This document shows positions 1 through 64,000 of a stretch of 64,000 nt of DNA, piece by piece. The position numbers and the translations under genes are program-made. How positions within the stretch are numbered: position 1 is the first letter of the stretch; each line of letters opens with the position of its first letter. The DNA is from an uncultured Pelagibacteraceae bacterium. Lineage in GTDB: Bacteria > Pseudomonadota > Alphaproteobacteria > Pelagibacterales > Pelagibacteraceae. Under the pieces are notes generated by a model. The model was not told the origin of the DNA, searched no databases, and saw only the letters and a program-made list of their open reading frames with translations. The stretch covers positions 109,878 to 173,877 of the forward strand of contig CACICY010000001.1 in NCBI GenBank assembly GCA_902585265.1, in the 5' to 3' direction.

Positions 1-1
1 A

Positions 2-601
2 GACGACGTAGGTGATCCTGTAAGATATTTTCTGTATCCTAGTAGTTCTGGAAACAAAATAAACCACGTATATCATTTAAGCTGTTTAGAGGATACATTG
101 AATATAGAATTACAAAAATTAACAAATATTTTTGAATTTGGTGGTGGTTATGGGTGTATGGCAAGAATATTTTCTAAGATAAATTACAAAATTAGCTACA
201 AAATATTTGATACATATTTAGTTAATTGTCTTCAATATTATTATTTAAAACAAAATGGGCTGGAGGTGGGTTTTGAAAATAATAGGTTTGATTTAATAAA
301 CAATTTTGAAAGAATAAATGACAAAGTTGATTTAAAAAATTCATTATTTATAGCAAATTGGTCGTTATCTGAGGTACCATTGGATTTGAGAGATAAATTT
401 GTTTCACTAATTGAAAGGTATGAAAATATCATGATTAGCTTCCAGGAAAATTTTGAGGATATTAATAATTTGAAATATTTTAAAAACTTTCAAGAAAATC
501 TAAAACATAAATATAATATTAAAATAATAGTTAATAAATTTTATAAGGGTAATATATTAAATCCAGAGAAACATTACTTTTTGTTTGGTAAAAAATTATA
601 A
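2..601 (+). CDS. Putative sugar O-methyltransferase / SAM-dependent methyltransferase, C-terminal part (5' end outside window)
   Basis: Frame stays open from base 2 (DDVGDPVRYFLYPSSSGNKINHVYHLSCLEDTLNIE...), so the TTG at 98 is probably not the real start; FEFGGGYGCMARIF resembles a SAM-binding motif I. Confidence 0.55.
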   Translation, partial: DDVGDPVRYFLYPSSSGNKINHVYHLSCLEDTLNIELQKLTNIFEFGGGYGCMARIFSKINYKISYKIFDTYLVNCLQYYYLKQNGLEVGFENNRFDLINNFERINDKVDLKNSLFIANWSLSEVPLDLRDKFVSLIERYENIMISFQENFEDINNLKYFKNFQENLKHKYNIKIIVNKFYKGNILNPEKHYFLFGKKL

Positions 602-1852
602 TTTTATTTCTGGCAAATCGAAAATATAAAAGTCTATAAGATAATAAGAATAATGCATTAATTTCACAAATTCAGCAAATAAAGAACTTTTAAATATTGT
701 TGTTTCTTTACCTTGCAAACCAAATCCAGCGTACTGATCTATTTCCCACATAAAAATGTAGAAAAAAACAAAAATAGATAACCAAAAAATATAATTTATA
801 TTTTTTTCAGTTTTTTTAATTAAATTGTTAAATTTAATTTTATTAAAATTTAATGTCATATAAAAAATAAATACATGATTTGCAATAAGACTTATGTTTC
901 TTCCATGATCTAGTGCAAGAAAACAAATTAAAGTAGGTATAAAGAAAAATAAATAATTACTTTTAAGATTGCTATTTATATTTATAATTTTCATAATTCT
1001 GAAATTTTCAAAAATATAAATTGGTACAACAATTGATAATAAAAAACATAAGAATAAGTTTAAAAAATCTGAATAAGAAAAATAATAAAAATGCCATTTA
1101 TAAAATCCTCCAATTAGATTTCTAAATCCACCGCCAAGTTGAGGATGAATTTCTGCATTAAATATTTTTAATATTTCATTCAACTCATTAAATTGTGTTT
1201 GATTGCCTAATGTTAAAAAGGTAAATAGAACAGGAATTAGCAAAATTGAGTATAAATTAAAAATTTTTCTTATTTTTTTTTTATCTCCCAAAAAATTTAT
1301 TGATAGCAAGATATGGATAGAGATAAACAATATTTGGTACTCATGAATTAAAATAGATATTACCAAAAAAGGTAATACTAATAATTTAAAATAATATAAA
1401 TATTCTTCTCTTTTGAACTTAAGTATTAAAAAGCCATGTAAGAAAATTGTAAATTTAGAAAATATATCTTTTAAGAAATAAACCTTATAATCATATATTG
1501 GGAATAAAATTAATTGTGGTGCAAAAAAAATCAAAATAATTAAAAATTTTGAAGATCTATAAAATTTACAAATGTAATATAAAAAATATACTTGAGTTAT
1601 GTATAAAATAAAAAATATTAATCCAAAGAATTTTTTTGGATCCGTCTCAATTATTTTATTATATTGCCAGTATATCTCACCTAAAAGACCTCTCCTAATC
1701 AAGCCAGCTTGGTAATTTATGAATAATTCACTATAAGAATAACTTGAAAATAAATTATCAGTGAAAATATGTGAGTATGAATGTGAAAAAATTAAAAGTA
1801 ACAAAATTACAAAAAAAAACTCTGGAGATAAAATTTTATTAAAATATTTCAT
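596..1852 (-). CDS. Polytopic membrane protein, possibly GT-C-like
   Basis: 418 aa ORF with many hydrophobic segments and an N-terminal NYQAGLIRRGLLGEI motif. Confidence 0.6.
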   Translation of the reverse strand: MKYFNKILSPEFFFVILLLLIFSHSYSHIFTDNLFSSYSYSELFINYQAGLIRRGLLGEIYWQYNKIIETDPKKFFGLIFFILYITQVYFLYYICKFYRSSKFLIILIFFAPQLILFPIYDYKVYFLKDIFSKFTIFLHGFLILKFKREEYLYYFKLLVLPFLVISILIHEYQILFISIHILLSINFLGDKKKIRKIFNLYSILLIPVLFTFLTLGNQTQFNELNEILKIFNAEIHPQLGGGFRNLIGGFYKWHFYYFSYSDFLNLFLCFLLSIVVPIYIFENFRIMKIININSNLKSNYLFFFIPTLICFLALDHGRNISLIANHVFIFYMTLNFNKIKFNNLIKKTEKNINYIFWLSIFVFFYIFMWEIDQYAGFGLQGKETTIFKSSLFAEFVKLMHYSYYLIDFYIFDLPEIKL

Positions 1853-1863
1853 AATTATTAAGC

Positions 1864-2604
1864 TTATCTTTTCACAATTTTATTCTTTCTTTCACTTAAA
1901 AACAGTTTAATTAAATAAATAGAACTTACAATTCTTGAATAATATTTTCTAGGATTGTGTAGAAGTCTTACGAACCATCCAAGGTAAAATTTGTCAATTA
2001 TATCATTCATTAATGGTGCTTGTTTCTTTGTTAAAAATGCAATTGCAGCCCCAGTGCATATTATACATATTTTATAATTTATTTTATTTCTTATATACTC
2101 TGCTAATATTTCTTGAACCTCTCCTCCAATATTAATAATTACATATTTAGGTTTTTCTTTTTTTATTAAGTTAATTAATTTAATGTCATAAATTTTTTTA
2201 TTATATTTAGGTGCACAATAAGAAATTACATTAACTATTTTCTTTGATTTAACAAAATAATTATAATTAATTATTGATTCTTCTTTATTTGGATCAATAT
2301 TTAAAAATTTCACTTTTTTTTTAAATTTTAAATTTAAAAATGATTTTAAAAACAAATAACCTGATAACTTTTTTACTTTTTTTTTTTTAAATATTCTTAG
2401 TAAAATACAAAAAAAACCACTATCTAAAATTGCTATATTTGAATTTTTTAAAGATTTATAATATGTCTTATTTTGTAAAATTTTAGAAAGTGAAGATGCA
2501 GCTGGTGCAACAAGATAACCGCCTTTATCTATTTTTTGAAAGGTTTTTTTAAAACTATAGTTATAAAATTTAATATCATAAAAATTTATTATATAATTTT
2601 TCAT
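1864..2604 (-). CDS. WecG/TagA/CpsF family glycosyltransferase
   Basis: YLVAPAASSLSKI, NSNIAILDSGFF and C-terminal YLGWFVRLLHNPRKYYSRI match the family pattern. Confidence 0.75.
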   Translation of the reverse strand: MKNYIINFYDIKFYNYSFKKTFQKIDKGGYLVAPAASSLSKILQNKTYYKSLKNSNIAILDSGFFCILLRIFKKKKVKKLSGYLFLKSFLNLKFKKKVKFLNIDPNKEESIINYNYFVKSKKIVNVISYCAPKYNKKIYDIKLINLIKKEKPKYVIINIGGEVQEILAEYIRNKINYKICIICTGAAIAFLTKKQAPLMNDIIDKFYLGWFVRLLHNPRKYYSRIVSSIYLIKLFLSERKNKIVKR

Positions 2605-2623
2605 TATAAAATTCTTATAACTA

Positions 2624-4354
2624 TTACCTTTTAATTATAATGTTATTAAGAACTAAAGCATCCATTCTTGTTCTTAGAAAACAATTGATTGCATCTTTAT
2701 AATTCATAACTATTGGCTCATTTTCATTAAAAGAGGTATTTAGTATAATTGGAACTCCAGATAATTTTTCAAATTTTTTTATAATTGAATAAAAATTATA
2801 ATTATTTTTTTTTGATATTGTTTGTACTCTTCCTGTTCCATCTATATGAGTAACCGCAGGTATCTTTTTACTTTTTGTCGGTTTAATTGTCTCAACAACA
2901 GACATGTAAGGATTTAATAGGTTATTTCCAAACCATCTATTTTTTCTTTCAATTATTATTGTTGGAGCGAAAGGTCTAAAATTCTCTCTCCTTTTAATCT
3001 TTCTATTGATAATTTCTTTTATTTTGGGATTACAGGGATTAGCTATAATTGACCTATTTCCTAAAGCTCTAGCTCCAAATTCCATTCTACCATTAAAATA
3101 TCCAATTATTTTATTTTTATAAATTAATTTTGCAATTTCAGTGAATAAATAATTATAGTTTGAGTATTTTCTTAGATTAAATTTTTTCATAGATTTATGA
3201 TTTACAATATAATTTATTATCTCATCATTTGAATAATGCGGTCCAATATATGGAGATGATAAATTTTTAAATATTTTATAATTATATTTTTTGTTTAAAA
3301 CTACTAGAGCTGATCCTATTGACCCACCCCCATCTCCAGGTGCGTAAGGTATGAATATTTTTTTAAATATATTACTTTCTAAAATTTTTTTATTTGCTAG
3401 TGAATTTAATGCACACCCACCAGAATAAACAAGATTTTTGGAGAAATTTAATTTATTAATTTTATTAATAATATTTAAAAGTTTGTGTTCAAATACTTGC
3501 TGAACAGAAGAAGCAAGATCTTTATGTTTTTTACCAATTTTATTTTCTTTTAAAAACGGAAATTTTTGGAATGCTGTATTATTTAAAAGTTTAGATTGAT
3601 TGGGTTTTCCACTAAATTTGTACTTAAAATCTTTTCCTGTATGTCTAAAATAATCTAGATTTAAATCTATATTTTTCTTATTATTAAAAAAACTATTTAA
3701 TATTTCATTAAAATATCTTGGAGAACCATAAGAAGATAACCCCATAACTTTGTACTCATCTCCATAATTTGAAAAACCTAAAATTTGAGTAAAAGCCTCA
3801 TAAAATACACCTAAGGAATGAGGAAAATAAATTTTATCAATAATTTTAATTTTCTTATTTTCACATTTTGCAATTGCAACACTACAAAAATCACCAAATC
3901 CATCTACAGATAGACCTATTGCTTTACTAAATTTTGATGGATAAAAAGCTGAAGCTAAATGTGATAGATGGTGATCAATAAAATGAAGTTTTACATTTTT
4001 ATTTAATTTATCTTTTTTGAAATTTTTATTTATATTATCTAATAAATTAAATTTATTTTTTGTTCTTTTAAAAATTTCTTTCTTTTTCGACCCAACAATA
4101 TAATTTCTTAAAAAAAATGAGGCTTTTTGAGTAATATTTGAAAATGGATTAGTGTTTATAGCTATGTCAGTTACATCAGAAATTTTTAAATTTTTATAAG
4201 TTAAACACGCTTTAATTGAATTTATTGGCAAACCAGCCCAATGTTTTGTTCTATTTATTCTTTCTTCCTCAATTCCAAATTCTAATTTATTATCAACAAA
4301 TAAACAGGCAGAAGAGTCTGCATGATAACAGTTTAAACCCAGTACAATCGTCAT
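2624..4354 (-). CDS. Carbamoyltransferase (NodU/CmcH/TobZ family)
   Basis: MTIVLGLNCYHADSSACLF, IEEERINRTKHWAGLP, DHHLSHLASAFYPS, GRMEFGARALGNRSI, RENFRPFAPTI. Confidence 0.92.
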   Translation of the reverse strand: MTIVLGLNCYHADSSACLFVDNKLEFGIEEERINRTKHWAGLPINSIKACLTYKNLKISDVTDIAINTNPFSNITQKASFFLRNYIVGSKKKEIFKRTKNKFNLLDNINKNFKKDKLNKNVKLHFIDHHLSHLASAFYPSKFSKAIGLSVDGFGDFCSVAIAKCENKKIKIIDKIYFPHSLGVFYEAFTQILGFSNYGDEYKVMGLSSYGSPRYFNEILNSFFNNKKNIDLNLDYFRHTGKDFKYKFSGKPNQSKLLNNTAFQKFPFLKENKIGKKHKDLASSVQQVFEHKLLNIINKINKLNFSKNLVYSGGCALNSLANKKILESNIFKKIFIPYAPGDGGGSIGSALVVLNKKYNYKIFKNLSSPYIGPHYSNDEIINYIVNHKSMKKFNLRKYSNYNYLFTEIAKLIYKNKIIGYFNGRMEFGARALGNRSIIANPCNPKIKEIINRKIKRRENFRPFAPTIIIERKNRWFGNNLLNPYMSVVETIKPTKSKKIPAVTHIDGTGRVQTISKKNNYNFYSIIKKFEKLSGVPIILNTSFNENEPIVMNYKDAINCFLRTRMDALVLNNIIIKR

Positions 4355-4357
4355 TAA

Positions 4358-5332
4358 TTACTGATTATGTTTTTTTTTAATTTCTGATAAAATCCATTGG
4401 TAAGTTTTATCTAAACCTGATTGTAAAGTATATTTTGGATCCCAGTTTAATTGTTTTCTAATTAAATCATTATTACTATTTCTACCTCTAACACCTTTTG
4501 GTTTATCTAATTGGTAATTTCTTTTTATTTTTTTATTTGAAATTATTTCAATTTTGTCAATCATTTCGTTTATTGATACTTTTTCTTCACTACCAATATT
4601 AATTGGTCCATGGTATTCTGAATCAAATAGTCTTAAAGTAGCTTCTACACAATCATCAATGTATAAAAATGATCTAGTTTGTTCACCATCACCCCAAACA
4701 TCTATAGTATTTTCATTATTCAGAATAGAATAGATTACTTTTCTACATAAAGCTGCTGGAGCCTTTTCTCTTCCTCCATCATAAGTTCCGTGTGGACCAT
4801 ATATATTATGATATCTTGCAACCTTTACATCTAAACCATAATCTTCAAAAAAATGTCTACACATTCTCTCACTAAATAATTTTTCCCAACCATAACCATC
4901 TTCTGGATTGGCTGGATAAGCATCACTCTCTTTTAAGCCTGTAATACTTACGTCGTTTTGTAAGTCTTTGTTATATGCACATGCACTTGAGGAAAAGAAA
5001 TATTTTTTTATTTTATATTCTTTACATGCCATTAATAAATGAGTGTTCACTAAAACAGATAACATGCATAAAGCTTTATTATTTTCTATGAAACCCATGC
5101 CACCCATATTGCAGGCCATGTTTATAACTTCATCCACTCCTTCAACCATCTTGAAGCAGTTTTCTTTATCCGACATATCTAATACATGATTTTCAGACTC
5201 ATTAGAACACTGATACCAATCGTCAAACGACTTAATATCAACTGCTTTAACAATATAATTTCTTTTTAGGAGAGTTTTAACTAAGTGACCTCCAATAAAA
5301 CCACCTGCACCTGCAACTAAAATTTTTTTCAT
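4358..5332 (-). CDS. NAD-dependent epimerase, GDP-mannose 3,5-epimerase-like (extended SDR)
   Basis: GAGGFIGGHLV Rossmann motif; ACNMGGMGFIENNKALCM resembles plant/bacterial GDP-mannose 3,5-epimerases; YGWEK catalytic motif. Confidence 0.8.
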   Translation of the reverse strand: MKKILVAGAGGFIGGHLVKTLLKRNYIVKAVDIKSFDDWYQCSNESENHVLDMSDKENCFKMVEGVDEVINMACNMGGMGFIENNKALCMLSVLVNTHLLMACKEYKIKKYFFSSSACAYNKDLQNDVSITGLKESDAYPANPEDGYGWEKLFSERMCRHFFEDYGLDVKVARYHNIYGPHGTYDGGREKAPAALCRKVIYSILNNENTIDVWGDGEQTRSFLYIDDCVEATLRLFDSEYHGPINIGSEEKVSINEMIDKIEIISNKKIKRNYQLDKPKGVRGRNSNNDLIRKQLNWDPKYTLQSGLDKTYQWILSEIKKKHNQ

Positions 5333-5445
5333 ATTAACTAATTTCTATGTAATTTTTAATTTATTGAATTTGAATATAGCAAAAATTAATAATAGTCTAT
5401 TATTCTATTAATTAAAATAAATCAAAAAATGATATCTTGTAAAAT

Positions 5446-7110
5446 ATGAGTTTTTTAGTAGTTTTCATTTTTTGTCTATTATCTTTCTTCTATTTCAGCA
5501 GCTTTGGAGCATTTTGTAATAGGTTTTTTTATAAAATTGATAAGATTGATAATGTTTTAGAATTTTGTTTACTAGGGGTTTTTTCATTATCTTTTGTTGG
5601 TCTTTTTGCAAATTTTTTTGTTAGTTTAAATACTTATTTTAATTCTCTTATTTTTATATTTTCAATTATTTATTTTTTTTTTTTAGAAAAAAATTTGAAA
5701 TTAAAAATACTTAAATATTCAATCTTAATTTCACTTATTTCATTCATAACAATAATTTTTGATTATACAAATAGACCAGACTCCGGATTATATCACCTTC
5801 CATATACAAGTCTTTTAAATGAAGAGAAGTTAATTATTGGTTCAGCAAATCTAAATGAAAGATTTGGAATAATTTCCATATTACAATACTTGTCTGCTAT
5901 TAATAATAATTTTCTTTTTAATGAAAATGGAATTTTAATACCTTTAGTAATTATTTATTCTTCAACTTTATTATTTTTTTTTAATATATTTTTTAATGGT
6001 GAACAAAATAATAATTTAAGAGTTTTATCTTTTCTGTTTATTATTTTCATATTAACAAATTTGAATAGGTATAGTGGATTTGGAAACGATGGACCAGCAC
6101 ATTTTTATTATTTTATACTAACTTATTATTATTTAGAATTCAGTAATACAAAACTCGCTAATAAAGGTTTTAAACTTATAACAATAATTTCTATATATAT
6201 ATTTCTAATAAAACCATTTTTTATTTTACTATTTATACTTCCATTAATTTATATAATTAGTAATTATAAAAATATAAGAATTTTAAATAGTATAAATTTT
6301 TTTGCATTATTTATAATCTCACTTTGGTTAATAAAAAATTTTATGGTTACTGGATGCCTTCTTTATCCTATAGATTTTACATGTATTCAAAAATTTGATT
6401 GGACACTAGATCCATCTTTAATTGCAATTGAAGCTGAGGCATGGACTAAAGGTTGGCCAGATACAACGGATAAAAGCATTAACTATGAAGAATATGTAAA
6501 AAATTTTTATTGGATAGATACTTGGATTAACAATCACATGAAAATAATTTTTAAAAAATTATCTCCATTTATAATATTACTTGTTATTTTAACGATTATT
6601 GTTTTATCAAAGAATTTAAAAAATAAGTTAAATCGAGAAAAAAAATATATTGAACTTTTAGTTTTTAATTTGATTGTAATATTTATATGGTTTTTGCTTT
6701 ATCCTAATTACAGATTTGGATTAAGCTTATATGGAAATTTTTTTTCATTATTTTTTATAATTATTTTTTTCAATAGATTATGTTTAAAAAATATTTTTTT
6801 TTATAATTGTATAATTTTTTTTATTTTTTTTTCGAGCTTTGCGATTATTTTAAAAAATATAAACAGAATATACATTAATTTTTCTACTACATACATTGAT
6901 TATCCTTGGCCAAGAATGAACTCTCATTACGCAACAAATCAGAAGCTTATTAATGAGCCAATAGAATTTAATGGAGAAGCAATATATTATATCACTCCAA
7001 AAGGAGAATTATGTTTTTATAGTAAATCACCATGTACTCATAAAAAAGATTTAAAAATAAAAAATGAGATGGTTTTTAATTTTTATAAAAAATATACTAT
7101 TGATGATTAA
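5446..7110 (+). CDS. Polytopic membrane protein with DSxxYH loop (LIC_10190-like)
   Basis: 554 aa, many TM segments; NRPDSGLYHLPYTSLLNEEKLIIG resembles the 31415-33232 protein. Confidence 0.6.
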   Translation: MSFLVVFIFCLLSFFYFSSFGAFCNRFFYKIDKIDNVLEFCLLGVFSLSFVGLFANFFVSLNTYFNSLIFIFSIIYFFFLEKNLKLKILKYSILISLISFITIIFDYTNRPDSGLYHLPYTSLLNEEKLIIGSANLNERFGIISILQYLSAINNNFLFNENGILIPLVIIYSSTLLFFFNIFFNGEQNNNLRVLSFLFIIFILTNLNRYSGFGNDGPAHFYYFILTYYYLEFSNTKLANKGFKLITIISIYIFLIKPFFILLFILPLIYIISNYKNIRILNSINFFALFIISLWLIKNFMVTGCLLYPIDFTCIQKFDWTLDPSLIAIEAEAWTKGWPDTTDKSINYEEYVKNFYWIDTWINNHMKIIFKKLSPFIILLVILTIIVLSKNLKNKLNREKKYIELLVFNLIVIFIWFLLYPNYRFGLSLYGNFFSLFFIIIFFNRLCLKNIFFYNCIIFFIFFSSFAIILKNINRIYINFSTTYIDYPWPRMNSHYATNQKLINEPIEFNGEAIYYITPKGELCFYSKSPCTHKKDLKIKNEMVFNFYKKYTIDD

Positions 7111-7146
7111 CAAATCTAATATAAATCTATTTTAATTAATAAGAAA

Positions 7147-8604
7147 ATGAATAATAAAATTTATAATAATAACAATGTTATAAAACCTTTATTTTTTATT
7201 TTTTTTTTCTTCATTTGGTGCTCTATTGATACAAACTTTGAAAATAGTTTGGGTATTTTCAAAAAAGCTAGTTTTACAAATATAATATTATTTACAAGAT
7301 CTACATTTCTTCCATTTATTACTTTTTTAATAATTTTTATTTTTTTCATAAAAAAAAAATTAGATATAAAATTTTTGGAAAATAATAATATAATTAGATT
7401 AATATTTTATACCTTTATTTCTTTTTTATTAATTCAGTTAATTAGCCATTTAATATCTGGTAACAAAATAATATTTATATACTATTTTTTTCTGTCTTTT
7501 TTTTTAATAATTTATTTTTATTTTTCTAGCTATAATAAATTACTTAATTTAAGTTTTTATTTATCTTTATTTTTTTTAATTTCTTATTTTATATTTTTTG
7601 GTTTTTTGAGTTTTAAACATTTTTTTACTAATGGTGACCTTCACTTATATGGTACTTTTCCAACAGTTTATAAGTCTATATTAACTGTTTCTTCAAATCC
7701 GATAAGATCATCAGGCTTATCTAGGGTTGCAATGTTGATATATATACCATTTTATTTATATTTATTAATTACACCTTTTTCAAAAAAAAAAATTTTAACT
7801 ATTTTTATACTAACATTTATCTTACTTCTAACCCAATCTAGAACAACTAGTTTATTTTGGATACTATTTATATTGCTTTCAAGTTATTGGTATTTAAGAG
7901 ATTATAAATTTCTTTCTTATATTAAAAAAATTTCAATGCTACTTATATTACCATTTTTAATTACAGGAGGAATTATCTCTATTAAATATAATTTAATATC
8001 AAATTCAATAATAATTACTGATAATTCAAACGATATAGTTGGGATCAAATTTTTCAATAAAGATTTAATTTTAGATAAAAAAGATTTAATTTTAGATAAA
8101 AAAGATTTAATTTTAGATAATAAAGAAATCACATACAAAGAAATAGTTGAAGATAAAGAAAAAAAAAAGATAGTAGTATTAAGACCTATTGATGACACTA
8201 ATTTTTCTGGGAGAGTAGAATATTGGAAAAATATTATTAACAAAAATGATAAATATTTTATTGGATATGGTTTTTTAGGAGATAGATTTCTTATAAATCA
8301 TAATGCATCAAATATTTTATTTTATACATTTGCTAGCGGTGGATTGTTAGCCTCAATGCTACTTATTTTTATAATTATTAGATGTGTATTCAGTTGCATC
8401 AATCTAATGTTTATAAAAAAAATTAATCTAAAAAGACAAAATATTGTTCTTATAAGTTCGATTTTTTATTTAGCATTTCTTACATTCAGAGGGATAGCTG
8501 AAAACAGTTATGCAATATTTAGTATTGATCAAATAATTTTTTTGCAAAGCCTGTTTATAGTTGAATTGGGAAGAAAAGACATACGAAAGAAATATGAAAA
8601 ATAA
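7147..8604 (+). CDS. O-antigen ligase/polymerase-like membrane protein
   Basis: 485 aa polytopic; TQSRTTSLFW segment, large loop with GRVEYWKNIINK and GYGFLGDRFLINHNASNILFYTFASGGLLA typical of Wzy/WaaL folds. Confidence 0.7.
   Translation: MNNKIYNNNNVIKPLFFIFFFFIWCSIDTNFENSLGIFKKASFTNIILFTRSTFLPFITFLIIFIFFIKKKLDIKFLENNNIIRLIFYTFISFLLIQLISHLISGNKIIFIYYFFLSFFLIIYFYFSSYNKLLNLSFYLSLFFLISYFIFFGFLSFKHFFTNGDLHLYGTFPTVYKSILTVSSNPIRSSGLSRVAMLIYIPFYLYLLITPFSKKKILTIFILTFILLLTQSRTTSLFWILFILLSSYWYLRDYKFLSYIKKISMLLILPFLITGGIISIKYNLISNSIIITDNSNDIVGIKFFNKDLILDKKDLILDKKDLILDNKEITYKEIVEDKEKKKIVVLRPIDDTNFSGRVEYWKNIINKNDKYFIGYGFLGDRFLINHNASNILFYTFASGGLLASMLLIFIIIRCVFSCINLMFIKKINLKRQNIVLISSIFYLAFLTFRGIAENSYAIFSIDQIIFLQSLFIVELGRKDIRKKYEK
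8059..8121 (+). repeat. In-frame tandem repeat, about 3 x 21 bp
   Basis: aaagatttaattttagataaa repeated at 8059, 8080 and 8101; encodes KDLILDK x3. Confidence 0.95.
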
Positions 8605-9544
8605 AAAAATTATTTATTACTGGGCATCAAATATTTCAAATAATAATGGAGAAGGTATTTTAGGAGACAATTTTCTTAAGCTCATGAAAATTAATTTTAA
8701 AAATTATAAATTTGTTTCATTAAATAAGTTTAAATACATTAATCAGAATACATTTTTTTATAAATATATTTTAACAATTTGGGCAGGTTTACTGCTATGG
8801 AAATATTATATATTTGGCAAAAAAGTTTCTTATATTAATTTTTTACCAGCTTGGAATTTTATATTAATTTTAATTCTTCCCCCTGGGACAATACTTGGCC
8901 CTGTAACAGGATCATATAATAGATCTAAATACAATTTTGTTATAAAGATTTTAACTTTAATTGGTCTAAAAATTTTAAATTTGCGCAATAAAAAAATTTT
9001 ATTTTCCCATAATTTTTTTTCAAAATATTTTAAAAAAAATAAAAAATATTTTTACAATTTTCTACTTTATAACTTTAAGATTAAAAATTCTTCAAGAACA
9101 AAGAAATATGACTATATTTTTTATATTAAAAAACATCATAACAAAATGAACAGTTTCTTGATAAAATTAATTATTAAACTTTCAGAAAATTATAAAGTAT
9201 GTGTCGTAGGAGAAAAAATAATATCGAAGAAAAATGTATTTAATATGGGTTTTGTAAGTAGAGCAAAAACATTAAAATTAATTTATTTATCTAAGGCGGC
9301 AGTTACATCACCTGAAAACTTGTACAGTTATTTTTTACTTGACTGTGTTAGTTGTAAGTTAATAGTGTTTTTTAATAAAAACTATAAATCTAATAAAGAT
9401 CTCAAAACAGAATTACTAAGACCAATTGATTTTCATAACTATTCAAAATCAATCAAGATTATTGAAGGTATGAATTTAAAAAAAATAAATAAAAAAATAT
9501 ATTTTAAATCTTACAAATTTAATGATTATTTAATTGATTTATAA
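8594..9544 (+). CDS. Glycosyltransferase-like protein
   Basis: ATG at 8594 within the ORF starting at 8561; KKIIYYWASNISNNNGEGILGDNFL and C-terminal GFVSRAKTLKLIYLSKAAVTSPENL resemble GT4-like architecture. Confidence 0.5.
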   Translation: MKNKKIIYYWASNISNNNGEGILGDNFLKLMKINFKNYKFVSLNKFKYINQNTFFYKYILTIWAGLLLWKYYIFGKKVSYINFLPAWNFILILILPPGTILGPVTGSYNRSKYNFVIKILTLIGLKILNLRNKKILFSHNFFSKYFKKNKKYFYNFLLYNFKIKNSSRTKKYDYIFYIKKHHNKMNSFLIKLIIKLSENYKVCVVGEKIISKKNVFNMGFVSRAKTLKLIYLSKAAVTSPENLYSYFLLDCVSCKLIVFFNKNYKSNKDLKTELLRPIDFHNYSKSIKIIEGMNLKKINKKIYFKSYKFNDYLIDL

Positions 9545-10839
9545 CAATTATTTAAATATGGGACTAAGCCCAAACAAATAAAATAAAAAATTCCGTTAAA
9601 AGTAGAAAAAAAAGACCCAGTGGTTTGAATTGGAAAAAAAAGAATAAAAATGTAAGACAGTAACAAGGCTTTAACATTAGAGTTAGTATTTTTTATTGAT
9701 TGTAATAATATATTAATGATCAAAAATACGAAAAGTGTGATACCAACAGTTCCGGTTTCTGAAAAAATTTCTATATAAATATTATGTGGGTGTGTTGCGC
9801 ACCCATAATCATTAGGAATATTTAAATCAGATTTATTAGTGTACTTAGGATTTTTACACGAATTTCTAAAAGTTTTTATACCACTGCCAATAAGAATATT
9901 TTGTTTACCAATCTCGAATGCTTTTGAATAATGTTTAAACCATTGTGTTTCAAAAAAATTGTTTTCATTAGCTCTATTTTTTTGTTTAAGATGAGATTCA
10001 AAAGAATGTTTCCGCTCGTTAAAATAATTTCTTTGAATGTTGAAAAAAATTTTTTCAATATAAGTAAAACCAAGTTGTCCAGATGTATAAGTTATTTTAT
10101 CTCTCAAATTTTTAGATAAAGAAAAAGTAATCAATGAAATTGATATTAAAATTATTAATAATTTAAATGAATTGATCAAATTAATTTTCTTATTAAAAAA
10201 TATAAAAATAAAACATGAGAGAAAATATAATATTGCGGGAGCCCTATCGCCTGTTAAAAGTACAGCAAAAAAACTTAAGATAAATAAAATTGATTCAATT
10301 TTTATATTTTTAAATACTAAAATTAGATAAATAAATGCTGGTGATAAAAGTTTAACAATATAGCTTCCTGCTACACTCTCATCATAAAAAAGTCCATTAA
10401 TTCTATTTATATTTCTATAAGTCGTGATCTCATAGTAAAAAAATTCAATTATAACCGAGATTGATATAATTATAATTGCAAATAAAGTAGAAATTGAGAA
10501 GTTTTTAAAATTTTTTTTTTTATCAGTTAACCAAAAAAAAAGAAGAATGCTGAAGAGAAGATTTTTTATTAGACCTAAAGAGCCAATTACTGACAAATAT
10601 AAATTTTCTGAAAAAAAAAGGTTCAATAAAATAAAAGTTAAAAAAAAAAGAAAATAATATTTATATCTATTTATTAGTTCTTTAATATCCTTGATATACT
10701 TAAATGACCCAAAGACTATTATTAATAATAAATTTAAATTTAGTACATAATTTCCCGTTATTATGGAAAATGGAATTATTATTATCAATATATCAAGATA
10801 ATTATAATAATTATTAAATATCTTTTTTTTTAAAAACAT
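9526..10839 (-). CDS. O-antigen ligase family protein
   Basis: 437 aa polytopic; LTGDRAPAILYF, GSGIKTFRN, THPHNIYIEIFSETGTVGI signature of the Wzy_C/O-antigen ligase domain. Confidence 0.85.
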   Translation of the reverse strand: MFLKKKIFNNYYNYLDILIIIIPFSIITGNYVLNLNLLLIIVFGSFKYIKDIKELINRYKYYFLFFLTFILLNLFFSENLYLSVIGSLGLIKNLLFSILLFFWLTDKKKNFKNFSISTLFAIIIISISVIIEFFYYEITTYRNINRINGLFYDESVAGSYIVKLLSPAFIYLILVFKNIKIESILFILSFFAVLLTGDRAPAILYFLSCFIFIFFNKKINLINSFKLLIILISISLITFSLSKNLRDKITYTSGQLGFTYIEKIFFNIQRNYFNERKHSFESHLKQKNRANENNFFETQWFKHYSKAFEIGKQNILIGSGIKTFRNSCKNPKYTNKSDLNIPNDYGCATHPHNIYIEIFSETGTVGITLFVFLIINILLQSIKNTNSNVKALLLSYIFILFFPIQTTGSFFSTFNGIFYFICLGLVPYLNNCYKSIK

Positions 10840-10913
10840 TATGAAATATTATGATTATTTATAATTTATAACTTTAAAATATAGAAAATAAATGTTTATC
10901 TTACTTATCAAGT

Positions 10914-11942
10914 ATGATTTCTGAATATTTTTATAATGATATGAGCTTAGAAAAATATGTTGTATTATTTATATCATTTGGATTTATATTGTTAGTTATT
11001 TCTCATCTTACTAATGTTTTTTTTATTAAGTTCAACATTCTTGATTTTCCTAATGAAAGAAAAATTCACAAAAAACCAATACCAAACTCAGGCGGTACGA
11101 TATTAATTGTATCGATTTTTTTATTCTATATTATTTTAGACGTCATATTTAAAATAAACTTATACTTTTATATAAATATAATCATAATTTCTTTAATTTT
11201 TTATATATTGGGTTTAGTTGACGATTTAAAGAACCCTAGAACAATAATTAAAATTTTTTTGATTTTTATTATATTAATTTTATCACTATTGAAATTTAGT
11301 GAATTAGTTGTTTCAGAATTAAGGTTTAATTATATTTATGAACAAAGTATTTCTTTAGGATATTTGGCAATCCCATTTACTATATTTTGCGTTTTTATGT
11401 TTTTTAATGCTTTAAATTATTCAGATGGTAAAAATGGTATATGTATATCTTATTCTATTTTTTTAATGATTTTTCTTTCATTAATTAATAGTGATAATGA
11501 TAATGATTTATTCAATCATTTTATAATCTTATCTCTATCAATTCTATTAATTTTTAATTTAAGTAATAAACTGTTTTTAGGAAACAGCGGAGTCAATTTT
11601 ATTTCTATATTCTTAAGTCTACTTATTATTAAAATATACAATTTTGATAAAAGTATTCTTTTTTGTGATGAAATATTTCTTTTGATGCTAATACCTGGGG
11701 TAGATGCTGCTCGAGTTACAATTCTAAGAATTTATAAGAAAATTTCTCCATTCAGCCCAGATAGAAATCATTTCCACCACTATTTGTCAAAATTCATAAA
11801 TAATAATTATATTTGGGTTATATATTTGTTTCTATCTTCACTACCGATCATTGTCTTATATATTTCATCAAATTTCTTAATAGCAGTTTTTATTCCTATA
11901 ATTATCTATACATTATTAATATTTAAATCTTTTAATTATTGA
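10914..11942 (+). CDS. MraY/WecA-family (glycosyltransferase family 4) sugar-1-phosphate transferase, divergent
   Basis: DFPNERKIHKKPIPNSGG, GLVDDLKNPRT, NALNYSDGKNGI, LFLGNSGVN, SPDRNHFHHYL. Confidence 0.85.
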   Translation: MISEYFYNDMSLEKYVVLFISFGFILLVISHLTNVFFIKFNILDFPNERKIHKKPIPNSGGTILIVSIFLFYIILDVIFKINLYFYINIIIISLIFYILGLVDDLKNPRTIIKIFLIFIILILSLLKFSELVVSELRFNYIYEQSISLGYLAIPFTIFCVFMFFNALNYSDGKNGICISYSIFLMIFLSLINSDNDNDLFNHFIILSLSILLIFNLSNKLFLGNSGVNFISIFLSLLIIKIYNFDKSILFCDEIFLLMLIPGVDAARVTILRIYKKISPFSPDRNHFHHYLSKFINNNYIWVIYLFLSSLPIIVLYISSNFLIAVFIPIIIYTLLIFKSFNY

Positions 11943-13175
11943 GTTTAATGAGTCAGAGACAAAAATAATCAAAAAACCTGAAGCTTGGAAAATTACTCGA
12001 TCTAAAGAACCGGATATCAACCATTTATAGTTTTCTGTATCATTGAATAAGTAGATAATAAATATAAGCAAAATTGAAATTGAAGAGAAATATAGTACAT
12101 CTAAATTTTTTTTGTATTTTTTATTTACATACAAAATAAAAATAAACAAAACCCATATTGGATATTTAAACAGTGCAATTATTATATGAGTAATAATAAA
12201 TAATGATTTTTCATATGAAAAATGCAAATCAGACAGAAAAGTTGAGTCACTTAAAGACATATCAAATGAATAATTAAAACTTAAAAGATAAAATTTTAAA
12301 AAAATAAAAGAAAAGCTTAAAAAAATTAACACAAATTTATTTTTAAGATTTTGAAAATAAAATATATATAAATTAATAATAATGAAAAAAAAAATCCCTT
12401 CATTTTTTGACCAAAGTAATAATGAACTAAATACAGTTAGAAGCAATATTTGAGAACTTTTCAAATTTTTTAAATCCATTTTTTTCATTAAATTGCATAT
12501 GATAACTATTATAGAGAAGATTAGAATTTCTTGATATCCGCTGAATAAAAATTTGTCATATGTTAAAAATATTAATATTGTTGAAATGATCAGTTTATTT
12601 GTAAAATCTTTAGATACGTTTTCTATTACAGATAAAATTGCGCACAAATATAATATTATATAAAATATTCTTCCATAGAACTCATAATCATAAAAAGACA
12701 TATTCCAAAAAATACCCCAGAAAATTCCGCCTAAGTGTGGTTGGTTGTACCGATCAGCATTTATTAAATTAAAAAAATTGAAATTTTCTTTAAAATTAAA
12801 TGCATGAAAATACCATCCATGTCCATCCCATTCTAGTTTAGGATTTCCTGCTAGATCAAATACAAGAATAAGAGAGAAAACAATAAATAATAGATAATTT
12901 TTAACAAAGTACCTTTGTAGAAAAAAATTTTTATTCAATATTAAACCTATTAAACTAATACTAAATAAAATTGCTAAAATATAAATATTTTTAATGTTTA
13001 AAAAAGATGTAATCAGTAAAACTAGCATCACAATTAAAATATTAATCGAAAATATATTTAATAAAGATAATTTTTTAAAAATTTGATTATTACTTATCAA
13101 ATTTAATGTGTAGAAATTACTCAATAAAATTGATGAGGTAATAATTAAAAATAATATATTTAGTATCTCAATCAT
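11916..13175 (-). CDS. Polytopic membrane protein, GT-C-like
   Basis: 419 aa; GNPKLEWDGHGWYFHAFNF motif in the first large loop, multiple TMs. Confidence 0.6.
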   Translation of the reverse strand: MIEILNILFLIITSSILLSNFYTLNLISNNQIFKKLSLLNIFSINILIVMLVLLITSFLNIKNIYILAILFSISLIGLILNKNFFLQRYFVKNYLLFIVFSLILVFDLAGNPKLEWDGHGWYFHAFNFKENFNFFNLINADRYNQPHLGGIFWGIFWNMSFYDYEFYGRIFYIILYLCAILSVIENVSKDFTNKLIISTILIFLTYDKFLFSGYQEILIFSIIVIICNLMKKMDLKNLKSSQILLLTVFSSLLLWSKNEGIFFFIIINLYIFYFQNLKNKFVLIFLSFSFIFLKFYLLSFNYSFDMSLSDSTFLSDLHFSYEKSLFIITHIIIALFKYPIWVLFIFILYVNKKYKKNLDVLYFSSISILLIFIIYLFNDTENYKWLISGSLDRVIFQASGFLIIFVSDSLNSIIKRFKY

Positions 13176-13584
13176 TATTGTACTTAATTAGATAGCATTC
13201 ACCTTGTTGGTCTAAAATAGTGAATTTTCTATTGATTTCTTTTAAATCCTCAATTTTGTAATTTAATAAAATTTCTAATTTATTATTTTTAATATTAGAA
13301 TTAAATTTATTTAGAAATATTGCAGAGCTTGGATATATTTGCTTATTTATTACACTAACTTCACTGCTATCAATTTCAAATTTATTAATGATATCATTAA
13401 TGTAGCCATACCCCATGGGATAACAAAAACCATAATTATTTAGCATGCGAGAATTAGGGTCTTTCGTTAATAATAAATATACATTTAAAAAAAAATTTAA
13501 TTTAATCATTAAAACTAACATAATTATAAAGGTAAAAATTATTCTGTTTTTGTAATTTTTTTTAATTTTAAAAAATTTAATCAT
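13168..13584 (-). CDS. Small protein with one N-terminal TM helix, unknown function
   Basis: 138 aa ORF overlapping the downstream membrane protein gene by 8 bp. Confidence 0.55.
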   Translation of the reverse strand: MIKFFKIKKNYKNRIIFTFIIMLVLMIKLNFFLNVYLLLTKDPNSRMLNNYGFCYPMGYGYINDIINKFEIDSSEVSVINKQIYPSSAIFLNKFNSNIKNNKLEILLNYKIEDLKEINRKFTILDQQGECYLIKYNND

Positions 13585-13647
13585 TATGAATATTTTATTT
13601 TTTGTTTCTAATTATACAAACAGTAATATATATAATTATAAATATTC

Positions 13648-14361
13648 ATGATTTCAAATAACAAATTCAAGATTTCTATAATAGTACCTTGCTATAACGA
13701 GAAAGATACAATCAAATTAATTATAGATAAAATTTATAAATCTAAGCTTGAGATTTATGAAGTAATATTAATTGATGATAATTCATCAGATGGCTCAAAA
13801 AAAATTGTAGATAATTTTAAAAATAATTATTTCAATTTAAAAGTAATTTTTCATGATCGAAATTTTGGAAAAGGTAGAGCAATTAAAAATGGAATTTTAA
13901 AATCAACTGGTGATATAATTTTAATACAAGATGCAGATTTAGAATATGATCCAGACGATTATGAAAAACTCATTCTACCTTTTTTAAAATACGATGCTGA
14001 TGTAGTTTATGGTAGTCGTTTTATTGGTGGCGATGGACCTAAAAGACTCCATTTTTTTTGGCATACAATCGCTAATAAATTTCTAACAACTTTAACAAAT
14101 ATTTTCACAAACCTTAATATGACTGATATGGAAACTGGCTATAAAGTCTTTAAAAAAAAATATATAGAGCCAGAAAAACTAGAGCAGGATAGTTTTGGAA
14201 TAGAACCTGAATTAACAATTAAACTAGCAAAAAAAAAGGTAAAATTTTTTGAAGTTCCAGTATCTTATAATGGAAGAAGTTATGAACAGGGAAAAAAAAT
14301 TTCTATCAAAGATGCGTTTGTAGCTATTTATTGTATCCTAAAATATTCTTTTTTTAAATAA
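13648..14361 (+). CDS. GT2 family glycosyltransferase (dolichyl/polyprenyl-phosphate mannosyltransferase-like)
   Basis: ISIIVPCYNEKDTI, LIDDNSSDGS, QDADLEYDPDDY, YGSRFIGG, DMETGYKVFKK. Confidence 0.9.
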   Translation: MISNNKFKISIIVPCYNEKDTIKLIIDKIYKSKLEIYEVILIDDNSSDGSKKIVDNFKNNYFNLKVIFHDRNFGKGRAIKNGILKSTGDIILIQDADLEYDPDDYEKLILPFLKYDADVVYGSRFIGGDGPKRLHFFWHTIANKFLTTLTNIFTNLNMTDMETGYKVFKKKYIEPEKLEQDSFGIEPELTIKLAKKKVKFFEVPVSYNGRSYEQGKKISIKDAFVAIYCILKYSFFK

Positions 14362-14363
14362 AG

Positions 14364-15065
14364 TTAATTAAATATTCTCCACTTTATAAGTGTGTAAACG
14401 TAAATAAAAAAGTCCCACCATCTAACTTTTTTACCTTCTTGATAGCTTCTTGAATAAATTGAGATTGGGACTTCAAAGATATTCAGTTTTTTGTTTTTTG
14501 ATATTTTAGCAGTTATTTCAGGCTCTATTTCAAAACCATTAGAGTTGATTTTTAAACTTTTTATTACATCTTTCCTAAATATTTTATAGCCAGTCGCAAT
14601 ATCTGTAAAAATCATATTAAATAATAAGTTTGCTAAGAAAGTGAAAATCTTATTTCCCATATAGTTCGGAAATCCTATTATTTTAATTGTTTTGGCTCTT
14701 GTTAATCTGCTACCGTAAACTACATCGGCATTATTTTCAAAAAACGGCTTAATTAGGTCTGGATAATTTTCTGGTGAATATTCTAAGTCAGAATCTTGAA
14801 ATAAAATTAAATCACCATTTGCATTTGACAATGCATTTTTTATATTTGCTCCTTTGCCTTGGTTTTTTTCCTTAAAGTAACATTTAACTTTAGGATGAGA
14901 ATATTTTTTAAGCAATTCAACAGTACCATCAGTCGAACAATTATCAGAGACAATTATCTCTTTCTCCAAACCCATGGTATCTGATGATATTATTCTGTCT
15001 AAACATTTAATAATGGTTTTTTTCTCATTATATACTGGAACAAGTATAGATATAGTATTAAACAT
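14364..15065 (-). CDS. GT2 family glycosyltransferase (DPM1-like)
   Basis: ISILVPVYNEKKTI, VSDNCSTDGT, FQDSDLEYSPENY, YGSRL, ATGYKIFRKD. Confidence 0.9.
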   Translation of the reverse strand: MFNTISILVPVYNEKKTIIKCLDRIISSDTMGLEKEIIVSDNCSTDGTVELLKKYSHPKVKCYFKEKNQGKGANIKNALSNANGDLILFQDSDLEYSPENYPDLIKPFFENNADVVYGSRLTRAKTIKIIGFPNYMGNKIFTFLANLLFNMIFTDIATGYKIFRKDVIKSLKINSNGFEIEPEITAKISKNKKLNIFEVPISIYSRSYQEGKKVRWWDFFIYVYTLIKWRIFN

Positions 15066-15075
15066 TTTTTCTAAT

Positions 15076-15444
15076 TTATTTTTTCAATTTATCAAGAATT
15101 TCTTTAATAGCTTCTGCTCTTATTATGGTATCTATTTTTTTTTCTAAAATTTTTTGATTTAATATTATAAAATATGATAAAATAAATAATACTAAAATAC
15201 TTAAAATTGTTAGGACATAAAAAATATCTATTTTAAAGTTTTCTATAAAATATTTATCTATAAAACTCGGTCTTATAGATATTAATATAAGTATAATCCA
15301 TAATGAATTCCAAATAAATAGATTAGCTTTTGTAAGGTTATTTTTTTTATAGTTCAGAATTGTTAAATAAATCATAAGAACTGCAAATAAGATCGACAAA
15401 AAAGATAAAAAAGTTTTTACTATCATTTCTATACAATCTTCCAA
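15076..15444 (-). CDS. DUF2304-like small membrane protein
   Basis: 122 aa, 3 TM; LTKANLFIWNSLWIILILISIRPSF pattern; sits between two GT2 genes as is typical for this family. Confidence 0.65.
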   Translation of the reverse strand: MEDCIEMIVKTFLSFLSILFAVLMIYLTILNYKKNNLTKANLFIWNSLWIILILISIRPSFIDKYFIENFKIDIFYVLTILSILVLFILSYFIILNQKILEKKIDTIIRAEAIKEILDKLKK

Positions 15445-16097
15445 ATTATTAACATTATGGATAAGTAAATACCTTGAAGAATATTCATTCCCTTATATTT
15501 CTCACTTGAAATTGTTTCTATAGGTATTTCAAATATACTACATTTATTTTTTATTGCGGAACATGTAATTTCTGCATCGGCAAAATAATGTTTTAAGCCT
15601 GTAGACTCCCAATTTATCTTATAATTATTAGTTTTAAAAACTCTTAGACCAGACTGAATATCTAAAATTTTTTTCCTAAATAAAATATAGAATAAATTTC
15701 TTAATATCAGTGTCCCAATTTTTTTTGAAAAATTTAATTTTCTTAAATCTTTTCTATAACCTATTACAAGATCACAATTTATTTCCACTATTTTATTACA
15801 AATATTCAACATATCTCGAGCACTATGTTGATTATCACCATCCATAAATGCTATATAATCATAATTATTTATCCTTGAGAAATCTAGCCCAGTTTTCATA
15901 GAATTTGATTTTCCAAGGTTATATTTATGTTTTATAAAATTTACTGAATATCTTTTTACAATATTAATAGTTTCATCACTCGAATTATTGTCTACAACTA
16001 ATATATTTTTTGATATTTTCAAAATTTCATCTAAGACTTTAGAAATATTTTTCGCTTCATTAAATGTGAAAATTACAATTAATATATTTTTTTGCAT
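15429..16097 (-). CDS. GT2 family glycosyltransferase (polyprenyl-phosphate type)
   Basis: ILIVIFTFNEAKNI, VVDNNSSDET, MDGDNQHSARDM, LVIGYRKD, IQSGLRVFKT. Confidence 0.88.
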   Translation of the reverse strand: MQKNILIVIFTFNEAKNISKVLDEILKISKNILVVDNNSSDETINIVKRYSVNFIKHKYNLGKSNSMKTGLDFSRINNYDYIAFMDGDNQHSARDMLNICNKIVEINCDLVIGYRKDLRKLNFSKKIGTLILRNLFYILFRKKILDIQSGLRVFKTNNYKINWESTGLKHYFADAEITCSAIKNKCSIFEIPIETISSEKYKGMNILQGIYLSIMLIIWKIV

Positions 16098-16765
16098 TAA
16101 CTTAAATTTTTTTTAAATATATTTAGATGCTCCATTTTATCAATTGTAAACCATTGCTTTGGAATAATATCTGATACATATAATTTTTTTTTTTTTATAA
16201 GTTTATTCCAAAGCACATTAAAATCTTTTGTCTTATTTACTAGTTTATTGATTTGATAAGGATTTATTATTTGGATACCAGAACAATAAATATCACTTTT
16301 ATTTTTTCTTGATAATTTTTTCACAATATTCTTTTTCCTATGAATGTAATCCCCATCTAATTTTTTTATTGGTTTGACTGGTATTAAAAAACATGGTGGT
16401 GATTTTTTTTGCATATAGTCTTTTTTAAGTAATTTAAAATCTATATTCGTAATATTATCGCATGTAAGGACAACTATTGGTTCATTTAATAAATTAAATG
16501 GAAAATTAAAAATCCACCATGAATTTCCTTTTTTATTTGTATTTATGACAGAACTAACATCATGACTAATAACATGTTTTGCAATTAAACTTCCTTTATA
16601 TCCGACTGTAATATGTATATTTTTAATATATTTTTTTAACTTCTTTATACCATTTAAAATTAGTGTTTGGTTTTGAACCTTTACTAAAGCTTTAGGAATA
16701 TTTTTTGTTAATGGCATTAATCTTATCCCTCTTCCAGCGGCCAAAATAATTGCATGATTAAACAT
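16097..16765 (-). CDS. Sugar nucleotidyltransferase (NTP_transferase family)
   Basis: MFNHAIILAAGRGIRLMPLTKNIPKALVKV signature. Confidence 0.88.
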   Translation of the reverse strand: MFNHAIILAAGRGIRLMPLTKNIPKALVKVQNQTLILNGIKKLKKYIKNIHITVGYKGSLIAKHVISHDVSSVINTNKKGNSWWIFNFPFNLLNEPIVVLTCDNITNIDFKLLKKDYMQKKSPPCFLIPVKPIKKLDGDYIHRKKNIVKKLSRKNKSDIYCSGIQIINPYQINKLVNKTKDFNVLWNKLIKKKKLYVSDIIPKQWFTIDKMEHLNIFKKNLS

Positions 16766-16769
16766 TTTA

Positions 16770-17708
16770 TTAAATTCCTATTCTTATTAATTTAAGAATT
16801 TCTTTTTCTGTGAGTTTTTTTGCATTTGCAGAAGAAATATTACTTTGAATATGATTTTTAAAATTTTTTTCATAATCAATAATGTAATAAATTTTGTTAT
16901 TCGATTTTATTTCATAAGTATTTTTTGTTTCATTATCTCCAATTAAAAATTCATCTATTCTATCGCCCTTTCTATTCCCAATTATTTTATATTTTCCTCC
17001 ATAATTTTTGATCCATATTTTTAAAACATCTAAGATCAATGCAGATTTCATATTTGAACAAATTATCTTACCTTTAAACTTGTTTGAATTTTTAATTGCA
17101 AAATTAACAAGATCAACGGCATTTGCTATAGAAAAAAAGAATCTTCTCATGTATGGACCTGTTGTATAAATAATTTTTTTTTTGTGCATTTCTTTCCAAA
17201 TGGGAAAGACTGATCCAGTAGACCAGACAACATTTCCATATCTTACACATAGAAAGTTTGTTCTAGAATTTTTATCTGCATTTAAAAAAAGTTTTTCCAT
17301 TGTCGCTTTGCTAAAGCCATAAAAATTCTTTATGGGTTGTGTTGCTTTATCTGTTGATATTCCAATGACTGTCTCAACTTTTTTTTCAATTGAAGCTCTA
17401 GCAATATTTGTAGATCCCAAAATATTTACATCTGAACACTCAAATGGAAATTTTTCTGAAATATCTACAAATTTTGTTGCCGCGGCATGTATAACTATTT
17501 TTGGCTTACAATACTCAAGTGCATCTCTTACAGAATTAATATTTGTTACATCTAAAGGTAAATCTTCACAATTTGTAATTATTGAGGCTTCTCTATTCCT
17601 TTTTTGATTTCTTGAACCTAAGAAAACATTGAATTTGCTACGTAATTTTAACGCCAAATTTACTCCTAAATAACCGCTCCCCCCTGTTATAAGTAAGTTC
17701 TTTTTCAT
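16770..17708 (-). CDS. CapD/FlaA1-type SDR nucleotide-sugar dehydratase/epimerase
   Basis: ITGGSGYLGVNLAL, HAAATKFVDISEKFPFECSDVNILGSTNI, STDKATQPIKNFYGFSKATMEKLF, VRYGNVVWSTGSV. Confidence 0.85.
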   Translation of the reverse strand: MKKNLLITGGSGYLGVNLALKLRSKFNVFLGSRNQKRNREASIITNCEDLPLDVTNINSVRDALEYCKPKIVIHAAATKFVDISEKFPFECSDVNILGSTNIARASIEKKVETVIGISTDKATQPIKNFYGFSKATMEKLFLNADKNSRTNFLCVRYGNVVWSTGSVFPIWKEMHKKKIIYTTGPYMRRFFFSIANAVDLVNFAIKNSNKFKGKIICSNMKSALILDVLKIWIKNYGGKYKIIGNRKGDRIDEFLIGDNETKNTYEIKSNNKIYYIIDYEKNFKNHIQSNISSANAKKLTEKEILKLIRIGI

Positions 17709-19034
17709 ATGGACAAAAAAATAATAAATAAAAAAAATTTAATAGACTTTATCTTTAATACAATTGGGCTGATTTTACTAATTATTTTTTTTTACAAATT
17801 ATATTTTGAGAGTTTTATAGCAATAAGTGGAGATGAACTTAACTCTATATTAGTTTATTCAACTAATTTAAAAACGATACTCTTAAAAAATTTTCCAGGA
17901 AATGTAACCTTCTTTCATTTTTTTGGTTATATAAAAAGCCTTTTAATAGGATATGAACTCAATTCTTATAGGATAATTACATTTGTATTTTTTTTAATTC
18001 ATTTATTAATTTTGAAAAAATTGAAATGTAGTAGAAATGAGATAATACTTTTTTGTATAATTTTAATCTCAACAAATTTCTCATTGTATGTTGGTCTGTA
18101 TATTGGATATATTTTTTCTTCATGTATTTTTGTTCTTATTGCATTCTTATTAAATTCTAAAAATAGGGAAACATATAACAAAATAATTTTATTTTTTTTA
18201 TTCATTCAAATTTATAACCATTTAGTAAATTTGTACCTAGTAATACCAATTATTTTGGGTTTATTTATTTTTAGCGAGAAAAAAAAATTTCTTAAGGAAT
18301 TATTAATTTATTTTATTTTTCCAACAATATTCTTTTATATTATATCGATTATCTTAACAGGAATAGCAATTAACTCGATACCAACATCTGATGTTAATTA
18401 TTTTTTAGATTATTTATCAAAAAATTTCTTTTTAATATTTAATGAGGGGATAATAAGAATATTTTTTTATGAGGCGTATATTAACGTTAAAAATTTTAAC
18501 CTAATTAATTTTATAATTGAACTTTATAATTTTGATAGATGGATTTTAATATTTTTTGTTTTATCAATAATAATTCCGTTAATAAAATTTAATAATATAA
18601 GCTCAATATTTATCATAATTCAAATATCTCACCTGATAATGTTATTTTTGATTGATAAACAGCCAGCACCAAGAATTTTTACTGGTTTTTTAGCTTTCTA
18701 CTTAATAATAATTTTTATTAGCTTTAAAAATCACTACCTTTTTATAAATAAATTTCAAAAAAGTATTATTTTATCAATTTTACTAACTTTTGTTTTATCT
18801 TTTAAAGTTTTCAATTTTAATTATTCTGATGTTATAATGAATAGCATATATGCAAAAGATATAAGATTTGAAGAAAATAAAATTTCATTAAAACACCTAA
18901 GTAAAAAATGTTCTCTGAAAAATTATGATTTTAATGAATTACAAAAAAGAAATTATTACTTTAATTATCTAAATAAATGTGAAAAAAAATTCAAACTAGA
19001 TGAATTTTTAAATTATTATCGGTCTAAAAACTAA
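17709..19034 (+). CDS. Polytopic membrane protein, GT-C-like
   Basis: 441 aa, many TMs; ISGDELNSILVY loop motif after TM1. Confidence 0.55.
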   Translation: MDKKIINKKNLIDFIFNTIGLILLIIFFYKLYFESFIAISGDELNSILVYSTNLKTILLKNFPGNVTFFHFFGYIKSLLIGYELNSYRIITFVFFLIHLLILKKLKCSRNEIILFCIILISTNFSLYVGLYIGYIFSSCIFVLIAFLLNSKNRETYNKIILFFLFIQIYNHLVNLYLVIPIILGLFIFSEKKKFLKELLIYFIFPTIFFYIISIILTGIAINSIPTSDVNYFLDYLSKNFFLIFNEGIIRIFFYEAYINVKNFNLINFIIELYNFDRWILIFFVLSIIIPLIKFNNISSIFIIIQISHLIMLFLIDKQPAPRIFTGFLAFYLIIIFISFKNHYLFINKFQKSIILSILLTFVLSFKVFNFNYSDVIMNSIYAKDIRFEENKISLKHLSKKCSLKNYDFNELQKRNYYFNYLNKCEKKFKLDEFLNYYRSKN

Positions 19035-19272
19035 AATTTAAAAAAAATTTTCTGAGAATGTTGTATGATAGCAATTGGAATTTGGCAGAATAATGAAACA
19101 ATTGCAAAATTTAAATATAAGTATCTAATGTTAATTAAAAAAAAGTCTTATAAACCTTAAGATTTTATGAACTGTTACTTCTGATTCAAATAAAAAATTG
19201 GTTGAGAAATCATTAGTAATGCAAAAGTTAAAAACACTCACAATTTTGAATAATAAAAATTTTTAAATTAAA

Positions 19273-20403
19273 TTATCCAAAATATCTTAAGTATAAAAGT
19301 TTTGGGATAAAATTTAATTTATATAAAGTCTTAACAGGTATTTTAAAATATTTAAAAATATTATAATAAGTTTTAAAATTTCTAAAATTTTTATTTTTCA
19401 TTTTCATAATATTTTCAAATTCTTTCTGTGATAGATCTAATTTGTCTAATATATATTCTTTTAAGTTGTTCTCGTCCTTCTCGGAAATTGGTTTTTCTTG
19501 TAAAATTTTTTTTGCATCATCTTTAGATATAATGTTAGATCTTACCATTGCAGAATATGATGTTAGTCTTCTATCTATATTAAATTTTTTTGGTAAATAA
19601 CTTGAGACTACAAACTTGGTTAACAGTGACTCATGATGATGGCCTCCATAATAATTCCAGTTAACCTCATCTTTTAAAATTTTTTCAACTATGTCATATG
19701 AATAATTAATATAATTTAATGGCAGAATAGTTTTTATCCCAGATATAATTTTATATTTAATAATGTCACTTATATAAAAATTATCAAATTTGGTTAAATC
19801 TCCATCGCCGTATTTTTTATAAATTTCTTTTATATATTTTCCATCCATATAAGTCCAATCTAATGGTTCAATTCCTTCAGTTCTAAATGAATGTCCGTTA
19901 AAAACATATTTTATTTTTTCCCTATATGCAGTTTGATACATTGTTTTGAAAATACCTACATCTGTTGGAGTATCAGGATCAGATACACCAGCTTTAAAAA
20001 AAGATCTGGTAATTTTTTTAAAAGTTTGCCAGTCAGCCACATTGGTCTCTAAATCTACATCTAATTTTTGACAAATATTCAAAATATTAGAAACAGAAAT
20101 ATCCGAGTCAAATCCATTATCATAATGAACTGCGAGTGGTCTTAGGTTTAAAATTTTTTTAATATAATATAATAAAAAAGTACTATCACGTCCTCCACTA
20201 ACCCCTACAACACAATCATATTTTGATTTGGATCCTTTTTTTTTTATTTTTTTTGAAATTTCAAATAATTTTTTTTCGCTATTATCATTTAAAGGATATT
20301 CTTTGTCCATTTCATCATGTATTTTGCAAAATTGGCAAATATTATTAGTGTCTAAACTTAAAGATTGAATAGTTTGGTTTGATAAACAACGACTACATTC
20401 CAT
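19273..20403 (-). CDS. N-acetyl sugar amidotransferase (WbpG/PseA/LegG-like)
   Basis: MECSRCLSNQTIQ..CQFC Cys motifs, VVGVSGGRDSTFLLY PP-loop, LRPLAVHYDNGF. Confidence 0.88.
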   Translation of the reverse strand: MECSRCLSNQTIQSLSLDTNNICQFCKIHDEMDKEYPLNDNSEKKLFEISKKIKKKGSKSKYDCVVGVSGGRDSTFLLYYIKKILNLRPLAVHYDNGFDSDISVSNILNICQKLDVDLETNVADWQTFKKITRSFFKAGVSDPDTPTDVGIFKTMYQTAYREKIKYVFNGHSFRTEGIEPLDWTYMDGKYIKEIYKKYGDGDLTKFDNFYISDIIKYKIISGIKTILPLNYINYSYDIVEKILKDEVNWNYYGGHHHESLLTKFVVSSYLPKKFNIDRRLTSYSAMVRSNIISKDDAKKILQEKPISEKDENNLKEYILDKLDLSQKEFENIMKMKNKNFRNFKTYYNIFKYFKIPVKTLYKLNFIPKLLYLRYFG

Positions 20404-21343
20404 AGCTTTTTTTTCTTAAATTTAATAGAATAAATATTGGTCCACAAATAAAATATATTATTAACATACTAACCCGAAAAATATTTATTAAAATTATAAT
20501 CTCAGCAAATGAAAGTGGAATATCTCTTGTTCCAACAAATGTGACAAACTCACTTATTCCAACTGAGTAAGGTGTTAGTGCAATCAAAAAAGAAAAATCT
20601 ACCAAAGATGTTATCAAAAAAGATAAATATGTATAGTTTTCAACATTGATTTTTTTCAATATTAAAAAAAAGATAGAGAAAAGAATAACATATTGAATAA
20701 AAAAAACTAAAAATTGCTTTTTATAAAAAGAAAAAATATTATTTTTTTTAATAAGAAAAATATCAATTATTTTATCAAATAATTTCAAATTTAACTTTAC
20801 AAATAAGCTTTTTATCCTTGATGAAATTTGATTGATAAGATTTAAATAAATAACTGAGCTTAAAAAAAAAGAAAAAAAAACTAGATATAAAGTAAAACTA
20901 ATTTTAATTTTTTCAGAGTTAAAATCTATAGCTAAAATTGTAATTATTCCTATTAAACTAAAGATTAACAGCTCACAAACTATTGTATCAATACTAAATC
21001 TTATTATTTCGGAAATCTTTAATTTTTTATACTTGTTAAGGTAATAAACTCTATATCCAAGTCCAGAAAATTGAACAAAGGTATTACAAAAATAAGTTGC
21101 ATTCATTATCAAAAAAGATTGAAAAAAATAAATTTTTGTCCCTAAAAATATTACTATATTCCTTAATATTAAACCCTCAGTTAGTAAATAAAAAAAACTT
21201 AACAAAATTATTTGAAACAATAATAATTGATCTAATTGGTGGATTGCTAAAAAGTCAGACTCATTTTTTCTGTAATAATAAAAAATTATTAGTAAAAATA
21301 AAATTAATAATAATAGAGGTAATATTTTCTTAAATTTATTCAT
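20393..21343 (-). CDS. Lysylphosphatidylglycerol synthase-like/flippase-like TM protein (UPF0104/AglD type)
   Basis: 316 aa polytopic; FLIMNATYFCNTFVQFSGLGYRVYYLNKY and ALTPYSVGISEFVTFVG motifs. Confidence 0.72.
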   Translation of the reverse strand: MNKFKKILPLLLLILFLLIIFYYYRKNESDFLAIHQLDQLLLFQIILLSFFYLLTEGLILRNIVIFLGTKIYFFQSFLIMNATYFCNTFVQFSGLGYRVYYLNKYKKLKISEIIRFSIDTIVCELLIFSLIGIITILAIDFNSEKIKISFTLYLVFFSFFLSSVIYLNLINQISSRIKSLFVKLNLKLFDKIIDIFLIKKNNIFSFYKKQFLVFFIQYVILFSIFFLILKKINVENYTYLSFLITSLVDFSFLIALTPYSVGISEFVTFVGTRDIPLSFAEIIILINIFRVSMLIIYFICGPIFILLNLRKKSYGM

Positions 21344-22106
21344 ATTTTGTCATAATTGTTTCTATAGATTTTTTATCTGGATAGTTAATTAATACAGCAT
21401 TTCTGTTGCCAAAAAACACAAATAAAGATCCACAAGCTACTGCTGAAAAGGAAGAATTGTCAAAAAAATTAATTATATCTTTAATAGACCCAACCCCTCC
21501 ACTAGCTACAAGAGGTATATTTACATACTCCTCAACAAAATTATACAAATCAATATCTAAACCATTTTTTAAACCTTCATTCTCAATAGATGTGAGAATT
21601 ATCTCACCAGCTCCGTTATTCTGGATATGATTAATATAATCAATCAAATTATAATTCTCAATTTTTTCACCATTATTTGACATAATTTTATACTCATTAT
21701 CAATTTTTTTAACATCTATTGAAACAACAGTACTTTGAGATCCAAATTTTTTAGCAATTTGTTCTATTAAATTTTTATTTAAAAAATTTTCTGAATTAAC
21801 AATAACTTTTTCGACACCTTCATTAATTATGGAACTCACTTCATCTATTGTTTTAATTCCTCCACCAACTGCTAAAGGTACAAATATTTCAGATCGTATT
21901 TTTTTAATCAAACTTTGATCAATGCACTTTTGTTTTTTCCTGGCAGATATATCTAAAATTTGTATTTCATGTACTTTTTTATCTGAAAAAATTTTTACAG
22001 CATTAAAAATATCTCCTACATATTTATGATTGTGAAATTGTTTACCTTTAACAAGATAATCGTCTTTCAAGAGTAAACTAGGAATAATTCTTATTAACTT
22101 TTTCAT
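21336..22106 (-). CDS. HisF-like imidazole glycerol phosphate synthase cyclase subunit (glycan amidination-associated, WbuZ-like)
   Basis: MKKLIRIIPSLLLKDDYLVKGKQF, VHEIQILDISARK, PLAVGGGIKTIDE, GAGEIILTSIENEG, PLVASGGVG. Confidence 0.9.
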   Translation of the reverse strand: MKKLIRIIPSLLLKDDYLVKGKQFHNHKYVGDIFNAVKIFSDKKVHEIQILDISARKKQKCIDQSLIKKIRSEIFVPLAVGGGIKTIDEVSSIINEGVEKVIVNSENFLNKNLIEQIAKKFGSQSTVVSIDVKKIDNEYKIMSNNGEKIENYNLIDYINHIQNNGAGEIILTSIENEGLKNGLDIDLYNFVEEYVNIPLVASGGVGSIKDIINFFDNSSFSAVACGSLFVFFGNRNAVLINYPDKKSIETIMTKYE

Positions 22107-22711
22107 TAATTAAGTTCATAAAAATTATTAATCAGTTTCATTCCCTCAATATAACTTTTTTCAGGATGAAACTGAACACCGTATATATTTTGATAATTAA
22201 ATGCTGCACAAATATCAGATTTATATTTTGTGGTATTTATTTTAAGGTTTTTATCGCTACTAGAAAAATGATAAGAATGACAAAAATAAAACCTTGTATT
22301 GTTTTCAATATTTTTAAAAAGATCATTGTTTTTAGTATCAACTTTATTCCAACCCATGTGAGGAACTTTAAAATATTTATCAGAATTTATTTTTTTTACA
22401 GTTCCATTGACAAAATTAAGTCCTTCTACATTTCCTTCTTCACTGTACGAACCTAAAACTTGCATTCCGGAACATATACCTAAAAATTTTTTTTTATTCA
22501 CAATCACTGCCTCGTATAAAATCTTATCAAGATTCAAAAATTTTAACTTTTTCATACAATAGTCAAAATTTGAAACACCTGGTAAAATTATTTTTTTGCA
22601 ATTTAAAATTTCTGATTTTTTATTTGATAAAATATAATTTATTTTAGATCTCTTTAAAATGTTTGTTACCGACTTATAATTACCACCATCATAGTCAATT
22701 ATAGCTATCAT
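22106..22711 (-). CDS. HisH-like glutamine amidotransferase subunit (WbuY-like)
   Basis: ATG at 22711 (MIAIIDYDGGNYKSV); LPGVSNFDYCM, FLGICSGMQVLG, YGVQFHPEKS. Confidence 0.9.
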   Translation of the reverse strand: MIAIIDYDGGNYKSVTNILKRSKINYILSNKKSEILNCKKIILPGVSNFDYCMKKLKFLNLDKILYEAVIVNKKKFLGICSGMQVLGSYSEEGNVEGLNFVNGTVKKINSDKYFKVPHMGWNKVDTKNNDLFKNIENNTRFYFCHSYHFSSSDKNLKINTTKYKSDICAAFNYQNIYGVQFHPEKSYIEGMKLINNFYELN

Positions 22712-23166
22712 TTTTTTTTTATTTCTTTGGCGGGATTTCCTGCATAGATTTTTCTTTTCAAACAATTTTTTACTACTACAGATCCAGCTCCAATTACTAC
22801 TTTTGAATTAATAATGACTGGTAATATCGTTGAATTACTACCTATTAAAACTTCTGAACCCACTTTTGTTTTCAAAAATTTTTTTTTATTTGTTTGTAAT
22901 TTATTATTTTTAAATTTATCATTTGTAAAACAAACACCATGTCCTACAAAACAATTTTCACCAATACTTACGTTGGAACAAATAAAACTATGACTTTGAA
23001 CTCTAGTATTTCTGCCTAACTTTACATTTTCTTGTATTTCAACAAAAGGACCAATAAAACAATTATCTTCAATCTCACAGCCATATAAATTTACTGGCTC
23101 AATAATTGTGACATTTTTTCCAAATTTCACATTTTTAATTGAAGATTTTTTTTTAATAACTTTCAT
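22708..23166 (-). CDS. Left-handed beta-helix N-acetyltransferase (WbpD/WlbB-like)
   Basis: Hexapeptide repeats VTIIEPVNLYGCEIEDNCFIGPFVEIQENVKLGRNTRVQSHSFICSNVSIGENCFVGHGVCF; ATG at 23166. Confidence 0.88.
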   Translation of the reverse strand: MKVIKKKSSIKNVKFGKNVTIIEPVNLYGCEIEDNCFIGPFVEIQENVKLGRNTRVQSHSFICSNVSIGENCFVGHGVCFTNDKFKNNKLQTNKKKFLKTKVGSEVLIGSNSTILPVIINSKVVIGAGSVVVKNCLKRKIYAGNPAKEIKKK

Positions 23167-23237
23167 ATTGAATAAGTATATTATTAATTTCAATTAATAA
23201 ACGTTGTAAATGTAAAAAAAATTAGTAAGTAGAGTAA

Positions 23238-24335
23238 ATGGTAAAATTTTTTGATATATATCAACAAGATAAAGTAAAATTTCATAAGAACATCAAAGAT
23301 ATTAAAAACATCATAAAAAATAGTAACTTTATAAATGGTAAACAAGTTTTTAATTTTGAAAAGAATTTCGCAAAGTTTTGTAATACTAAATATGCAATCG
23401 GTTGCAATAGTGGTTCGGATGCTTTGTTTTTATCCCTTAAAGCATTGAATTTAAAAAAAAACTCAGAGGTAATAATTCCTGCTCAAACATATTGCTCAAC
23501 ATTATTTGCTGTTTTAAGGGCTGGTTTGAAACCTGTATTAGTAGATATACAAAATTCTAATCCAACACTTTCAATCAAGGATTTAAAAAAAAAAATTACA
23601 AAAAAAACATCAGCAATTATTATTGTCCATTTATATGGTGAATGTTGTAATTTTAGTGAAATTAAAAAAGCAATTAAAAAAAAAAAAATATTTATAATTG
23701 AAGATGCGGCCCAAGCACATGGTGCTAGGGATTTTTCATCAAATAAGGATGGTTTACTTGCGGGATCAATGGGTATTTTAGGATGTTTTTCTTTTTATCC
23801 AGGTAAAAATTTAGGTGCTTATGGCGATGCAGGTGCTATCACAACTAATTCTAAAAATTTATATTTGAAATTATTAAAATTAAGAAACTTGGGCGGTATT
23901 AAAAAATATGAACACGATATAATTGGCTTCAATAGTAGATTAGATACCTTTCAGGCAGCTATTCTTAATAATAAACTAAAATCTCTTAATAAAAATAATC
24001 TAAATAGAGTCCAAATAGCAAAATTTTATAACTTAAATATAAATAATAAATACATCAAAAAAATTAAATATTCTCGAGGTTGTGTTTATCATCAATATGT
24101 TATTTTAAGTAAAAAAGAAAAAAAAATAAGACAATTATTAGAAAAAAATAAAATTCAATATGGAAAACACTATCCAAAACCAATACATAAACTAAATGCA
24201 GCAAAAACAATTTTTAAAAATTTGTCATACCCAAATGCAGAAAGTTTTTCTAATTTTGGTATCAGTTTACCGATTGATCCTAACCTTAAAAAAAAACAAC
24301 TAATAAAGATTTGTAATGTACTTAATTCAATTTAA
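23238..24335 (+). CDS. DegT/DnrJ/EryC1/StrS aminotransferase (WbpE/WlbC-like)
   Basis: IGCNSGSDALFLSLKAL, EVIIPAQTYCSTLFAVLRAG, IIEDAAQAHGA, FSFYPGKNLGAYGDAGAI. Confidence 0.93.
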   Translation: MVKFFDIYQQDKVKFHKNIKDIKNIIKNSNFINGKQVFNFEKNFAKFCNTKYAIGCNSGSDALFLSLKALNLKKNSEVIIPAQTYCSTLFAVLRAGLKPVLVDIQNSNPTLSIKDLKKKITKKTSAIIIVHLYGECCNFSEIKKAIKKKKIFIIEDAAQAHGARDFSSNKDGLLAGSMGILGCFSFYPGKNLGAYGDAGAITTNSKNLYLKLLKLRNLGGIKKYEHDIIGFNSRLDTFQAAILNNKLKSLNKNNLNRVQIAKFYNLNINNKYIKKIKYSRGCVYHQYVILSKKEKKIRQLLEKNKIQYGKHYPKPIHKLNAAKTIFKNLSYPNAESFSNFGISLPIDPNLKKKQLIKICNVLNSI

Positions 24336-25303
24336 ATTTTTTCAAGGATTTTTAAAATATTAATTGATTTTTTTAGAGATATAGGTTTTTTCTTATGGTT
24401 TATACATTTTATAAATTCTAACATTTCATTTTTTAAAGGAGATGATGTTTTTATTTTTGGTCTTAAGGTTGAGCCTAAGAATATATTTGCCTTTTGTGTA
24501 AAAAAACCTTTTTTAAAATTTTTAATTTTAGGATATTTAGCATATTTATTATAAATTTTTATAGGGTTTTTAAAATCTAGCTCATCAAATAATAGCATTC
24601 TTTTTTTTCCAAGAATTATCATTTTTCTAATTTTTTCTGGATTTAGCCAACTTGCTTTTAAATCTATTTTTATATCTTTGATTTTTGCCGAAATAAAAGA
24701 GATATCATTAATATTTTTTTTTAGAAAATCATATCCACCTGTATTTAAGATGGACAAATTATCATCGAATAAATAATTGCAAATTGCTATATCATGTGAA
24801 GATAAATCCCAAGCTGATGAAATATCACTCCTAACTGGCCCAAGATTTAATCTTTCACATGAGACATAAAAAATTTTTCCTAAAAATTTTTTTTTAATAA
24901 TTTTTTTAATATATTTTATATAATCGTTATAAAAATAGATATAACCACTCATAATTATCAATTTTTTTGAAATTGCAATTTTGTTTAACATCTGAAGTTT
25001 TTTTGAATTATTCGTTGAGGGCTTCTCTAAAAAAATGTTGAAACCATTCTTTAAACATGTATTTGCAATACTATAATGGTTTTTTGTATCAACAGAAATT
25101 ATTACTCCTGACAAATCAATGTTTAGAAATTTTTGAAAATTTGTCTCTATATTAATTTTTGGAAATTTTTTTTTGATTTCTTTTTGATTTTCACGATCAG
25201 TATCAAAACAATAAATTTTTTTTATACCTAATTGATAAAGAACGTTAACTATATTCGTTCCCCAATATCCAACGCCGATTATTCCAATTTGATTATTTCT
25301 CAA
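24332..25303 (-). CDS. Gfo/Idh/MocA oxidoreductase (WbpB/WlbA-like)
   Basis: QIGIIGVGYWGTNIV, NIFLEKPST, ERLNLGPVRSDISSAWDLSSHDIAI; likely TTG start at 25303 because ORF extension to 25375 overlaps the divergent GT2. Confidence 0.85.
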   Translation of the reverse strand: MRNNQIGIIGVGYWGTNIVNVLYQLGIKKIYCFDTDRENQKEIKKKFPKINIETNFQKFLNIDLSGVIISVDTKNHYSIANTCLKNGFNIFLEKPSTNNSKKLQMLNKIAISKKLIIMSGYIYFYNDYIKYIKKIIKKKFLGKIFYVSCERLNLGPVRSDISSAWDLSSHDIAICNYLFDDNLSILNTGGYDFLKKNINDISFISAKIKDIKIDLKASWLNPEKIRKMIILGKKRMLLFDELDFKNPIKIYNKYAKYPKIKNFKKGFFTQKANIFLGSTLRPKIKTSSPLKNEMLEFIKCINHKKKPISLKKSINILKILEKI

Positions 25304-25322
25304 TATAATGTACTGAAGGGTT

Positions 25323-26045
25323 ATGAAAACTTTATGTGTAATTCCTGTTTTTAATGAATATAATAAGCTTAACAAGCTTATATATCAAATAAAAAAAAAT
25401 AGATTTAAAGTCTTTAATTTACAATACATCTTTGTCAATAACGGATCCACAGATAATTCACTAATTTTACTTAAAAATAGTGGCATCAAATATTTAAATT
25501 TAAAAAAGAATAGGGGTGTTGGCTATGCTCTTATGATGGGGTTTTTATATGCAAAAAAATATAAATTTGATTTATTAATTCATTTAGCAGGAAATGGAAA
25601 AATGGATCCAAGTCAAATTGATAGATTTTTAAACTTAATAATTAATAAAAATTATGATTTTGTTTCAGGTAGTAGGTTTTTAGAGGGCTCATCAAAAAAG
25701 AATAACCCATTAATTAGATTATTTTTAATTAAAAGTTTTAGTTTTTTTTTAAACTTAATTTTGAAAAAAAAAATAAGTGACACTACTTGTGGTTTTAGAG
25801 CATTTAAAGTTGAAATATTTAAGAATTTTAAAAAAAATTTTTTCAAAAAGGAACTTTATACATATGGATACGAATATTTTAGTTACGGAAAAATAATTCA
25901 ATCTAAAAAAATCAGTTTTTGTGAGGTAGCAGTTAGCATGGATTATCCTTCAAAAAAAGATTACACAAAAATAAGACCTATATTAGATTGGTATGTAATT
26001 TTGAAATTTTGGATTAAAGGTTTAATAGATAAAAATGAGCTCTAA
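25323..26045 (+). CDS. GT2 family glycosyltransferase (polyprenyl-phosphate type)
   Basis: LCVIPVFNEYNKL, FVNNGSTDNS, HLAGNGKMDPSQI, VSGSRFLEG, TTCGFRAFKV. Confidence 0.87.
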   Translation: MKTLCVIPVFNEYNKLNKLIYQIKKNRFKVFNLQYIFVNNGSTDNSLILLKNSGIKYLNLKKNRGVGYALMMGFLYAKKYKFDLLIHLAGNGKMDPSQIDRFLNLIINKNYDFVSGSRFLEGSSKKNNPLIRLFLIKSFSFFLNLILKKKISDTTCGFRAFKVEIFKNFKKNFFKKELYTYGYEYFSYGKIIQSKKISFCEVAVSMDYPSKKDYTKIRPILDWYVILKFWIKGLIDKNEL

Positions 26046-27141
26046 AAAAAATACATCCTATTTTTTTTTGTTTGTGATTTTATTGTATATTTTTATTACT
26101 AATTCTTATTTTAATTATGAGGAAAGTCTAATTTTTGGTGGAGCAGATGGGTTTTCGTATTATGAAATTTCAAGATATGCACCAAATATTAGCGCTACAA
26201 CTATTCAACCTATTCACTCTGAAAGATTTTTTTTTCCATATATTATTGGAATCATTTCAAAAATATCAAATATAGAAATTTATACGCTTTATAGAATTTT
26301 TGTTATAATAATTATTTTTTTAATAAATAAATATTTTATAGATTTTTTTTTCGAGTTTAATAAAAATATTCAAATAATTTTACTTTCGTTGTTAGTTTTG
26401 AATTTTAATCCTTATATAACTAGATACTATATTGCGGTACCTCTAATAGTAAATGATCTTATTTTTATCTATGGGAGTTTAATATCAATAAATGGTTTAA
26501 AAGACAAAAATCAGGGAAAATTTTATTTAGGATTTGTAATTGCATCCTTAGCTAGACAAAGTGCTGCAGCGATTTTTTTTAGTATACTTGTTTTAAAAAT
26601 AATTCAAAAAAAAAATTTTTTTATGAAAAATTTACAAATTATTATTACATTTTTTATTTTTATATTTATATATTCTTTATGCTATACCTATTCCTCATTA
26701 GTCCCGGTAAATTCAAGCAGGAGTGGCCAATATTTTGTTACTATTTTTGGATTATTTCTAGAAAATAAAAACCCAAAAGAATTATTCATTTTCTTCATAT
26801 GGCCCTTTTTAAGCTTTTTACCATTATTAATTTATTATTTTATTTTTATAAGAAATAGCATTACTAAATTTAAAATAAATATAAATGTAAATTATTACAT
26901 TATCTTTTTTGCATCATTAATAATTGTTCAACCTATTATGCAGGGTTTAGATGTTAGCGGAAAGAATATTATAAGATTAAGCACATTAGCTTTTCCTGCT
27001 ATTTTATTTTATTTTCTGATAAATTCTGAGTCTCGTATTTTTTCTAAAATAAAATTATTATTATTTTCTTTGTTGATTTTAGTTTGGAACTCACATCCTA
27101 CTTTTTCAATATTTAATTTTTTAGAAAAATTTAAATTTTAG
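26035..27141 (+). CDS. Polytopic membrane protein, GT-C-like
   Basis: 368 aa; FGGADGFSYYEISRYAPN loop; overlaps the upstream GT2 gene by 11 bp. Confidence 0.58.
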   Translation: MSSKKNTSYFFLFVILLYIFITNSYFNYEESLIFGGADGFSYYEISRYAPNISATTIQPIHSERFFFPYIIGIISKISNIEIYTLYRIFVIIIIFLINKYFIDFFFEFNKNIQIILLSLLVLNFNPYITRYYIAVPLIVNDLIFIYGSLISINGLKDKNQGKFYLGFVIASLARQSAAAIFFSILVLKIIQKKNFFMKNLQIIITFFIFIFIYSLCYTYSSLVPVNSSRSGQYFVTIFGLFLENKNPKELFIFFIWPFLSFLPLLIYYFIFIRNSITKFKININVNYYIIFFASLIIVQPIMQGLDVSGKNIIRLSTLAFPAILFYFLINSESRIFSKIKLLLFSLLILVWNSHPTFSIFNFLEKFKF

Positions 27142-28138
27142 TTGAAATTAAATTTTTATAATTTTTAAAATACAAGGCAGAAACATCTCTCCAATTAAAA
27201 TTATTTTTTACATAATTTAAAGATTTACGTTTAAAAGAAATACTTCTAATTTTTTCTTTATTACTAGAAATATATCCAATTGTTTTCTTTAATTCTTTTG
27301 AATTAAAATTAATATTTTTTGCAAATTTTTTTTTTTCTAAGATTTTTTTTTTTAATTTTTTATTAAAGATTAAATACAAACCAGAAGATAATCCTTCAAA
27401 AATTACTAAACCAAAATTTTCTGAATTTGATGGATGTATGAAAACATCATATTTTGATAAACAGTTTTGAATGTTTCTATTTAACGAACCTTTATAATTT
27501 ATATTTTTTAAGTAATTAATATCAAGTTTTGAAAAATATTTATCATCAATTATTTCTCCATAAATATCTAAATTAAATTTATGGAAAAAATGATCATTTC
27601 TCCATATCTTAATTAGAGTATCTAAATTTTTTGACTTATGTATTCTTGAAAAAAATACGAATTTCAGATTTTTTTTTTTTCTTTTAAGAATTCTGAATTT
27701 TTTATCAATGTAAATACCATGTGGAATTACAATTATTTCTGATACTTTTTTTATAATTTTAAGAAGATTTTTTTTTTCTAATTCTGAGTTTACAATTATC
27801 AAATCTGAGTTTTCAAAAATAAATTTTTGATAAAAAAATAAGGCAATTTTTTTTTTGAATTTTTTTTGATTTAATGAAAAAGGGTCAATCATTCCATGAG
27901 GAGAAATAACTATTTTCGTACCATATAATTTTGCCAATACGAATAGAAAAAGTAATCTTATTTTCCAGCATCCATTTATATGAATAATATCTGGGTTAAA
28001 AAACAAAAATTTTAGAATTCTATTTGAGAATATAGATCTAATTTTTTTTTTTTTAATTTCATGGTTTAGCGAATCTACTACTTTTGAAACTCCAAAACCC
28101 ACGTTATTTTCTGAACTAGTATAAAATAATTTAAACAT
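27131..28138 (-). CDS. GT4 (GT-B fold) glycosyltransferase
   Basis: DIIHINGCWKIRLLF, VISPHGMIDPFSL, FFSRIHKSKNLDTLI, VFIHPSNSENFGLVIFEGLSSGL. Confidence 0.9.
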   Translation of the reverse strand: MFKLFYTSSENNVGFGVSKVVDSLNHEIKKKKIRSIFSNRILKFLFFNPDIIHINGCWKIRLLFLFVLAKLYGTKIVISPHGMIDPFSLNQKKFKKKIALFFYQKFIFENSDLIIVNSELEKKNLLKIIKKVSEIIVIPHGIYIDKKFRILKRKKKNLKFVFFSRIHKSKNLDTLIKIWRNDHFFHKFNLDIYGEIIDDKYFSKLDINYLKNINYKGSLNRNIQNCLSKYDVFIHPSNSENFGLVIFEGLSSGLYLIFNKKLKKKILEKKKFAKNINFNSKELKKTIGYISSNKEKIRSISFKRKSLNYVKNNFNWRDVSALYFKNYKNLISTKI

Positions 28139-28183
28139 TTATTTTGTCGCTATAATAATCTAATAATTCAAAAAATAGAATCT

Positions 28184-29497
28184 ATGAATAAAAAAAAATT
28201 ACTAGCCGTTAATTTAAACGAATTTAATTTAAATTTTTTAAAATATGGAGCCATAAAGTATGAATGCATTTATATTAAAAGATTTTTAAGCCTCAAAAAT
28301 ATAAAAACTTTTTCTGAGGATAAAATTCAAGATAAGAATTTAGATCCTTGGGTTCAAAATATTTCAATAAATTCTGGTAAAAAATCCAAAAATCATAAAA
28401 TTTTTAATCTTGGAGAAAAAATTCCAAAAAACCTTTTTCAGATATGGGATTATTTGTCAAAAAAAAAAATTAACTCTGCAGTTTGGGGACCGATGAATAC
28501 AAACTTCAAAAATAGCAAATTTATCAAACTATTTTTACCAGATCCTTGGAATAATCAGAGCACAGTAAAACCAAAAGAACTGAGTAGTTTTTACAAACTT
28601 GCACGAACATATGCTCAAAACTACACACAAAGAAAAAATAAAGTTAAAACCATATACTTATTAAATTCTGCCATTTATTTGATTAACAGTAGAGTAATTT
28701 TAAATTTATTTAGTCACTTTAATATTTTTTTTTTAATCTTTATAAAAAAAAGATTTAAAAATTATTTTTTATTTTTTTTATTTGATATAATATCACTCTA
28801 TTTATTTAAAAATTTAACAAAAAGTAAAAAAATTAATTTTTCTTTAATTTTTTTAAACTCTCTTGCACACTTTCAACATAATAATTGGGATAACAAGTAT
28901 GAAGAAAAAGATTATTTTTTACTTACAGATATAATTTTTAAAATCATTTTTGAAATTTCGACAAAGTATGATTCTTTAATAATTTATAATGGTTTTAGTC
29001 AAAAAAAAATAAAACCTGAATTTATTCTAAGACCTATTGATCCAAAAAGCTTTTTTAAATCTTATGGGATTAAGTTTTATAAATTTCATTCAAATATGAC
29101 CAATGGTGCAATTCTAACCTTTAAAAATTCAGATGAACTTAAAGATCAATTAAAAAAAATTAAACAAATTAATATCTTTGGTTACCAATTATATGAAACA
29201 AAAATTTTAAAAAATAATGATTTATTTTGCAGAATTCAGGTTAGATCCAAAAAAAATAGATTTGATTTATTTTCAAAAAAAGAAATCTTAAAAAATTTAT
29301 TTTATGAGAAAGAAAAAAAGTTATTAAAAAAAAAAATAGATTCTAACTATCAAAAATTTATTAATAATATTAAGTTTATTAAAAGTACAAGTAAGCATGT
29401 TCCTGGAGGTGAACTATTTTATAAAGGAATTAATTTAAAACACAAAAAAATAGAAAATATAAAAATATATGAATTAATAAAAAAATTTTATATATGA
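28184..29497 (+). CDS. Alkaline-phosphatase superfamily (phosphodiesterase/sulfatase-like) protein
   Basis: LLAVNLNEFNLNFLK, LDPWVQNISINSGKKSKNHKIFNLGEKIPKNLFQIWDYLSKKKINSAVWGPMN resembles uncharacterised AlkP-fold capsule-locus proteins. Confidence 0.55.
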   Translation: MNKKKLLAVNLNEFNLNFLKYGAIKYECIYIKRFLSLKNIKTFSEDKIQDKNLDPWVQNISINSGKKSKNHKIFNLGEKIPKNLFQIWDYLSKKKINSAVWGPMNTNFKNSKFIKLFLPDPWNNQSTVKPKELSSFYKLARTYAQNYTQRKNKVKTIYLLNSAIYLINSRVILNLFSHFNIFFLIFIKKRFKNYFLFFLFDIISLYLFKNLTKSKKINFSLIFLNSLAHFQHNNWDNKYEEKDYFLLTDIIFKIIFEISTKYDSLIIYNGFSQKKIKPEFILRPIDPKSFFKSYGIKFYKFHSNMTNGAILTFKNSDELKDQLKKIKQINIFGYQLYETKILKNNDLFCRIQVRSKKNRFDLFSKKEILKNLFYEKEKKLLKKKIDSNYQKFINNIKFIKSTSKHVPGGELFYKGINLKHKKIENIKIYELIKKFYI

Positions 29498-30228
29498 AAT
29501 TGAGAGAAAAAATTTGTGTTGTAATACCGTGTTTCAAAGTAGGTAAAGAAATACTTAATGTAATTAAAAATATTGACTTCAATTTGGTTGATAAAGTTTT
29601 TGTAATTGATGATGCATGTCCTGAGAATTCAGGTCTTATAGTAAAAAAAGCAAAATATAAAAAGGTAAAAGTCATATTTCTGAAAAAAAATCTAGGAGTT
29701 GGAGGAGCGACTATGACAGGTTTTAAAATAGCTCTTAAACTTAAGTATAATATAATATTTAAATTAGATGGTGATGGACAACACAATCCGAATGACATTG
29801 TAAAGTTTTTAAAATACTTTCAAAATAAAAAAATAAACTTTTGTAAAGGGACAAGATTTTACAGAAAAAAGGATGTTGCAAAAATACCTAAACTTAGATT
29901 ACTCGGTAATATTATTTTAACATCCATTTCAAGAACAACCTGTTCAAATAGTGAAATAACTGATGTTGTTAATGGTTTTTTATGTATTAGAGATACATTA
30001 CTTAAAAAACTAGAATTAGAGAAAATTAGTAATGATTTTTTTTTTGAGGAAGACTTATTATTTAATATTTCGTTATTTGAAAAATCCATAAAGGAAGTTC
30101 AAATTAAAACAATCTATAATAATAAAAGTTCTTTAAGTCCAATTAAAACTATTTTACCATTCTTATTTAAACATTTTAAGAATTATATATTTAAATTGAC
30201 TTATAAATATGAAAAAAATAGAAGGTAA
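29494..30228 (+). CDS. GT2 family glycosyltransferase (DPM1-like)
   Basis: ICVVIPCFKVGKEI, VIDDACPENSG, NLGVGGATMTGFK, KLDGDGQHNPNDI, KGTRF. Confidence 0.9.
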   Translation: MKLREKICVVIPCFKVGKEILNVIKNIDFNLVDKVFVIDDACPENSGLIVKKAKYKKVKVIFLKKNLGVGGATMTGFKIALKLKYNIIFKLDGDGQHNPNDIVKFLKYFQNKKINFCKGTRFYRKKDVAKIPKLRLLGNIILTSISRTTCSNSEITDVVNGFLCIRDTLLKKLELEKISNDFFFEEDLLFNISLFEKSIKEVQIKTIYNNKSSLSPIKTILPFLFKHFKNYIFKLTYKYEKNRR

Positions 30229-31426
30229 ATTTTTTGTAACAATTATTTTATTTCTATTTGGTATTTATATTTCTTATAACAGAGGGTCAAATTTTTCTGA
30301 TGGAGATGCTTATAGCGTTATAAATGCTTACTTAAGTTTTTTTGAGGGGGATATATACAAGCCATCTAGGGGAGCATATGGTCACCCAATACCAGAATTT
30401 CTTATTGGCATAATATCCTATAATTTTGGTACAAAAATCTCTAATATTTTTTGCTTTACACTCTTTTTTTTATCAATAATTTTTTTATACAAAGCTTTTT
30501 TAAACAATAAAGAAAATATATTTATATTTATTATTCTTGTTTTATCAAACTCTTATTTACTTTTAGAAAATACAAACTCTATAGACTACCCAATTGCTCT
30601 ATTTTTCCTTTCATTAGCTTTTTACTCTTTAAAATCAAATAAATATTATTTGTCTTACATTTTTTTCGGAATGACAATTGCATGTAGAGCAAACTTTTTA
30701 ACTTTTGTATATCCGATATTAGTTATTTATTTTTTTTTAGAAATCAAAGAAAAAAAATTTAAAAACTTTATTTTGGGGTGTACAGTAACTACTCTGGTTG
30801 GTCTTATATTCTATTATCCATTGTTTAATCTCCATAACTATTCATTAGATTTTTTAGATGTTCCATTTATAAAAGAGAGTGACGATAGAGTTGGATGGTA
30901 TGGAGGTCCAAGCTTAGAATTTAGTTCTTTATTTCCCAGATTTGTTTACAAAATTTATTTGATTTGCGGGATCTTTAGTATTTTTCTAATTTTAATATAT
31001 TTCAATAATTTAGTAAAAAAAGTTAATTTTAAAAGTAATGATAATATTATTTTGAGTTTAATTATATTTATCAACTTATTTGTATTTTATTTTATGCCAA
31101 CAAAAATTTTAATAATTAATCCATTTATAATTACCCTATATATAATTATCTTTAAACACTTGGATAAAAAAAAAATATATTTTTTAATTATTTTTAATTT
31201 TTCACAGTGGTTTGTTTTCTATAATATTGCTGATATAAAATATAAAAAACAGGACATATGCTACGCAAAAGAGGCTATAGATTATACATTTAGACTATCA
31301 GTAAAAAGGGGAACAATTATTGAATATTTTACTAACACTGAAGATATGAGAGAATGCTATGGTTCTCATATGGGTGTTTATTATAAAAGTTTTATAGAGG
31401 GCAAACCGTTAAAATTATCTAGATAA
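30209..31426 (+). CDS. Polytopic membrane protein, GT-C-like
   Basis: 405 aa; FSDGDAYSVINAYLSFFEGDIYKPSRGAYGHP loop, multiple TMs; overlaps the upstream GT2 gene. Confidence 0.6.
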   Translation: MKKIEGKFFVTIILFLFGIYISYNRGSNFSDGDAYSVINAYLSFFEGDIYKPSRGAYGHPIPEFLIGIISYNFGTKISNIFCFTLFFLSIIFLYKAFLNNKENIFIFIILVLSNSYLLLENTNSIDYPIALFFLSLAFYSLKSNKYYLSYIFFGMTIACRANFLTFVYPILVIYFFLEIKEKKFKNFILGCTVTTLVGLIFYYPLFNLHNYSLDFLDVPFIKESDDRVGWYGGPSLEFSSLFPRFVYKIYLICGIFSIFLILIYFNNLVKKVNFKSNDNIILSLIIFINLFVFYFMPTKILIINPFIITLYIIIFKHLDKKKIYFLIIFNFSQWFVFYNIADIKYKKQDICYAKEAIDYTFRLSVKRGTIIEYFTNTEDMRECYGSHMGVYYKSFIEGKPLKLSR

Positions 31427-33232
31427 ACAATTTGGTAAATAAGAATGATTAAATTCGAATATCCAGCCATTATAATAATCTCCTCTGTTGAAAGGATTTC
31501 TTCCAACATGTCTGCCAACATTATGTTTATATGCCAGTTGTTTACCTAAACATTTTGTAAAAATACTTGTTTCTAATCTTTCCCCATAAAATATAATCTT
31601 ATTCACTTTTTTAGATTTTAAGAAATCATAGTAAATCTTAGATCTAATATCTTTATTGTCTATATTCCAAGTAAATTGAAATGAAAATGTCTTATTATTA
31701 AAAAGTGATATTGACCTATGTGTTGATAAAAGTACATCATTTTTATCAAGAATTTCATTAGCCCATTTTGCTAATTGATACCCGTTTGCATTATTTGTCA
31801 TCATTCTTTCTTTAAATTTTTGATTAAGTGATCCTGGAAAAAAATTCAAAACATAAAAAATGTAAATTCCTATTATAAAAGCAAGTTGTAAATATATTAA
31901 TTTAGAGAAAACCTTAAAATATAATGAATTTATTTTTAAATTCTTAGAAACTAAATAAATTAACCAAAGATACCCCTCAAAAAGAAATCTAGGGAGATTA
32001 CTCCCAAAAATAAAAACTAAAATAATAAATAGTAAAAGAATCAAAATAGGTAACTTAGATTTTAGAATTTTTTTATCTAACATTAATGGAAGTAAAATTA
32101 AGAGTGGTCCATACGAAGTGCTAAATGTTTTAAGGCTAGTGGGAAAAAAAATTCCAAGAATTGACAATGAACCACCACTCAATAAAGCATGTTGTGTCTC
32201 ATATCCATATATATTTAATGGAAAAGGACTTCTAACAAGGTCAAAAAGATTTGTTCCAAAATATTCATACCTAAAAAGCCAACTAGGGAGAAAGGTGATA
32301 CAAAAAATAAAAGCTATTGAAAAGATTGAATAAACAAATAATTTTTTTTTAATCATAATTGATAAAAAATAGAGACCAATCAAAATTGATGATAATAAAA
32401 AAGAATATTTTGTTATTGAATTTATTGCTAACACTAAAATTACTATTGGAAAAATTATTTTTAGTTGTCTTGTTTTCAGATAATCTACTTTTTCATAAAG
32501 AAAAATAAAAATTATTAAAGTAGAAATACTAAACAATAATTGTGGCTTCGGAGAACTAATTAAAAAAAAAGTTATTGGACAAAGTAAAATTAAAATTAAA
32601 AATAAATAATCAGACTTTGTATTTGTGAATAGAGGTATTAAACATAACAATGATAAGAATTGTACTATACCTCCGAATTGCTCCGCTTTTAATATCAATC
32701 CAATTGCAATAATAATTTCACCAATTGAGACAATATTATAGTTCATTGGTAATAATTCTTTATTAAAACTCCCATTATTTAAAAGGTTTAGAGCACCAGA
32801 AAAGTGATAGTCTAAAGAGTCTGCATGGGTAATAGGAGAAGCTGAAATTAAAAATAGTAAAATAAAAATTAAAACTATTAAGTAAATACTAATTTTTTTT
32901 TTATATTTAAATTCCTTTAAAACTTCTAAGATTTTTTTTAGATAAAATAAGGGCGTAACTCCTAAAAAAACTAAAGAAAGTGAGATAATTTTCAGAAATA
33001 ACTGAAAATTTAACTCTAAAATTAAAATTAAATACAATGGGAAAATAATTGTGTAAACACCAACCAAAGGAGAAAAAAAAATATAATTTTTTTTAAAATC
33101 TAAAAAACCTATTTTTTTAAAAAATTGCTTCTGGATTAAATATCCAAAATTAATTAATCCAATGCCGAGTAAAATCGATATTATTAGAGAATATGGTGAA
33201 GTTAATACGTTTTGTTCAAATCCATATGACAT
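31415..33232 (-). CDS. Polytopic membrane protein with DSxxYH loop (LIC_10190-like)
   Basis: 605 aa; SPITHADSLDYHFSGALNLLNNGSF, many TMs. Confidence 0.6.
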   Translation of the reverse strand: MSYGFEQNVLTSPYSLIISILLGIGLINFGYLIQKQFFKKIGFLDFKKNYIFFSPLVGVYTIIFPLYLILILELNFQLFLKIISLSLVFLGVTPLFYLKKILEVLKEFKYKKKISIYLIVLIFILLFLISASPITHADSLDYHFSGALNLLNNGSFNKELLPMNYNIVSIGEIIIAIGLILKAEQFGGIVQFLSLLCLIPLFTNTKSDYLFLILILLCPITFFLISSPKPQLLFSISTLIIFIFLYEKVDYLKTRQLKIIFPIVILVLAINSITKYSFLLSSILIGLYFLSIMIKKKLFVYSIFSIAFIFCITFLPSWLFRYEYFGTNLFDLVRSPFPLNIYGYETQHALLSGGSLSILGIFFPTSLKTFSTSYGPLLILLPLMLDKKILKSKLPILILLLFIILVFIFGSNLPRFLFEGYLWLIYLVSKNLKINSLYFKVFSKLIYLQLAFIIGIYIFYVLNFFPGSLNQKFKERMMTNNANGYQLAKWANEILDKNDVLLSTHRSISLFNNKTFSFQFTWNIDNKDIRSKIYYDFLKSKKVNKIIFYGERLETSIFTKCLGKQLAYKHNVGRHVGRNPFNRGDYYNGWIFEFNHSYLPNCLSR

Positions 33233-33237
33233 TAGAT

Positions 33238-35478
33238 TTATTTTTTAATAAATTTTTTTAATAATAAAGATAATTTTTTTTCATTAAAATTTTTCATGTG
33301 ATATTCCAAATTTTCAAGAAAATAATCTATATTTTTGATATTTATTAATTTTTCTCTAATAAAATTAATGTTTTTTAATTTACTTTGTTGAAGTTTTCTT
33401 GTTGTCAATTTTTCATGCAACTTCTCTGCTTTATTTTTTCCAATTATTTCAATATTAAGATTTTTACTATTTTTATAAATTTTTTGATGAATTTTTTTTA
33501 TAACATCAATAATTTTTATTGGTTTTCCCATATTTAAAACATAAATGGAATTTGAGTATTTCAATTGAGAGGATTGAAGAACCAGATTACATGCTTCTCT
33601 TATACTCATAAAGTATCTTGTCATTTTAGTATCAGTCAGAGTTATGGGTGAATTTTTCTGTATTTGGTTTTTGAAAATTTCAATTGCAGACCCTGAACTT
33701 CCAAATACATTTCCAAATCTTACCACGGATAAGTTTGTTTTTTTAAAATGAAAGTCTTTCGATTTTGAAAGTGTAATAATTTCAGAGGCTCTTTTTGTTA
33801 TACCCAATACATTTTTAGGACTTACTGCTTTATCAGTAGAAATTAAAGTCATATTAATATCAGAATTTTTTATTGAATTTAAAACGGAAACTGTTGCTAA
33901 AATATTATTTTTTACAGCAGAAAATAAATTTTCCTCTAAAATATTTACATGTTTATAAGCAGCTGCATGAAAAATATATTGTGTTTTATGTTTTTCAATA
34001 ATTTTTTTAAAATGATTTTCGTTGATAATATCTAACAAAACATAACTGATATAACTTTTATAACCCAATTCTTGCTTAAGCTTGAAGAGATTATATTCAG
34101 AACTATCAATAATTACTAATTTTTTAGGGTTTGATCTAGATAATTGCCTTGAAATCTCTGAACCAATCGATCCAGCTCCGCCTGTTACTATTATAGATTT
34201 TTTATTAAAATTCTTAACAGAATTTTTATGTATATCAAAAGTATTTCTATTTAAAATATCTCCTATTTCTAAATTTTTAATGTCCTCAATTTCTACATTA
34301 TTTTTTTTTAGTAATTTTTGTTTATTTGGTAAAGCGGTAATATTTAAAGTAATTGGAAAAAGTTTAACATATAAATTCATTAACTTTTCGTGACTCATTG
34401 AAGGTATTGCAATAATGATATTTGAAATAATTTTTTTTTTTGCAACTAAAAATAGCTCTTTATTTGAGATAATTTTTTTTCCAATATATTTTTTTCCGAT
34501 TAAATCTGGGTTGTCATCTACAAAAAAACTTATGTTATTATTACTTCGTTTTATTAATTTTTTTGCTAACTCTTTTCCAGCAAAACCACATCCATATATG
34601 ACCGAACCATTTAAATAATTATTAATTGTATTTGGATACTCTTTTTCAATTTTAATTAATTTATTTTTTTTTATAATAAATTTAAATTTGTTTTTTAAAA
34701 ATACATCAATTGAGATAAATTTTTTTTTTTTAATATATTTGTTAATATCAGATACATTAGCAATTGAATGATTTATTTCATTTATTTTATTTTTTTTATA
34801 TATTATTTTTTTTGGTGAGATTTTGAGTAATTTTACTAGATCCCTAATTTTTGTTCCATAGCCACTTCCTACATCAAATAGTAAACTTTTTTTAATACCT
34901 AATGCCTTGGTATATATTTCACATACATCATCTACATGAATAAAGTCTCTTACTGTATCTCCATTATTATAAATGGTTATATTGCTTTTTCTATTTTTTG
35001 CCTCAACTAATTTATGAATAATTGAAAAATTTTCATTATCTCCATACATATTAAATACTCTAGCAATTATTAATTGTATTTTATTTTTAAAACAAAAATT
35101 ATTTAACAATGTTTCACTTAGTAATTTTGTTGAAGCATACAAAATTCTATTATTATCATCACTTACATATTGATTTTCATTTATTGATCCATAGACTGAT
35201 GCACTACTAGTATAAATTATTTTATTTATTTTCTTTATATTAATGTTGTCTAAAATGTTACTAAGGTCCCCAACACTCTTATTAAAATAATTATTTAAAG
35301 ATGAAATTTTATTAAGTTTTGAGGCTGGATAAAAACTATTTATAATTAAATTGAACTTTTCTTTATTAAAAATAATAAAATTTTTAAATTCTCTGAAATC
35401 ATATACCTGTGATGAATTTATTTTTTTTTTTAATCTTTGAGATAAGAAGCTTCTTTTACCTAATATTATTGTTTTCAA
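33238..35478 (-). CDS. Two-domain SDR fusion: extended-SDR epimerase + CapD/FlaA1-type polysaccharide biosynthesis domain
   Basis: N-term YTSSASVYGS, YASTKLLSE, GDTVRDFIHVDDV; central VIYGCGFAGKELA; C-term VTGGAGSIGSEISRQ, HAAAYKHVNILEENLFSAVKNN, STDKAVSPKNVLGITKRASE, VRFGNVFGSSGS. Confidence 0.88.
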   Translation of the reverse strand: MKTIILGKRSFLSQRLKKKINSSQVYDFREFKNFIIFNKEKFNLIINSFYPASKLNKISSLNNYFNKSVGDLSNILDNINIKKINKIIYTSSASVYGSINENQYVSDDNNRILYASTKLLSETLLNNFCFKNKIQLIIARVFNMYGDNENFSIIHKLVEAKNRKSNITIYNNGDTVRDFIHVDDVCEIYTKALGIKKSLLFDVGSGYGTKIRDLVKLLKISPKKIIYKKNKINEINHSIANVSDINKYIKKKKFISIDVFLKNKFKFIIKKNKLIKIEKEYPNTINNYLNGSVIYGCGFAGKELAKKLIKRSNNNISFFVDDNPDLIGKKYIGKKIISNKELFLVAKKKIISNIIIAIPSMSHEKLMNLYVKLFPITLNITALPNKQKLLKKNNVEIEDIKNLEIGDILNRNTFDIHKNSVKNFNKKSIIVTGGAGSIGSEISRQLSRSNPKKLVIIDSSEYNLFKLKQELGYKSYISYVLLDIINENHFKKIIEKHKTQYIFHAAAYKHVNILEENLFSAVKNNILATVSVLNSIKNSDINMTLISTDKAVSPKNVLGITKRASEIITLSKSKDFHFKKTNLSVVRFGNVFGSSGSAIEIFKNQIQKNSPITLTDTKMTRYFMSIREACNLVLQSSQLKYSNSIYVLNMGKPIKIIDVIKKIHQKIYKNSKNLNIEIIGKNKAEKLHEKLTTRKLQQSKLKNINFIREKLINIKNIDYFLENLEYHMKNFNEKKLSLLLKKFIKK

Positions 35479-36499
35479 TTTTTAAAAATCTCCAAATTTT
35501 ATAGCATGATTTTTGTGAATCAAATTTTTTAGCATTAATAAATGAATTTTTTGATAGTTTCTTATAATTTTTAACTGTTTTTTTTAAATGCTTGTTATAA
35601 TTTTCTTTAGTTCTGATATCAAATATATAACCATTAAAATTATTCTGTATTATTCTCCTAATATCGCCCTTAGCAGCAGTAATTACAGGAATACCATAAG
35701 AATTAGACTCTAAAGCAGCGTAAGGAAAATTATTAAGTGGAGAAGTAATAATTGTGATATCTGTATTATTATAAATTTTTTCCTTTTTGGTCCATCCCCA
35801 AAATTTTACATTTTTTGCATCTTTATTTAGTTTTTTGTGTAAAGTTCCATCGCCAAATATATTAAATTTTAAATTTTTATTTTTTTTATTTAATGAGGAA
35901 ATGTCTATAAATAAATTAGGATCATTTTCTTTTTCAAGTCTTCCAATGAAACTAATATTTAGGAAGGATTTTTTTTTTTTTCTTTTTTGATTTTTTTCGA
36001 CACCATTCAAAACAACTTTGTGATTAATTAATTTCATCCATGGAAATAAATTTAGCCACCACCTCTTAGATGAATATGAACCATATATCATATAGTCTAA
36101 TCTTAAAGAAAAAAAAGAGAAAAAAATTAATCCTAAAATTACTTTAAAATTATATTTAAATACGCCACTATGTAGTGCTATTGCAATTTTTATTATTTTT
36201 TTTTTAATCATAAAAAAGAAAAAAAAATAATATACTAATATTGCGAAATTAGTAAAAAAGAAAAAATAATATGAAGCTTTATAATCTTCTAAAAAATTTT
36301 TTATTTTTTTTTTATCTTTAAAAATACTTAATTTAACAATTTTTAAATTGTTTGTTGATTTTAAGTTTGGAAATGTTTTTTTTGGGTTCTCATCAATTAA
36401 AATTACTTTTTTTTTATTTTTTAAATTATAGTTTATATTCTGCTCTAAAAATGTAGATGCTCCACCTCTATAACCATCTGAAAGATATACTATTGTCAT
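35456..36499 (-). CDS. GT4 glycosyltransferase
   Basis: MTIVYLSDGYRGGASTFLEQNINYN, FIGRLEKENDPNLFIDI, FNIFGDGTLHKKL, PYAALESNSYGIPVITAAKGDIR. Confidence 0.88.
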   Translation of the reverse strand: MTIVYLSDGYRGGASTFLEQNINYNLKNKKKVILIDENPKKTFPNLKSTNNLKIVKLSIFKDKKKIKNFLEDYKASYYFFFFTNFAILVYYFFFFFMIKKKIIKIAIALHSGVFKYNFKVILGLIFFSFFSLRLDYMIYGSYSSKRWWLNLFPWMKLINHKVVLNGVEKNQKRKKKKSFLNISFIGRLEKENDPNLFIDISSLNKKNKNLKFNIFGDGTLHKKLNKDAKNVKFWGWTKKEKIYNNTDITIITSPLNNFPYAALESNSYGIPVITAAKGDIRRIIQNNFNGYIFDIRTKENYNKHLKKTVKNYKKLSKNSFINAKKFDSQKSCYKIWRFLKIENNNIR

Positions 36500-36509
36500 T
36501 ATTTAAGAT

Positions 36510-36632
36510 TAATTAAAAATTATTTTTATCAATTAAAACTGTATTTCTTTTCAATTTTAAATTATAAATAATATTTTATTCCAAAAAATTATTGATACTC
36601 CTTTATAACCATCTGAAAAAAAAATTTCCATA
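36510..36632 (-). pseudogene. Decayed N-terminal fragment of a GT4 gene paralogous to 35456-36499
   Basis: Reverse-strand reading with frame changes: M-E-I-F-F / SDGYKGVSIIF / LE*NIIYNLKLKRNTVLIDKNNF, aligning to MTIVYLSDGYRGGASTFLEQNINYNLKNKKKVILIDENPKKTF. Confidence 0.75.
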
Positions 36633-36635
36633 ATT

Positions 36636-36905
36636 TTATTTTTTTAATAAAATTTTTTTTTCTAATAATTCTAAAATTTTATTAATTGAACCGAAGCATT
36701 CAGGTGTAATTTCTTCATTTTCAATTTTAATTTTCCATTTTTTTTCAAAATATGTAACTAAATCTATAATACCAAAAGAGTCTATATAGCCAAGTTCTAC
36801 TAATGACTTATCTTTTGGAATATCCTTAATTTTTGCTACAATTGGATTTCCTTTTTTCAAATAAGATAACAAATCATCCTCTATTTGTTTAATTGAAATA
36901 CTCAT
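36636..36905 (-). CDS. Acyl carrier protein (phosphopantetheine-attachment domain)
   Basis: 89 aa; LVELGYIDSFGIIDLVTYFEKKWKIKIENEEITPECFGSI, with Ser for pantetheine. Confidence 0.82.
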   Translation of the reverse strand: MSISIKQIEDDLLSYLKKGNPIVAKIKDIPKDKSLVELGYIDSFGIIDLVTYFEKKWKIKIENEEITPECFGSINKILELLEKKILLKK

Positions 36906-38841
36906 AATTTATTTTTTTTCTATTTGAATTGTTAATTGCTAACCAGTTAGCAGATACCTTTTTTAAAAAATGATCTGATAACCCAATAATAAATGCCATA
37001 TTTTCTCTAAATCCTAATCTGGAACTTATATCTGGATTTTTAAATTTTGAAATTAAATTAATAAAGGAATCTTTGTTTAATTTTTCATTATTTGACAATC
37101 CATCAATAAATTCATTTACAATTGTTAAACCTTTTTTATTGTTGAAAAAGACTTTTGCTTCAGGAGCTTGGTAAGCAAATTTAGGCCTATTAACAATTTC
37201 ATTAGGCAATATTCCTTTAAATGATTTTCTTAATATATTCTTCAATTTTAGACAAGGAGCTTTCGACTGAGGTGAAATGCTTGCCAATTCTAAATTTAGT
37301 TTATCGTCTAGATACGGATAACGTCCCTCAACACCATGGGCCATTGTCATTCTATCACCTTGAGACGAGAGTAAATAACCACTTAACAAGGTATCTATTT
37401 CAATTAATTGAGCCCTTTTAATAACCTCAAGTTTATTAAATCTTTTATTAAAGTTTTCTAATAGTTCTTTTTCAAGTTTTTCTCTTGAAAAGTCATCTTG
37501 ATCCAAATTAAAAAAGTTTTTAATTACATTGTACTGGTTCCATCTTACTTGGTGTGAATAAAAAATATTACTTAAATCTTTTAAATTTTTTCGATAAAAT
37601 TCTTTTGTTATTTGAAAATATCTTTTGTTTTTAAACTGTGGGAGATAATAATAAAGTTTTTGTAGTAATTGTGGTCTTATTTTTGAGTCTGGAAATTTAG
37701 ACCAAAATTGTCTTATCTTTAGTTCGCCATAAATATCATAACCTAACAAAACCTCGTCCGCTCCCTCTCCAGTAAAAACAACTTTATGTCCAACTTCTTT
37801 GACTTTTTTTGACAATAAGTACATTGGAACTGGTGCTGTCCTAAATAGATGAGCTTCTGAATGATTAATTACTCTCTCAAAATTTTCTACTATATCTTGA
37901 TCTGAAATTTTAAGAGCATAATGATTTGAATTAATTACCTTTTGAATTTTATTTTGAGCATCAGTTTCATCATATTCTTTATTTTCAAACTGTATGGAGA
38001 ATGTATCAATTGGAGAATTCTGAATTTTCGTTAAAAGGTAAGCTATTGCAGAACTATCAATACCCCCGGAAAGATAAGAACTAAATCCAACTTCGCCGTG
38101 TATTTGTCTTTTTAGAGCATCTTGAAGTATTTGAGAAAAATCTGGATTATTATTATAATCATCATTCAATAAAATAGGATTTTCCCAATATTTGTTTATT
38201 TCTAAGTTGCCGTTTTTGTAAGTAAGGTAATGACCTGGTTGCAGTTGATAAATTTTTTCAAATGAAGTTGACTTATTTATATTTGACCAAAATAATGAGG
38301 TTGAAGCTATACTTTTTATGTTTGTATTAAAAATTTCCTTACTAAATGCACTAATAGATTTGATTTCAGATGCATAAATGAAAGATTTTTTATTTATTTG
38401 ATAAAAAAGAGGTCTTATACCAAATCTATCTCTAAATAAGTATAAAACTTGTTTTTGTAAGTCATAAATTGAGATTGCAAATTGACCCTCTAGTTCGTTT
38501 ACAAAAGAAGTACCTTTTATTTCAAATAAATTCTCAAGTAATTTAATTTCAGAGTTTACGTTTTTGCTCTGAAAGGAATATTTATTAATTATATCCTTGT
38601 AATTAAAGATTTCACCGTTGAATGAAAGTATATATTTTTTGCTTTCACTTATTATTGGTTGTTTGCCCTCTTTGATCTTTTCAATTGCCAATCTAGCTGT
38701 GGCACTAGAAAAAAATTTACTAATTACTACGTTAGTTGCGTCAGGTCCACGATGTTCAATATTTTCGATCATACTAGTTATCTTCATTTTTGACTCATCA
38801 AAAGAGAGAGATTTATGAAAAAAACCAGCTATGCCGCACAT
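36889..38841 (-). CDS. Asparagine synthase (glutamine-hydrolysing) family amidotransferase
   Basis: MCGIAGFFHKS N-terminal Cys; ENIEHRGPDATN, LSFNGEIFNY, YLSGGIDSSAIAYLL PP-loop, VVFTGEGADEVLLGYDIY, GVEGRYPYLD. Confidence 0.93.
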   Translation of the reverse strand: MCGIAGFFHKSLSFDESKMKITSMIENIEHRGPDATNVVISKFFSSATARLAIEKIKEGKQPIISESKKYILSFNGEIFNYKDIINKYSFQSKNVNSEIKLLENLFEIKGTSFVNELEGQFAISIYDLQKQVLYLFRDRFGIRPLFYQINKKSFIYASEIKSISAFSKEIFNTNIKSIASTSLFWSNINKSTSFEKIYQLQPGHYLTYKNGNLEINKYWENPILLNDDYNNNPDFSQILQDALKRQIHGEVGFSSYLSGGIDSSAIAYLLTKIQNSPIDTFSIQFENKEYDETDAQNKIQKVINSNHYALKISDQDIVENFERVINHSEAHLFRTAPVPMYLLSKKVKEVGHKVVFTGEGADEVLLGYDIYGELKIRQFWSKFPDSKIRPQLLQKLYYYLPQFKNKRYFQITKEFYRKNLKDLSNIFYSHQVRWNQYNVIKNFFNLDQDDFSREKLEKELLENFNKRFNKLEVIKRAQLIEIDTLLSGYLLSSQGDRMTMAHGVEGRYPYLDDKLNLELASISPQSKAPCLKLKNILRKSFKGILPNEIVNRPKFAYQAPEAKVFFNNKKGLTIVNEFIDGLSNNEKLNKDSFINLISKFKNPDISSRLGFRENMAFIIGLSDHFLKKVSANWLAINNSNRKKINYEYFN

Positions 38842-38870
38842 AAGATATAACCTTTCATTAATAAAATATT

Positions 38871-39956
38871 TTATACTAAAAAAGAATCACCATCTAATAA
38901 TGTTGTATCCCATAATTTTTCGTTTTTTAAATCTTCAATTAAATTTAAATCTTTAGAATAATAGTAAAAAAAATAATTAGATACATTTCTTTTAAAAGTT
39001 TTAAAATTAGAAAATAATAATTTTTTTTTTTGAGAAGTGCCAGTCATTTCAATTATTTCGTATCCAAGGTCAAAACTTTTTTTTATAGTACTTTTAAGCA
39101 ATGATAAATATATTTGATTATCTTCGTTTGCACTAACAATATCAATTATTGAAATTCTTTTAAGTTTAAATTTATTGCTATTTCTCTCACAGCATAATGC
39201 AAATCCTAAAATTTTATCATTTTCTGTTATGTAGGTAATCCATGCTTTTTCAAGAAATTTTATATGCCAGTTTAACCAATCTGGAGATTTTGATAATAAA
39301 AAGTTATTATTATTTTTTTTTAGCTCTGACCAAAAATTTTCAAAATCGTTGCTAAAAACGTAATTCAAATTAATTTTTTTTTTTTGTTCAAATTTTTTCC
39401 AAAAATTAATTTTATTGTAAAAAGCAATACTAAAAAAAAGAGAGATAAAATTTAAAATCAATTTATTTAGTCTTATATTTTTATATAAGAAAAAAGAATT
39501 CAAAAATTTTTTTACATTAAGAATTAAAAAATGATTTTCATTATAAGTTCTAATTGGTGTTTTATTAGCTCCATACCTTAAAAAAACTTTTTCTGTAATT
39601 TTATTTGGTGTAGTTGTTATGAAAATATCTATATCTTTTTGTAAAAAAAAAGTATTAATCAAAGCGAATGATTCTAATCTAAATTTTTTATCAACCACCC
39701 AAGCATGTGAACAAGCAACTAAAATTTTTTTATTTTTGAGATAATATTCTTTAACTATATTTCCAATAAATCCTACCACTTCAGAATTTATTTCTAGAAC
39801 CCATCCAATAGGAAAATCTTTTATTGAGTTTTTTATTAAAGGATTGTCTTTCCAAAGAGTGTACCATTTGGTTTTATCTAAAATTTTTAGTTGATTTCTT
39901 AGATGTAATAACTTTATTTTTTCATAATCATTAAAATTTGCTTTTCTTATTGTCAT
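38871..39956 (-). CDS. GNAT-like N-acyltransferase
   Basis: MTIRKANFNDYEKIKLLHLRN, WVLEINSEVVGFIGNIV, HAWVVDKKFR. Confidence 0.65.
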   Translation of the reverse strand: MTIRKANFNDYEKIKLLHLRNQLKILDKTKWYTLWKDNPLIKNSIKDFPIGWVLEINSEVVGFIGNIVKEYYLKNKKILVACSHAWVVDKKFRLESFALINTFFLQKDIDIFITTTPNKITEKVFLRYGANKTPIRTYNENHFLILNVKKFLNSFFLYKNIRLNKLILNFISLFFSIAFYNKINFWKKFEQKKKINLNYVFSNDFENFWSELKKNNNNFLLSKSPDWLNWHIKFLEKAWITYITENDKILGFALCCERNSNKFKLKRISIIDIVSANEDNQIYLSLLKSTIKKSFDLGYEIIEMTGTSQKKKLLFSNFKTFKRNVSNYFFYYYSKDLNLIEDLKNEKLWDTTLLDGDSFLV

Positions 39957-40950
39957 TTCTTTGAAAAAAATTAAGTAGTTTTTTAATGTTTATATCAAAT
40001 CCTGTTAGTTTTCTTCTAAAATCTTCTAAATTTACAAATGGACCGATAGATACTCTAGATAAATAGAAGTTTGAGTTATCTTTATTATTTATTTCTGATG
40101 TTGTAACAGCTGATTTAAAATTTAATTTTTTTAAAATATTATGTTCAAAGTAATTAATATCATTTGAAGATCCATAGGGATAAGCAAAATGAAATGTTTC
40201 AATGTTAAGTTTTTCACTCAATATTTTCTTGCTTTTTTCAATCTCATTTTCAATTATCTCCTTGCTAAAATTAGAAAAACATAAATGATCATGAGTATGA
40301 CATCCAAAATTGATTAAATCATCTTTCTTCATTTCCTCAATATGATTATTTTTTAGAAATAAACTTTGATGATTTTCTCTAATTTCATCATTTGTTAATT
40401 GTTTAATAAAAGTTAACTGTTTGTCAGAATTTAATTTTTTAATTTTGTCTTTCAAAATAAAGAAAGCTTTTTCTTTTTGAATATTATTTAAACAAGCATA
40501 TTCTTTACCTTCAAAATTTATTTTTTGAATTTTTTTTAAATAATTCCACAATTCAATCCACCATGCCCATGGCTGTGAAACGAAATTTTTTGATACTAAG
40601 AAGATTGTAGCGGGAACTTTATATTCTTTTAATATTGGGTATGCTATCTCATAATTATCAAGATAACCATCATCAAAAGTTACAGCTACTGAAAACTTTC
40701 TACATCTAAAATTACATTTATATAGCTCCTCCAAAGATATCAAATTAAAATTTTCACTTATAAATTTCATTTGTAATTTAAACTCGTTTTCCTTTACGCA
40801 TAAATGTATATTAGGTCCGGTTTCTTTAGATAAATCATTTTCTTTTACTACTCTATGATAATAAAGAATAATGAAGTTTGGTCTTTTAATCTCTATAATT
40901 TTTTTTATAAATTTTATTTTTATAAGATTATTAATTATTTTTTTAATCAT
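39931..40950 (-). CDS. Polysaccharide deacetylase family protein
   Basis: YYHRVV, SVAVTFDDGYLDNYEIAYPILKEYKVPATIFLVS, NFGCHTHDHLCFSN, HFAYPYGSSND. Confidence 0.92.
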   Translation of the reverse strand: MIKKIINNLIKIKFIKKIIEIKRPNFIILYYHRVVKENDLSKETGPNIHLCVKENEFKLQMKFISENFNLISLEELYKCNFRCRKFSVAVTFDDGYLDNYEIAYPILKEYKVPATIFLVSKNFVSQPWAWWIELWNYLKKIQKINFEGKEYACLNNIQKEKAFFILKDKIKKLNSDKQLTFIKQLTNDEIRENHQSLFLKNNHIEEMKKDDLINFGCHTHDHLCFSNFSKEIIENEIEKSKKILSEKLNIETFHFAYPYGSSNDINYFEHNILKKLNFKSAVTTSEINNKDNSNFYLSRVSIGPFVNLEDFRRKLTGFDINIKKLLNFFQRNDNKKSKF

Positions 40951-41837
40951 CTTCTTTTTATTGTTTCAATTAAAAATAAAAATTTAATTAAAATTGATCT
41001 TAAATATGATTTTAAATCGTTTGGTATAATTTTTTTTTGAATTATATACGCTCGATAGAAATTCTTTTTTTTAAAATACCAAGTAAGTAAAAATTTATTG
41101 TACCATTTTAATCTTTTTTTATTAGTAAGTTTTAGTATTTGATTTCGATAAATTTTGTGAAAATTTTTGTAATTAATATATGATTGCTCTAAATTACTTA
41201 CATTGCCACCACCCACCCAACAGTAGCCTAATATAGTCGGTATAAATATAAAATTATCTGTTTCTTTAGAACATTTAATCCAACAATCATAATCTTCCCA
41301 AGAGTATTTGTTCTTGTCTTCTGATAAAAAATAAACTTTTTCTAATAAGCTTTTTCTTACAACGGCACTAGAGTTTGCTATGCCATTTCCATCTTTAATA
41401 AGCGTTTCATAGATAGGTTTTTTCATTTCTATACTCTTATCTTTTATAATTTTTTTAATAAAACCAAACTTTTTTGGCAAATAGTACATACCATGATAAA
41501 TTAAATCCGAATTATTGTTAATAATTGCTTCATTAACTTTGAATAATTTTTCTTTTTCCCAAACATCATCTGAGTCCAAAAATGCTATCCAATCAAATTT
41601 AGCTTTTTTAATTCCGAAATTTCTTGATCTGGCAATATTATTTTCATTATTAAATTTATAAAAATGTATTCTATCGTCATCAAATTGATCTATTATTTTC
41701 TCGGGAGAATTATATGAAAAATTATCTATTAATATTAACTCCCATTTTTCATAACTTTGTTCAATAACTGATAAGATAGATCTATATAAAAAAGGAGAAT
41801 TATAATTCGGCATCACAATTGAAAATTTGATACTCAC
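40947..41837 (-). CDS. GT2 family glycosyltransferase
   Basis: FSIVMPNYNSPFLYRSILSVIEQSYEKWELILIDNFS, RNFGIKKAKFDWIAFLDSDDVWEKEKL. Confidence 0.92.
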   Translation of the reverse strand: MSIKFSIVMPNYNSPFLYRSILSVIEQSYEKWELILIDNFSYNSPEKIIDQFDDDRIHFYKFNNENNIARSRNFGIKKAKFDWIAFLDSDDVWEKEKLFKVNEAIINNNSDLIYHGMYYLPKKFGFIKKIIKDKSIEMKKPIYETLIKDGNGIANSSAVVRKSLLEKVYFLSEDKNKYSWEDYDCWIKCSKETDNFIFIPTILGYCWVGGGNVSNLEQSYINYKNFHKIYRNQILKLTNKKRLKWYNKFLLTWYFKKKNFYRAYIIQKKIIPNDLKSYLRSILIKFLFLIETIKRR

Positions 41838-41839
41838 AA

Positions 41840-42217
41840 TTAATCTATTTTTTTCCTCATTGTTTCTTTTGGATCATGAACCCCATCAATTAGATTTACA
41901 AATAACGAACTTTTGGTTCTTGATGAAAACTTAAACCATGTACCAGGATCAATCTTTAAAATTACTTTATTATTTAAATTTAAATTTTTTATTTTTCTTT
42001 TACTTTTGAGTGTAAATTTGATCTTTCCACTTATTACTAAAATAATACATTGATATTTCTTGTGAAGAATCCAATCATTTTTTTTCTTTGAAATTTTTAT
42101 ATTATTAAAATAGATTTCTCCAAATTTTTTTAAAAACTTGCTTTTTTTATTAGCAAATTTAATTAATTTTCCAATCTTAGTTTTGAATACTTTATTTTTA
42201 TAAATTTTATACATCAA
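41840..42217 (-). CDS. Cupin-fold protein, dTDP-4-dehydrorhamnose 3,5-epimerase-like
   Basis: 125 aa; WILHKKYQCIILVISGKIKFTLKSK, DPGTWFKFSS cupin pattern; adjacent to rfbG/rfbF-like genes. Confidence 0.55.
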   Translation of the reverse strand: MMYKIYKNKVFKTKIGKLIKFANKKSKFLKKFGEIYFNNIKISKKKNDWILHKKYQCIILVISGKIKFTLKSKRKIKNLNLNNKVILKIDPGTWFKFSSRTKSSLFVNLIDGVHDPKETMRKKID

Positions 42218-43269
42218 TGATTTAAAAATTCTTTAATTTGATTTTTTGTAACCAAATATGGATTTTTTTTATCAATTAAAGTTTTTTTGTACCATTCTAC
42301 TGTAAAATGAATACTTTCAAAAATTGTTAGTTTTGGTCGCCAAGAAAGTTTTTTCTTAGCTTTATTTATATTTAATTGTAAATTTTTTTGTTCATAATAT
42401 TTATTTTTTTTTTTAAATTTTAATTTTCCTCTTCCCCAAATTTTTATTATTTTTTTTACTACTGTTAAAACATCTGTTACAGTATTTTTTTCTGATCCAA
42501 AATTCCAAGCGCCTGAAAACTTTAGCGGATTTTCATATAATTTTTTTGCTAAAATTAAATAACCATTAAGTGGCTCCAAAACATGCTGCCAAGGTCTATT
42601 GAAATATGGATTTCTTAAAACAATTGTTTTATTAGAATTTATTGATTTTATACAATCAGGTATTAGTCTGTTCTCTGACCAATCGCCTCCACCTATAACA
42701 TTACCAGCTCTCACAGTTGCTACTCCACATCTCTTTTTATTTTTAAAAAAACTTTGATTATAAGTATTTGCAATAATTTCAGCACATGCTTTTGAACCAC
42801 TATACGGATCTTCTCCTCCCAAACTATCTTCTTCAACAAATCCTTTGATAGAATTATTGCTTTTATAACACTTGTCTGAAGTGACACAAACAATTGACTT
42901 AACTTTATTATTTGACCTTAATATTTCTAATATGTTCAAAGTTCCCACACTATTAATTGTATACGTGTCTACAGGATCTGTATAACCTTTAATTATTAAA
43001 GGTTGCGCGGCCATATGAAAAACTATTTCAGGCTTAAAAGTTTGAATGATTTTTTTTAATTTTTTAAAATTTCTAACATCAACTAAAGAACATTTTATTT
43101 TTTTATTAAGTTTTAATTTATAAAATAAATTTTTATTTTTATTTGGTGAAAATCCTATTCCATAAACCTTTGCACCAATTTCATTTAACCATAGACATAA
43201 CCAAGAACCCTTGAACCCTGTTGCGCCAGTGACAAGAATTTTTTTATTTTTATAGAATTTATTTACCAT
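42214..43269 (-). CDS. rfbG: CDP-glucose 4,6-dehydratase
   Basis: KKILVTGATGFKGSWLCLWLNEIGAKVYGIG, HMAAQPLIIKGYTDPVDTYTINSVGTLNILE, GNVIGGGDWSENRLIPDC, RPWQHVLEPL; ATG at 43269. Confidence 0.93.
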   Translation of the reverse strand: MVNKFYKNKKILVTGATGFKGSWLCLWLNEIGAKVYGIGFSPNKNKNLFYKLKLNKKIKCSLVDVRNFKKLKKIIQTFKPEIVFHMAAQPLIIKGYTDPVDTYTINSVGTLNILEILRSNNKVKSIVCVTSDKCYKSNNSIKGFVEEDSLGGEDPYSGSKACAEIIANTYNQSFFKNKKRCGVATVRAGNVIGGGDWSENRLIPDCIKSINSNKTIVLRNPYFNRPWQHVLEPLNGYLILAKKLYENPLKFSGAWNFGSEKNTVTDVLTVVKKIIKIWGRGKLKFKKKNKYYEQKNLQLNINKAKKKLSWRPKLTIFESIHFTVEWYKKTLIDKKNPYLVTKNQIKEFLNH

Positions 43270-43970
43270 TTTTTCCATGGCGCATTTCCATTTGACCAGA
43301 TTTTGTTTAAATATTTTTTTTCTCTTAAAGTATCCATACATTGCCAGAATTTATAATGCTTGTAAGCATATAATTTTTTATTTTTTGTGAGTTTTTCAAA
43401 AGTTTTTTTTTCCAAAATTGTGTTGTCATCTTTTATATATTTAAACACCTCCTTTCTCATGATGAAAAAGCCTCCATTTATCCAATTTTGTGTTGCCTGA
43501 GGTTTTTCTTTAAAACTTAAAACTTCACTTTTTGCAGAGATTTTAATCTCTCCAAATCTTACTGGTGGTCTTACTGCTGTTAAGGTTACTATACCTTTAT
43601 GTTTATTGTGAAATTTGATTAACTCTCTAATATTTACGTTACTCAATCCGTCTCCATAAGTAACAAAGAAATCGCTATCTCCAATTATTTTTTTTAAACG
43701 TAATATACGACCCCCAGTTAAAGTATCTTTACCTGTAAAGCATGCTTTCACATTACAGTTATAAATCTTATTTTTTTCAAAATAATTTTTTATCACATTT
43801 GATTTATAACCAGTAGCCAAAATAAAATCATTCAAACCATAATGTTTAAAGTATTTTATCAAGTGCCATAATATTGGTTTTTGACCAATTTTAACCATTG
43901 GTTTAGGTTTTAAAGCGGTTTCTTCCGCTATCCTTGTGCCAAGCCCTCCACATAAAATTAATACTTTCAT
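43263..43970 (-). CDS. rfbF: Glucose-1-phosphate cytidylyltransferase
   Basis: MKVLILCGGLGTRIAEETALKPKPMVKIGQKPILWHLIKYFKHYGLNDFILATGYK; VTYGDGLSNVN; WINGGFFIM; WQCMDTLREK. Confidence 0.95.
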   Translation of the reverse strand: MKVLILCGGLGTRIAEETALKPKPMVKIGQKPILWHLIKYFKHYGLNDFILATGYKSNVIKNYFEKNKIYNCNVKACFTGKDTLTGGRILRLKKIIGDSDFFVTYGDGLSNVNIRELIKFHNKHKGIVTLTAVRPPVRFGEIKISAKSEVLSFKEKPQATQNWINGGFFIMRKEVFKYIKDDNTILEKKTFEKLTKNKKLYAYKHYKFWQCMDTLREKKYLNKIWSNGNAPWKKW

Positions 43971-44113
43971 AAATATATTTTATTTTTTAGAGTTTTAATA
44001 AACAGAATATTTTGTTTAAAAAGTGACTTTATATTTTTTAGTTTTTGCACCCAACTTTAATAATTAAATTAATTATACATCAACAATTCTATAAGTATAT
44101 ATATGATCTCATA

Positions 44114-44887
44114 TTAATTTGTAACAACGTTATCTATTTCTATAATATATTTTTTCGGCATTTTAAGAACTGGTAATTTGAAATGCTGACCTCTCCAAAT
44201 TTCAATATTATCATTGATAAAATTTAAACTACTTTGAGCCGGTTTTTTTCGCAATAGTGGAGAAAGTAATTTAGCTTTTATTAAATTTTCTATTGAATTT
44301 TTTGCATGTTTAAGAACATCTTTAGATATCTGGTTTGCTTTTAATGTTTCATACCAAACATTTTCCATAATTATCATCATTATATCTAAACCAGTTGGCA
44401 TTTTAAAACTATTATCAAACTGCTCCCAATCGACAAATAGAACCTCTTCAATACCATTAAACATTACATTACCAACTAACGATAAATCTCCATGAAATGG
44501 GGAATACAATTTATTTTTATAATCATGCCATATTTCAATATAATGTTGTATTGTTAAGTCTAAATATTTTTTTATTTTTTGATAAGAGGTGTTAGTGTTT
44601 ATATTAAAAAAACCTTTATTAAGTTGAATTTCAATTTTATAATAAGTTTTTGTTTTTATATCAAAATTGCAAACAATTTTATTTTTACTTAAGTGATTAT
44701 ACCATTCTATACCTTTGTATTCTGAAATTATCGAATTAATTCCATTTTTTGTTGTTGATGTTTTAATGATACTATCAGAAACTAAACGTTGTTGATTGTT
44801 TGAGACAATTAAAAAGGTTTCTGAACCGTGTCTATGAACTCCTTTGATATATTTCACTTTTTGGCAACTATAATGATTGCTGGACAA
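44114..44887 (-). CDS. APH/choline-kinase-like phosphotransferase
   Basis: SPFHGDLSLVGNVMFNGIEEVLFVDWEQF matches the HGDxxxxN...DWE kinase motif. Confidence 0.7.
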   Translation of the reverse strand: MSSNHYSCQKVKYIKGVHRHGSETFLIVSNNQQRLVSDSIIKTSTTKNGINSIISEYKGIEWYNHLSKNKIVCNFDIKTKTYYKIEIQLNKGFFNINTNTSYQKIKKYLDLTIQHYIEIWHDYKNKLYSPFHGDLSLVGNVMFNGIEEVLFVDWEQFDNSFKMPTGLDIMMIIMENVWYETLKANQISKDVLKHAKNSIENLIKAKLLSPLLRKKPAQSSLNFINDNIEIWRGQHFKLPVLKMPKKYIIEIDNVVTN

Positions 44888-45894
44888 AAATTTCTTGCTT
44901 TAAGATATTTCATCAAAAAAATTTCAAAATATTTAAATATAAAATTTTGTTTCCATGTAATTATATCCTTATTCTCGTAAATCTCATATTTGCTAATTCC
45001 CTCTCTAGAATTAGGTACAACTAGAGAAGGGAAATGATACATTGGAAAACAACAATAATCATCAATTTGCGTAAAACCAGCTTCTTTTAAGAGAATTTTT
45101 AATTCATTAAAGGAATAGATGTGAGTTCTGTAATCTTTTTTTTTAAAAAATCTGCAAATTATATTAGATATAAATCTTGGTAAGAATGTTGTAAATCTTA
45201 AATTTACATGAGGGTCTGGTTTACCCATTAAATATCCATAGAAAAGTTTATTTTCTATTGCTAACAAAAGTTGACCTTCTTTATTGAGGCTTTCATGAAC
45301 CTTCTTTAAAAATGCTAATTGCATTTCTCTAGGTTTTTTTAATTTATTTTCATCAGTTGATTTTTTTGATTTAGAATTGGAATTACTTAAATATTCATCA
45401 ACAATAATTTCTGATTTTTCTGGTATCCATTCAAGCACGCCATTAACTATTGCATAGTCTGCTATATTCTTAAACTCAATTTCTCTAATATCATCTTGTA
45501 CCAAATGAATATTGTCTAAACCTTCCTCTTTAGAACGAAATTTAAGAAAATTAAGTGAGTCATGTGTTTTGTCTACAGCGATAACTTCATGACCACGCTT
45601 GGCCATTCCAACTGATAATACTCCCCACATAGCTCCATAATCAATACAGATACCCTTTTTATTATGATCTAAAAGTTCTAATGCAGCTTCTCTTTTTGAG
45701 GAAAAGATCATTTCCTCAAACTTAGGCATAAATGATTTCACAGCACTCTTACAATCTTTATTTTTTAATATTTCTAAGAACTCCTTATTATGTACTTGTG
45801 ATAGATTAGACCAATACCCAGACCTTCCTGATAAAAAAATATCCTCGACGCAATTATCGTATATTGATTTAAGATATGTTCTAAGATCAGTCAT
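44854..45894 (-). CDS. Class I SAM-dependent methyltransferase
   Basis: NKKGICIDYGAMWGVLSVGMAKRGHEVIAVDKTHDSLNFLKFRSKEEGLDNIHLVQDDIRE; ALENKLFYGY region. Confidence 0.82.
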   Translation of the reverse strand: MTDLRTYLKSIYDNCVEDIFLSGRSGYWSNLSQVHNKEFLEILKNKDCKSAVKSFMPKFEEMIFSSKREAALELLDHNKKGICIDYGAMWGVLSVGMAKRGHEVIAVDKTHDSLNFLKFRSKEEGLDNIHLVQDDIREIEFKNIADYAIVNGVLEWIPEKSEIIVDEYLSNSNSKSKKSTDENKLKKPREMQLAFLKKVHESLNKEGQLLLAIENKLFYGYLMGKPDPHVNLRFTTFLPRFISNIICRFFKKKDYRTHIYSFNELKILLKEAGFTQIDDYCCFPMYHFPSLVVPNSREGISKYEIYENKDIITWKQNFIFKYFEIFLMKYLKARNFCPAIIIVAKK

Positions 45895-46750
45895 TTTTAA
45901 ATTTATTATTTATTTTAAGTTCTTCAACATAAAGTTCAGCCCATCTAGATCTTACACCAAAGAAAAATGATGCAATAAATCTTGTAAAAATTCTTAATGA
46001 AATAATCAAATAAATATAAAAAGTTAAATTATAGTCAAAATAAATATCAATTATAATTAAAAGAAGTATAAAATCTACACTTCTAGCTCTATCGTCAAAA
46101 AAATCTTTGAAAATATTTAACCACTTTGGATATTTAATTTGAATATTGTTTGTAGAATTTTTATTATTAACATTCTTGTTGGCACCGTCGGGTATTTTTT
46201 TATTATTAGATAAGATTACTTTCAAATCCTCAAGAATTATTTTTTTTCCAGCAGAGGTAAATACCTCACTATGCAAAAATGCAATGACCGCTATAAGATA
46301 AATCAAAAATTGATAATTTGTTTGATGAAAAACAAAAAAGCCCAATCCAATCGTCAAACCAATGGAATTTAAAATTGCACCGTAAACATCAAGTATATGA
46401 CCAGTCAATGTTGGTTTGTATTTAATACGAGCCAGTTGGCCATCAGTCCAATCTAATATTCCTTTGCTAAAAAAAATAAAAACACCAATAATATTAAATT
46501 GAAAATAAGGTATTGATAAAAAAATACCACCTATAATTCCACACAAGCAGTAACAAATAGTAACCATGTTAGGTGTTATTCGTGATTTTAATAAAACATA
46601 TACAAGGAAAACACTTGGATACATGTAATATCTAGCTTTTAAATAAGTATAAGGATTTTTTTTAAAATTATTTAAGTAAGGGAATTTTGTAAATTGTTGA
46701 TCAAATATAATTTTTTTTATATCCTTAATATTCAATGTTCTGTAGTCCAT
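45887..46750 (-). CDS. CDP-alcohol phosphatidyltransferase family protein
   Basis: RITPNMVTICYCLCG; DWTDGQLARIKYKPTLTGHILDVYGA matches DxxDGxxARx8Gx3Dx3[D], with the last Asp replaced by Ala. Confidence 0.85.
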   Translation of the reverse strand: MDYRTLNIKDIKKIIFDQQFTKFPYLNNFKKNPYTYLKARYYMYPSVFLVYVLLKSRITPNMVTICYCLCGIIGGIFLSIPYFQFNIIGVFIFFSKGILDWTDGQLARIKYKPTLTGHILDVYGAILNSIGLTIGLGFFVFHQTNYQFLIYLIAVIAFLHSEVFTSAGKKIILEDLKVILSNNKKIPDGANKNVNNKNSTNNIQIKYPKWLNIFKDFFDDRARSVDFILLLIIIDIYFDYNLTFYIYLIISLRIFTRFIASFFFGVRSRWAELYVEELKINNKFKND

Positions 46751-46790
46751 TATTTTTTTTTTATCATGATTCGATTAAGACTATTATGAG

Positions 46791-46819
46791 TTGACCAACA
46801 TCAATAGCTCTATTAATAT
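46791..46819 (+). promoter_or_regulatory. Candidate sigma70-type promoter for the phosphonate operon
   Basis: TTGACC (46791-46796), 17-nt spacer, TAATAT (46814-46819) in the divergent intergenic region upstream of 46893. Confidence 0.35.
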
Positions 46820-46892
46820 TAATTATAAAAAATATAATTTATAATTAAAAACATCAAAACTTAATTAATTACTTTATTTTTAAATCTATCAA

Positions 46893-48197
46893 ATGAAAAA
46901 AAATAAACAAGTATATGTAGGTCTTTCGGCCGATATTTTACATGAAGGTCATATAAATATTTTAAAAATAGCAAATAAATTTGGTGAAGTTATTGTGGGT
47001 TTACTTACTGATGAAGCAATTTCTAGCTATAAATCAATTCCTCATCTCTCATATAAGCAAAGAGAAATTATATTAAAAAATATGAGACTTGTTAGAAAAG
47101 TTATTCCACAAAAAACTTTAGATTATACTCAAAATTTAAGACTTATTAAGCCTGACTATGTAGTCCACGGGGATGATTGGAAAACTGGAGTTCAAAAAAA
47201 AACAAGATCAAAAGTTATAAAAGAATTAAAAAAATGGAACGGTAAATTAATTGAACCCGGGTATACAAAAAATATTTCATCGACAATAATAAAAAATAAA
47301 ATTTTAGACATAAGCTTGTTACCACAAAATAGAGTATCTAGGCTAAAACGTCTTTTTTCATCCAAAAAAATAGTTCGAATATTAGAATCGCACAACTCAC
47401 TAACTGGTTTGATAATTGAAAATCTTAAAATAAAAAAAAATAATAAAGAAATTCAATTTGATGGTATGTGGTCATCTAGTTTAACTGACTCTGCAACTAG
47501 GGGTAAACCTGATAATTCTTCACTTGATTTATCTGTAAGAGTTTCTTCATTAAGCGATATGATGGATGCTACAACAAAACCTTTGATTTTTGATGCTGAT
47601 AATGGAGGTCAGATAGAACATTTGCCATATTTAATTAAATCTTTAGAAAGAGTAGGAACTTCAGCCATTATAATAGAAGATAAGATTGGTCTCAAAAAAA
47701 ATTCATTGTTTAAAAATCAAACAGGTACACAACAAGATAAACCTCAAGTTTTTGCAAAAAAAATAAAAAAGATATGTTTTTCTAGAAAGTCTAAAAATTT
47801 TATGGTTATTGCAAGAATAGAAAGTTTTATTTTAGGAAAAGGGTTAGATGATGCTTTAAAAAGAGCCAAGGTTTACTCAAAAGCTGGGGCCGATGCAATT
47901 TTGATACATAGTAAAGAAAAAACACCAAAAGAAATTTTTTCATTTTCTAAAGAATTTAGGAAAAGTAAAAACTTTATTCCTTTAGTTTCTGTTCCCTCAA
48001 CATACTCAAAAGTATATGAAAAAGATTTGATAAAAAATGGTTTTAAATTAGTTATATATGCAAATCAATTATTAAGAGCTGCTTATCCAGCAATGCTAAA
48101 TACAGCTGAAACAATACTTAAAAAAGGTCGAGCTTTTGACATTGAAAAAAAAATTATACCAATAAAAGAAATAATAAGTTTAATTAAAAATGATTAA
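46893..48197 (+). CDS. pepM: Bifunctional nucleotidyltransferase (TagD-like) - phosphoenolpyruvate mutase fusion
   Basis: N-term VYVGLSADILHEGHINILKIA...GLLTDEAISSYK...HGDDWKTG (HxGH cytidylyltransferase); C-term DADNGG, EDKIGLKKNSLF (PepM EDKxxxxKxNS), ARIESFILGKG. Confidence 0.93.
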   Translation: MKKNKQVYVGLSADILHEGHINILKIANKFGEVIVGLLTDEAISSYKSIPHLSYKQREIILKNMRLVRKVIPQKTLDYTQNLRLIKPDYVVHGDDWKTGVQKKTRSKVIKELKKWNGKLIEPGYTKNISSTIIKNKILDISLLPQNRVSRLKRLFSSKKIVRILESHNSLTGLIIENLKIKKNNKEIQFDGMWSSSLTDSATRGKPDNSSLDLSVRVSSLSDMMDATTKPLIFDADNGGQIEHLPYLIKSLERVGTSAIIIEDKIGLKKNSLFKNQTGTQQDKPQVFAKKIKKICFSRKSKNFMVIARIESFILGKGLDDALKRAKVYSKAGADAILIHSKEKTPKEIFSFSKEFRKSKNFIPLVSVPSTYSKVYEKDLIKNGFKLVIYANQLLRAAYPAMLNTAETILKKGRAFDIEKKIIPIKEIISLIKND

Positions 48198-49290
48198 AAT
48201 TCACTCTTTAATTAAATTATTGAAAAAAAATAATAGTTACTTCTTTACAGGTGTTCCTGATAGTGTCTTAGAAGATTTATCTAATTATTTACAAAAAAAA
48301 GATAGAAAAAATCATATTATAGCTACTAATGAAGGGTCTGCTATATCTTTAGGTATTGGTCATTACCTTTCAACAAATAAATTGCCGATTGTTTACATGC
48401 AAAATTCAGGCTTATCAAATGCACTAAATCCTTTAATCTCAATAGCTCACAAAAAGGTTTATTCTATACCTTTGATTTTAATTATTGGCTGGAGAGGTTC
48501 TCCAAGATTTAAAGATGAACCCCAACATAAAGTAAAGGGGGGTGTCACAGAAAAATTTTTAAAATTATTAGATATAAAATACACAATCTTAAGGACCAAT
48601 ACTGATCTGAATAGATTTAATAAACAAATAAAATTTGCAAAGAAAAATAAAACTATCGTGGCTTGTTTAATTGAAAAAGGAACACTAAAAGGAAAAAACA
48701 TTTTAGAAAAGAAAAAAGATTATTATAATTTAGATAAAGAATTTTTTTTAAAGACTTTGTTAGATAGTCTTAATAAAAAAACAAAAATTATTGTAAGCAC
48801 TGGATATAATTCTAGAGAAATTATTTATCTCAAAAAAAAATATAAATTTCAAAACGATAATGACTTCTATATGGTTGGTGGTATGGGCCATACATTATCA
48901 GTTGCTTTAGGGTATTCATTATCAAGTAAAAATAAGATTATATGTATTGACGGAGATGGGTCACTTTTAATGCACTTGGGTTCTCTAAAAACAGCTGGAA
49001 CTTTTGGTACAAAGAATCTTAAGTATATATTATTAAATAACAATTCCCATGACTCTGTTGGGGGTCAGAGAACTTATTCAGATAGTGTAGATTTTTTAAA
49101 ACTTTCTAAAAGTCTAGGATTTAAATATTATTATAATATCAAAAATAAAAATAATCTAAAAAAAACTGTTAAACAATTTCTCTTTAAAAGTGGTTTAGGT
49201 TTTTTAGAAGTAAAGGTTGGGAATAGTAGAATTAAGAATCTTCCTAGACCAAAAGATTTAATCAAAATAAAAAATCAATTTATGAAATAA
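48190..49290 (+). CDS. ppd: Phosphonopyruvate decarboxylase (TPP-dependent)
   Basis: FFTGVPDSVLEDL, IIATNEGSAISLGIGHYLSTNKLPIVYMQNSGLSNALNPLISIAHKKVYSIPLILIIGWRG; MVGGMGHTLSVALGYSL, CIDGDGSLLMHLGSL. Confidence 0.93.
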   Translation: MIKIHSLIKLLKKNNSYFFTGVPDSVLEDLSNYLQKKDRKNHIIATNEGSAISLGIGHYLSTNKLPIVYMQNSGLSNALNPLISIAHKKVYSIPLILIIGWRGSPRFKDEPQHKVKGGVTEKFLKLLDIKYTILRTNTDLNRFNKQIKFAKKNKTIVACLIEKGTLKGKNILEKKKDYYNLDKEFFLKTLLDSLNKKTKIIVSTGYNSREIIYLKKKYKFQNDNDFYMVGGMGHTLSVALGYSLSSKNKIICIDGDGSLLMHLGSLKTAGTFGTKNLKYILLNNNSHDSVGGQRTYSDSVDFLKLSKSLGFKYYYNIKNKNNLKKTVKQFLFKSGLGFLEVKVGNSRIKNLPRPKDLIKIKNQFMK

Positions 49291-50391
49291 ATGCTTAGCT
49301 CTATAGAAGATGTAATAAAATTTATACAAGATAAGAATTTCAAAAAAATTTTTGTTCTTTGTGGAAAAAAGTCTTTTGAAAACTCTGGTGCTCAGGATCT
49401 ACTAAAAAAAACAAAAAATAATAATCAAATCAAACTATTTTATAAAAGCTCATACATACCAATTATAGAAGAATTAATTAATATAGTAAAAGAAATTAAA
49501 AACTTTAAACCTAATCTAATACTAGCCATAGGTGGAGGATCAGTAATTGATTATGCTAAAATAGCGAACTTAGTCGATACAATACCCAATTTAAGAAACT
49601 TAATAATTAATTATTCTTATCCATTAAAAAAAAAATATGCACAACTAGCAGTTATTCCAACAACAGCTGGATCAGGAGCTGAGGTTACTTCTAACGCTGT
49701 AATTTATGTTGATGGTATCAAATATTCATTTGAAAATGAATTATTGATACCTGACAATTATTTCTTAGTGCCTGAATTTATAATTTCAGCACCTGATAAA
49801 ATAAAAGCTTCTTCTGGATTTGACGCAATTGCACAAGCATTAGAATCATTGATTTCAAAAAAATCCAACACTGTAAGCGTAGATTATGCAACAAAATCCC
49901 TTAAAATTTCGATTGAAAAATATATTTCTTTTTTAAATGATCCAAATTTAAAAAATGCTGCAGAGATGAGTATTGCTGCCAATCTTGCTGGTAAAGCTAT
50001 AAATATATCAAAAACCACTGCTCCCCATGCAGTATCTTATCCATTTACGTCCCTATACAATATAAGCCATGGTCACGCTGTTAGTTTATTTTTTGAGAAA
50101 TTTTTTGAGTTTAATTTCACTAATTTAGAAAAATCTGAAACAAATTTTGATCTAAAAGAAAGATTCAATCTGATATTTAATATTTTTAAAATTAAAAATT
50201 TTTATGAATTTTCTACAAAAATTACTTTGATTAAACAAAAAGCAAAATTAGAAGATAATTTAGACAAATTAAATATTAACTTAAAAGGAAATACTCACAA
50301 TATAATTAAAGGAATTAATTTATTAAGATTGGGAAATAATCCAATTAAGATAAATGAGAAAAATATTTTAGATTTAATGCTAAAAAAATAA
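49291..50391 (+). CDS. Iron-containing alcohol dehydrogenase, likely phosphonoacetaldehyde reductase
   Basis: LILAIGGGSVIDYAKIAN, LAVIPTTAGSGAEVTSNAVIYV, ASSGFDAIAQALESL, SHGHAVSLFF; immediately follows ppd. Confidence 0.88.
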   Translation: MLSSIEDVIKFIQDKNFKKIFVLCGKKSFENSGAQDLLKKTKNNNQIKLFYKSSYIPIIEELINIVKEIKNFKPNLILAIGGGSVIDYAKIANLVDTIPNLRNLIINYSYPLKKKYAQLAVIPTTAGSGAEVTSNAVIYVDGIKYSFENELLIPDNYFLVPEFIISAPDKIKASSGFDAIAQALESLISKKSNTVSVDYATKSLKISIEKYISFLNDPNLKNAAEMSIAANLAGKAINISKTTAPHAVSYPFTSLYNISHGHAVSLFFEKFFEFNFTNLEKSETNFDLKERFNLIFNIFKIKNFYEFSTKITLIKQKAKLEDNLDKLNINLKGNTHNIIKGINLLRLGNNPIKINEKNILDLMLKK

Positions 50392-50402
50392 TTTAAAACT
50401 AA

Positions 50403-52214
50403 TCAACTATTTTTTAAAAGAGAAGCCATTTTTTTAGAAGGACTTGAACAATTTTTTGCAAATTTTTCACAAAATTTCTTTATGGCATCTTGTACATGAC
50501 TTTGCTGCCACCAACCATCCACATCATCCCAAATCTCATTCACCTTATCCGCGACTGATTTAGCAGACAAATGCACAATTCCTACATCGACGAGCATTTG
50601 ATAATGAGGCTTAACGTTGTCACGCAAATGATCAAAGTCATTTTGCCAAAAAGCTAAGGTTGGAACATTTTGAGACAACGTTTCCAAAAGGCCAGTCGAG
50701 TCATAACTATGCACAACCAATCTAGCATCTGCAATTAGATGATTAATAGCAACCTCCCCAGTCTCAATTTTAAGTGTTGGATCGAAGTCAAGCCATTTAG
50801 AATCTTCACTAAATAATTTATAGCGAAATGCAAGGTCTAACTTTATGGTGAGTTTTTTCCTTGGTGTGATATCGAGTTTGCTTACAAATTCTTTCTGATC
50901 TTCGAAATATTTATCAAACTCACTAAAAGCATCCCAAGTAACAAATTTGTTTTTTATTGATGTCTCAATTAGCAACAGTCCGCCTTGTTTATTGTAATTT
51001 TTTTTTTTTTTTCCTGCTGTTTTAAAAATAAAAGCTGGTATGTATTTTGATAATCCATTCTCCCAACCCCAGGTAAAAAATTTATCTGCGGTTTTTTCTT
51101 CTACTCTAGGAAAATAATTTTTAATTGTATAATAATTGTTTCCATGCTGACCAATGTAATATTTTACGCCATCTTCAACTTTTATCGCTGCCCATAATTT
51201 AAAAATTTCATCCGTATGAAAGTTATTGCTAGTAAAAATAAATTTAGGTGATTTAGGCCAAGGCTGTTGATTTACGATCTTTTTAAGATCTGCAAACCCT
51301 TCCAAATAATAGACAGGCAACAATTCAAATAATAGTGAACGTAAGATATTTTCTAGATCGTTCTCTGATTTGTATACAAACTGTTCAGTCAGGCTTTTGC
51401 GTAATAATTGGTTAGGTTTCACATCTATTTCTGGTGTTAACCTCCTCCATAACTGTGGCCACTGCCCTAAAGCTAATTCTAATTTGATTTCTTCTCTTAA
51501 GGGAAGGAAACTATTTATTATAAATGCATCCTCATCTCTAACAAATCTTTTTGCGATTATTTTATAACCTTGGTGGCCCCATTTTAAAAATTTTTTTTTA
51601 AAGGAAACATGATTATTCAAAGCTTTAATTTTAAAACCTGGAAAACCACTTAATACATCTTTTTCTCTCAGAAGTTCTATAGGAAGGTTGCCTGTCTCCA
51701 ACAAAGTTAAAATTCGAGCAGTTAAAAAATTATTCCATCGCACATCATTTAAAGCCACAATTGCAGAGCCAAAATCTAGTGTTGCTAAATTGTAATGATC
51801 ACTAGTATAAACAGTGGTACCAGAAATCTCATATAACTGTAAACAATGTTTAAGTGTATTAACGCTTTTAAATATTAAATTCACAAACAGTTTAAACCAG
51901 TGCCCTACAACAATCCGCCAAAACCGTTCATCATGATTTGTACCGTGATGTTGGTTTAGTATTTCATAAAAATCGGTGAAAAGTTTTTCCTCTAGCTTTT
52001 TCACCTTAGAATAATCAGTATCTTTCTTGAATTCTCCCAAGCCATAAGGTTTTGCAACTACAGCATCCATGTCCTGCCAAATATGCTTTCTATCATATAG
52101 GCGACACCAATCTCCCAAAAAAACTACAGGTCGATCAAACTTCCATGTCAGCTCATTTGCTGAAGTAATCAGATAATATTTTTGTTTAGTTAGCATTCTT
52201 TCGAAAGCTATCAC
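50403..52214 (-). CDS. LIC12162-family putative transferase
   Basis: YYLITSANELTWKFDRPVVFLGDWCRLYDR; GQHGNNY, RLVVHSYDSTGLLETLSQNVPTLAFW typical of the family. Confidence 0.72.
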   Translation of the reverse strand: MIAFERMLTKQKYYLITSANELTWKFDRPVVFLGDWCRLYDRKHIWQDMDAVVAKPYGLGEFKKDTDYSKVKKLEEKLFTDFYEILNQHHGTNHDERFWRIVVGHWFKLFVNLIFKSVNTLKHCLQLYEISGTTVYTSDHYNLATLDFGSAIVALNDVRWNNFLTARILTLLETGNLPIELLREKDVLSGFPGFKIKALNNHVSFKKKFLKWGHQGYKIIAKRFVRDEDAFIINSFLPLREEIKLELALGQWPQLWRRLTPEIDVKPNQLLRKSLTEQFVYKSENDLENILRSLLFELLPVYYLEGFADLKKIVNQQPWPKSPKFIFTSNNFHTDEIFKLWAAIKVEDGVKYYIGQHGNNYYTIKNYFPRVEEKTADKFFTWGWENGLSKYIPAFIFKTAGKKKKNYNKQGGLLLIETSIKNKFVTWDAFSEFDKYFEDQKEFVSKLDITPRKKLTIKLDLAFRYKLFSEDSKWLDFDPTLKIETGEVAINHLIADARLVVHSYDSTGLLETLSQNVPTLAFWQNDFDHLRDNVKPHYQMLVDVGIVHLSAKSVADKVNEIWDDVDGWWQQSHVQDAIKKFCEKFAKNCSSPSKKMASLLKNS

Positions 52215-53985
52215 TGGTTTGAATTAACTCTTCAAATTTTCCTTGTGCTTTGAGTTTACCTTTCTCTAATAAAAAAATATTATCACAATTTTTCACGGTG
52301 CTCAAACGATGTGCAATTAAAATGATGGTAATGTTTTTACCAATTTTATGTATAGCCTCCATTATCTCTCGTTCAGTTAGATTATCTAAGGAGCTAGTAG
52401 CTTCATCTAAAATTAGTATTCGTGGGTTGTGGTAGAGCGCTCTTGCAATACCAATACGCTGACGCTGACCACCAGATAATCTTACACCACGCTCACCAAT
52501 AGTGGTTTGATATTGTTGAGGTAATTCATTAATAACAAACCCATGTATGTTTGCAATTTTAGCAGCACTTTCAATGGCTTTTTGATTAACATCCTTGGCG
52601 TCAATACCAAAAGAAATATTAGCAGTTACAGTGTCATCCGCTAAATAAATATGCTGTGGTACATAACCAATAGAATTTTGCCAAGCTCTACTATTATTAT
52701 TATTTTTGTTTATAACTTTTCCATCCACTTCCAACGTTCCTTGCTGGGCTTCAAGTAAGCCAAGGATGATATCTACTGTAGTAGTTTTACCACTGCCAGT
52801 AGCACCCACCAATCCTACAGTAGTTCGAGCGGGAATAGTAAGATTAATATCTTTCAAAGCTGTTCGTGTTGTATTAGGGTAATTGTAATAAACATGATTA
52901 AGAGTAATGCTCTTATTTAAAGGCAAGGTTTCTTTCTTTTCGTTGTAAGATATTGTTAATTGTAGGCTTTTTAGATCATCGTGTATAGAGTTAAGTGTGG
53001 GAACGACAGAACGCAATTGAGAAATAGCAAGATATAACTGTTGCAGAGCAGGCATTAAACGATAACCAGCAAAAGCGTAAAGTGCGATAATCGGCACAAT
53101 ACTTATAAAAGCACTACTTTGAGCCATTAAATATAAAACAACCAGCAGCATGCCACCAAAGATAATTATTTCAATAGCATAACGAGGTAAGAGTCCTATA
53201 GCTCCCAACATAGCTTGATACTTGGAAAAATTCTGGGCTGGTTCAGCAAAACGTTTGATATAAATTTTCTCTAGACCACCTACTTTTACTTCTTTAGCTG
53301 CTCCAAATGCTTCACTCACAGCAAAAAAGCGCAAATTGTTTGATTCTAAACGCTTTTGACCAATTCTGGTAAGTAAACCACGGATTAATTTATAAATAAA
53401 TCCATAAGCTGCGCTTAGTGTGAAACATATAATAAGTGCAAGCTTTGGGTCAGTCACAATTAATAATGATACCAGTGTAAAGACAACAGCACCATGAGCT
53501 ATTAGGTTTATCATTGGACTTATGCCATTACCAACAACTATACTGACTTCCGAAAGAATATTCTTGCCAAGATCAGCACTGTGACGATTTAAAAACCAAC
53601 TGTAAGGTTGATGCAAATAGCCTTCTATTAGACGCCTACCTATACTGTACTCACGCATTGTAATAAAACGTTGTTGTAAATAAAATGTTAACCCCTTGAA
53701 AGACAGCGATACACTCAATAATATAAATACTAGTATTCCCAAAGCAAATATAAACTGTTGATTTGTTTCAACACCGAATATAGTTGCAATATGAAACATT
53801 GTGTTTAGTAAAGCGTTAGTTTTAATAATTTCTGGGTCAGCTAGTACAATCAAAAACGGCATGATCGAAGCTACACCAATCATTTCTAGAAGAGCCATTA
53901 TGACGATCATTATTATCAATAAGGACATCTTTTTACGCTCATTAGATGATAGTAAGTATAAAATTTTTTTTAAGGTCTGGGTCAT
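52186..53985 (-). CDS. ABC transporter, fused permease/ATPase (MsbA/PglK-like)
   Basis: TMD followed by VGLVGATGSGKTTTVDIILGLL Walker A, RLSGGQRQRIGIARALYHNPRILILDEATSSLD. Confidence 0.95.
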   Translation of the reverse strand: MTQTLKKILYLLSSNERKKMSLLIIMIVIMALLEMIGVASIMPFLIVLADPEIIKTNALLNTMFHIATIFGVETNQQFIFALGILVFILLSVSLSFKGLTFYLQQRFITMREYSIGRRLIEGYLHQPYSWFLNRHSADLGKNILSEVSIVVGNGISPMINLIAHGAVVFTLVSLLIVTDPKLALIICFTLSAAYGFIYKLIRGLLTRIGQKRLESNNLRFFAVSEAFGAAKEVKVGGLEKIYIKRFAEPAQNFSKYQAMLGAIGLLPRYAIEIIIFGGMLLVVLYLMAQSSAFISIVPIIALYAFAGYRLMPALQQLYLAISQLRSVVPTLNSIHDDLKSLQLTISYNEKKETLPLNKSITLNHVYYNYPNTTRTALKDINLTIPARTTVGLVGATGSGKTTTVDIILGLLEAQQGTLEVDGKVINKNNNNSRAWQNSIGYVPQHIYLADDTVTANISFGIDAKDVNQKAIESAAKIANIHGFVINELPQQYQTTIGERGVRLSGGQRQRIGIARALYHNPRILILDEATSSLDNLTEREIMEAIHKIGKNITIILIAHRLSTVKNCDNIFLLEKGKLKAQGKFEELIQTSDSFRKNAN

Positions 53986-54051
53986 AGACTAATTCATTTT
54001 ATTTTTAGCACTCTATTTGATGTAAGAATTTTCAAAGTTATCATGATTTAT

Positions 54052-54747
54052 TTAAATATTTTCTGCAACTATTAAATCAATTAAATTATCTATATCAACT
54101 GAGTCTCTTTCTTCCATAATATAATATCCACAAGATTTAGGATTTATTAAATTTCTTTTTAGCAAAACGTCCCTCTTGGAAACATAGATCGCTCCATTTG
54201 GCCTAAATAAGTCAGGAAATTCTTGTCTTTCAAGATTAAACACATTTTTATTTTTATATTTCAAAAATTGACCAAGTTTTTTTCTTTTTAAAACAAATAA
54301 CCACCAAGGAGGATAATCTTGTTTTTTAATTGATATTAATGAATCATTTTTTTCATTTAAAAATTTTTTGATGGCTTCATCTATATGTTTAGATTTTCTA
54401 AAAGGACTTGTTGGTTGTAGCATAACTACATAATCAAATTTTATTCGATCCTTTTTTTCCACAAAATTCAATGCATGATTTACAACATCAGGATGATGAG
54501 CGGTGTTCGTAGCAAGCCTTTTTGGGCGTATAAATGGTACTTCAACTCCAAATTTCGATCCTATTTTAGCATATAATTTACTATCTGTACTTAAAATTAC
54601 TCTAGTTAGCATTTTCGATTTTTTTGCTGCTATTATAGTATGTGCAATAAGAGGTAATCCTTTCAATTTTCTTATATTTTTATTTTTTAATCCTTTGGAT
54701 CCACTTCTTGCTGTTATTATACAAATGATATCTATTTTTTTTTTCAT
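54052..54747 (-). CDS. Acylneuraminate cytidylyltransferase family (CMP-sialic/legionaminic acid synthetase-like)
   Basis: IICIITARSGSKGLKNKNIRKLKGLPLIAHTI, VILSTDSKLYAKI, VVMLQPTSPFRKSKHIDEAI. Confidence 0.9.
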   Translation of the reverse strand: MKKKIDIICIITARSGSKGLKNKNIRKLKGLPLIAHTIIAAKKSKMLTRVILSTDSKLYAKIGSKFGVEVPFIRPKRLATNTAHHPDVVNHALNFVEKKDRIKFDYVVMLQPTSPFRKSKHIDEAIKKFLNEKNDSLISIKKQDYPPWWLFVLKRKKLGQFLKYKNKNVFNLERQEFPDLFRPNGAIYVSKRDVLLKRNLINPKSCGYYIMEERDSVDIDNLIDLIVAENI

Positions 54748-54748
54748 A

Positions 54749-55717
54749 TTATATTAATTTTCTTAATCTAAGAGCTAAATTCTTACCTAGAACAAATTGT
54801 ATACTATTAAATAGCGTAACTTTAAAAAATTTTTTTAAACTAAAAATTCTAAAATAATTTAAAAAGGAAAAATTATCGCCAAAATTCTTATCCAATATTA
54901 ATCTAGTATAAATAATTTGTTCATCATTAATTTTTTTTTTAAAAATTTTAAATCTCATCAAAGAGTATAAAAAATGTTTTAATAAACTATTAGGTTGATT
55001 GCCAATAGATTTAAAGATTTTATTAAGAAAAGTTTTTTTTTTATTTTCGTAGTTATTATGAATATAAATAATTCTCTTTTCAGTGTTCTTATTTTGAATA
55101 TCACCCATTAAAATACAAGTCTTTTTATTTGAAAGATTATGATTTCTGCCATGCCAACTATCTGGAAACCAAAGATAAACATCTCCTTTAACTCCAGTTG
55201 TCTGTACAATTTTTGACGAAAACTTTTTTAAATCAACAAAGGCTGGAGGTGGATCATTGTAAGAATTTTTATAAAAAAAAGTTTCACCCTGATTTATTGT
55301 TATATCATCAAGTAATAAGGAAAAGCTCACACCACCACAATGATCTCTATGTGTTTCCAAGATATAGTTTGTTTTTGTAATTATTCTCATGCTCATATTG
55401 GTAAAAAAATAATTCTTACCTAAGACAGACTCTGCAACATTGTTTATAGTTTTATTTTCTAATATCTTTTTAAATATTTGATTTAATTCTAATGGATTTC
55501 TTATTGGATATTCACCACGATTTATGTCTTCTTTTAGATTTTTTTCATAGTTATTATTTTGACCATATGGATAATCAAAAAAAATATCCATTTTTGCCTT
55601 TAAAATTTTTGATAAAAGATCATTTTCTATTAAATTTGGAATTTTAGTTATTCCATCTTTATATAAATTCAAAATTATATTTTTTTCATTCAGGAGATTT
55701 TTTTGATCAACTTCCAT
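54749..55717 (-). CDS. Phytanoyl-CoA dioxygenase (PhyH)-like Fe(II)/2-oxoglutarate oxygenase
   Basis: YILETHRDHCGGVSFSLLLDDITINQGETFFYKNSY (HxD) and GDVYLWFPDSWHGRNHN distal His. Confidence 0.62.
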   Translation of the reverse strand: MEVDQKNLLNEKNIILNLYKDGITKIPNLIENDLLSKILKAKMDIFFDYPYGQNNNYEKNLKEDINRGEYPIRNPLELNQIFKKILENKTINNVAESVLGKNYFFTNMSMRIITKTNYILETHRDHCGGVSFSLLLDDITINQGETFFYKNSYNDPPPAFVDLKKFSSKIVQTTGVKGDVYLWFPDSWHGRNHNLSNKKTCILMGDIQNKNTEKRIIYIHNNYENKKKTFLNKIFKSIGNQPNSLLKHFLYSLMRFKIFKKKINDEQIIYTRLILDKNFGDNFSFLNYFRIFSLKKFFKVTLFNSIQFVLGKNLALRLRKLI

Positions 55718-55722
55718 AAAAA

Positions 55723-57009
55723 TTAAATATCTCCTAATATTTTTTTAAAATTAGATATAATATAATCCATCTGTATTTTTTTATTAGGAGGATGAATAAA
55801 TTTAAACCATATAAAATCTTTATTTATTCTTTCAGAAATCGGCAATGTGCCTTTACCATATTTTTTTGATATCTTTTTATTTTTAGAACAAAAATATGGA
55901 CAACCATTTTTATATGCTATCATTTTAGAAAAAATTGGATTTTCATGCATCATTCTTTCATAGCCACCTGTGAATGGTATTCCAGCCATGTTTAATTTTT
56001 TTATTAAAGTTTTTTTGTTTAAAATATGATTTCCCCTCCATAAGAATTTTAATATATACGGATAATATTCAGTATTATTTTCAATCTTTTGAGGTATGAG
56101 TATCTTATTAAACTTTTTTAATCCATTTATTAGATATTCTGAGTTTTTTTTTCTTACCATATTAACTTTTTTTAATCTTGCGAACTGCTCAATTGCAATA
56201 ACTGACTGAAGTTCAGTAAGTCTATAATTCATCCCTATTATATTCTCATAGTCAGTTTTTTTTAAATTTTCTAATATCACTCCTTCTCCATGATTTCTTA
56301 CTAAACGACTTCGCCTAGCATAATTTTCATTATTAGTAAGAAGTAAACCACCCTCACCACTAGTTATATTTTTAGTTTCTGTAAGTGATAAAATGCCTAT
56401 ATCTCCTATAGTGCCTAAATATTTTTTTTTAAACCTACATCCTGGTGCTTGTGCAGCATCCTCAATTACTGGTATTTTTAATTTTTTTGATATTGATAAA
56501 ATTTTATCCATTTCAGCAGAATTTCCACCTAAGTGTACAACAATTATTGCTTTTGTTTTGTTTGTTATTTTCTTTTTCATATCAACAGGATCAATACAAA
56601 AAGTATCTTTCTTTACCTCAACAAATTTTGGAACCGCGTTAACATATAAAACAGATGTCGCAGTGGAATTGAATGACATGGAAGGAACTAAAACCTCGTC
56701 ACCAGGACCGACATTTAATGAAGCAAGAGCCATGTGTAAGCAGGAGGTTGCAGAATTAGAAGATACACAATATTTTACTTTAAATTGTTTTGCCACATTT
56801 GACTCTAGTCTTCTCACATATTTTCCACCAAGAAATCTTATTTCCAAGTCTTTTAATTTTCCTGCGGATAATGAACTCAAACCCAAAACATTTTTATAAT
56901 CTGATTCTTTTAAGGATCCCTTAAAAGAAGACCAATTTTTACTATTAAGACATTTAAGTAGTTCTTTTTTTTCGTTTCTTAGGACATTTACTGTAGGATA
57001 AAATTTCAT
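55723..57009 (-). CDS. DegT/DnrJ/EryC1/StrS aminotransferase
   Basis: CVSSNSATSCLHMALASLNVGPGDEVLVPSMSFNSTATSVLYVNAVPKFVEV; VIEDAAQAPGCRF; LTETKNITSGEGGLLLTNN. Confidence 0.93.
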   Translation of the reverse strand: MKFYPTVNVLRNEKKELLKCLNSKNWSSFKGSLKESDYKNVLGLSSLSAGKLKDLEIRFLGGKYVRRLESNVAKQFKVKYCVSSNSATSCLHMALASLNVGPGDEVLVPSMSFNSTATSVLYVNAVPKFVEVKKDTFCIDPVDMKKKITNKTKAIIVVHLGGNSAEMDKILSISKKLKIPVIEDAAQAPGCRFKKKYLGTIGDIGILSLTETKNITSGEGGLLLTNNENYARRSRLVRNHGEGVILENLKKTDYENIIGMNYRLTELQSVIAIEQFARLKKVNMVRKKNSEYLINGLKKFNKILIPQKIENNTEYYPYILKFLWRGNHILNKKTLIKKLNMAGIPFTGGYERMMHENPIFSKMIAYKNGCPYFCSKNKKISKKYGKGTLPISERINKDFIWFKFIHPPNKKIQMDYIISNFKKILGDI

Positions 57010-57024
57010 AATTTATTATTTAAT

Positions 57025-58938
57025 TTATATAATTTTTTCATAAAGTTTTTCAATTTTTTTTATTTCTTTTTCCCATATTTTAGTGGTTTTAATCTTTCCT
57101 TTTTTTGAAATAATTTTATTTTTACCATATTTAGATTGAAACTCTTTAACCACTTCTGCTAAAGCTTTTTCTTTTCTCTTTTTATTTAAATAATCAAAAG
57201 TTTTTTTAAAAATAAAAGACCCTCTTTCAGTTGTTTTGTTATCGAAAAATTCATTTAAATATTTTTTTTCATAATTTTTTAAATTATATTTTTGTTTATC
57301 ATTAAAATAACTCTCAATTTTATTTTCTAAATCTTTCGAGTCTTTTACTGTAAAAGTTTTTTTTACAAATGGATGAAATTTTAGTTTTACGTTATCAAAA
57401 TATAAAACATTTTTCCCTTGAATATTTGCTATATTACCAGCAGTATTTTGACCCCATGCAATATACAAGTCATTTATATTACCTACTTTACTTGGAGTTA
57501 GTATATTTGAAATTACGTTTATTTTTCTTTTTTTAATTGCATTTCTTAGTTGCGAAGATAACCTTATGCTAATATTGTTATAAATGTTTCTTTTTGGTTT
57601 AACAAAAATCTCATATTTTTCTTTGGATGCAAGAAAAAGTATCTTTTCATAAAATTCTTCCAATAAACAATTTGGGTGATGAAGACTTTTTGCATCAGAA
57701 CTACTATCAAAAATTATTAATTTTTTTTTTGAACTAGTTTTTTTTGATGAATTCTTAAATTTATCTCCACCTATCATTCCTGTGGTAAAAATATAATCAT
57801 ATATAAAATTGTGGGCATTTAAATATGAAGTATTCCACGTACCCCAAGATAAAAAAATATCACAAAAACCATATTTAAAATAAAATATTGGATGCTGATC
57901 TACCGACCAATGATTCCATATAAAAACACAATCTGAAATTTTGCAAGAATAAGCTAACGATAGATTCTCAAAATTTGGTTCTTGATAATGATGAAAAATT
58001 TTTATGTTATTATTTTTTATAAGTTGTTTGTAATTTTCAATTTTATATTTGACAAAAAACTCCAATAAAAAAAAAATGAAAAGTTTGTTTTTCAAAGAAA
58101 AAAATTTTTTTAAAAAATCCAAAAAACTATAATCATTATAAATATTATTAAATTTTAAAATATTAAATTTATTTACATTAATTAAATACTCCATTCTTTT
58201 TGTAATAGGATTTTTAAAAGAGAAATTTTCCATTTTTCTATTAAAAGTGAACCAATTTATATTAGAAAATTTAATCTTTGATTTATCAATCCAAAATAAA
58301 TGTCCAGCATCGGGATATCTATCAAAAATATTATCCAAATATTCCTGAAAAATCACTGGGTTATTTTTTCTTGGTATATCCTGTCTAAAATTATTTAGAA
58401 TTAGAGTGAGATGAAGGAAGATTACTTTTTTAAAAAGGCTTACTTTTAAAAAACTTTTACTAAATGAAAAATTTATTTTTTTATACTTTTTGATCAAAAT
58501 AGAACAAAAAATATTTGAAAAATCACAATCATTAAATTTGTAAATAATTTTATTTTTAGGAAATTTTTTTAAAAAAAAATCTTTTGTTCTTATAAAAAAA
58601 TTTGAATTATCTTTAATGTCTTGTGCAATAAAAGACAAATATATTCTATTTACTAAATCTTTTTTTTCAAAGTTAAAGGTATTATACTTGAAATACGATA
58701 ATATCTTTCTTGAACATTTATCTATAAAAAAATCTGATTTAAAAAAATAATTGTTTTTTTTCAAATCAAAAATATGTTCTTCATAGTTTATTTTATAAAC
58801 GTCATAATTTAAAAATTTTAAAAGTGTATAGGTCTTTGAATCACAATATAAAAAGTAGTGCTTAGAATTATATTTAAATAAAATTGAAAAAAAACTTACT
58901 CGATACCAGATAAATATCTTTTTGTTGTTATTCTGCAT
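57025..58938 (-). CDS. Large polysaccharide-locus protein of unknown function (possible GT-B-like transferase)
   Basis: 637 aa intact ORF; VFIWNHWSVDQHP, AWGQNTAGNIANIQGKNVLYF suggests a surface-glycan transferase, no firm family. Confidence 0.5.
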   Translation of the reverse strand: MQNNNKKIFIWYRVSFFSILFKYNSKHYFLYCDSKTYTLLKFLNYDVYKINYEEHIFDLKKNNYFFKSDFFIDKCSRKILSYFKYNTFNFEKKDLVNRIYLSFIAQDIKDNSNFFIRTKDFFLKKFPKNKIIYKFNDCDFSNIFCSILIKKYKKINFSFSKSFLKVSLFKKVIFLHLTLILNNFRQDIPRKNNPVIFQEYLDNIFDRYPDAGHLFWIDKSKIKFSNINWFTFNRKMENFSFKNPITKRMEYLINVNKFNILKFNNIYNDYSFLDFLKKFFSLKNKLFIFFLLEFFVKYKIENYKQLIKNNNIKIFHHYQEPNFENLSLAYSCKISDCVFIWNHWSVDQHPIFYFKYGFCDIFLSWGTWNTSYLNAHNFIYDYIFTTGMIGGDKFKNSSKKTSSKKKLIIFDSSSDAKSLHHPNCLLEEFYEKILFLASKEKYEIFVKPKRNIYNNISIRLSSQLRNAIKKRKINVISNILTPSKVGNINDLYIAWGQNTAGNIANIQGKNVLYFDNVKLKFHPFVKKTFTVKDSKDLENKIESYFNDKQKYNLKNYEKKYLNEFFDNKTTERGSFIFKKTFDYLNKKRKEKALAEVVKEFQSKYGKNKIISKKGKIKTTKIWEKEIKKIEKLYEKII

Positions 58939-59061
58939 TTATAACTTTAGAATAAATTTACTTACTTTAAATTTGTTATGTTCATATATTACAATCTCAA
59001 ATATAATTTATATTTACACAATATTTTATATAAACTTTGTAAAGTGATTAAACAATAAAGA

Positions 59062-59427
59062 ATGAAAAACAAGATAAAAAATTGGAGAAAAAAAACTGGA
59101 ATATATATCAGAAGATTTCGACCAATACATGAAGGTCATTCTGAAATTATTAAAAAAGCTATAAAAAAAAATGGCTAAGTAGCAATTTTAGTTATGGATA
59201 GTTACAAGTTTAACAAAAAGAACCCACTTATATTTAGAAATATAAAAAAAAAAATTCAGAAAAAATTAATTAAATTTGAAAGTAAATATGAAATTATTAA
59301 AATACCAGTAGTTTTTGAGTTTATTTATGGGAGAAAAAATAGGATACAAAATCAAAAATAAAGATTAAATATGAAACTTAAAAATATATCAGTTACTAAA
59401 ATTACAAAAAAAATGAAAATTGGCTAA
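59062..59427 (+). pseudogene. Decayed HxGH nucleotidyltransferase (adenylyl/cytidylyltransferase family)
   Basis: WRKKTGIYIRRFRPIHEGHSEIIKKAIKKNG*VAILVMDSYKFNKKNPLIF...IIKIPVVFEFIYGRK(fs)IGYKIKNKD...(fs)KLKNISVTKITKKMKIG*; in-frame TAA at 59176-59178 and compensating frameshifts between ~59334 and 59371. Confidence 0.8.
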
Positions 59428-59926
59428 AGTTATTTGGTTTACAGGATTATCGGGAGCTGGGAAAACAACTATTTCTAGGAAAACAAAGGAATATTTGAAC
59501 AATAAGAAATGTTTAATAGTTGATGGTGATAAGTTTAGAAAAAAATCTAAACAGTTTTCTTTTTCAAGAAAGAGTATTATTAATAACAATATAAAAATCA
59601 TAAATTTTTGTAAAAAAAAATTTAATAAATTTGATTATATTTTGGTTTCAGTAATATCTCCCCTAAAGAAAACAAGGCTTAAAGCATTAAAAACTTTTAA
59701 GAAAAATTATTTTGAAATTTATGTATTTGCAAGTAAGAAGGTTTTAGTAAAAAGAGACACAAAGGGTTTGTACAAGCTTTCAAAAAAAGGTTTAATAAAA
59801 AATTTAATTGGCTTTAATTCAAAAATAATTTACGAAAAAAGTGATCATAAATATTTAAGAATTAATACGAGTATTCATAAAGTTAGAGAATGTGTAAAAA
59901 AAGTATTAAATTATGTAAAAATTTAA
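59420..59926 (+). CDS. Adenylylsulfate kinase-like P-loop kinase
   Basis: AKVIWFTGLSGAGKTTISRKTKEYLNNKKCLIVDGDKFRKK; SVISPLKKTRLKA; RDTKGLYKLSKKGLIKNLIGFNS; TTG start overlaps the pseudogene stop by 8 nt. Confidence 0.85.
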   Translation: MAKVIWFTGLSGAGKTTISRKTKEYLNNKKCLIVDGDKFRKKSKQFSFSRKSIINNNIKIINFCKKKFNKFDYILVSVISPLKKTRLKALKTFKKNYFEIYVFASKKVLVKRDTKGLYKLSKKGLIKNLIGFNSKIIYEKSDHKYLRINTSIHKVRECVKKVLNYVKI

Positions 59927-59962
59927 AGTTCAAAGAAAATTTTTAAAATTAAAGGTTATACA

Positions 59963-60973
59963 TCACTGATCATTGATTTTTAGTGTTTCTATTACTTTCA
60001 TATTTTTAATTGCATGTTCATGACTTAATAAATTATTTTTTTTATTTAGGTTTTTTGCTAAGTATTTATAGTTTTCTTTAAATATTGAATTTGCTCTAAA
60101 ATATATTTTTTTTCTCTTATCAATTAAAAAATCAATTGAAGATTTTTTTTTTTTCTTTGATAAAAATTCGTATTCTATAAAATTTTTAGATTGGTCATAA
60201 TAGACTTTTCCATTTGCAAATCTTAAATAAATTTCAAAATATGAAAAACTTGATCTTACAGAGTTTATAATAGTACAGTAGACATTCTTAAATAATGAAA
60301 CCGAGATAGTTTTAGGGTCATTATATGAATAATTTTTACTATAATTTAATTTTTTTTTTTTATATTTATCATGAGTATTGTATTTAAAATTGAATTCATG
60401 ATTAGAAATATATTTTATGGAGTCGATTAAGTGAATTCCTAATGCATAAAGACCAGAACTACATCTTCCCTCAATATAATTTAATTTACCTAATTTATTA
60501 CTGGAGATAATATTTTTAAGTTTTTTTTATTCCACTGTCTAATCTTCTATTATTTATAAATAACTTTATTTTTTTGTTCTTACATAAGTTAGCAATTTTT
60601 AATGCTGAATTTAATGAGTTACTAATAGGTTTTTCACAAAATATGTATTTAATGTTTGATTTAAATTTTAAAAAATTATTAAAAACATTTAATGTATTTT
60701 TATAAGGTACTGCAACTACAACAAATTCTGCTTTTTGTAGAATTAAGCAAATCATTTAAATTGTAATAACTTTTTACATTAAATATTTTTTCAAAGTATT
60801 TAGATTTTGAATTATCTAAATCATACACACCACATAATTTAAAATTTGGGTTTTTTTTAATCGCACCAATGTGCGTGGCAGGTTTTATGCGCCTAAAATC
60901 TTTTTTCATTTAATCCTGTTATATTTCCACAACCAATAATCACAGTTTTTATTGGTGTAATCTTTCTATTCAT
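59963..60973 (-). pseudogene. Gfo/Idh/MocA oxidoreductase interrupted by three single-base frameshifts
   Basis: Pieces: MNRKITPIKTVIIGCGNITGLNEK | DFRRIKPATHIGAIKKNPNFKLCGVYDLDNSKS...NSTK | AEFVVVAVPYKNT...IFCEKPIS...RRLDSGIKK | NLKNIISSNKLGKLNYIEGRCSSGLYALGIHLIDSI...SLFKNVYCTIINSVRSSFSYFEIYLRFANGKVYYDQSKNFIEYEF...HEHAIKNMKVIETLKINDQ*. Confidence 0.85.
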
Positions 60974-62178
60974 CAAATGAAGTATATTTCAATTTCCAAT
61001 CATTACCTTTTCTTATCCACAAATGTTCTGATCTAGCTTTATCTGTTATATCCCAAAAATCTATTTCAGAAATACCCATATAATCTAAACATTCATCGAA
61101 ATATCTTTTAGGAAGTTCTCCATCAAATTTTTTACAAAGTGATTTTGCCTCCTCTCTTGTTATATGATTATTTCTTATTTCTTGGCTTGCATCAAACGAG
61201 CATCTACCTAATCCAAATTTAATATAGTGAGTATAATAATGTAACCCATCTATTCTATCATCAATAGAGCTATATTTGCCATATGTTCCTTCTGTCCTTT
61301 CATCATCTGGCTCAAATCCACAATTTTCAACAGCATAATAATAAGCATCCTGCGGATCCCATTTTAAATACCACCCTAAATATTCAACTGATAAATTTTG
61401 ATTTTTAACTTCTGAACTTCTTAATGGCATAAATGGTAATAAATCGTTTTCATTAAAATTATATTTTTTTTTTAAATCGTTTACATGCGTACCACCTAAA
61501 AATATATCCTTACTGTCATTCACAAAGTAATTTAAACCTAATTTCGGAGACTCGGAGTCCTTATATGGAGTAGATCCATATTCAATATAAGGTTCTCCAT
61601 ACATAACTAATTTAATATTAAACTTTAAAGCCATTTTTGCAGCCCAAAATTTAATACCAAATTTAAAAGGTTGAAATGGAAAATATAAATTTTTAAATGC
61701 CTCAAAAGTTAATTTTCTCATTACCTTACCATTAGCTGTAAAAAGTAAATTATCAAAACCTCCAATATTGATCCAATTATCTAAATTTTTTTCTTCCTAC
61801 TTCTGTATACATATGAGGAGCCCAAGTAACAGTTAAAGGATGCATTCCATATTTATATTTTAATAAATGTGCAACTTTAACACTATCTTTGCCTCCACTA
61901 CCTGAAACTATACAATCATATGATCCATCGTTTTTCCTAAAACTATCTAACATCTCTAAAAGTTTTTTTTCTCTTTCTTCCCAATTAATCTTTTTGTCTT
62001 TTACTTCTGCATATTTGCACGCATCACAAATACCTTCATCATCAAAGCCTAAGGTTGTTTTTTTACTTTGAGAAGTGTGGGTTGTTTCATTTACAGAATG
62101 TGGCTTTTGATTACTCATAACACATTTTTTACAAAAAAATACATCCGAGGGTAAACCATATTTTGTTAACAGTGTCAT
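60966..62178 (-). pseudogene. N-acetyl sugar amidotransferase (WbpG/PseA/LegG-like) with a frameshift
   Basis: MTLLTKYGLPSDVFFCKKCVMSNQKP...ICDACKYAEVKDKKINWEEREKKL...DCIVSGSGGKDSVKVAHLLKYKYGMHPLTVTWAPHMYTEVGRK(fs)NLDNWINIGGFDNLLFTANGKVMRKLTFEAF... Confidence 0.88.
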
Positions 62179-62802
62179 TTATTTAGAAAGTTATTTAGAA
62201 CTTTTTTTCCCGCAAAACTACTCATTTCTGGATGAAATTGCAAACCAATAATATTATCTTTGATAACAGCTGCAACGATCTCATCACCATGAAATTTATA
62301 TGTTGCTAAAATATTTTCTTTTTTTTCAGGTATACAGTGAAATGAATGTGTAAAATAAAAATAATCTTTTTTTTCAATAAATTTAAATAAACTATTTTCT
62401 CTATTAAAATTAATTTTAAACCATCCTACATTTGGTAATTTTATACTTTTATATTTTTTGCGCGGAAGTTTTTTCAACTTTGCCATCTATTAATTTTAAT
62501 CCATAATGTTTTCCAAACTCTGAACTAGATCCAAATAGTATTTGACAACCAACACATAATCCTAAAATTGGTTTGCCTTTCGATAAAAATTCGTTAATTA
62601 GAATATCAAATTTTTTGTCTTTCAAAGTCTTAATTGCTGATCCAAAAGATGCAACCCCTGGAACTACAATATGAGAAAAAGAATTTGAGTTTATATAATT
62701 GTTTATTACTTCAGTATTGTAATTAATTTGTTTAAACACCTTATAAACACTAAAAATATTTCCTGCGTTAAGATCTAAAATTCCAATTTTACTTTTTTGC
62801 AT
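62175..62802 (-). pseudogene. HisH-like glutamine amidotransferase subunit with a frameshift
   Basis: IGILDLNAGNIFSVYK, VVPGVASFGSAI, PILGLCVGCQILFGSSSE...LIDGKVEK(fs)LPRKKYKSIKLPNVGWFKI...IIGLQFHPEMSS. Confidence 0.9.
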
Positions 62803-63559
62803 CTATATTCTTATGTCTACATTATTGTAATTTAAATAGTTTTTAAGATTTTTAATATTGTCTTTATTAAAATGTAATAGATGAGATAATGATACTGCGT
62901 CTACCCCTTCTAAATTTAAAATTTCCAAAATATCACTTTTTGAACTTACTCCGCCTCCGTATATGAGAGGAACATTACAAATTTTTTTAATATTATCAAT
63001 AAGTTCAAAGTCTGGACCCTTGCATAAACCGTCATTATCTACACTTATAATTAATATTTCCCCAGCACCTAATTTCTGAACTTCTTTAATCCAATTAAAT
63101 ACATCTATTTTTTGTTGGTTGTCTTCCATTCTCAATAAAAACTTCCCAATTATTATTATTTTTTTTTTTAGCATGGATCTCGATTATTACACATTGGGAA
63201 CCAAATTTTTCAGCACACTCTTTAATTAAATTTTTATTAGTAACAGCATGTGTATTGATGGTTATCTTATCTGCCCCTGATTTTAGTAATTTTAACGCAT
63301 CATGAAATGATCTTATTCCTCCACCAACTGCAATAGGAATATTAATTTTTTTACATATTTTAGAGACCAAATCATATAAATGATTTCTATTATATAATGA
63401 TGCAACTATGTCAGATAATATGATTTCATCAACACCATCCATAAAATATTTCTCAACTAAGGTCTCAGGATTTCCAATTCTTCTTAAACCCTCCATTCTA
63501 ATACCCTTTACAACATTGTTTGATTTTATTTCTAGTCTGGCAATAATTCTTTTCATCAA
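62803..63559 (-). pseudogene. HisF-like cyclase subunit with a frameshift
   Basis: MMKRIIARLEIKSNNVVKGIRMEGLRRIGNP...PIAVGGGIRSFHDAL...NNWEVFIENGRQPTK(fs)IDVFNWIKEVQKLGAGEILIISVDNDGLCKGPDF. Confidence 0.9.
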
Positions 63560-64000
63560 ATAATTTTTCTAAAATTTGCTTTTGTTAAAAAAAATTTTGG
63601 ATAGCTAAGTTTTTTTTTATATTTAATTATATAGGACTTTACACTCATTTTTTTGAAACCTAATTTTTTAGCAATTTTAATTGATGGGATGTTTTTCGTA
63701 ACTATCATTGTAAAAATTTTACTCATATCAAGATAATCAAATGCAAATTTGATTATCTCATACCATACAGCTTTGCCTATGCCTTTATTGTGAAATTTTG
63801 AATTACCAATAATAATTCCAAATTGAGCAGTTTTCAGTTTAAAGTTTATTTTATGCAAGCCAACATTACCGACATGCTTATCATTTATATAAATTGCAAA
63901 TAATAAGTCTCTCTTAGATTTTTTAATCTTATCAAAATAGGCTAATTGATTTTTTAATGTATTTTTTTTGTATCCTTTATCCATTAAAGCTGTAACTTTT
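63556..64000 (-). CDS. GNAT/RimJ-like N-acetyltransferase (may extend beyond window)
   Basis: LLFAIYINDKHVGNVGLHKIN, FGIIIGNSKFHNKGIGKAVWYEIIKFAFDYLDMSKIFTMIVTKNIPSIKIAKKLGFKK; frame still open above the ATG at 63984 (VTALMDKG). Confidence 0.78.
   Translation of the reverse strand, partial: KVTALMDKGYKKNTLKNQLAYFDKIKKSKRDLLFAIYINDKHVGNVGLHKINFKLKTAQFGIIIGNSKFHNKGIGKAVWYEIIKFAFDYLDMSKIFTMIVTKNIPSIKIAKKLGFKKMSVKSYIIKYKKKLSYPKFFLTKANFRKII

Follow-up and report, generated by a model that had tools for sequence, protein, structure and literature searches.

The genes at positions 44114-50391 of the window, the 64,000-nucleotide stretch of Pelagibacteraceae DNA that was analyzed, probably form a tailoring cassette for 2-hydroxyethylphosphonate (HEP), in which HEP would be synthesized, activated with CMP, attached by a transferase to a surface acceptor and accompanied by methyltransferase and kinase modification. 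The enzyme identities, the linkage of the genes and the absence of an enzyme for an alternative product are supported computationally, and we infer the reactions, the acceptor, whether glycan or lipid, and the parts played by the methyltransferase and kinase. What is new is the - strand side; CyTase-PEP mutase fusions like the one on the + strand, and SAR11 pepM clusters adjoining glycan genes, have already been published.

The six open reading frames that a sequence-only reading had described for this region were confirmed in their positions, overlaps and 142-bp divergent gap. The same two-sided arrangement is kept in Pelagibacteraceae AG-896-F06 (locus L030), with 54-77% protein identity and a 141-bp gap. 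The features of the locus and its surroundings are as follows.

42214..43341, - strand: RfbG, CDP-glucose 4,6-dehydratase (TIGR02622)
43263..43970, - strand: RfbF-like glucose-1-phosphate cytidylyltransferase (TIGR02623)
44114..44857, - strand: APH/choline-kinase-like kinase, probable GTG start (invariant motifs, weak PF01636 match)
44854..45894, - strand: SAM-dependent methyltransferase (PF13847; orthologues in L030 and L251/L252)
45887..46750, - strand: CDP-alcohol phosphotransferase of a D4-less subfamily, candidate phosphonyl transferase (PF01066, AF2/Foldseek, alignment, PepM linkage)
46751..46892, no strand: divergent intergenic region, 142 bp by coordinates (141 bp in L030)
46893..48197, + strand: Fom1-like CyTase-PEP mutase fusion, 434 aa (PF01467 and PF13714, TIGR02320, PDB matches)
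48190..49290, + strand: phosphonopyruvate decarboxylase, Fom2/AepY-like, 366 aa (TIGR03297)
49291..50391, + strand: Fe-type alcohol dehydrogenase, presumed phosphonoacetaldehyde reductase, FomC/PhpC-like, 366 aa (PF00465 and PF25137)
50403..52214, - strand: LIC12162-family (O-antigen associated) transferase (TIGR04331; homologues in L030, L251 and L252)
52186..53985, - strand: ABC exporter/flippase, PglK/MsbA-like, possible glycan exporter (best NCBIfam match PglK)

On the + strand, the first two genes (46893-48197 and 48190-49290) overlap by 8 bp and the second and third (48190-49290 and 49291-50391) abut, and on the - strand the transferase (45887-46750) and methyltransferase (44854-45894) frames likewise overlap by 8 bp. 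The kinase frame was listed as 44114-44887 with a TTG start at 44887; in L030 the homologous gene begins at the position that corresponds to the GTG at 44857. This GTG is the probable start, and it gives a GTGA overlap of 4 bp with the methyltransferase gene, as is usual. The 142-bp intergenic region presumably holds two promoters.

Judged by sequence, the three + strand genes are the Fom1-Fom2-FomC module already known, which would make CMP-2-hydroxyethylphosphonate (CMP-HEP). The fusion carries CTP_transf_like (PF01467, 1.8e-13) and PEP_mutase (PF13714, 1.1e-47) domains, arranged as an N-terminal CyTase at about residues 1-140 (HxGH, HGDDW, ISST) and a C-terminal PEP mutase. The PepM identity that had been claimed for the latter was borne out by a TIGR02320 score of 361.5 bits against a curated cutoff of 319.55, and by the EDKIGLKKNS sequence, which contains the EDKxxxxxNS motif and belongs to a segment (EDK-x-G-x-KKNSL) that is invariant in the alignment. 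An isocitrate or methylisocitrate lyase identity was rejected, the methylisocitrate lyase model reaching only 77 bits. PDB matches included 1m1b/1pym (3.6e-43) and the Fom1 CyTase 5x3d (1.3e-48), the best solved match of the N-terminal domain at 55% identity. CyTase-PepM fusions have been published and the Fom1 CyTase makes CMP-HEP (PMC6697681), so that its 55% identity, together with the gene context, suggests HEP cytidylylation by the fusion and supports the earlier proposal of CMP activation by the fused HxGH domain. This domain arrangement is already known from Fom1 (Rice et al. 2019, PMC6697681), which the sequence-only reading had overlooked.

The second gene, correctly called phosphonopyruvate decarboxylase (Ppd), scored 360 bits with TIGR03297 (cutoff 312.5) and has the N- and C-terminal TPP_enzyme domains. 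The third belongs to the Fe-ADH family (PF00465 1.5e-26, and PF25137) with a Gln where a metal-ligand His is usual; the closest phosphonate model, PsrA (TIGR03405), gave 109 bits, far under its cutoff of 424. Related loci were found by an alignment-based scan of genome contigs, a single-protein query having given no relatives, and in most of about 80 such loci, from many phyla, the order fusion-Ppd-Fe-ADH recurs, with Fe-ADH usually as the third gene of the operon. This recurrence, combined with the synteny in L030, indicates that the arrangement is more than chance.

The identity of the phosphonate was approached through 38 classifiable SAR11 fusion loci, amongst which the window locus falls in the class with ADH only. 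A stand-alone CyTase was present in 18 of the 19 loci with AEPT or MpnS and in 0 of the 19 ADH-only loci (Fisher p = 1e-9). Its association with AEP or methylphosphonate genes, and never with ADH-only loci, points to HEP as the likely end product here, as had been proposed, and the pattern is what one would expect if the CyTase of the fusion were specific for HEP. Neither an AEP transaminase nor MpnS was found in the organism's own genome, which is about 69% complete, in agreement with the absence of AEP transaminase and methylphosphonate synthase noted earlier.

The divergent transferase matched PF01066 (CDP-OH_P_transf) at 9.7e-8 (33 bits, gathering cutoff 22), and its AF2 model (pLDDT 76.9) had AF2299 (4o6m) as the top Foldseek match (E 3.7e-4). 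Thus, the call as a CDP-alcohol phosphotransferase holds for family and fold, but it had overlooked that the complete D1xxD2Gx2ARx8-9GxxxD3xxxD4 motif is absent: D100, D103 and D121 are present, whereas the D4 position is A125. In all seven subfamily members aligned the fourth Asp is Ala or Ser, with D1-D3 and the Gly positions invariant and the AR motif kept or conservatively changed. Because the missing residue is the presumed catalytic base of this family (PMC6506517), catalysis by the transferase is only putative. A C-terminal DxRAR[ST]xD motif (DDRARSVD at 219-226) is conserved in most subfamily copies over a wide phylogenetic range, and this retention, together with the invariant D1-D3 and Gly positions and the AR motif, implies selection for function. 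The transferase belongs to a discrete D4-less subfamily, a divergent relative of the CDP-alcohol phosphotransferase fold that is apparently undescribed; none was found in the viral contigs searched.

The linkage of the divergent genes to phosphonate genes, asserted from the single locus, was corroborated by a neighborhood conserved in L030 and L251 and by co-occurrence across genomes of the genus. The fusion is present in 44 of 399 of these, and the transferase homologue in five, all of which also carry the fusion (p = 1.2e-4 with the window's own genome left out). Three genomes of a distant Pseudomonadota genus contain further members of the subfamily, and all three carry PepM; the next matches are about 46 orders of magnitude weaker. 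A PEP mutase was present in 7/7 genomes where the D4-less transferase was found and the genes were neighbors in five of them, an adjacency test that takes in the very locus that prompted it. Another SAR11 genome keeps the larger gene set in synteny, and the distant genus has it rearranged: there, about 16 kb of L251 holds the transferase, methyltransferase, kinase, RfbF, a glycosyltransferase and the LIC12162 transferase, and additionally ADH, CyTase, Ppd and PepM. The subfamily is not restricted to HEP, because locus L153 carries AEPT.

The phosphonate module is surrounded by an extended series of glycan genes. RfbG scored 453.7 bits with TIGR02622 (cutoff 278), the RfbF-like protein 288 bits with TIGR02623, slightly below the cutoff of 300, and RfbF and RfbG together were found at 4 of 5 SAR11 fusion loci with a transferase of this fold versus 0 of 24 (p = 2e-4). 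The LIC12162 transferase (TIGR04331, 359.9 bits, cutoff 225) has homologues adjoining the module in L030 (54%), L251 and L252, and PglK was the best NCBIfam match of the ABC exporter (322 bits, under cutoff). No ORF with a LicD motif was found in the window.

The methyltransferase call was upheld by Methyltransf_31 (PF13847, 3.2e-9), with orthologues at 71% in L030 and 34-35% in L251/L252. For the APH-like kinase the catalytic motifs HGDxxxxN and DxE stand, being invariant in four homologues together with further residues (K32, E46, HGD122-124, N130, DWE143-145), but a Pfam search with the ORF itself gave no match; amongst the homologues only that of L251 matched PF01636, below threshold (E 0.006), and the AF2 model was poor (pLDDT 43).

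In the pathway we propose, the PepM domain would convert PEP to phosphonopyruvate, Ppd would yield phosphonoacetaldehyde, Fe-ADH would reduce this to HEP, and the CyTase domain of the fusion would form CMP-HEP, as in fosfomycin producers. The divergent transferase would then take the phosphonyl group of HEP off CMP and place it on a hydroxyl of an acceptor in the membrane. This acceptor would most likely be a surface glycan, linked to a lipid and containing a CDP-glucose-derived 6-deoxy sugar (RfbF/RfbG), that is later exported, and the methyltransferase and kinase may modify the same surface structure; the O-methylation of HEP suggested earlier is putative. It is possible, if somewhat doubtful, that the D4-less DxRAR transferase, methyltransferase and kinase form a dedicated, undescribed system that passes CMP-phosphonates to surface glycans without the canonical base. 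Counted against a glycan acceptor is the finding that in Prochlorococcus SB the phosphonates were recovered with protein and not with polysaccharide (PMC8931226).

The acceptor could instead be diacylglycerol or another lipid, with the glycan genes as unrelated neighbors. Lipids are the more frequent substrates of CDP-alcohol phosphotransferases, and the characterized relatives and closest solved folds of this transferase belong to synthases of lipids or inositol lipids. This alternative must be taken seriously because CDP-alcohol phosphatidyltransferases in Nostoc and Burkholderia clusters with pepM, Ppd, AEPT and NTP-transferase genes are read as parts of phosphonolipid pathways (PMC5987646). 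We nevertheless judge it unlikely, as a pathway for lipids alone leaves unexplained why RfbF/RfbG, the glycosyltransferase and the LIC12162 transferase accompany the transferase in distant lineages. Distinctly improbable is that the transferase is catalytically inactive or works on some unrelated CDP-alcohol, while another enzyme, such as the LIC12162 transferase or a LicD elsewhere in the genome, attaches HEP: the loss of the fourth Asp throughout the subfamily, and the presence of LicD adjoining the transferase at L152 and L153, favor this reading, but the invariant D1-D3 and Gly positions, the retained DxRAR motif and the constant company of a PEP mutase argue against it. Most SAR11 fusion loci have no D4-less transferase nearby, which also speaks for it and indicates that other attachment routes exist.

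In WbdD, a kinase and a methyltransferase are known to be combined in one bifunctional capping protein (PMC3482155), and the overlapping methyltransferase and kinase genes, which stay paired in SAR11 and the distant genus, might likewise terminate chains by phosphorylation and then methylation, beside the phosphonate genes and without acting on HEP. This seems rather unlikely, given that comparison with WbdD structures gave no sequence match and that the pair was never seen apart from the transferase and the phosphonate genes in the data examined. Such a cap would be compatible with an HEP cassette as the explanation of the remaining genes. A small secreted, fosfomycin-like antibiotic would agree with the trio's equivalence to Fom1-Fom2-FomC and with the L251 cluster, in which two genes encode B12-binding radical SAM proteins, of the same enzyme class as Fom3; it is very improbable here, where neither a gene for a B12-radical SAM methylase nor one for an epoxidase was seen around the module in the window and the locus lies within the long glycan series.

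For the HEP cassette that we favor, no description was found in the literature of how marine bacteria attach such phosphonates to surface polymers, and the cluster offers a concrete candidate transfer enzyme with a sequence signature for finding relatives elsewhere. Additionally, the stand-alone CyTase pattern would let a SAR11 genome reveal its exported product, be it HEP, methylphosphonate or AEP.

Amongst known systems, the fosfomycin pathway of Streptomyces wedmorensis shares the CyTase-PepM fusion (CyTase 55% identical), Ppd and alcohol dehydrogenase leading to CMP-HEP (PMC6697681), but Fom3 methylase and Fom4 epoxidase are absent here and a CDP-alcohol phosphotransferase, methyltransferase and kinase are found instead, inside a surface-glycan island. 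The Pnt pathway shares a PepM-fused nucleotidyltransferase, PntC, that activates a phosphonate for the cell surface, and 23.6% of Ppm carry PF01467 (Rice et al. 2019, PMC6697681). The characterized PntCs, however, are PF12804 enzymes acting on AEP, whereas this locus has a PF01467 CyTase with HEP as its probable substrate, and the Pnt attachment step is proposed to mirror Lic rather than to use a CDP-alcohol phosphotransferase. The SAR11 and Prochlorococcus SB clusters share pepM-ppd-reductase adjoining glycan assembly genes, and the available sections of that paper (Acker et al. 2022, PMC8931226) describe no D4-less transferase, methyltransferase/kinase pair or link between CyTase and product. 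The CDP-APT phosphonolipid clusters of the Nostoc II clade and Burkholderia have PepM, Ppd, a nucleotidyltransferase and a CDP-alcohol phosphatidyltransferase in common with this locus, but follow an AEP pathway with AEPT and a proposed lipid product, with RfbF/RfbG and the methyltransferase/kinase pair not named in the part of PMC5987646 available. AF2299 and other CDP-alcohol phosphotransferases share the fold and the D1-D3 motif, whereas the subfamily described here has Ala or Ser in place of the fourth Asp and carries the C-terminal DxRAR[ST]xD motif.

Checking of coordinates reproduced the six open reading frames as they had been described from the sequence, with the same overlaps and with 142 bp between the divergent operons:

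46893-48197, + strand, CyTase-PEP mutase fusion
48190-49290, + strand, phosphonopyruvate decarboxylase (Ppd)
49291-50391, + strand, Fe-type alcohol dehydrogenase (Fe-ADH)
45887-46750, - strand, CDP-alcohol phosphotransferase
44854-45894, - strand, methyltransferase, METHYLTRANSFERASE
44114-44857, - strand, kinase

The sole amendment concerned the kinase, for which a GTG start at 44857 is likelier than TTG at 44887, because the homologue in locus L030 (Pelagibacteraceae AG-896-F06) begins there and the gene would then share 4 bp (GTGA) with that of the methyltransferase.

Family searches resolved the fusion into two domains, CTP_transf_like and PEP mutase. The latter is PepM as proposed, since it scored 361.5 bits against the curated PEP-mutase model (cutoff 319.55) and a methylisocitrate lyase identity was rejected at 77 bits. 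The top PDB match of the N-terminal domain was 5x3d, the CyTase domain of Fom1 (record title: phosphoenolpyruvate phosphomutase). Fom1 forms CMP-2-hydroxyethylphosphonate (CMP-HEP), and PF01467 fusions make up 23.6% of PEP mutases (Rice et al. 2019, PMC6697681). The second gene exceeded the curated cutoff for Ppd, in line with its first assignment, and the third encodes an Fe-ADH. These matches, and the recurrence of the trio in identical order in most of about 80 compared loci, drawn from numerous phyla of bacteria and archaea, therefore identify the + strand operon as an ordinary representative of a module already known.

In Fe-ADHs of phosphonate operons (window 49291-50391; L021-L220), Gln mostly stands where the usual metal-ligand motif, D-x3-H, has its His (58 Gln vs 15 His by motif scan, the position also being aligned). 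A compact cassette of Fom1-like fusion, Ppd split over two ORFs (about 124 aa and about 154 aa) and an Fe-ADH that is short, at about 260 aa, was also observed inside glycan gene runs on IMG/VR viral contigs L107-L134, including L113 with terminase and portal and L115 with dUTPase and resolvase. Methylphosphonate synthase (MpnS) also occurs on viral contigs L126, L128 and L129; amongst annotated phages, the full fusion was found on two fecal contigs only.

The likely product was examined by sorting SAR11 fusion loci from one genus sample by their neighbours within 5 kb, with MpnS checked against the solved enzyme (383 bits) and AEP transaminase (AEPT) named by resemblance, at scores well below PhnW cutoffs; L195, L196, L200, L207, L211, L221 and L222 were left unclassed. 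An extra, stand-alone CyTase accompanied 13/13 AEPT loci and 5/6 MpnS loci, as follows:

Stand-alone CyTase paralogue beside the fusion, SAR11: L022, L023, L153, L188, L191-L193, L201, L210, L212-L220

None of the 19 loci with ADH only carried one (18/19 vs 0/19; Fisher p = 1.1e-9, a value overstated by non-independent related genomes, some truncated contigs and two loci from genome G672). The paralogue may activate AEP or methylphosphonate. The window's locus is of the ADH-only class, and neither MpnS nor AEPT was found in its own SAR11 genome (990 kb, 69% complete). The best-supported product is thus HEP, with the fusion itself as its activating enzyme, in keeping with the hydroxyethylphosphonate ester that the sequence-only reading had thought probable.

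The proposed tie of the divergent genes to the phosphonate genes was borne out. The fusion is present in 44 of 399 genus genomes, and these 44 include each of the five in which a transferase homologue occurs (E < 1e-6; two, G019 and G777, have looser relatives) (p = 1.3e-5; p = 1.2e-4 without the window's own genome). Transferase and fusion lie within about 1.2 kb of each other in the window, L030, L152, L153 and L023. L030 repeats the gene set (RfbF, RfbG, cupin, kinase, methyltransferase, transferase, fusion, Ppd, ADH, LIC12162 transferase), and L152 has the order Ppd, fusion, ADH, transferase, methyltransferase of another family, LicD, RfbF, RfbG, cupin. LicD-family genes adjoin phosphonate genes in L152, L153 and L213, in the first two together with a transferase of the D4-less type described below. 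Window 50403-53985 (LIC12162 transferase and PglK-like ABC genes) has a G+C content of 30-35%, vs 19-26% elsewhere in the window, and was possibly acquired recently.

The best structural match to the AF2 model of the transferase (pLDDT 77) was AF2299, confirming, at the level of the model, a CDP-alcohol phosphotransferase fold. Of the four motif aspartates, D1, D2 and D3 are invariant in the alignment of its subfamily; D4, which in M. tuberculosis PgsA1 (D93) binds metal and is the presumed base (PMC6506517), is replaced by Ser in L153 and by Ala in the other members, namely the window, L030, L152 and L251-L253. A second, C-terminal-proximal motif, D-x-R-A-R-[ST]-x-D, is retained in most copies, the exceptions being L253 (DDWDRTVD) and L252, whose sequence is cut inside the motif. 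Active-site drift may be common amongst phosphonate-linked CDP-alcohol phosphotransferases, as D3/D4 are also altered (His, Glu, Ser and others) near Fom1-like genes in L053, L066, L074 and L091.

A profile built from four SAR11 transferase sequences retrieved three strong relatives (E 1e-61 to 1e-68), all from a single genus that is distant but within the phylum, and nothing further better than about 1e-15; judged by sequence, the subfamily is discrete. All three distant genomes carry a PEP mutase. The L251 cluster comprises LIC12162 transferase, RfbF, glycosyltransferase, kinase, methyltransferase, transferase, ADH, stand-alone CyTase, Ppd and PepM, an order that L252 repeats as far as its contig end. 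In L251 PepM is joined to PF12804 instead, so the parts have been shuffled and the set kept. Two B12-binding radical SAM proteins also lie within the L251 cluster (3613-5070 and 10040-11557); Fom3, which methylates CMP-HEP, belongs to this class.

The acceptor may be a glycan or a lipid. Amongst SAR11 fusion loci, a CDP-alcohol phosphotransferase lies nearby in 4/5 with RfbF and RfbG (one of the four, L189, having a canonical-type enzyme) vs 0/24 without them (p = 2e-4), and this coincidence favours a glycan containing a CDP-glucose-derived sugar. Against a glycan stand lipid precedents, which would point to phosphonolipid synthesis instead: Nostoc and Burkholderia clusters are interpreted as phosphonolipid pathways (PMC5987646). 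Acker et al. (PMC8931226) recovered Prochlorococcus phosphonates in the protein fraction, and the glycoproteins that they proposed would fit a glycan acceptor too. As for the two remaining genes, four kinase homologues have K32, E46, HGD, N130 and DWE in common, the APH/choline-kinase set, alongside a weak match to Pfam. The methyltransferase has orthologues of 34-35% in the distant genus; O-methylation of HEP by this enzyme is possible and is not favoured over glycan modification.

Altogether, the biosynthetic half on the + strand is known biology, and the attachment half is, as far as sequence comparison indicates, a conserved, uncharacterised gene set with an atypical candidate transferase. 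The canonical transferases that other phyla have near Fom1-like genes (L049, L059, L064, L103) differ from it in that they keep D4 and lack the DxRAR motif.
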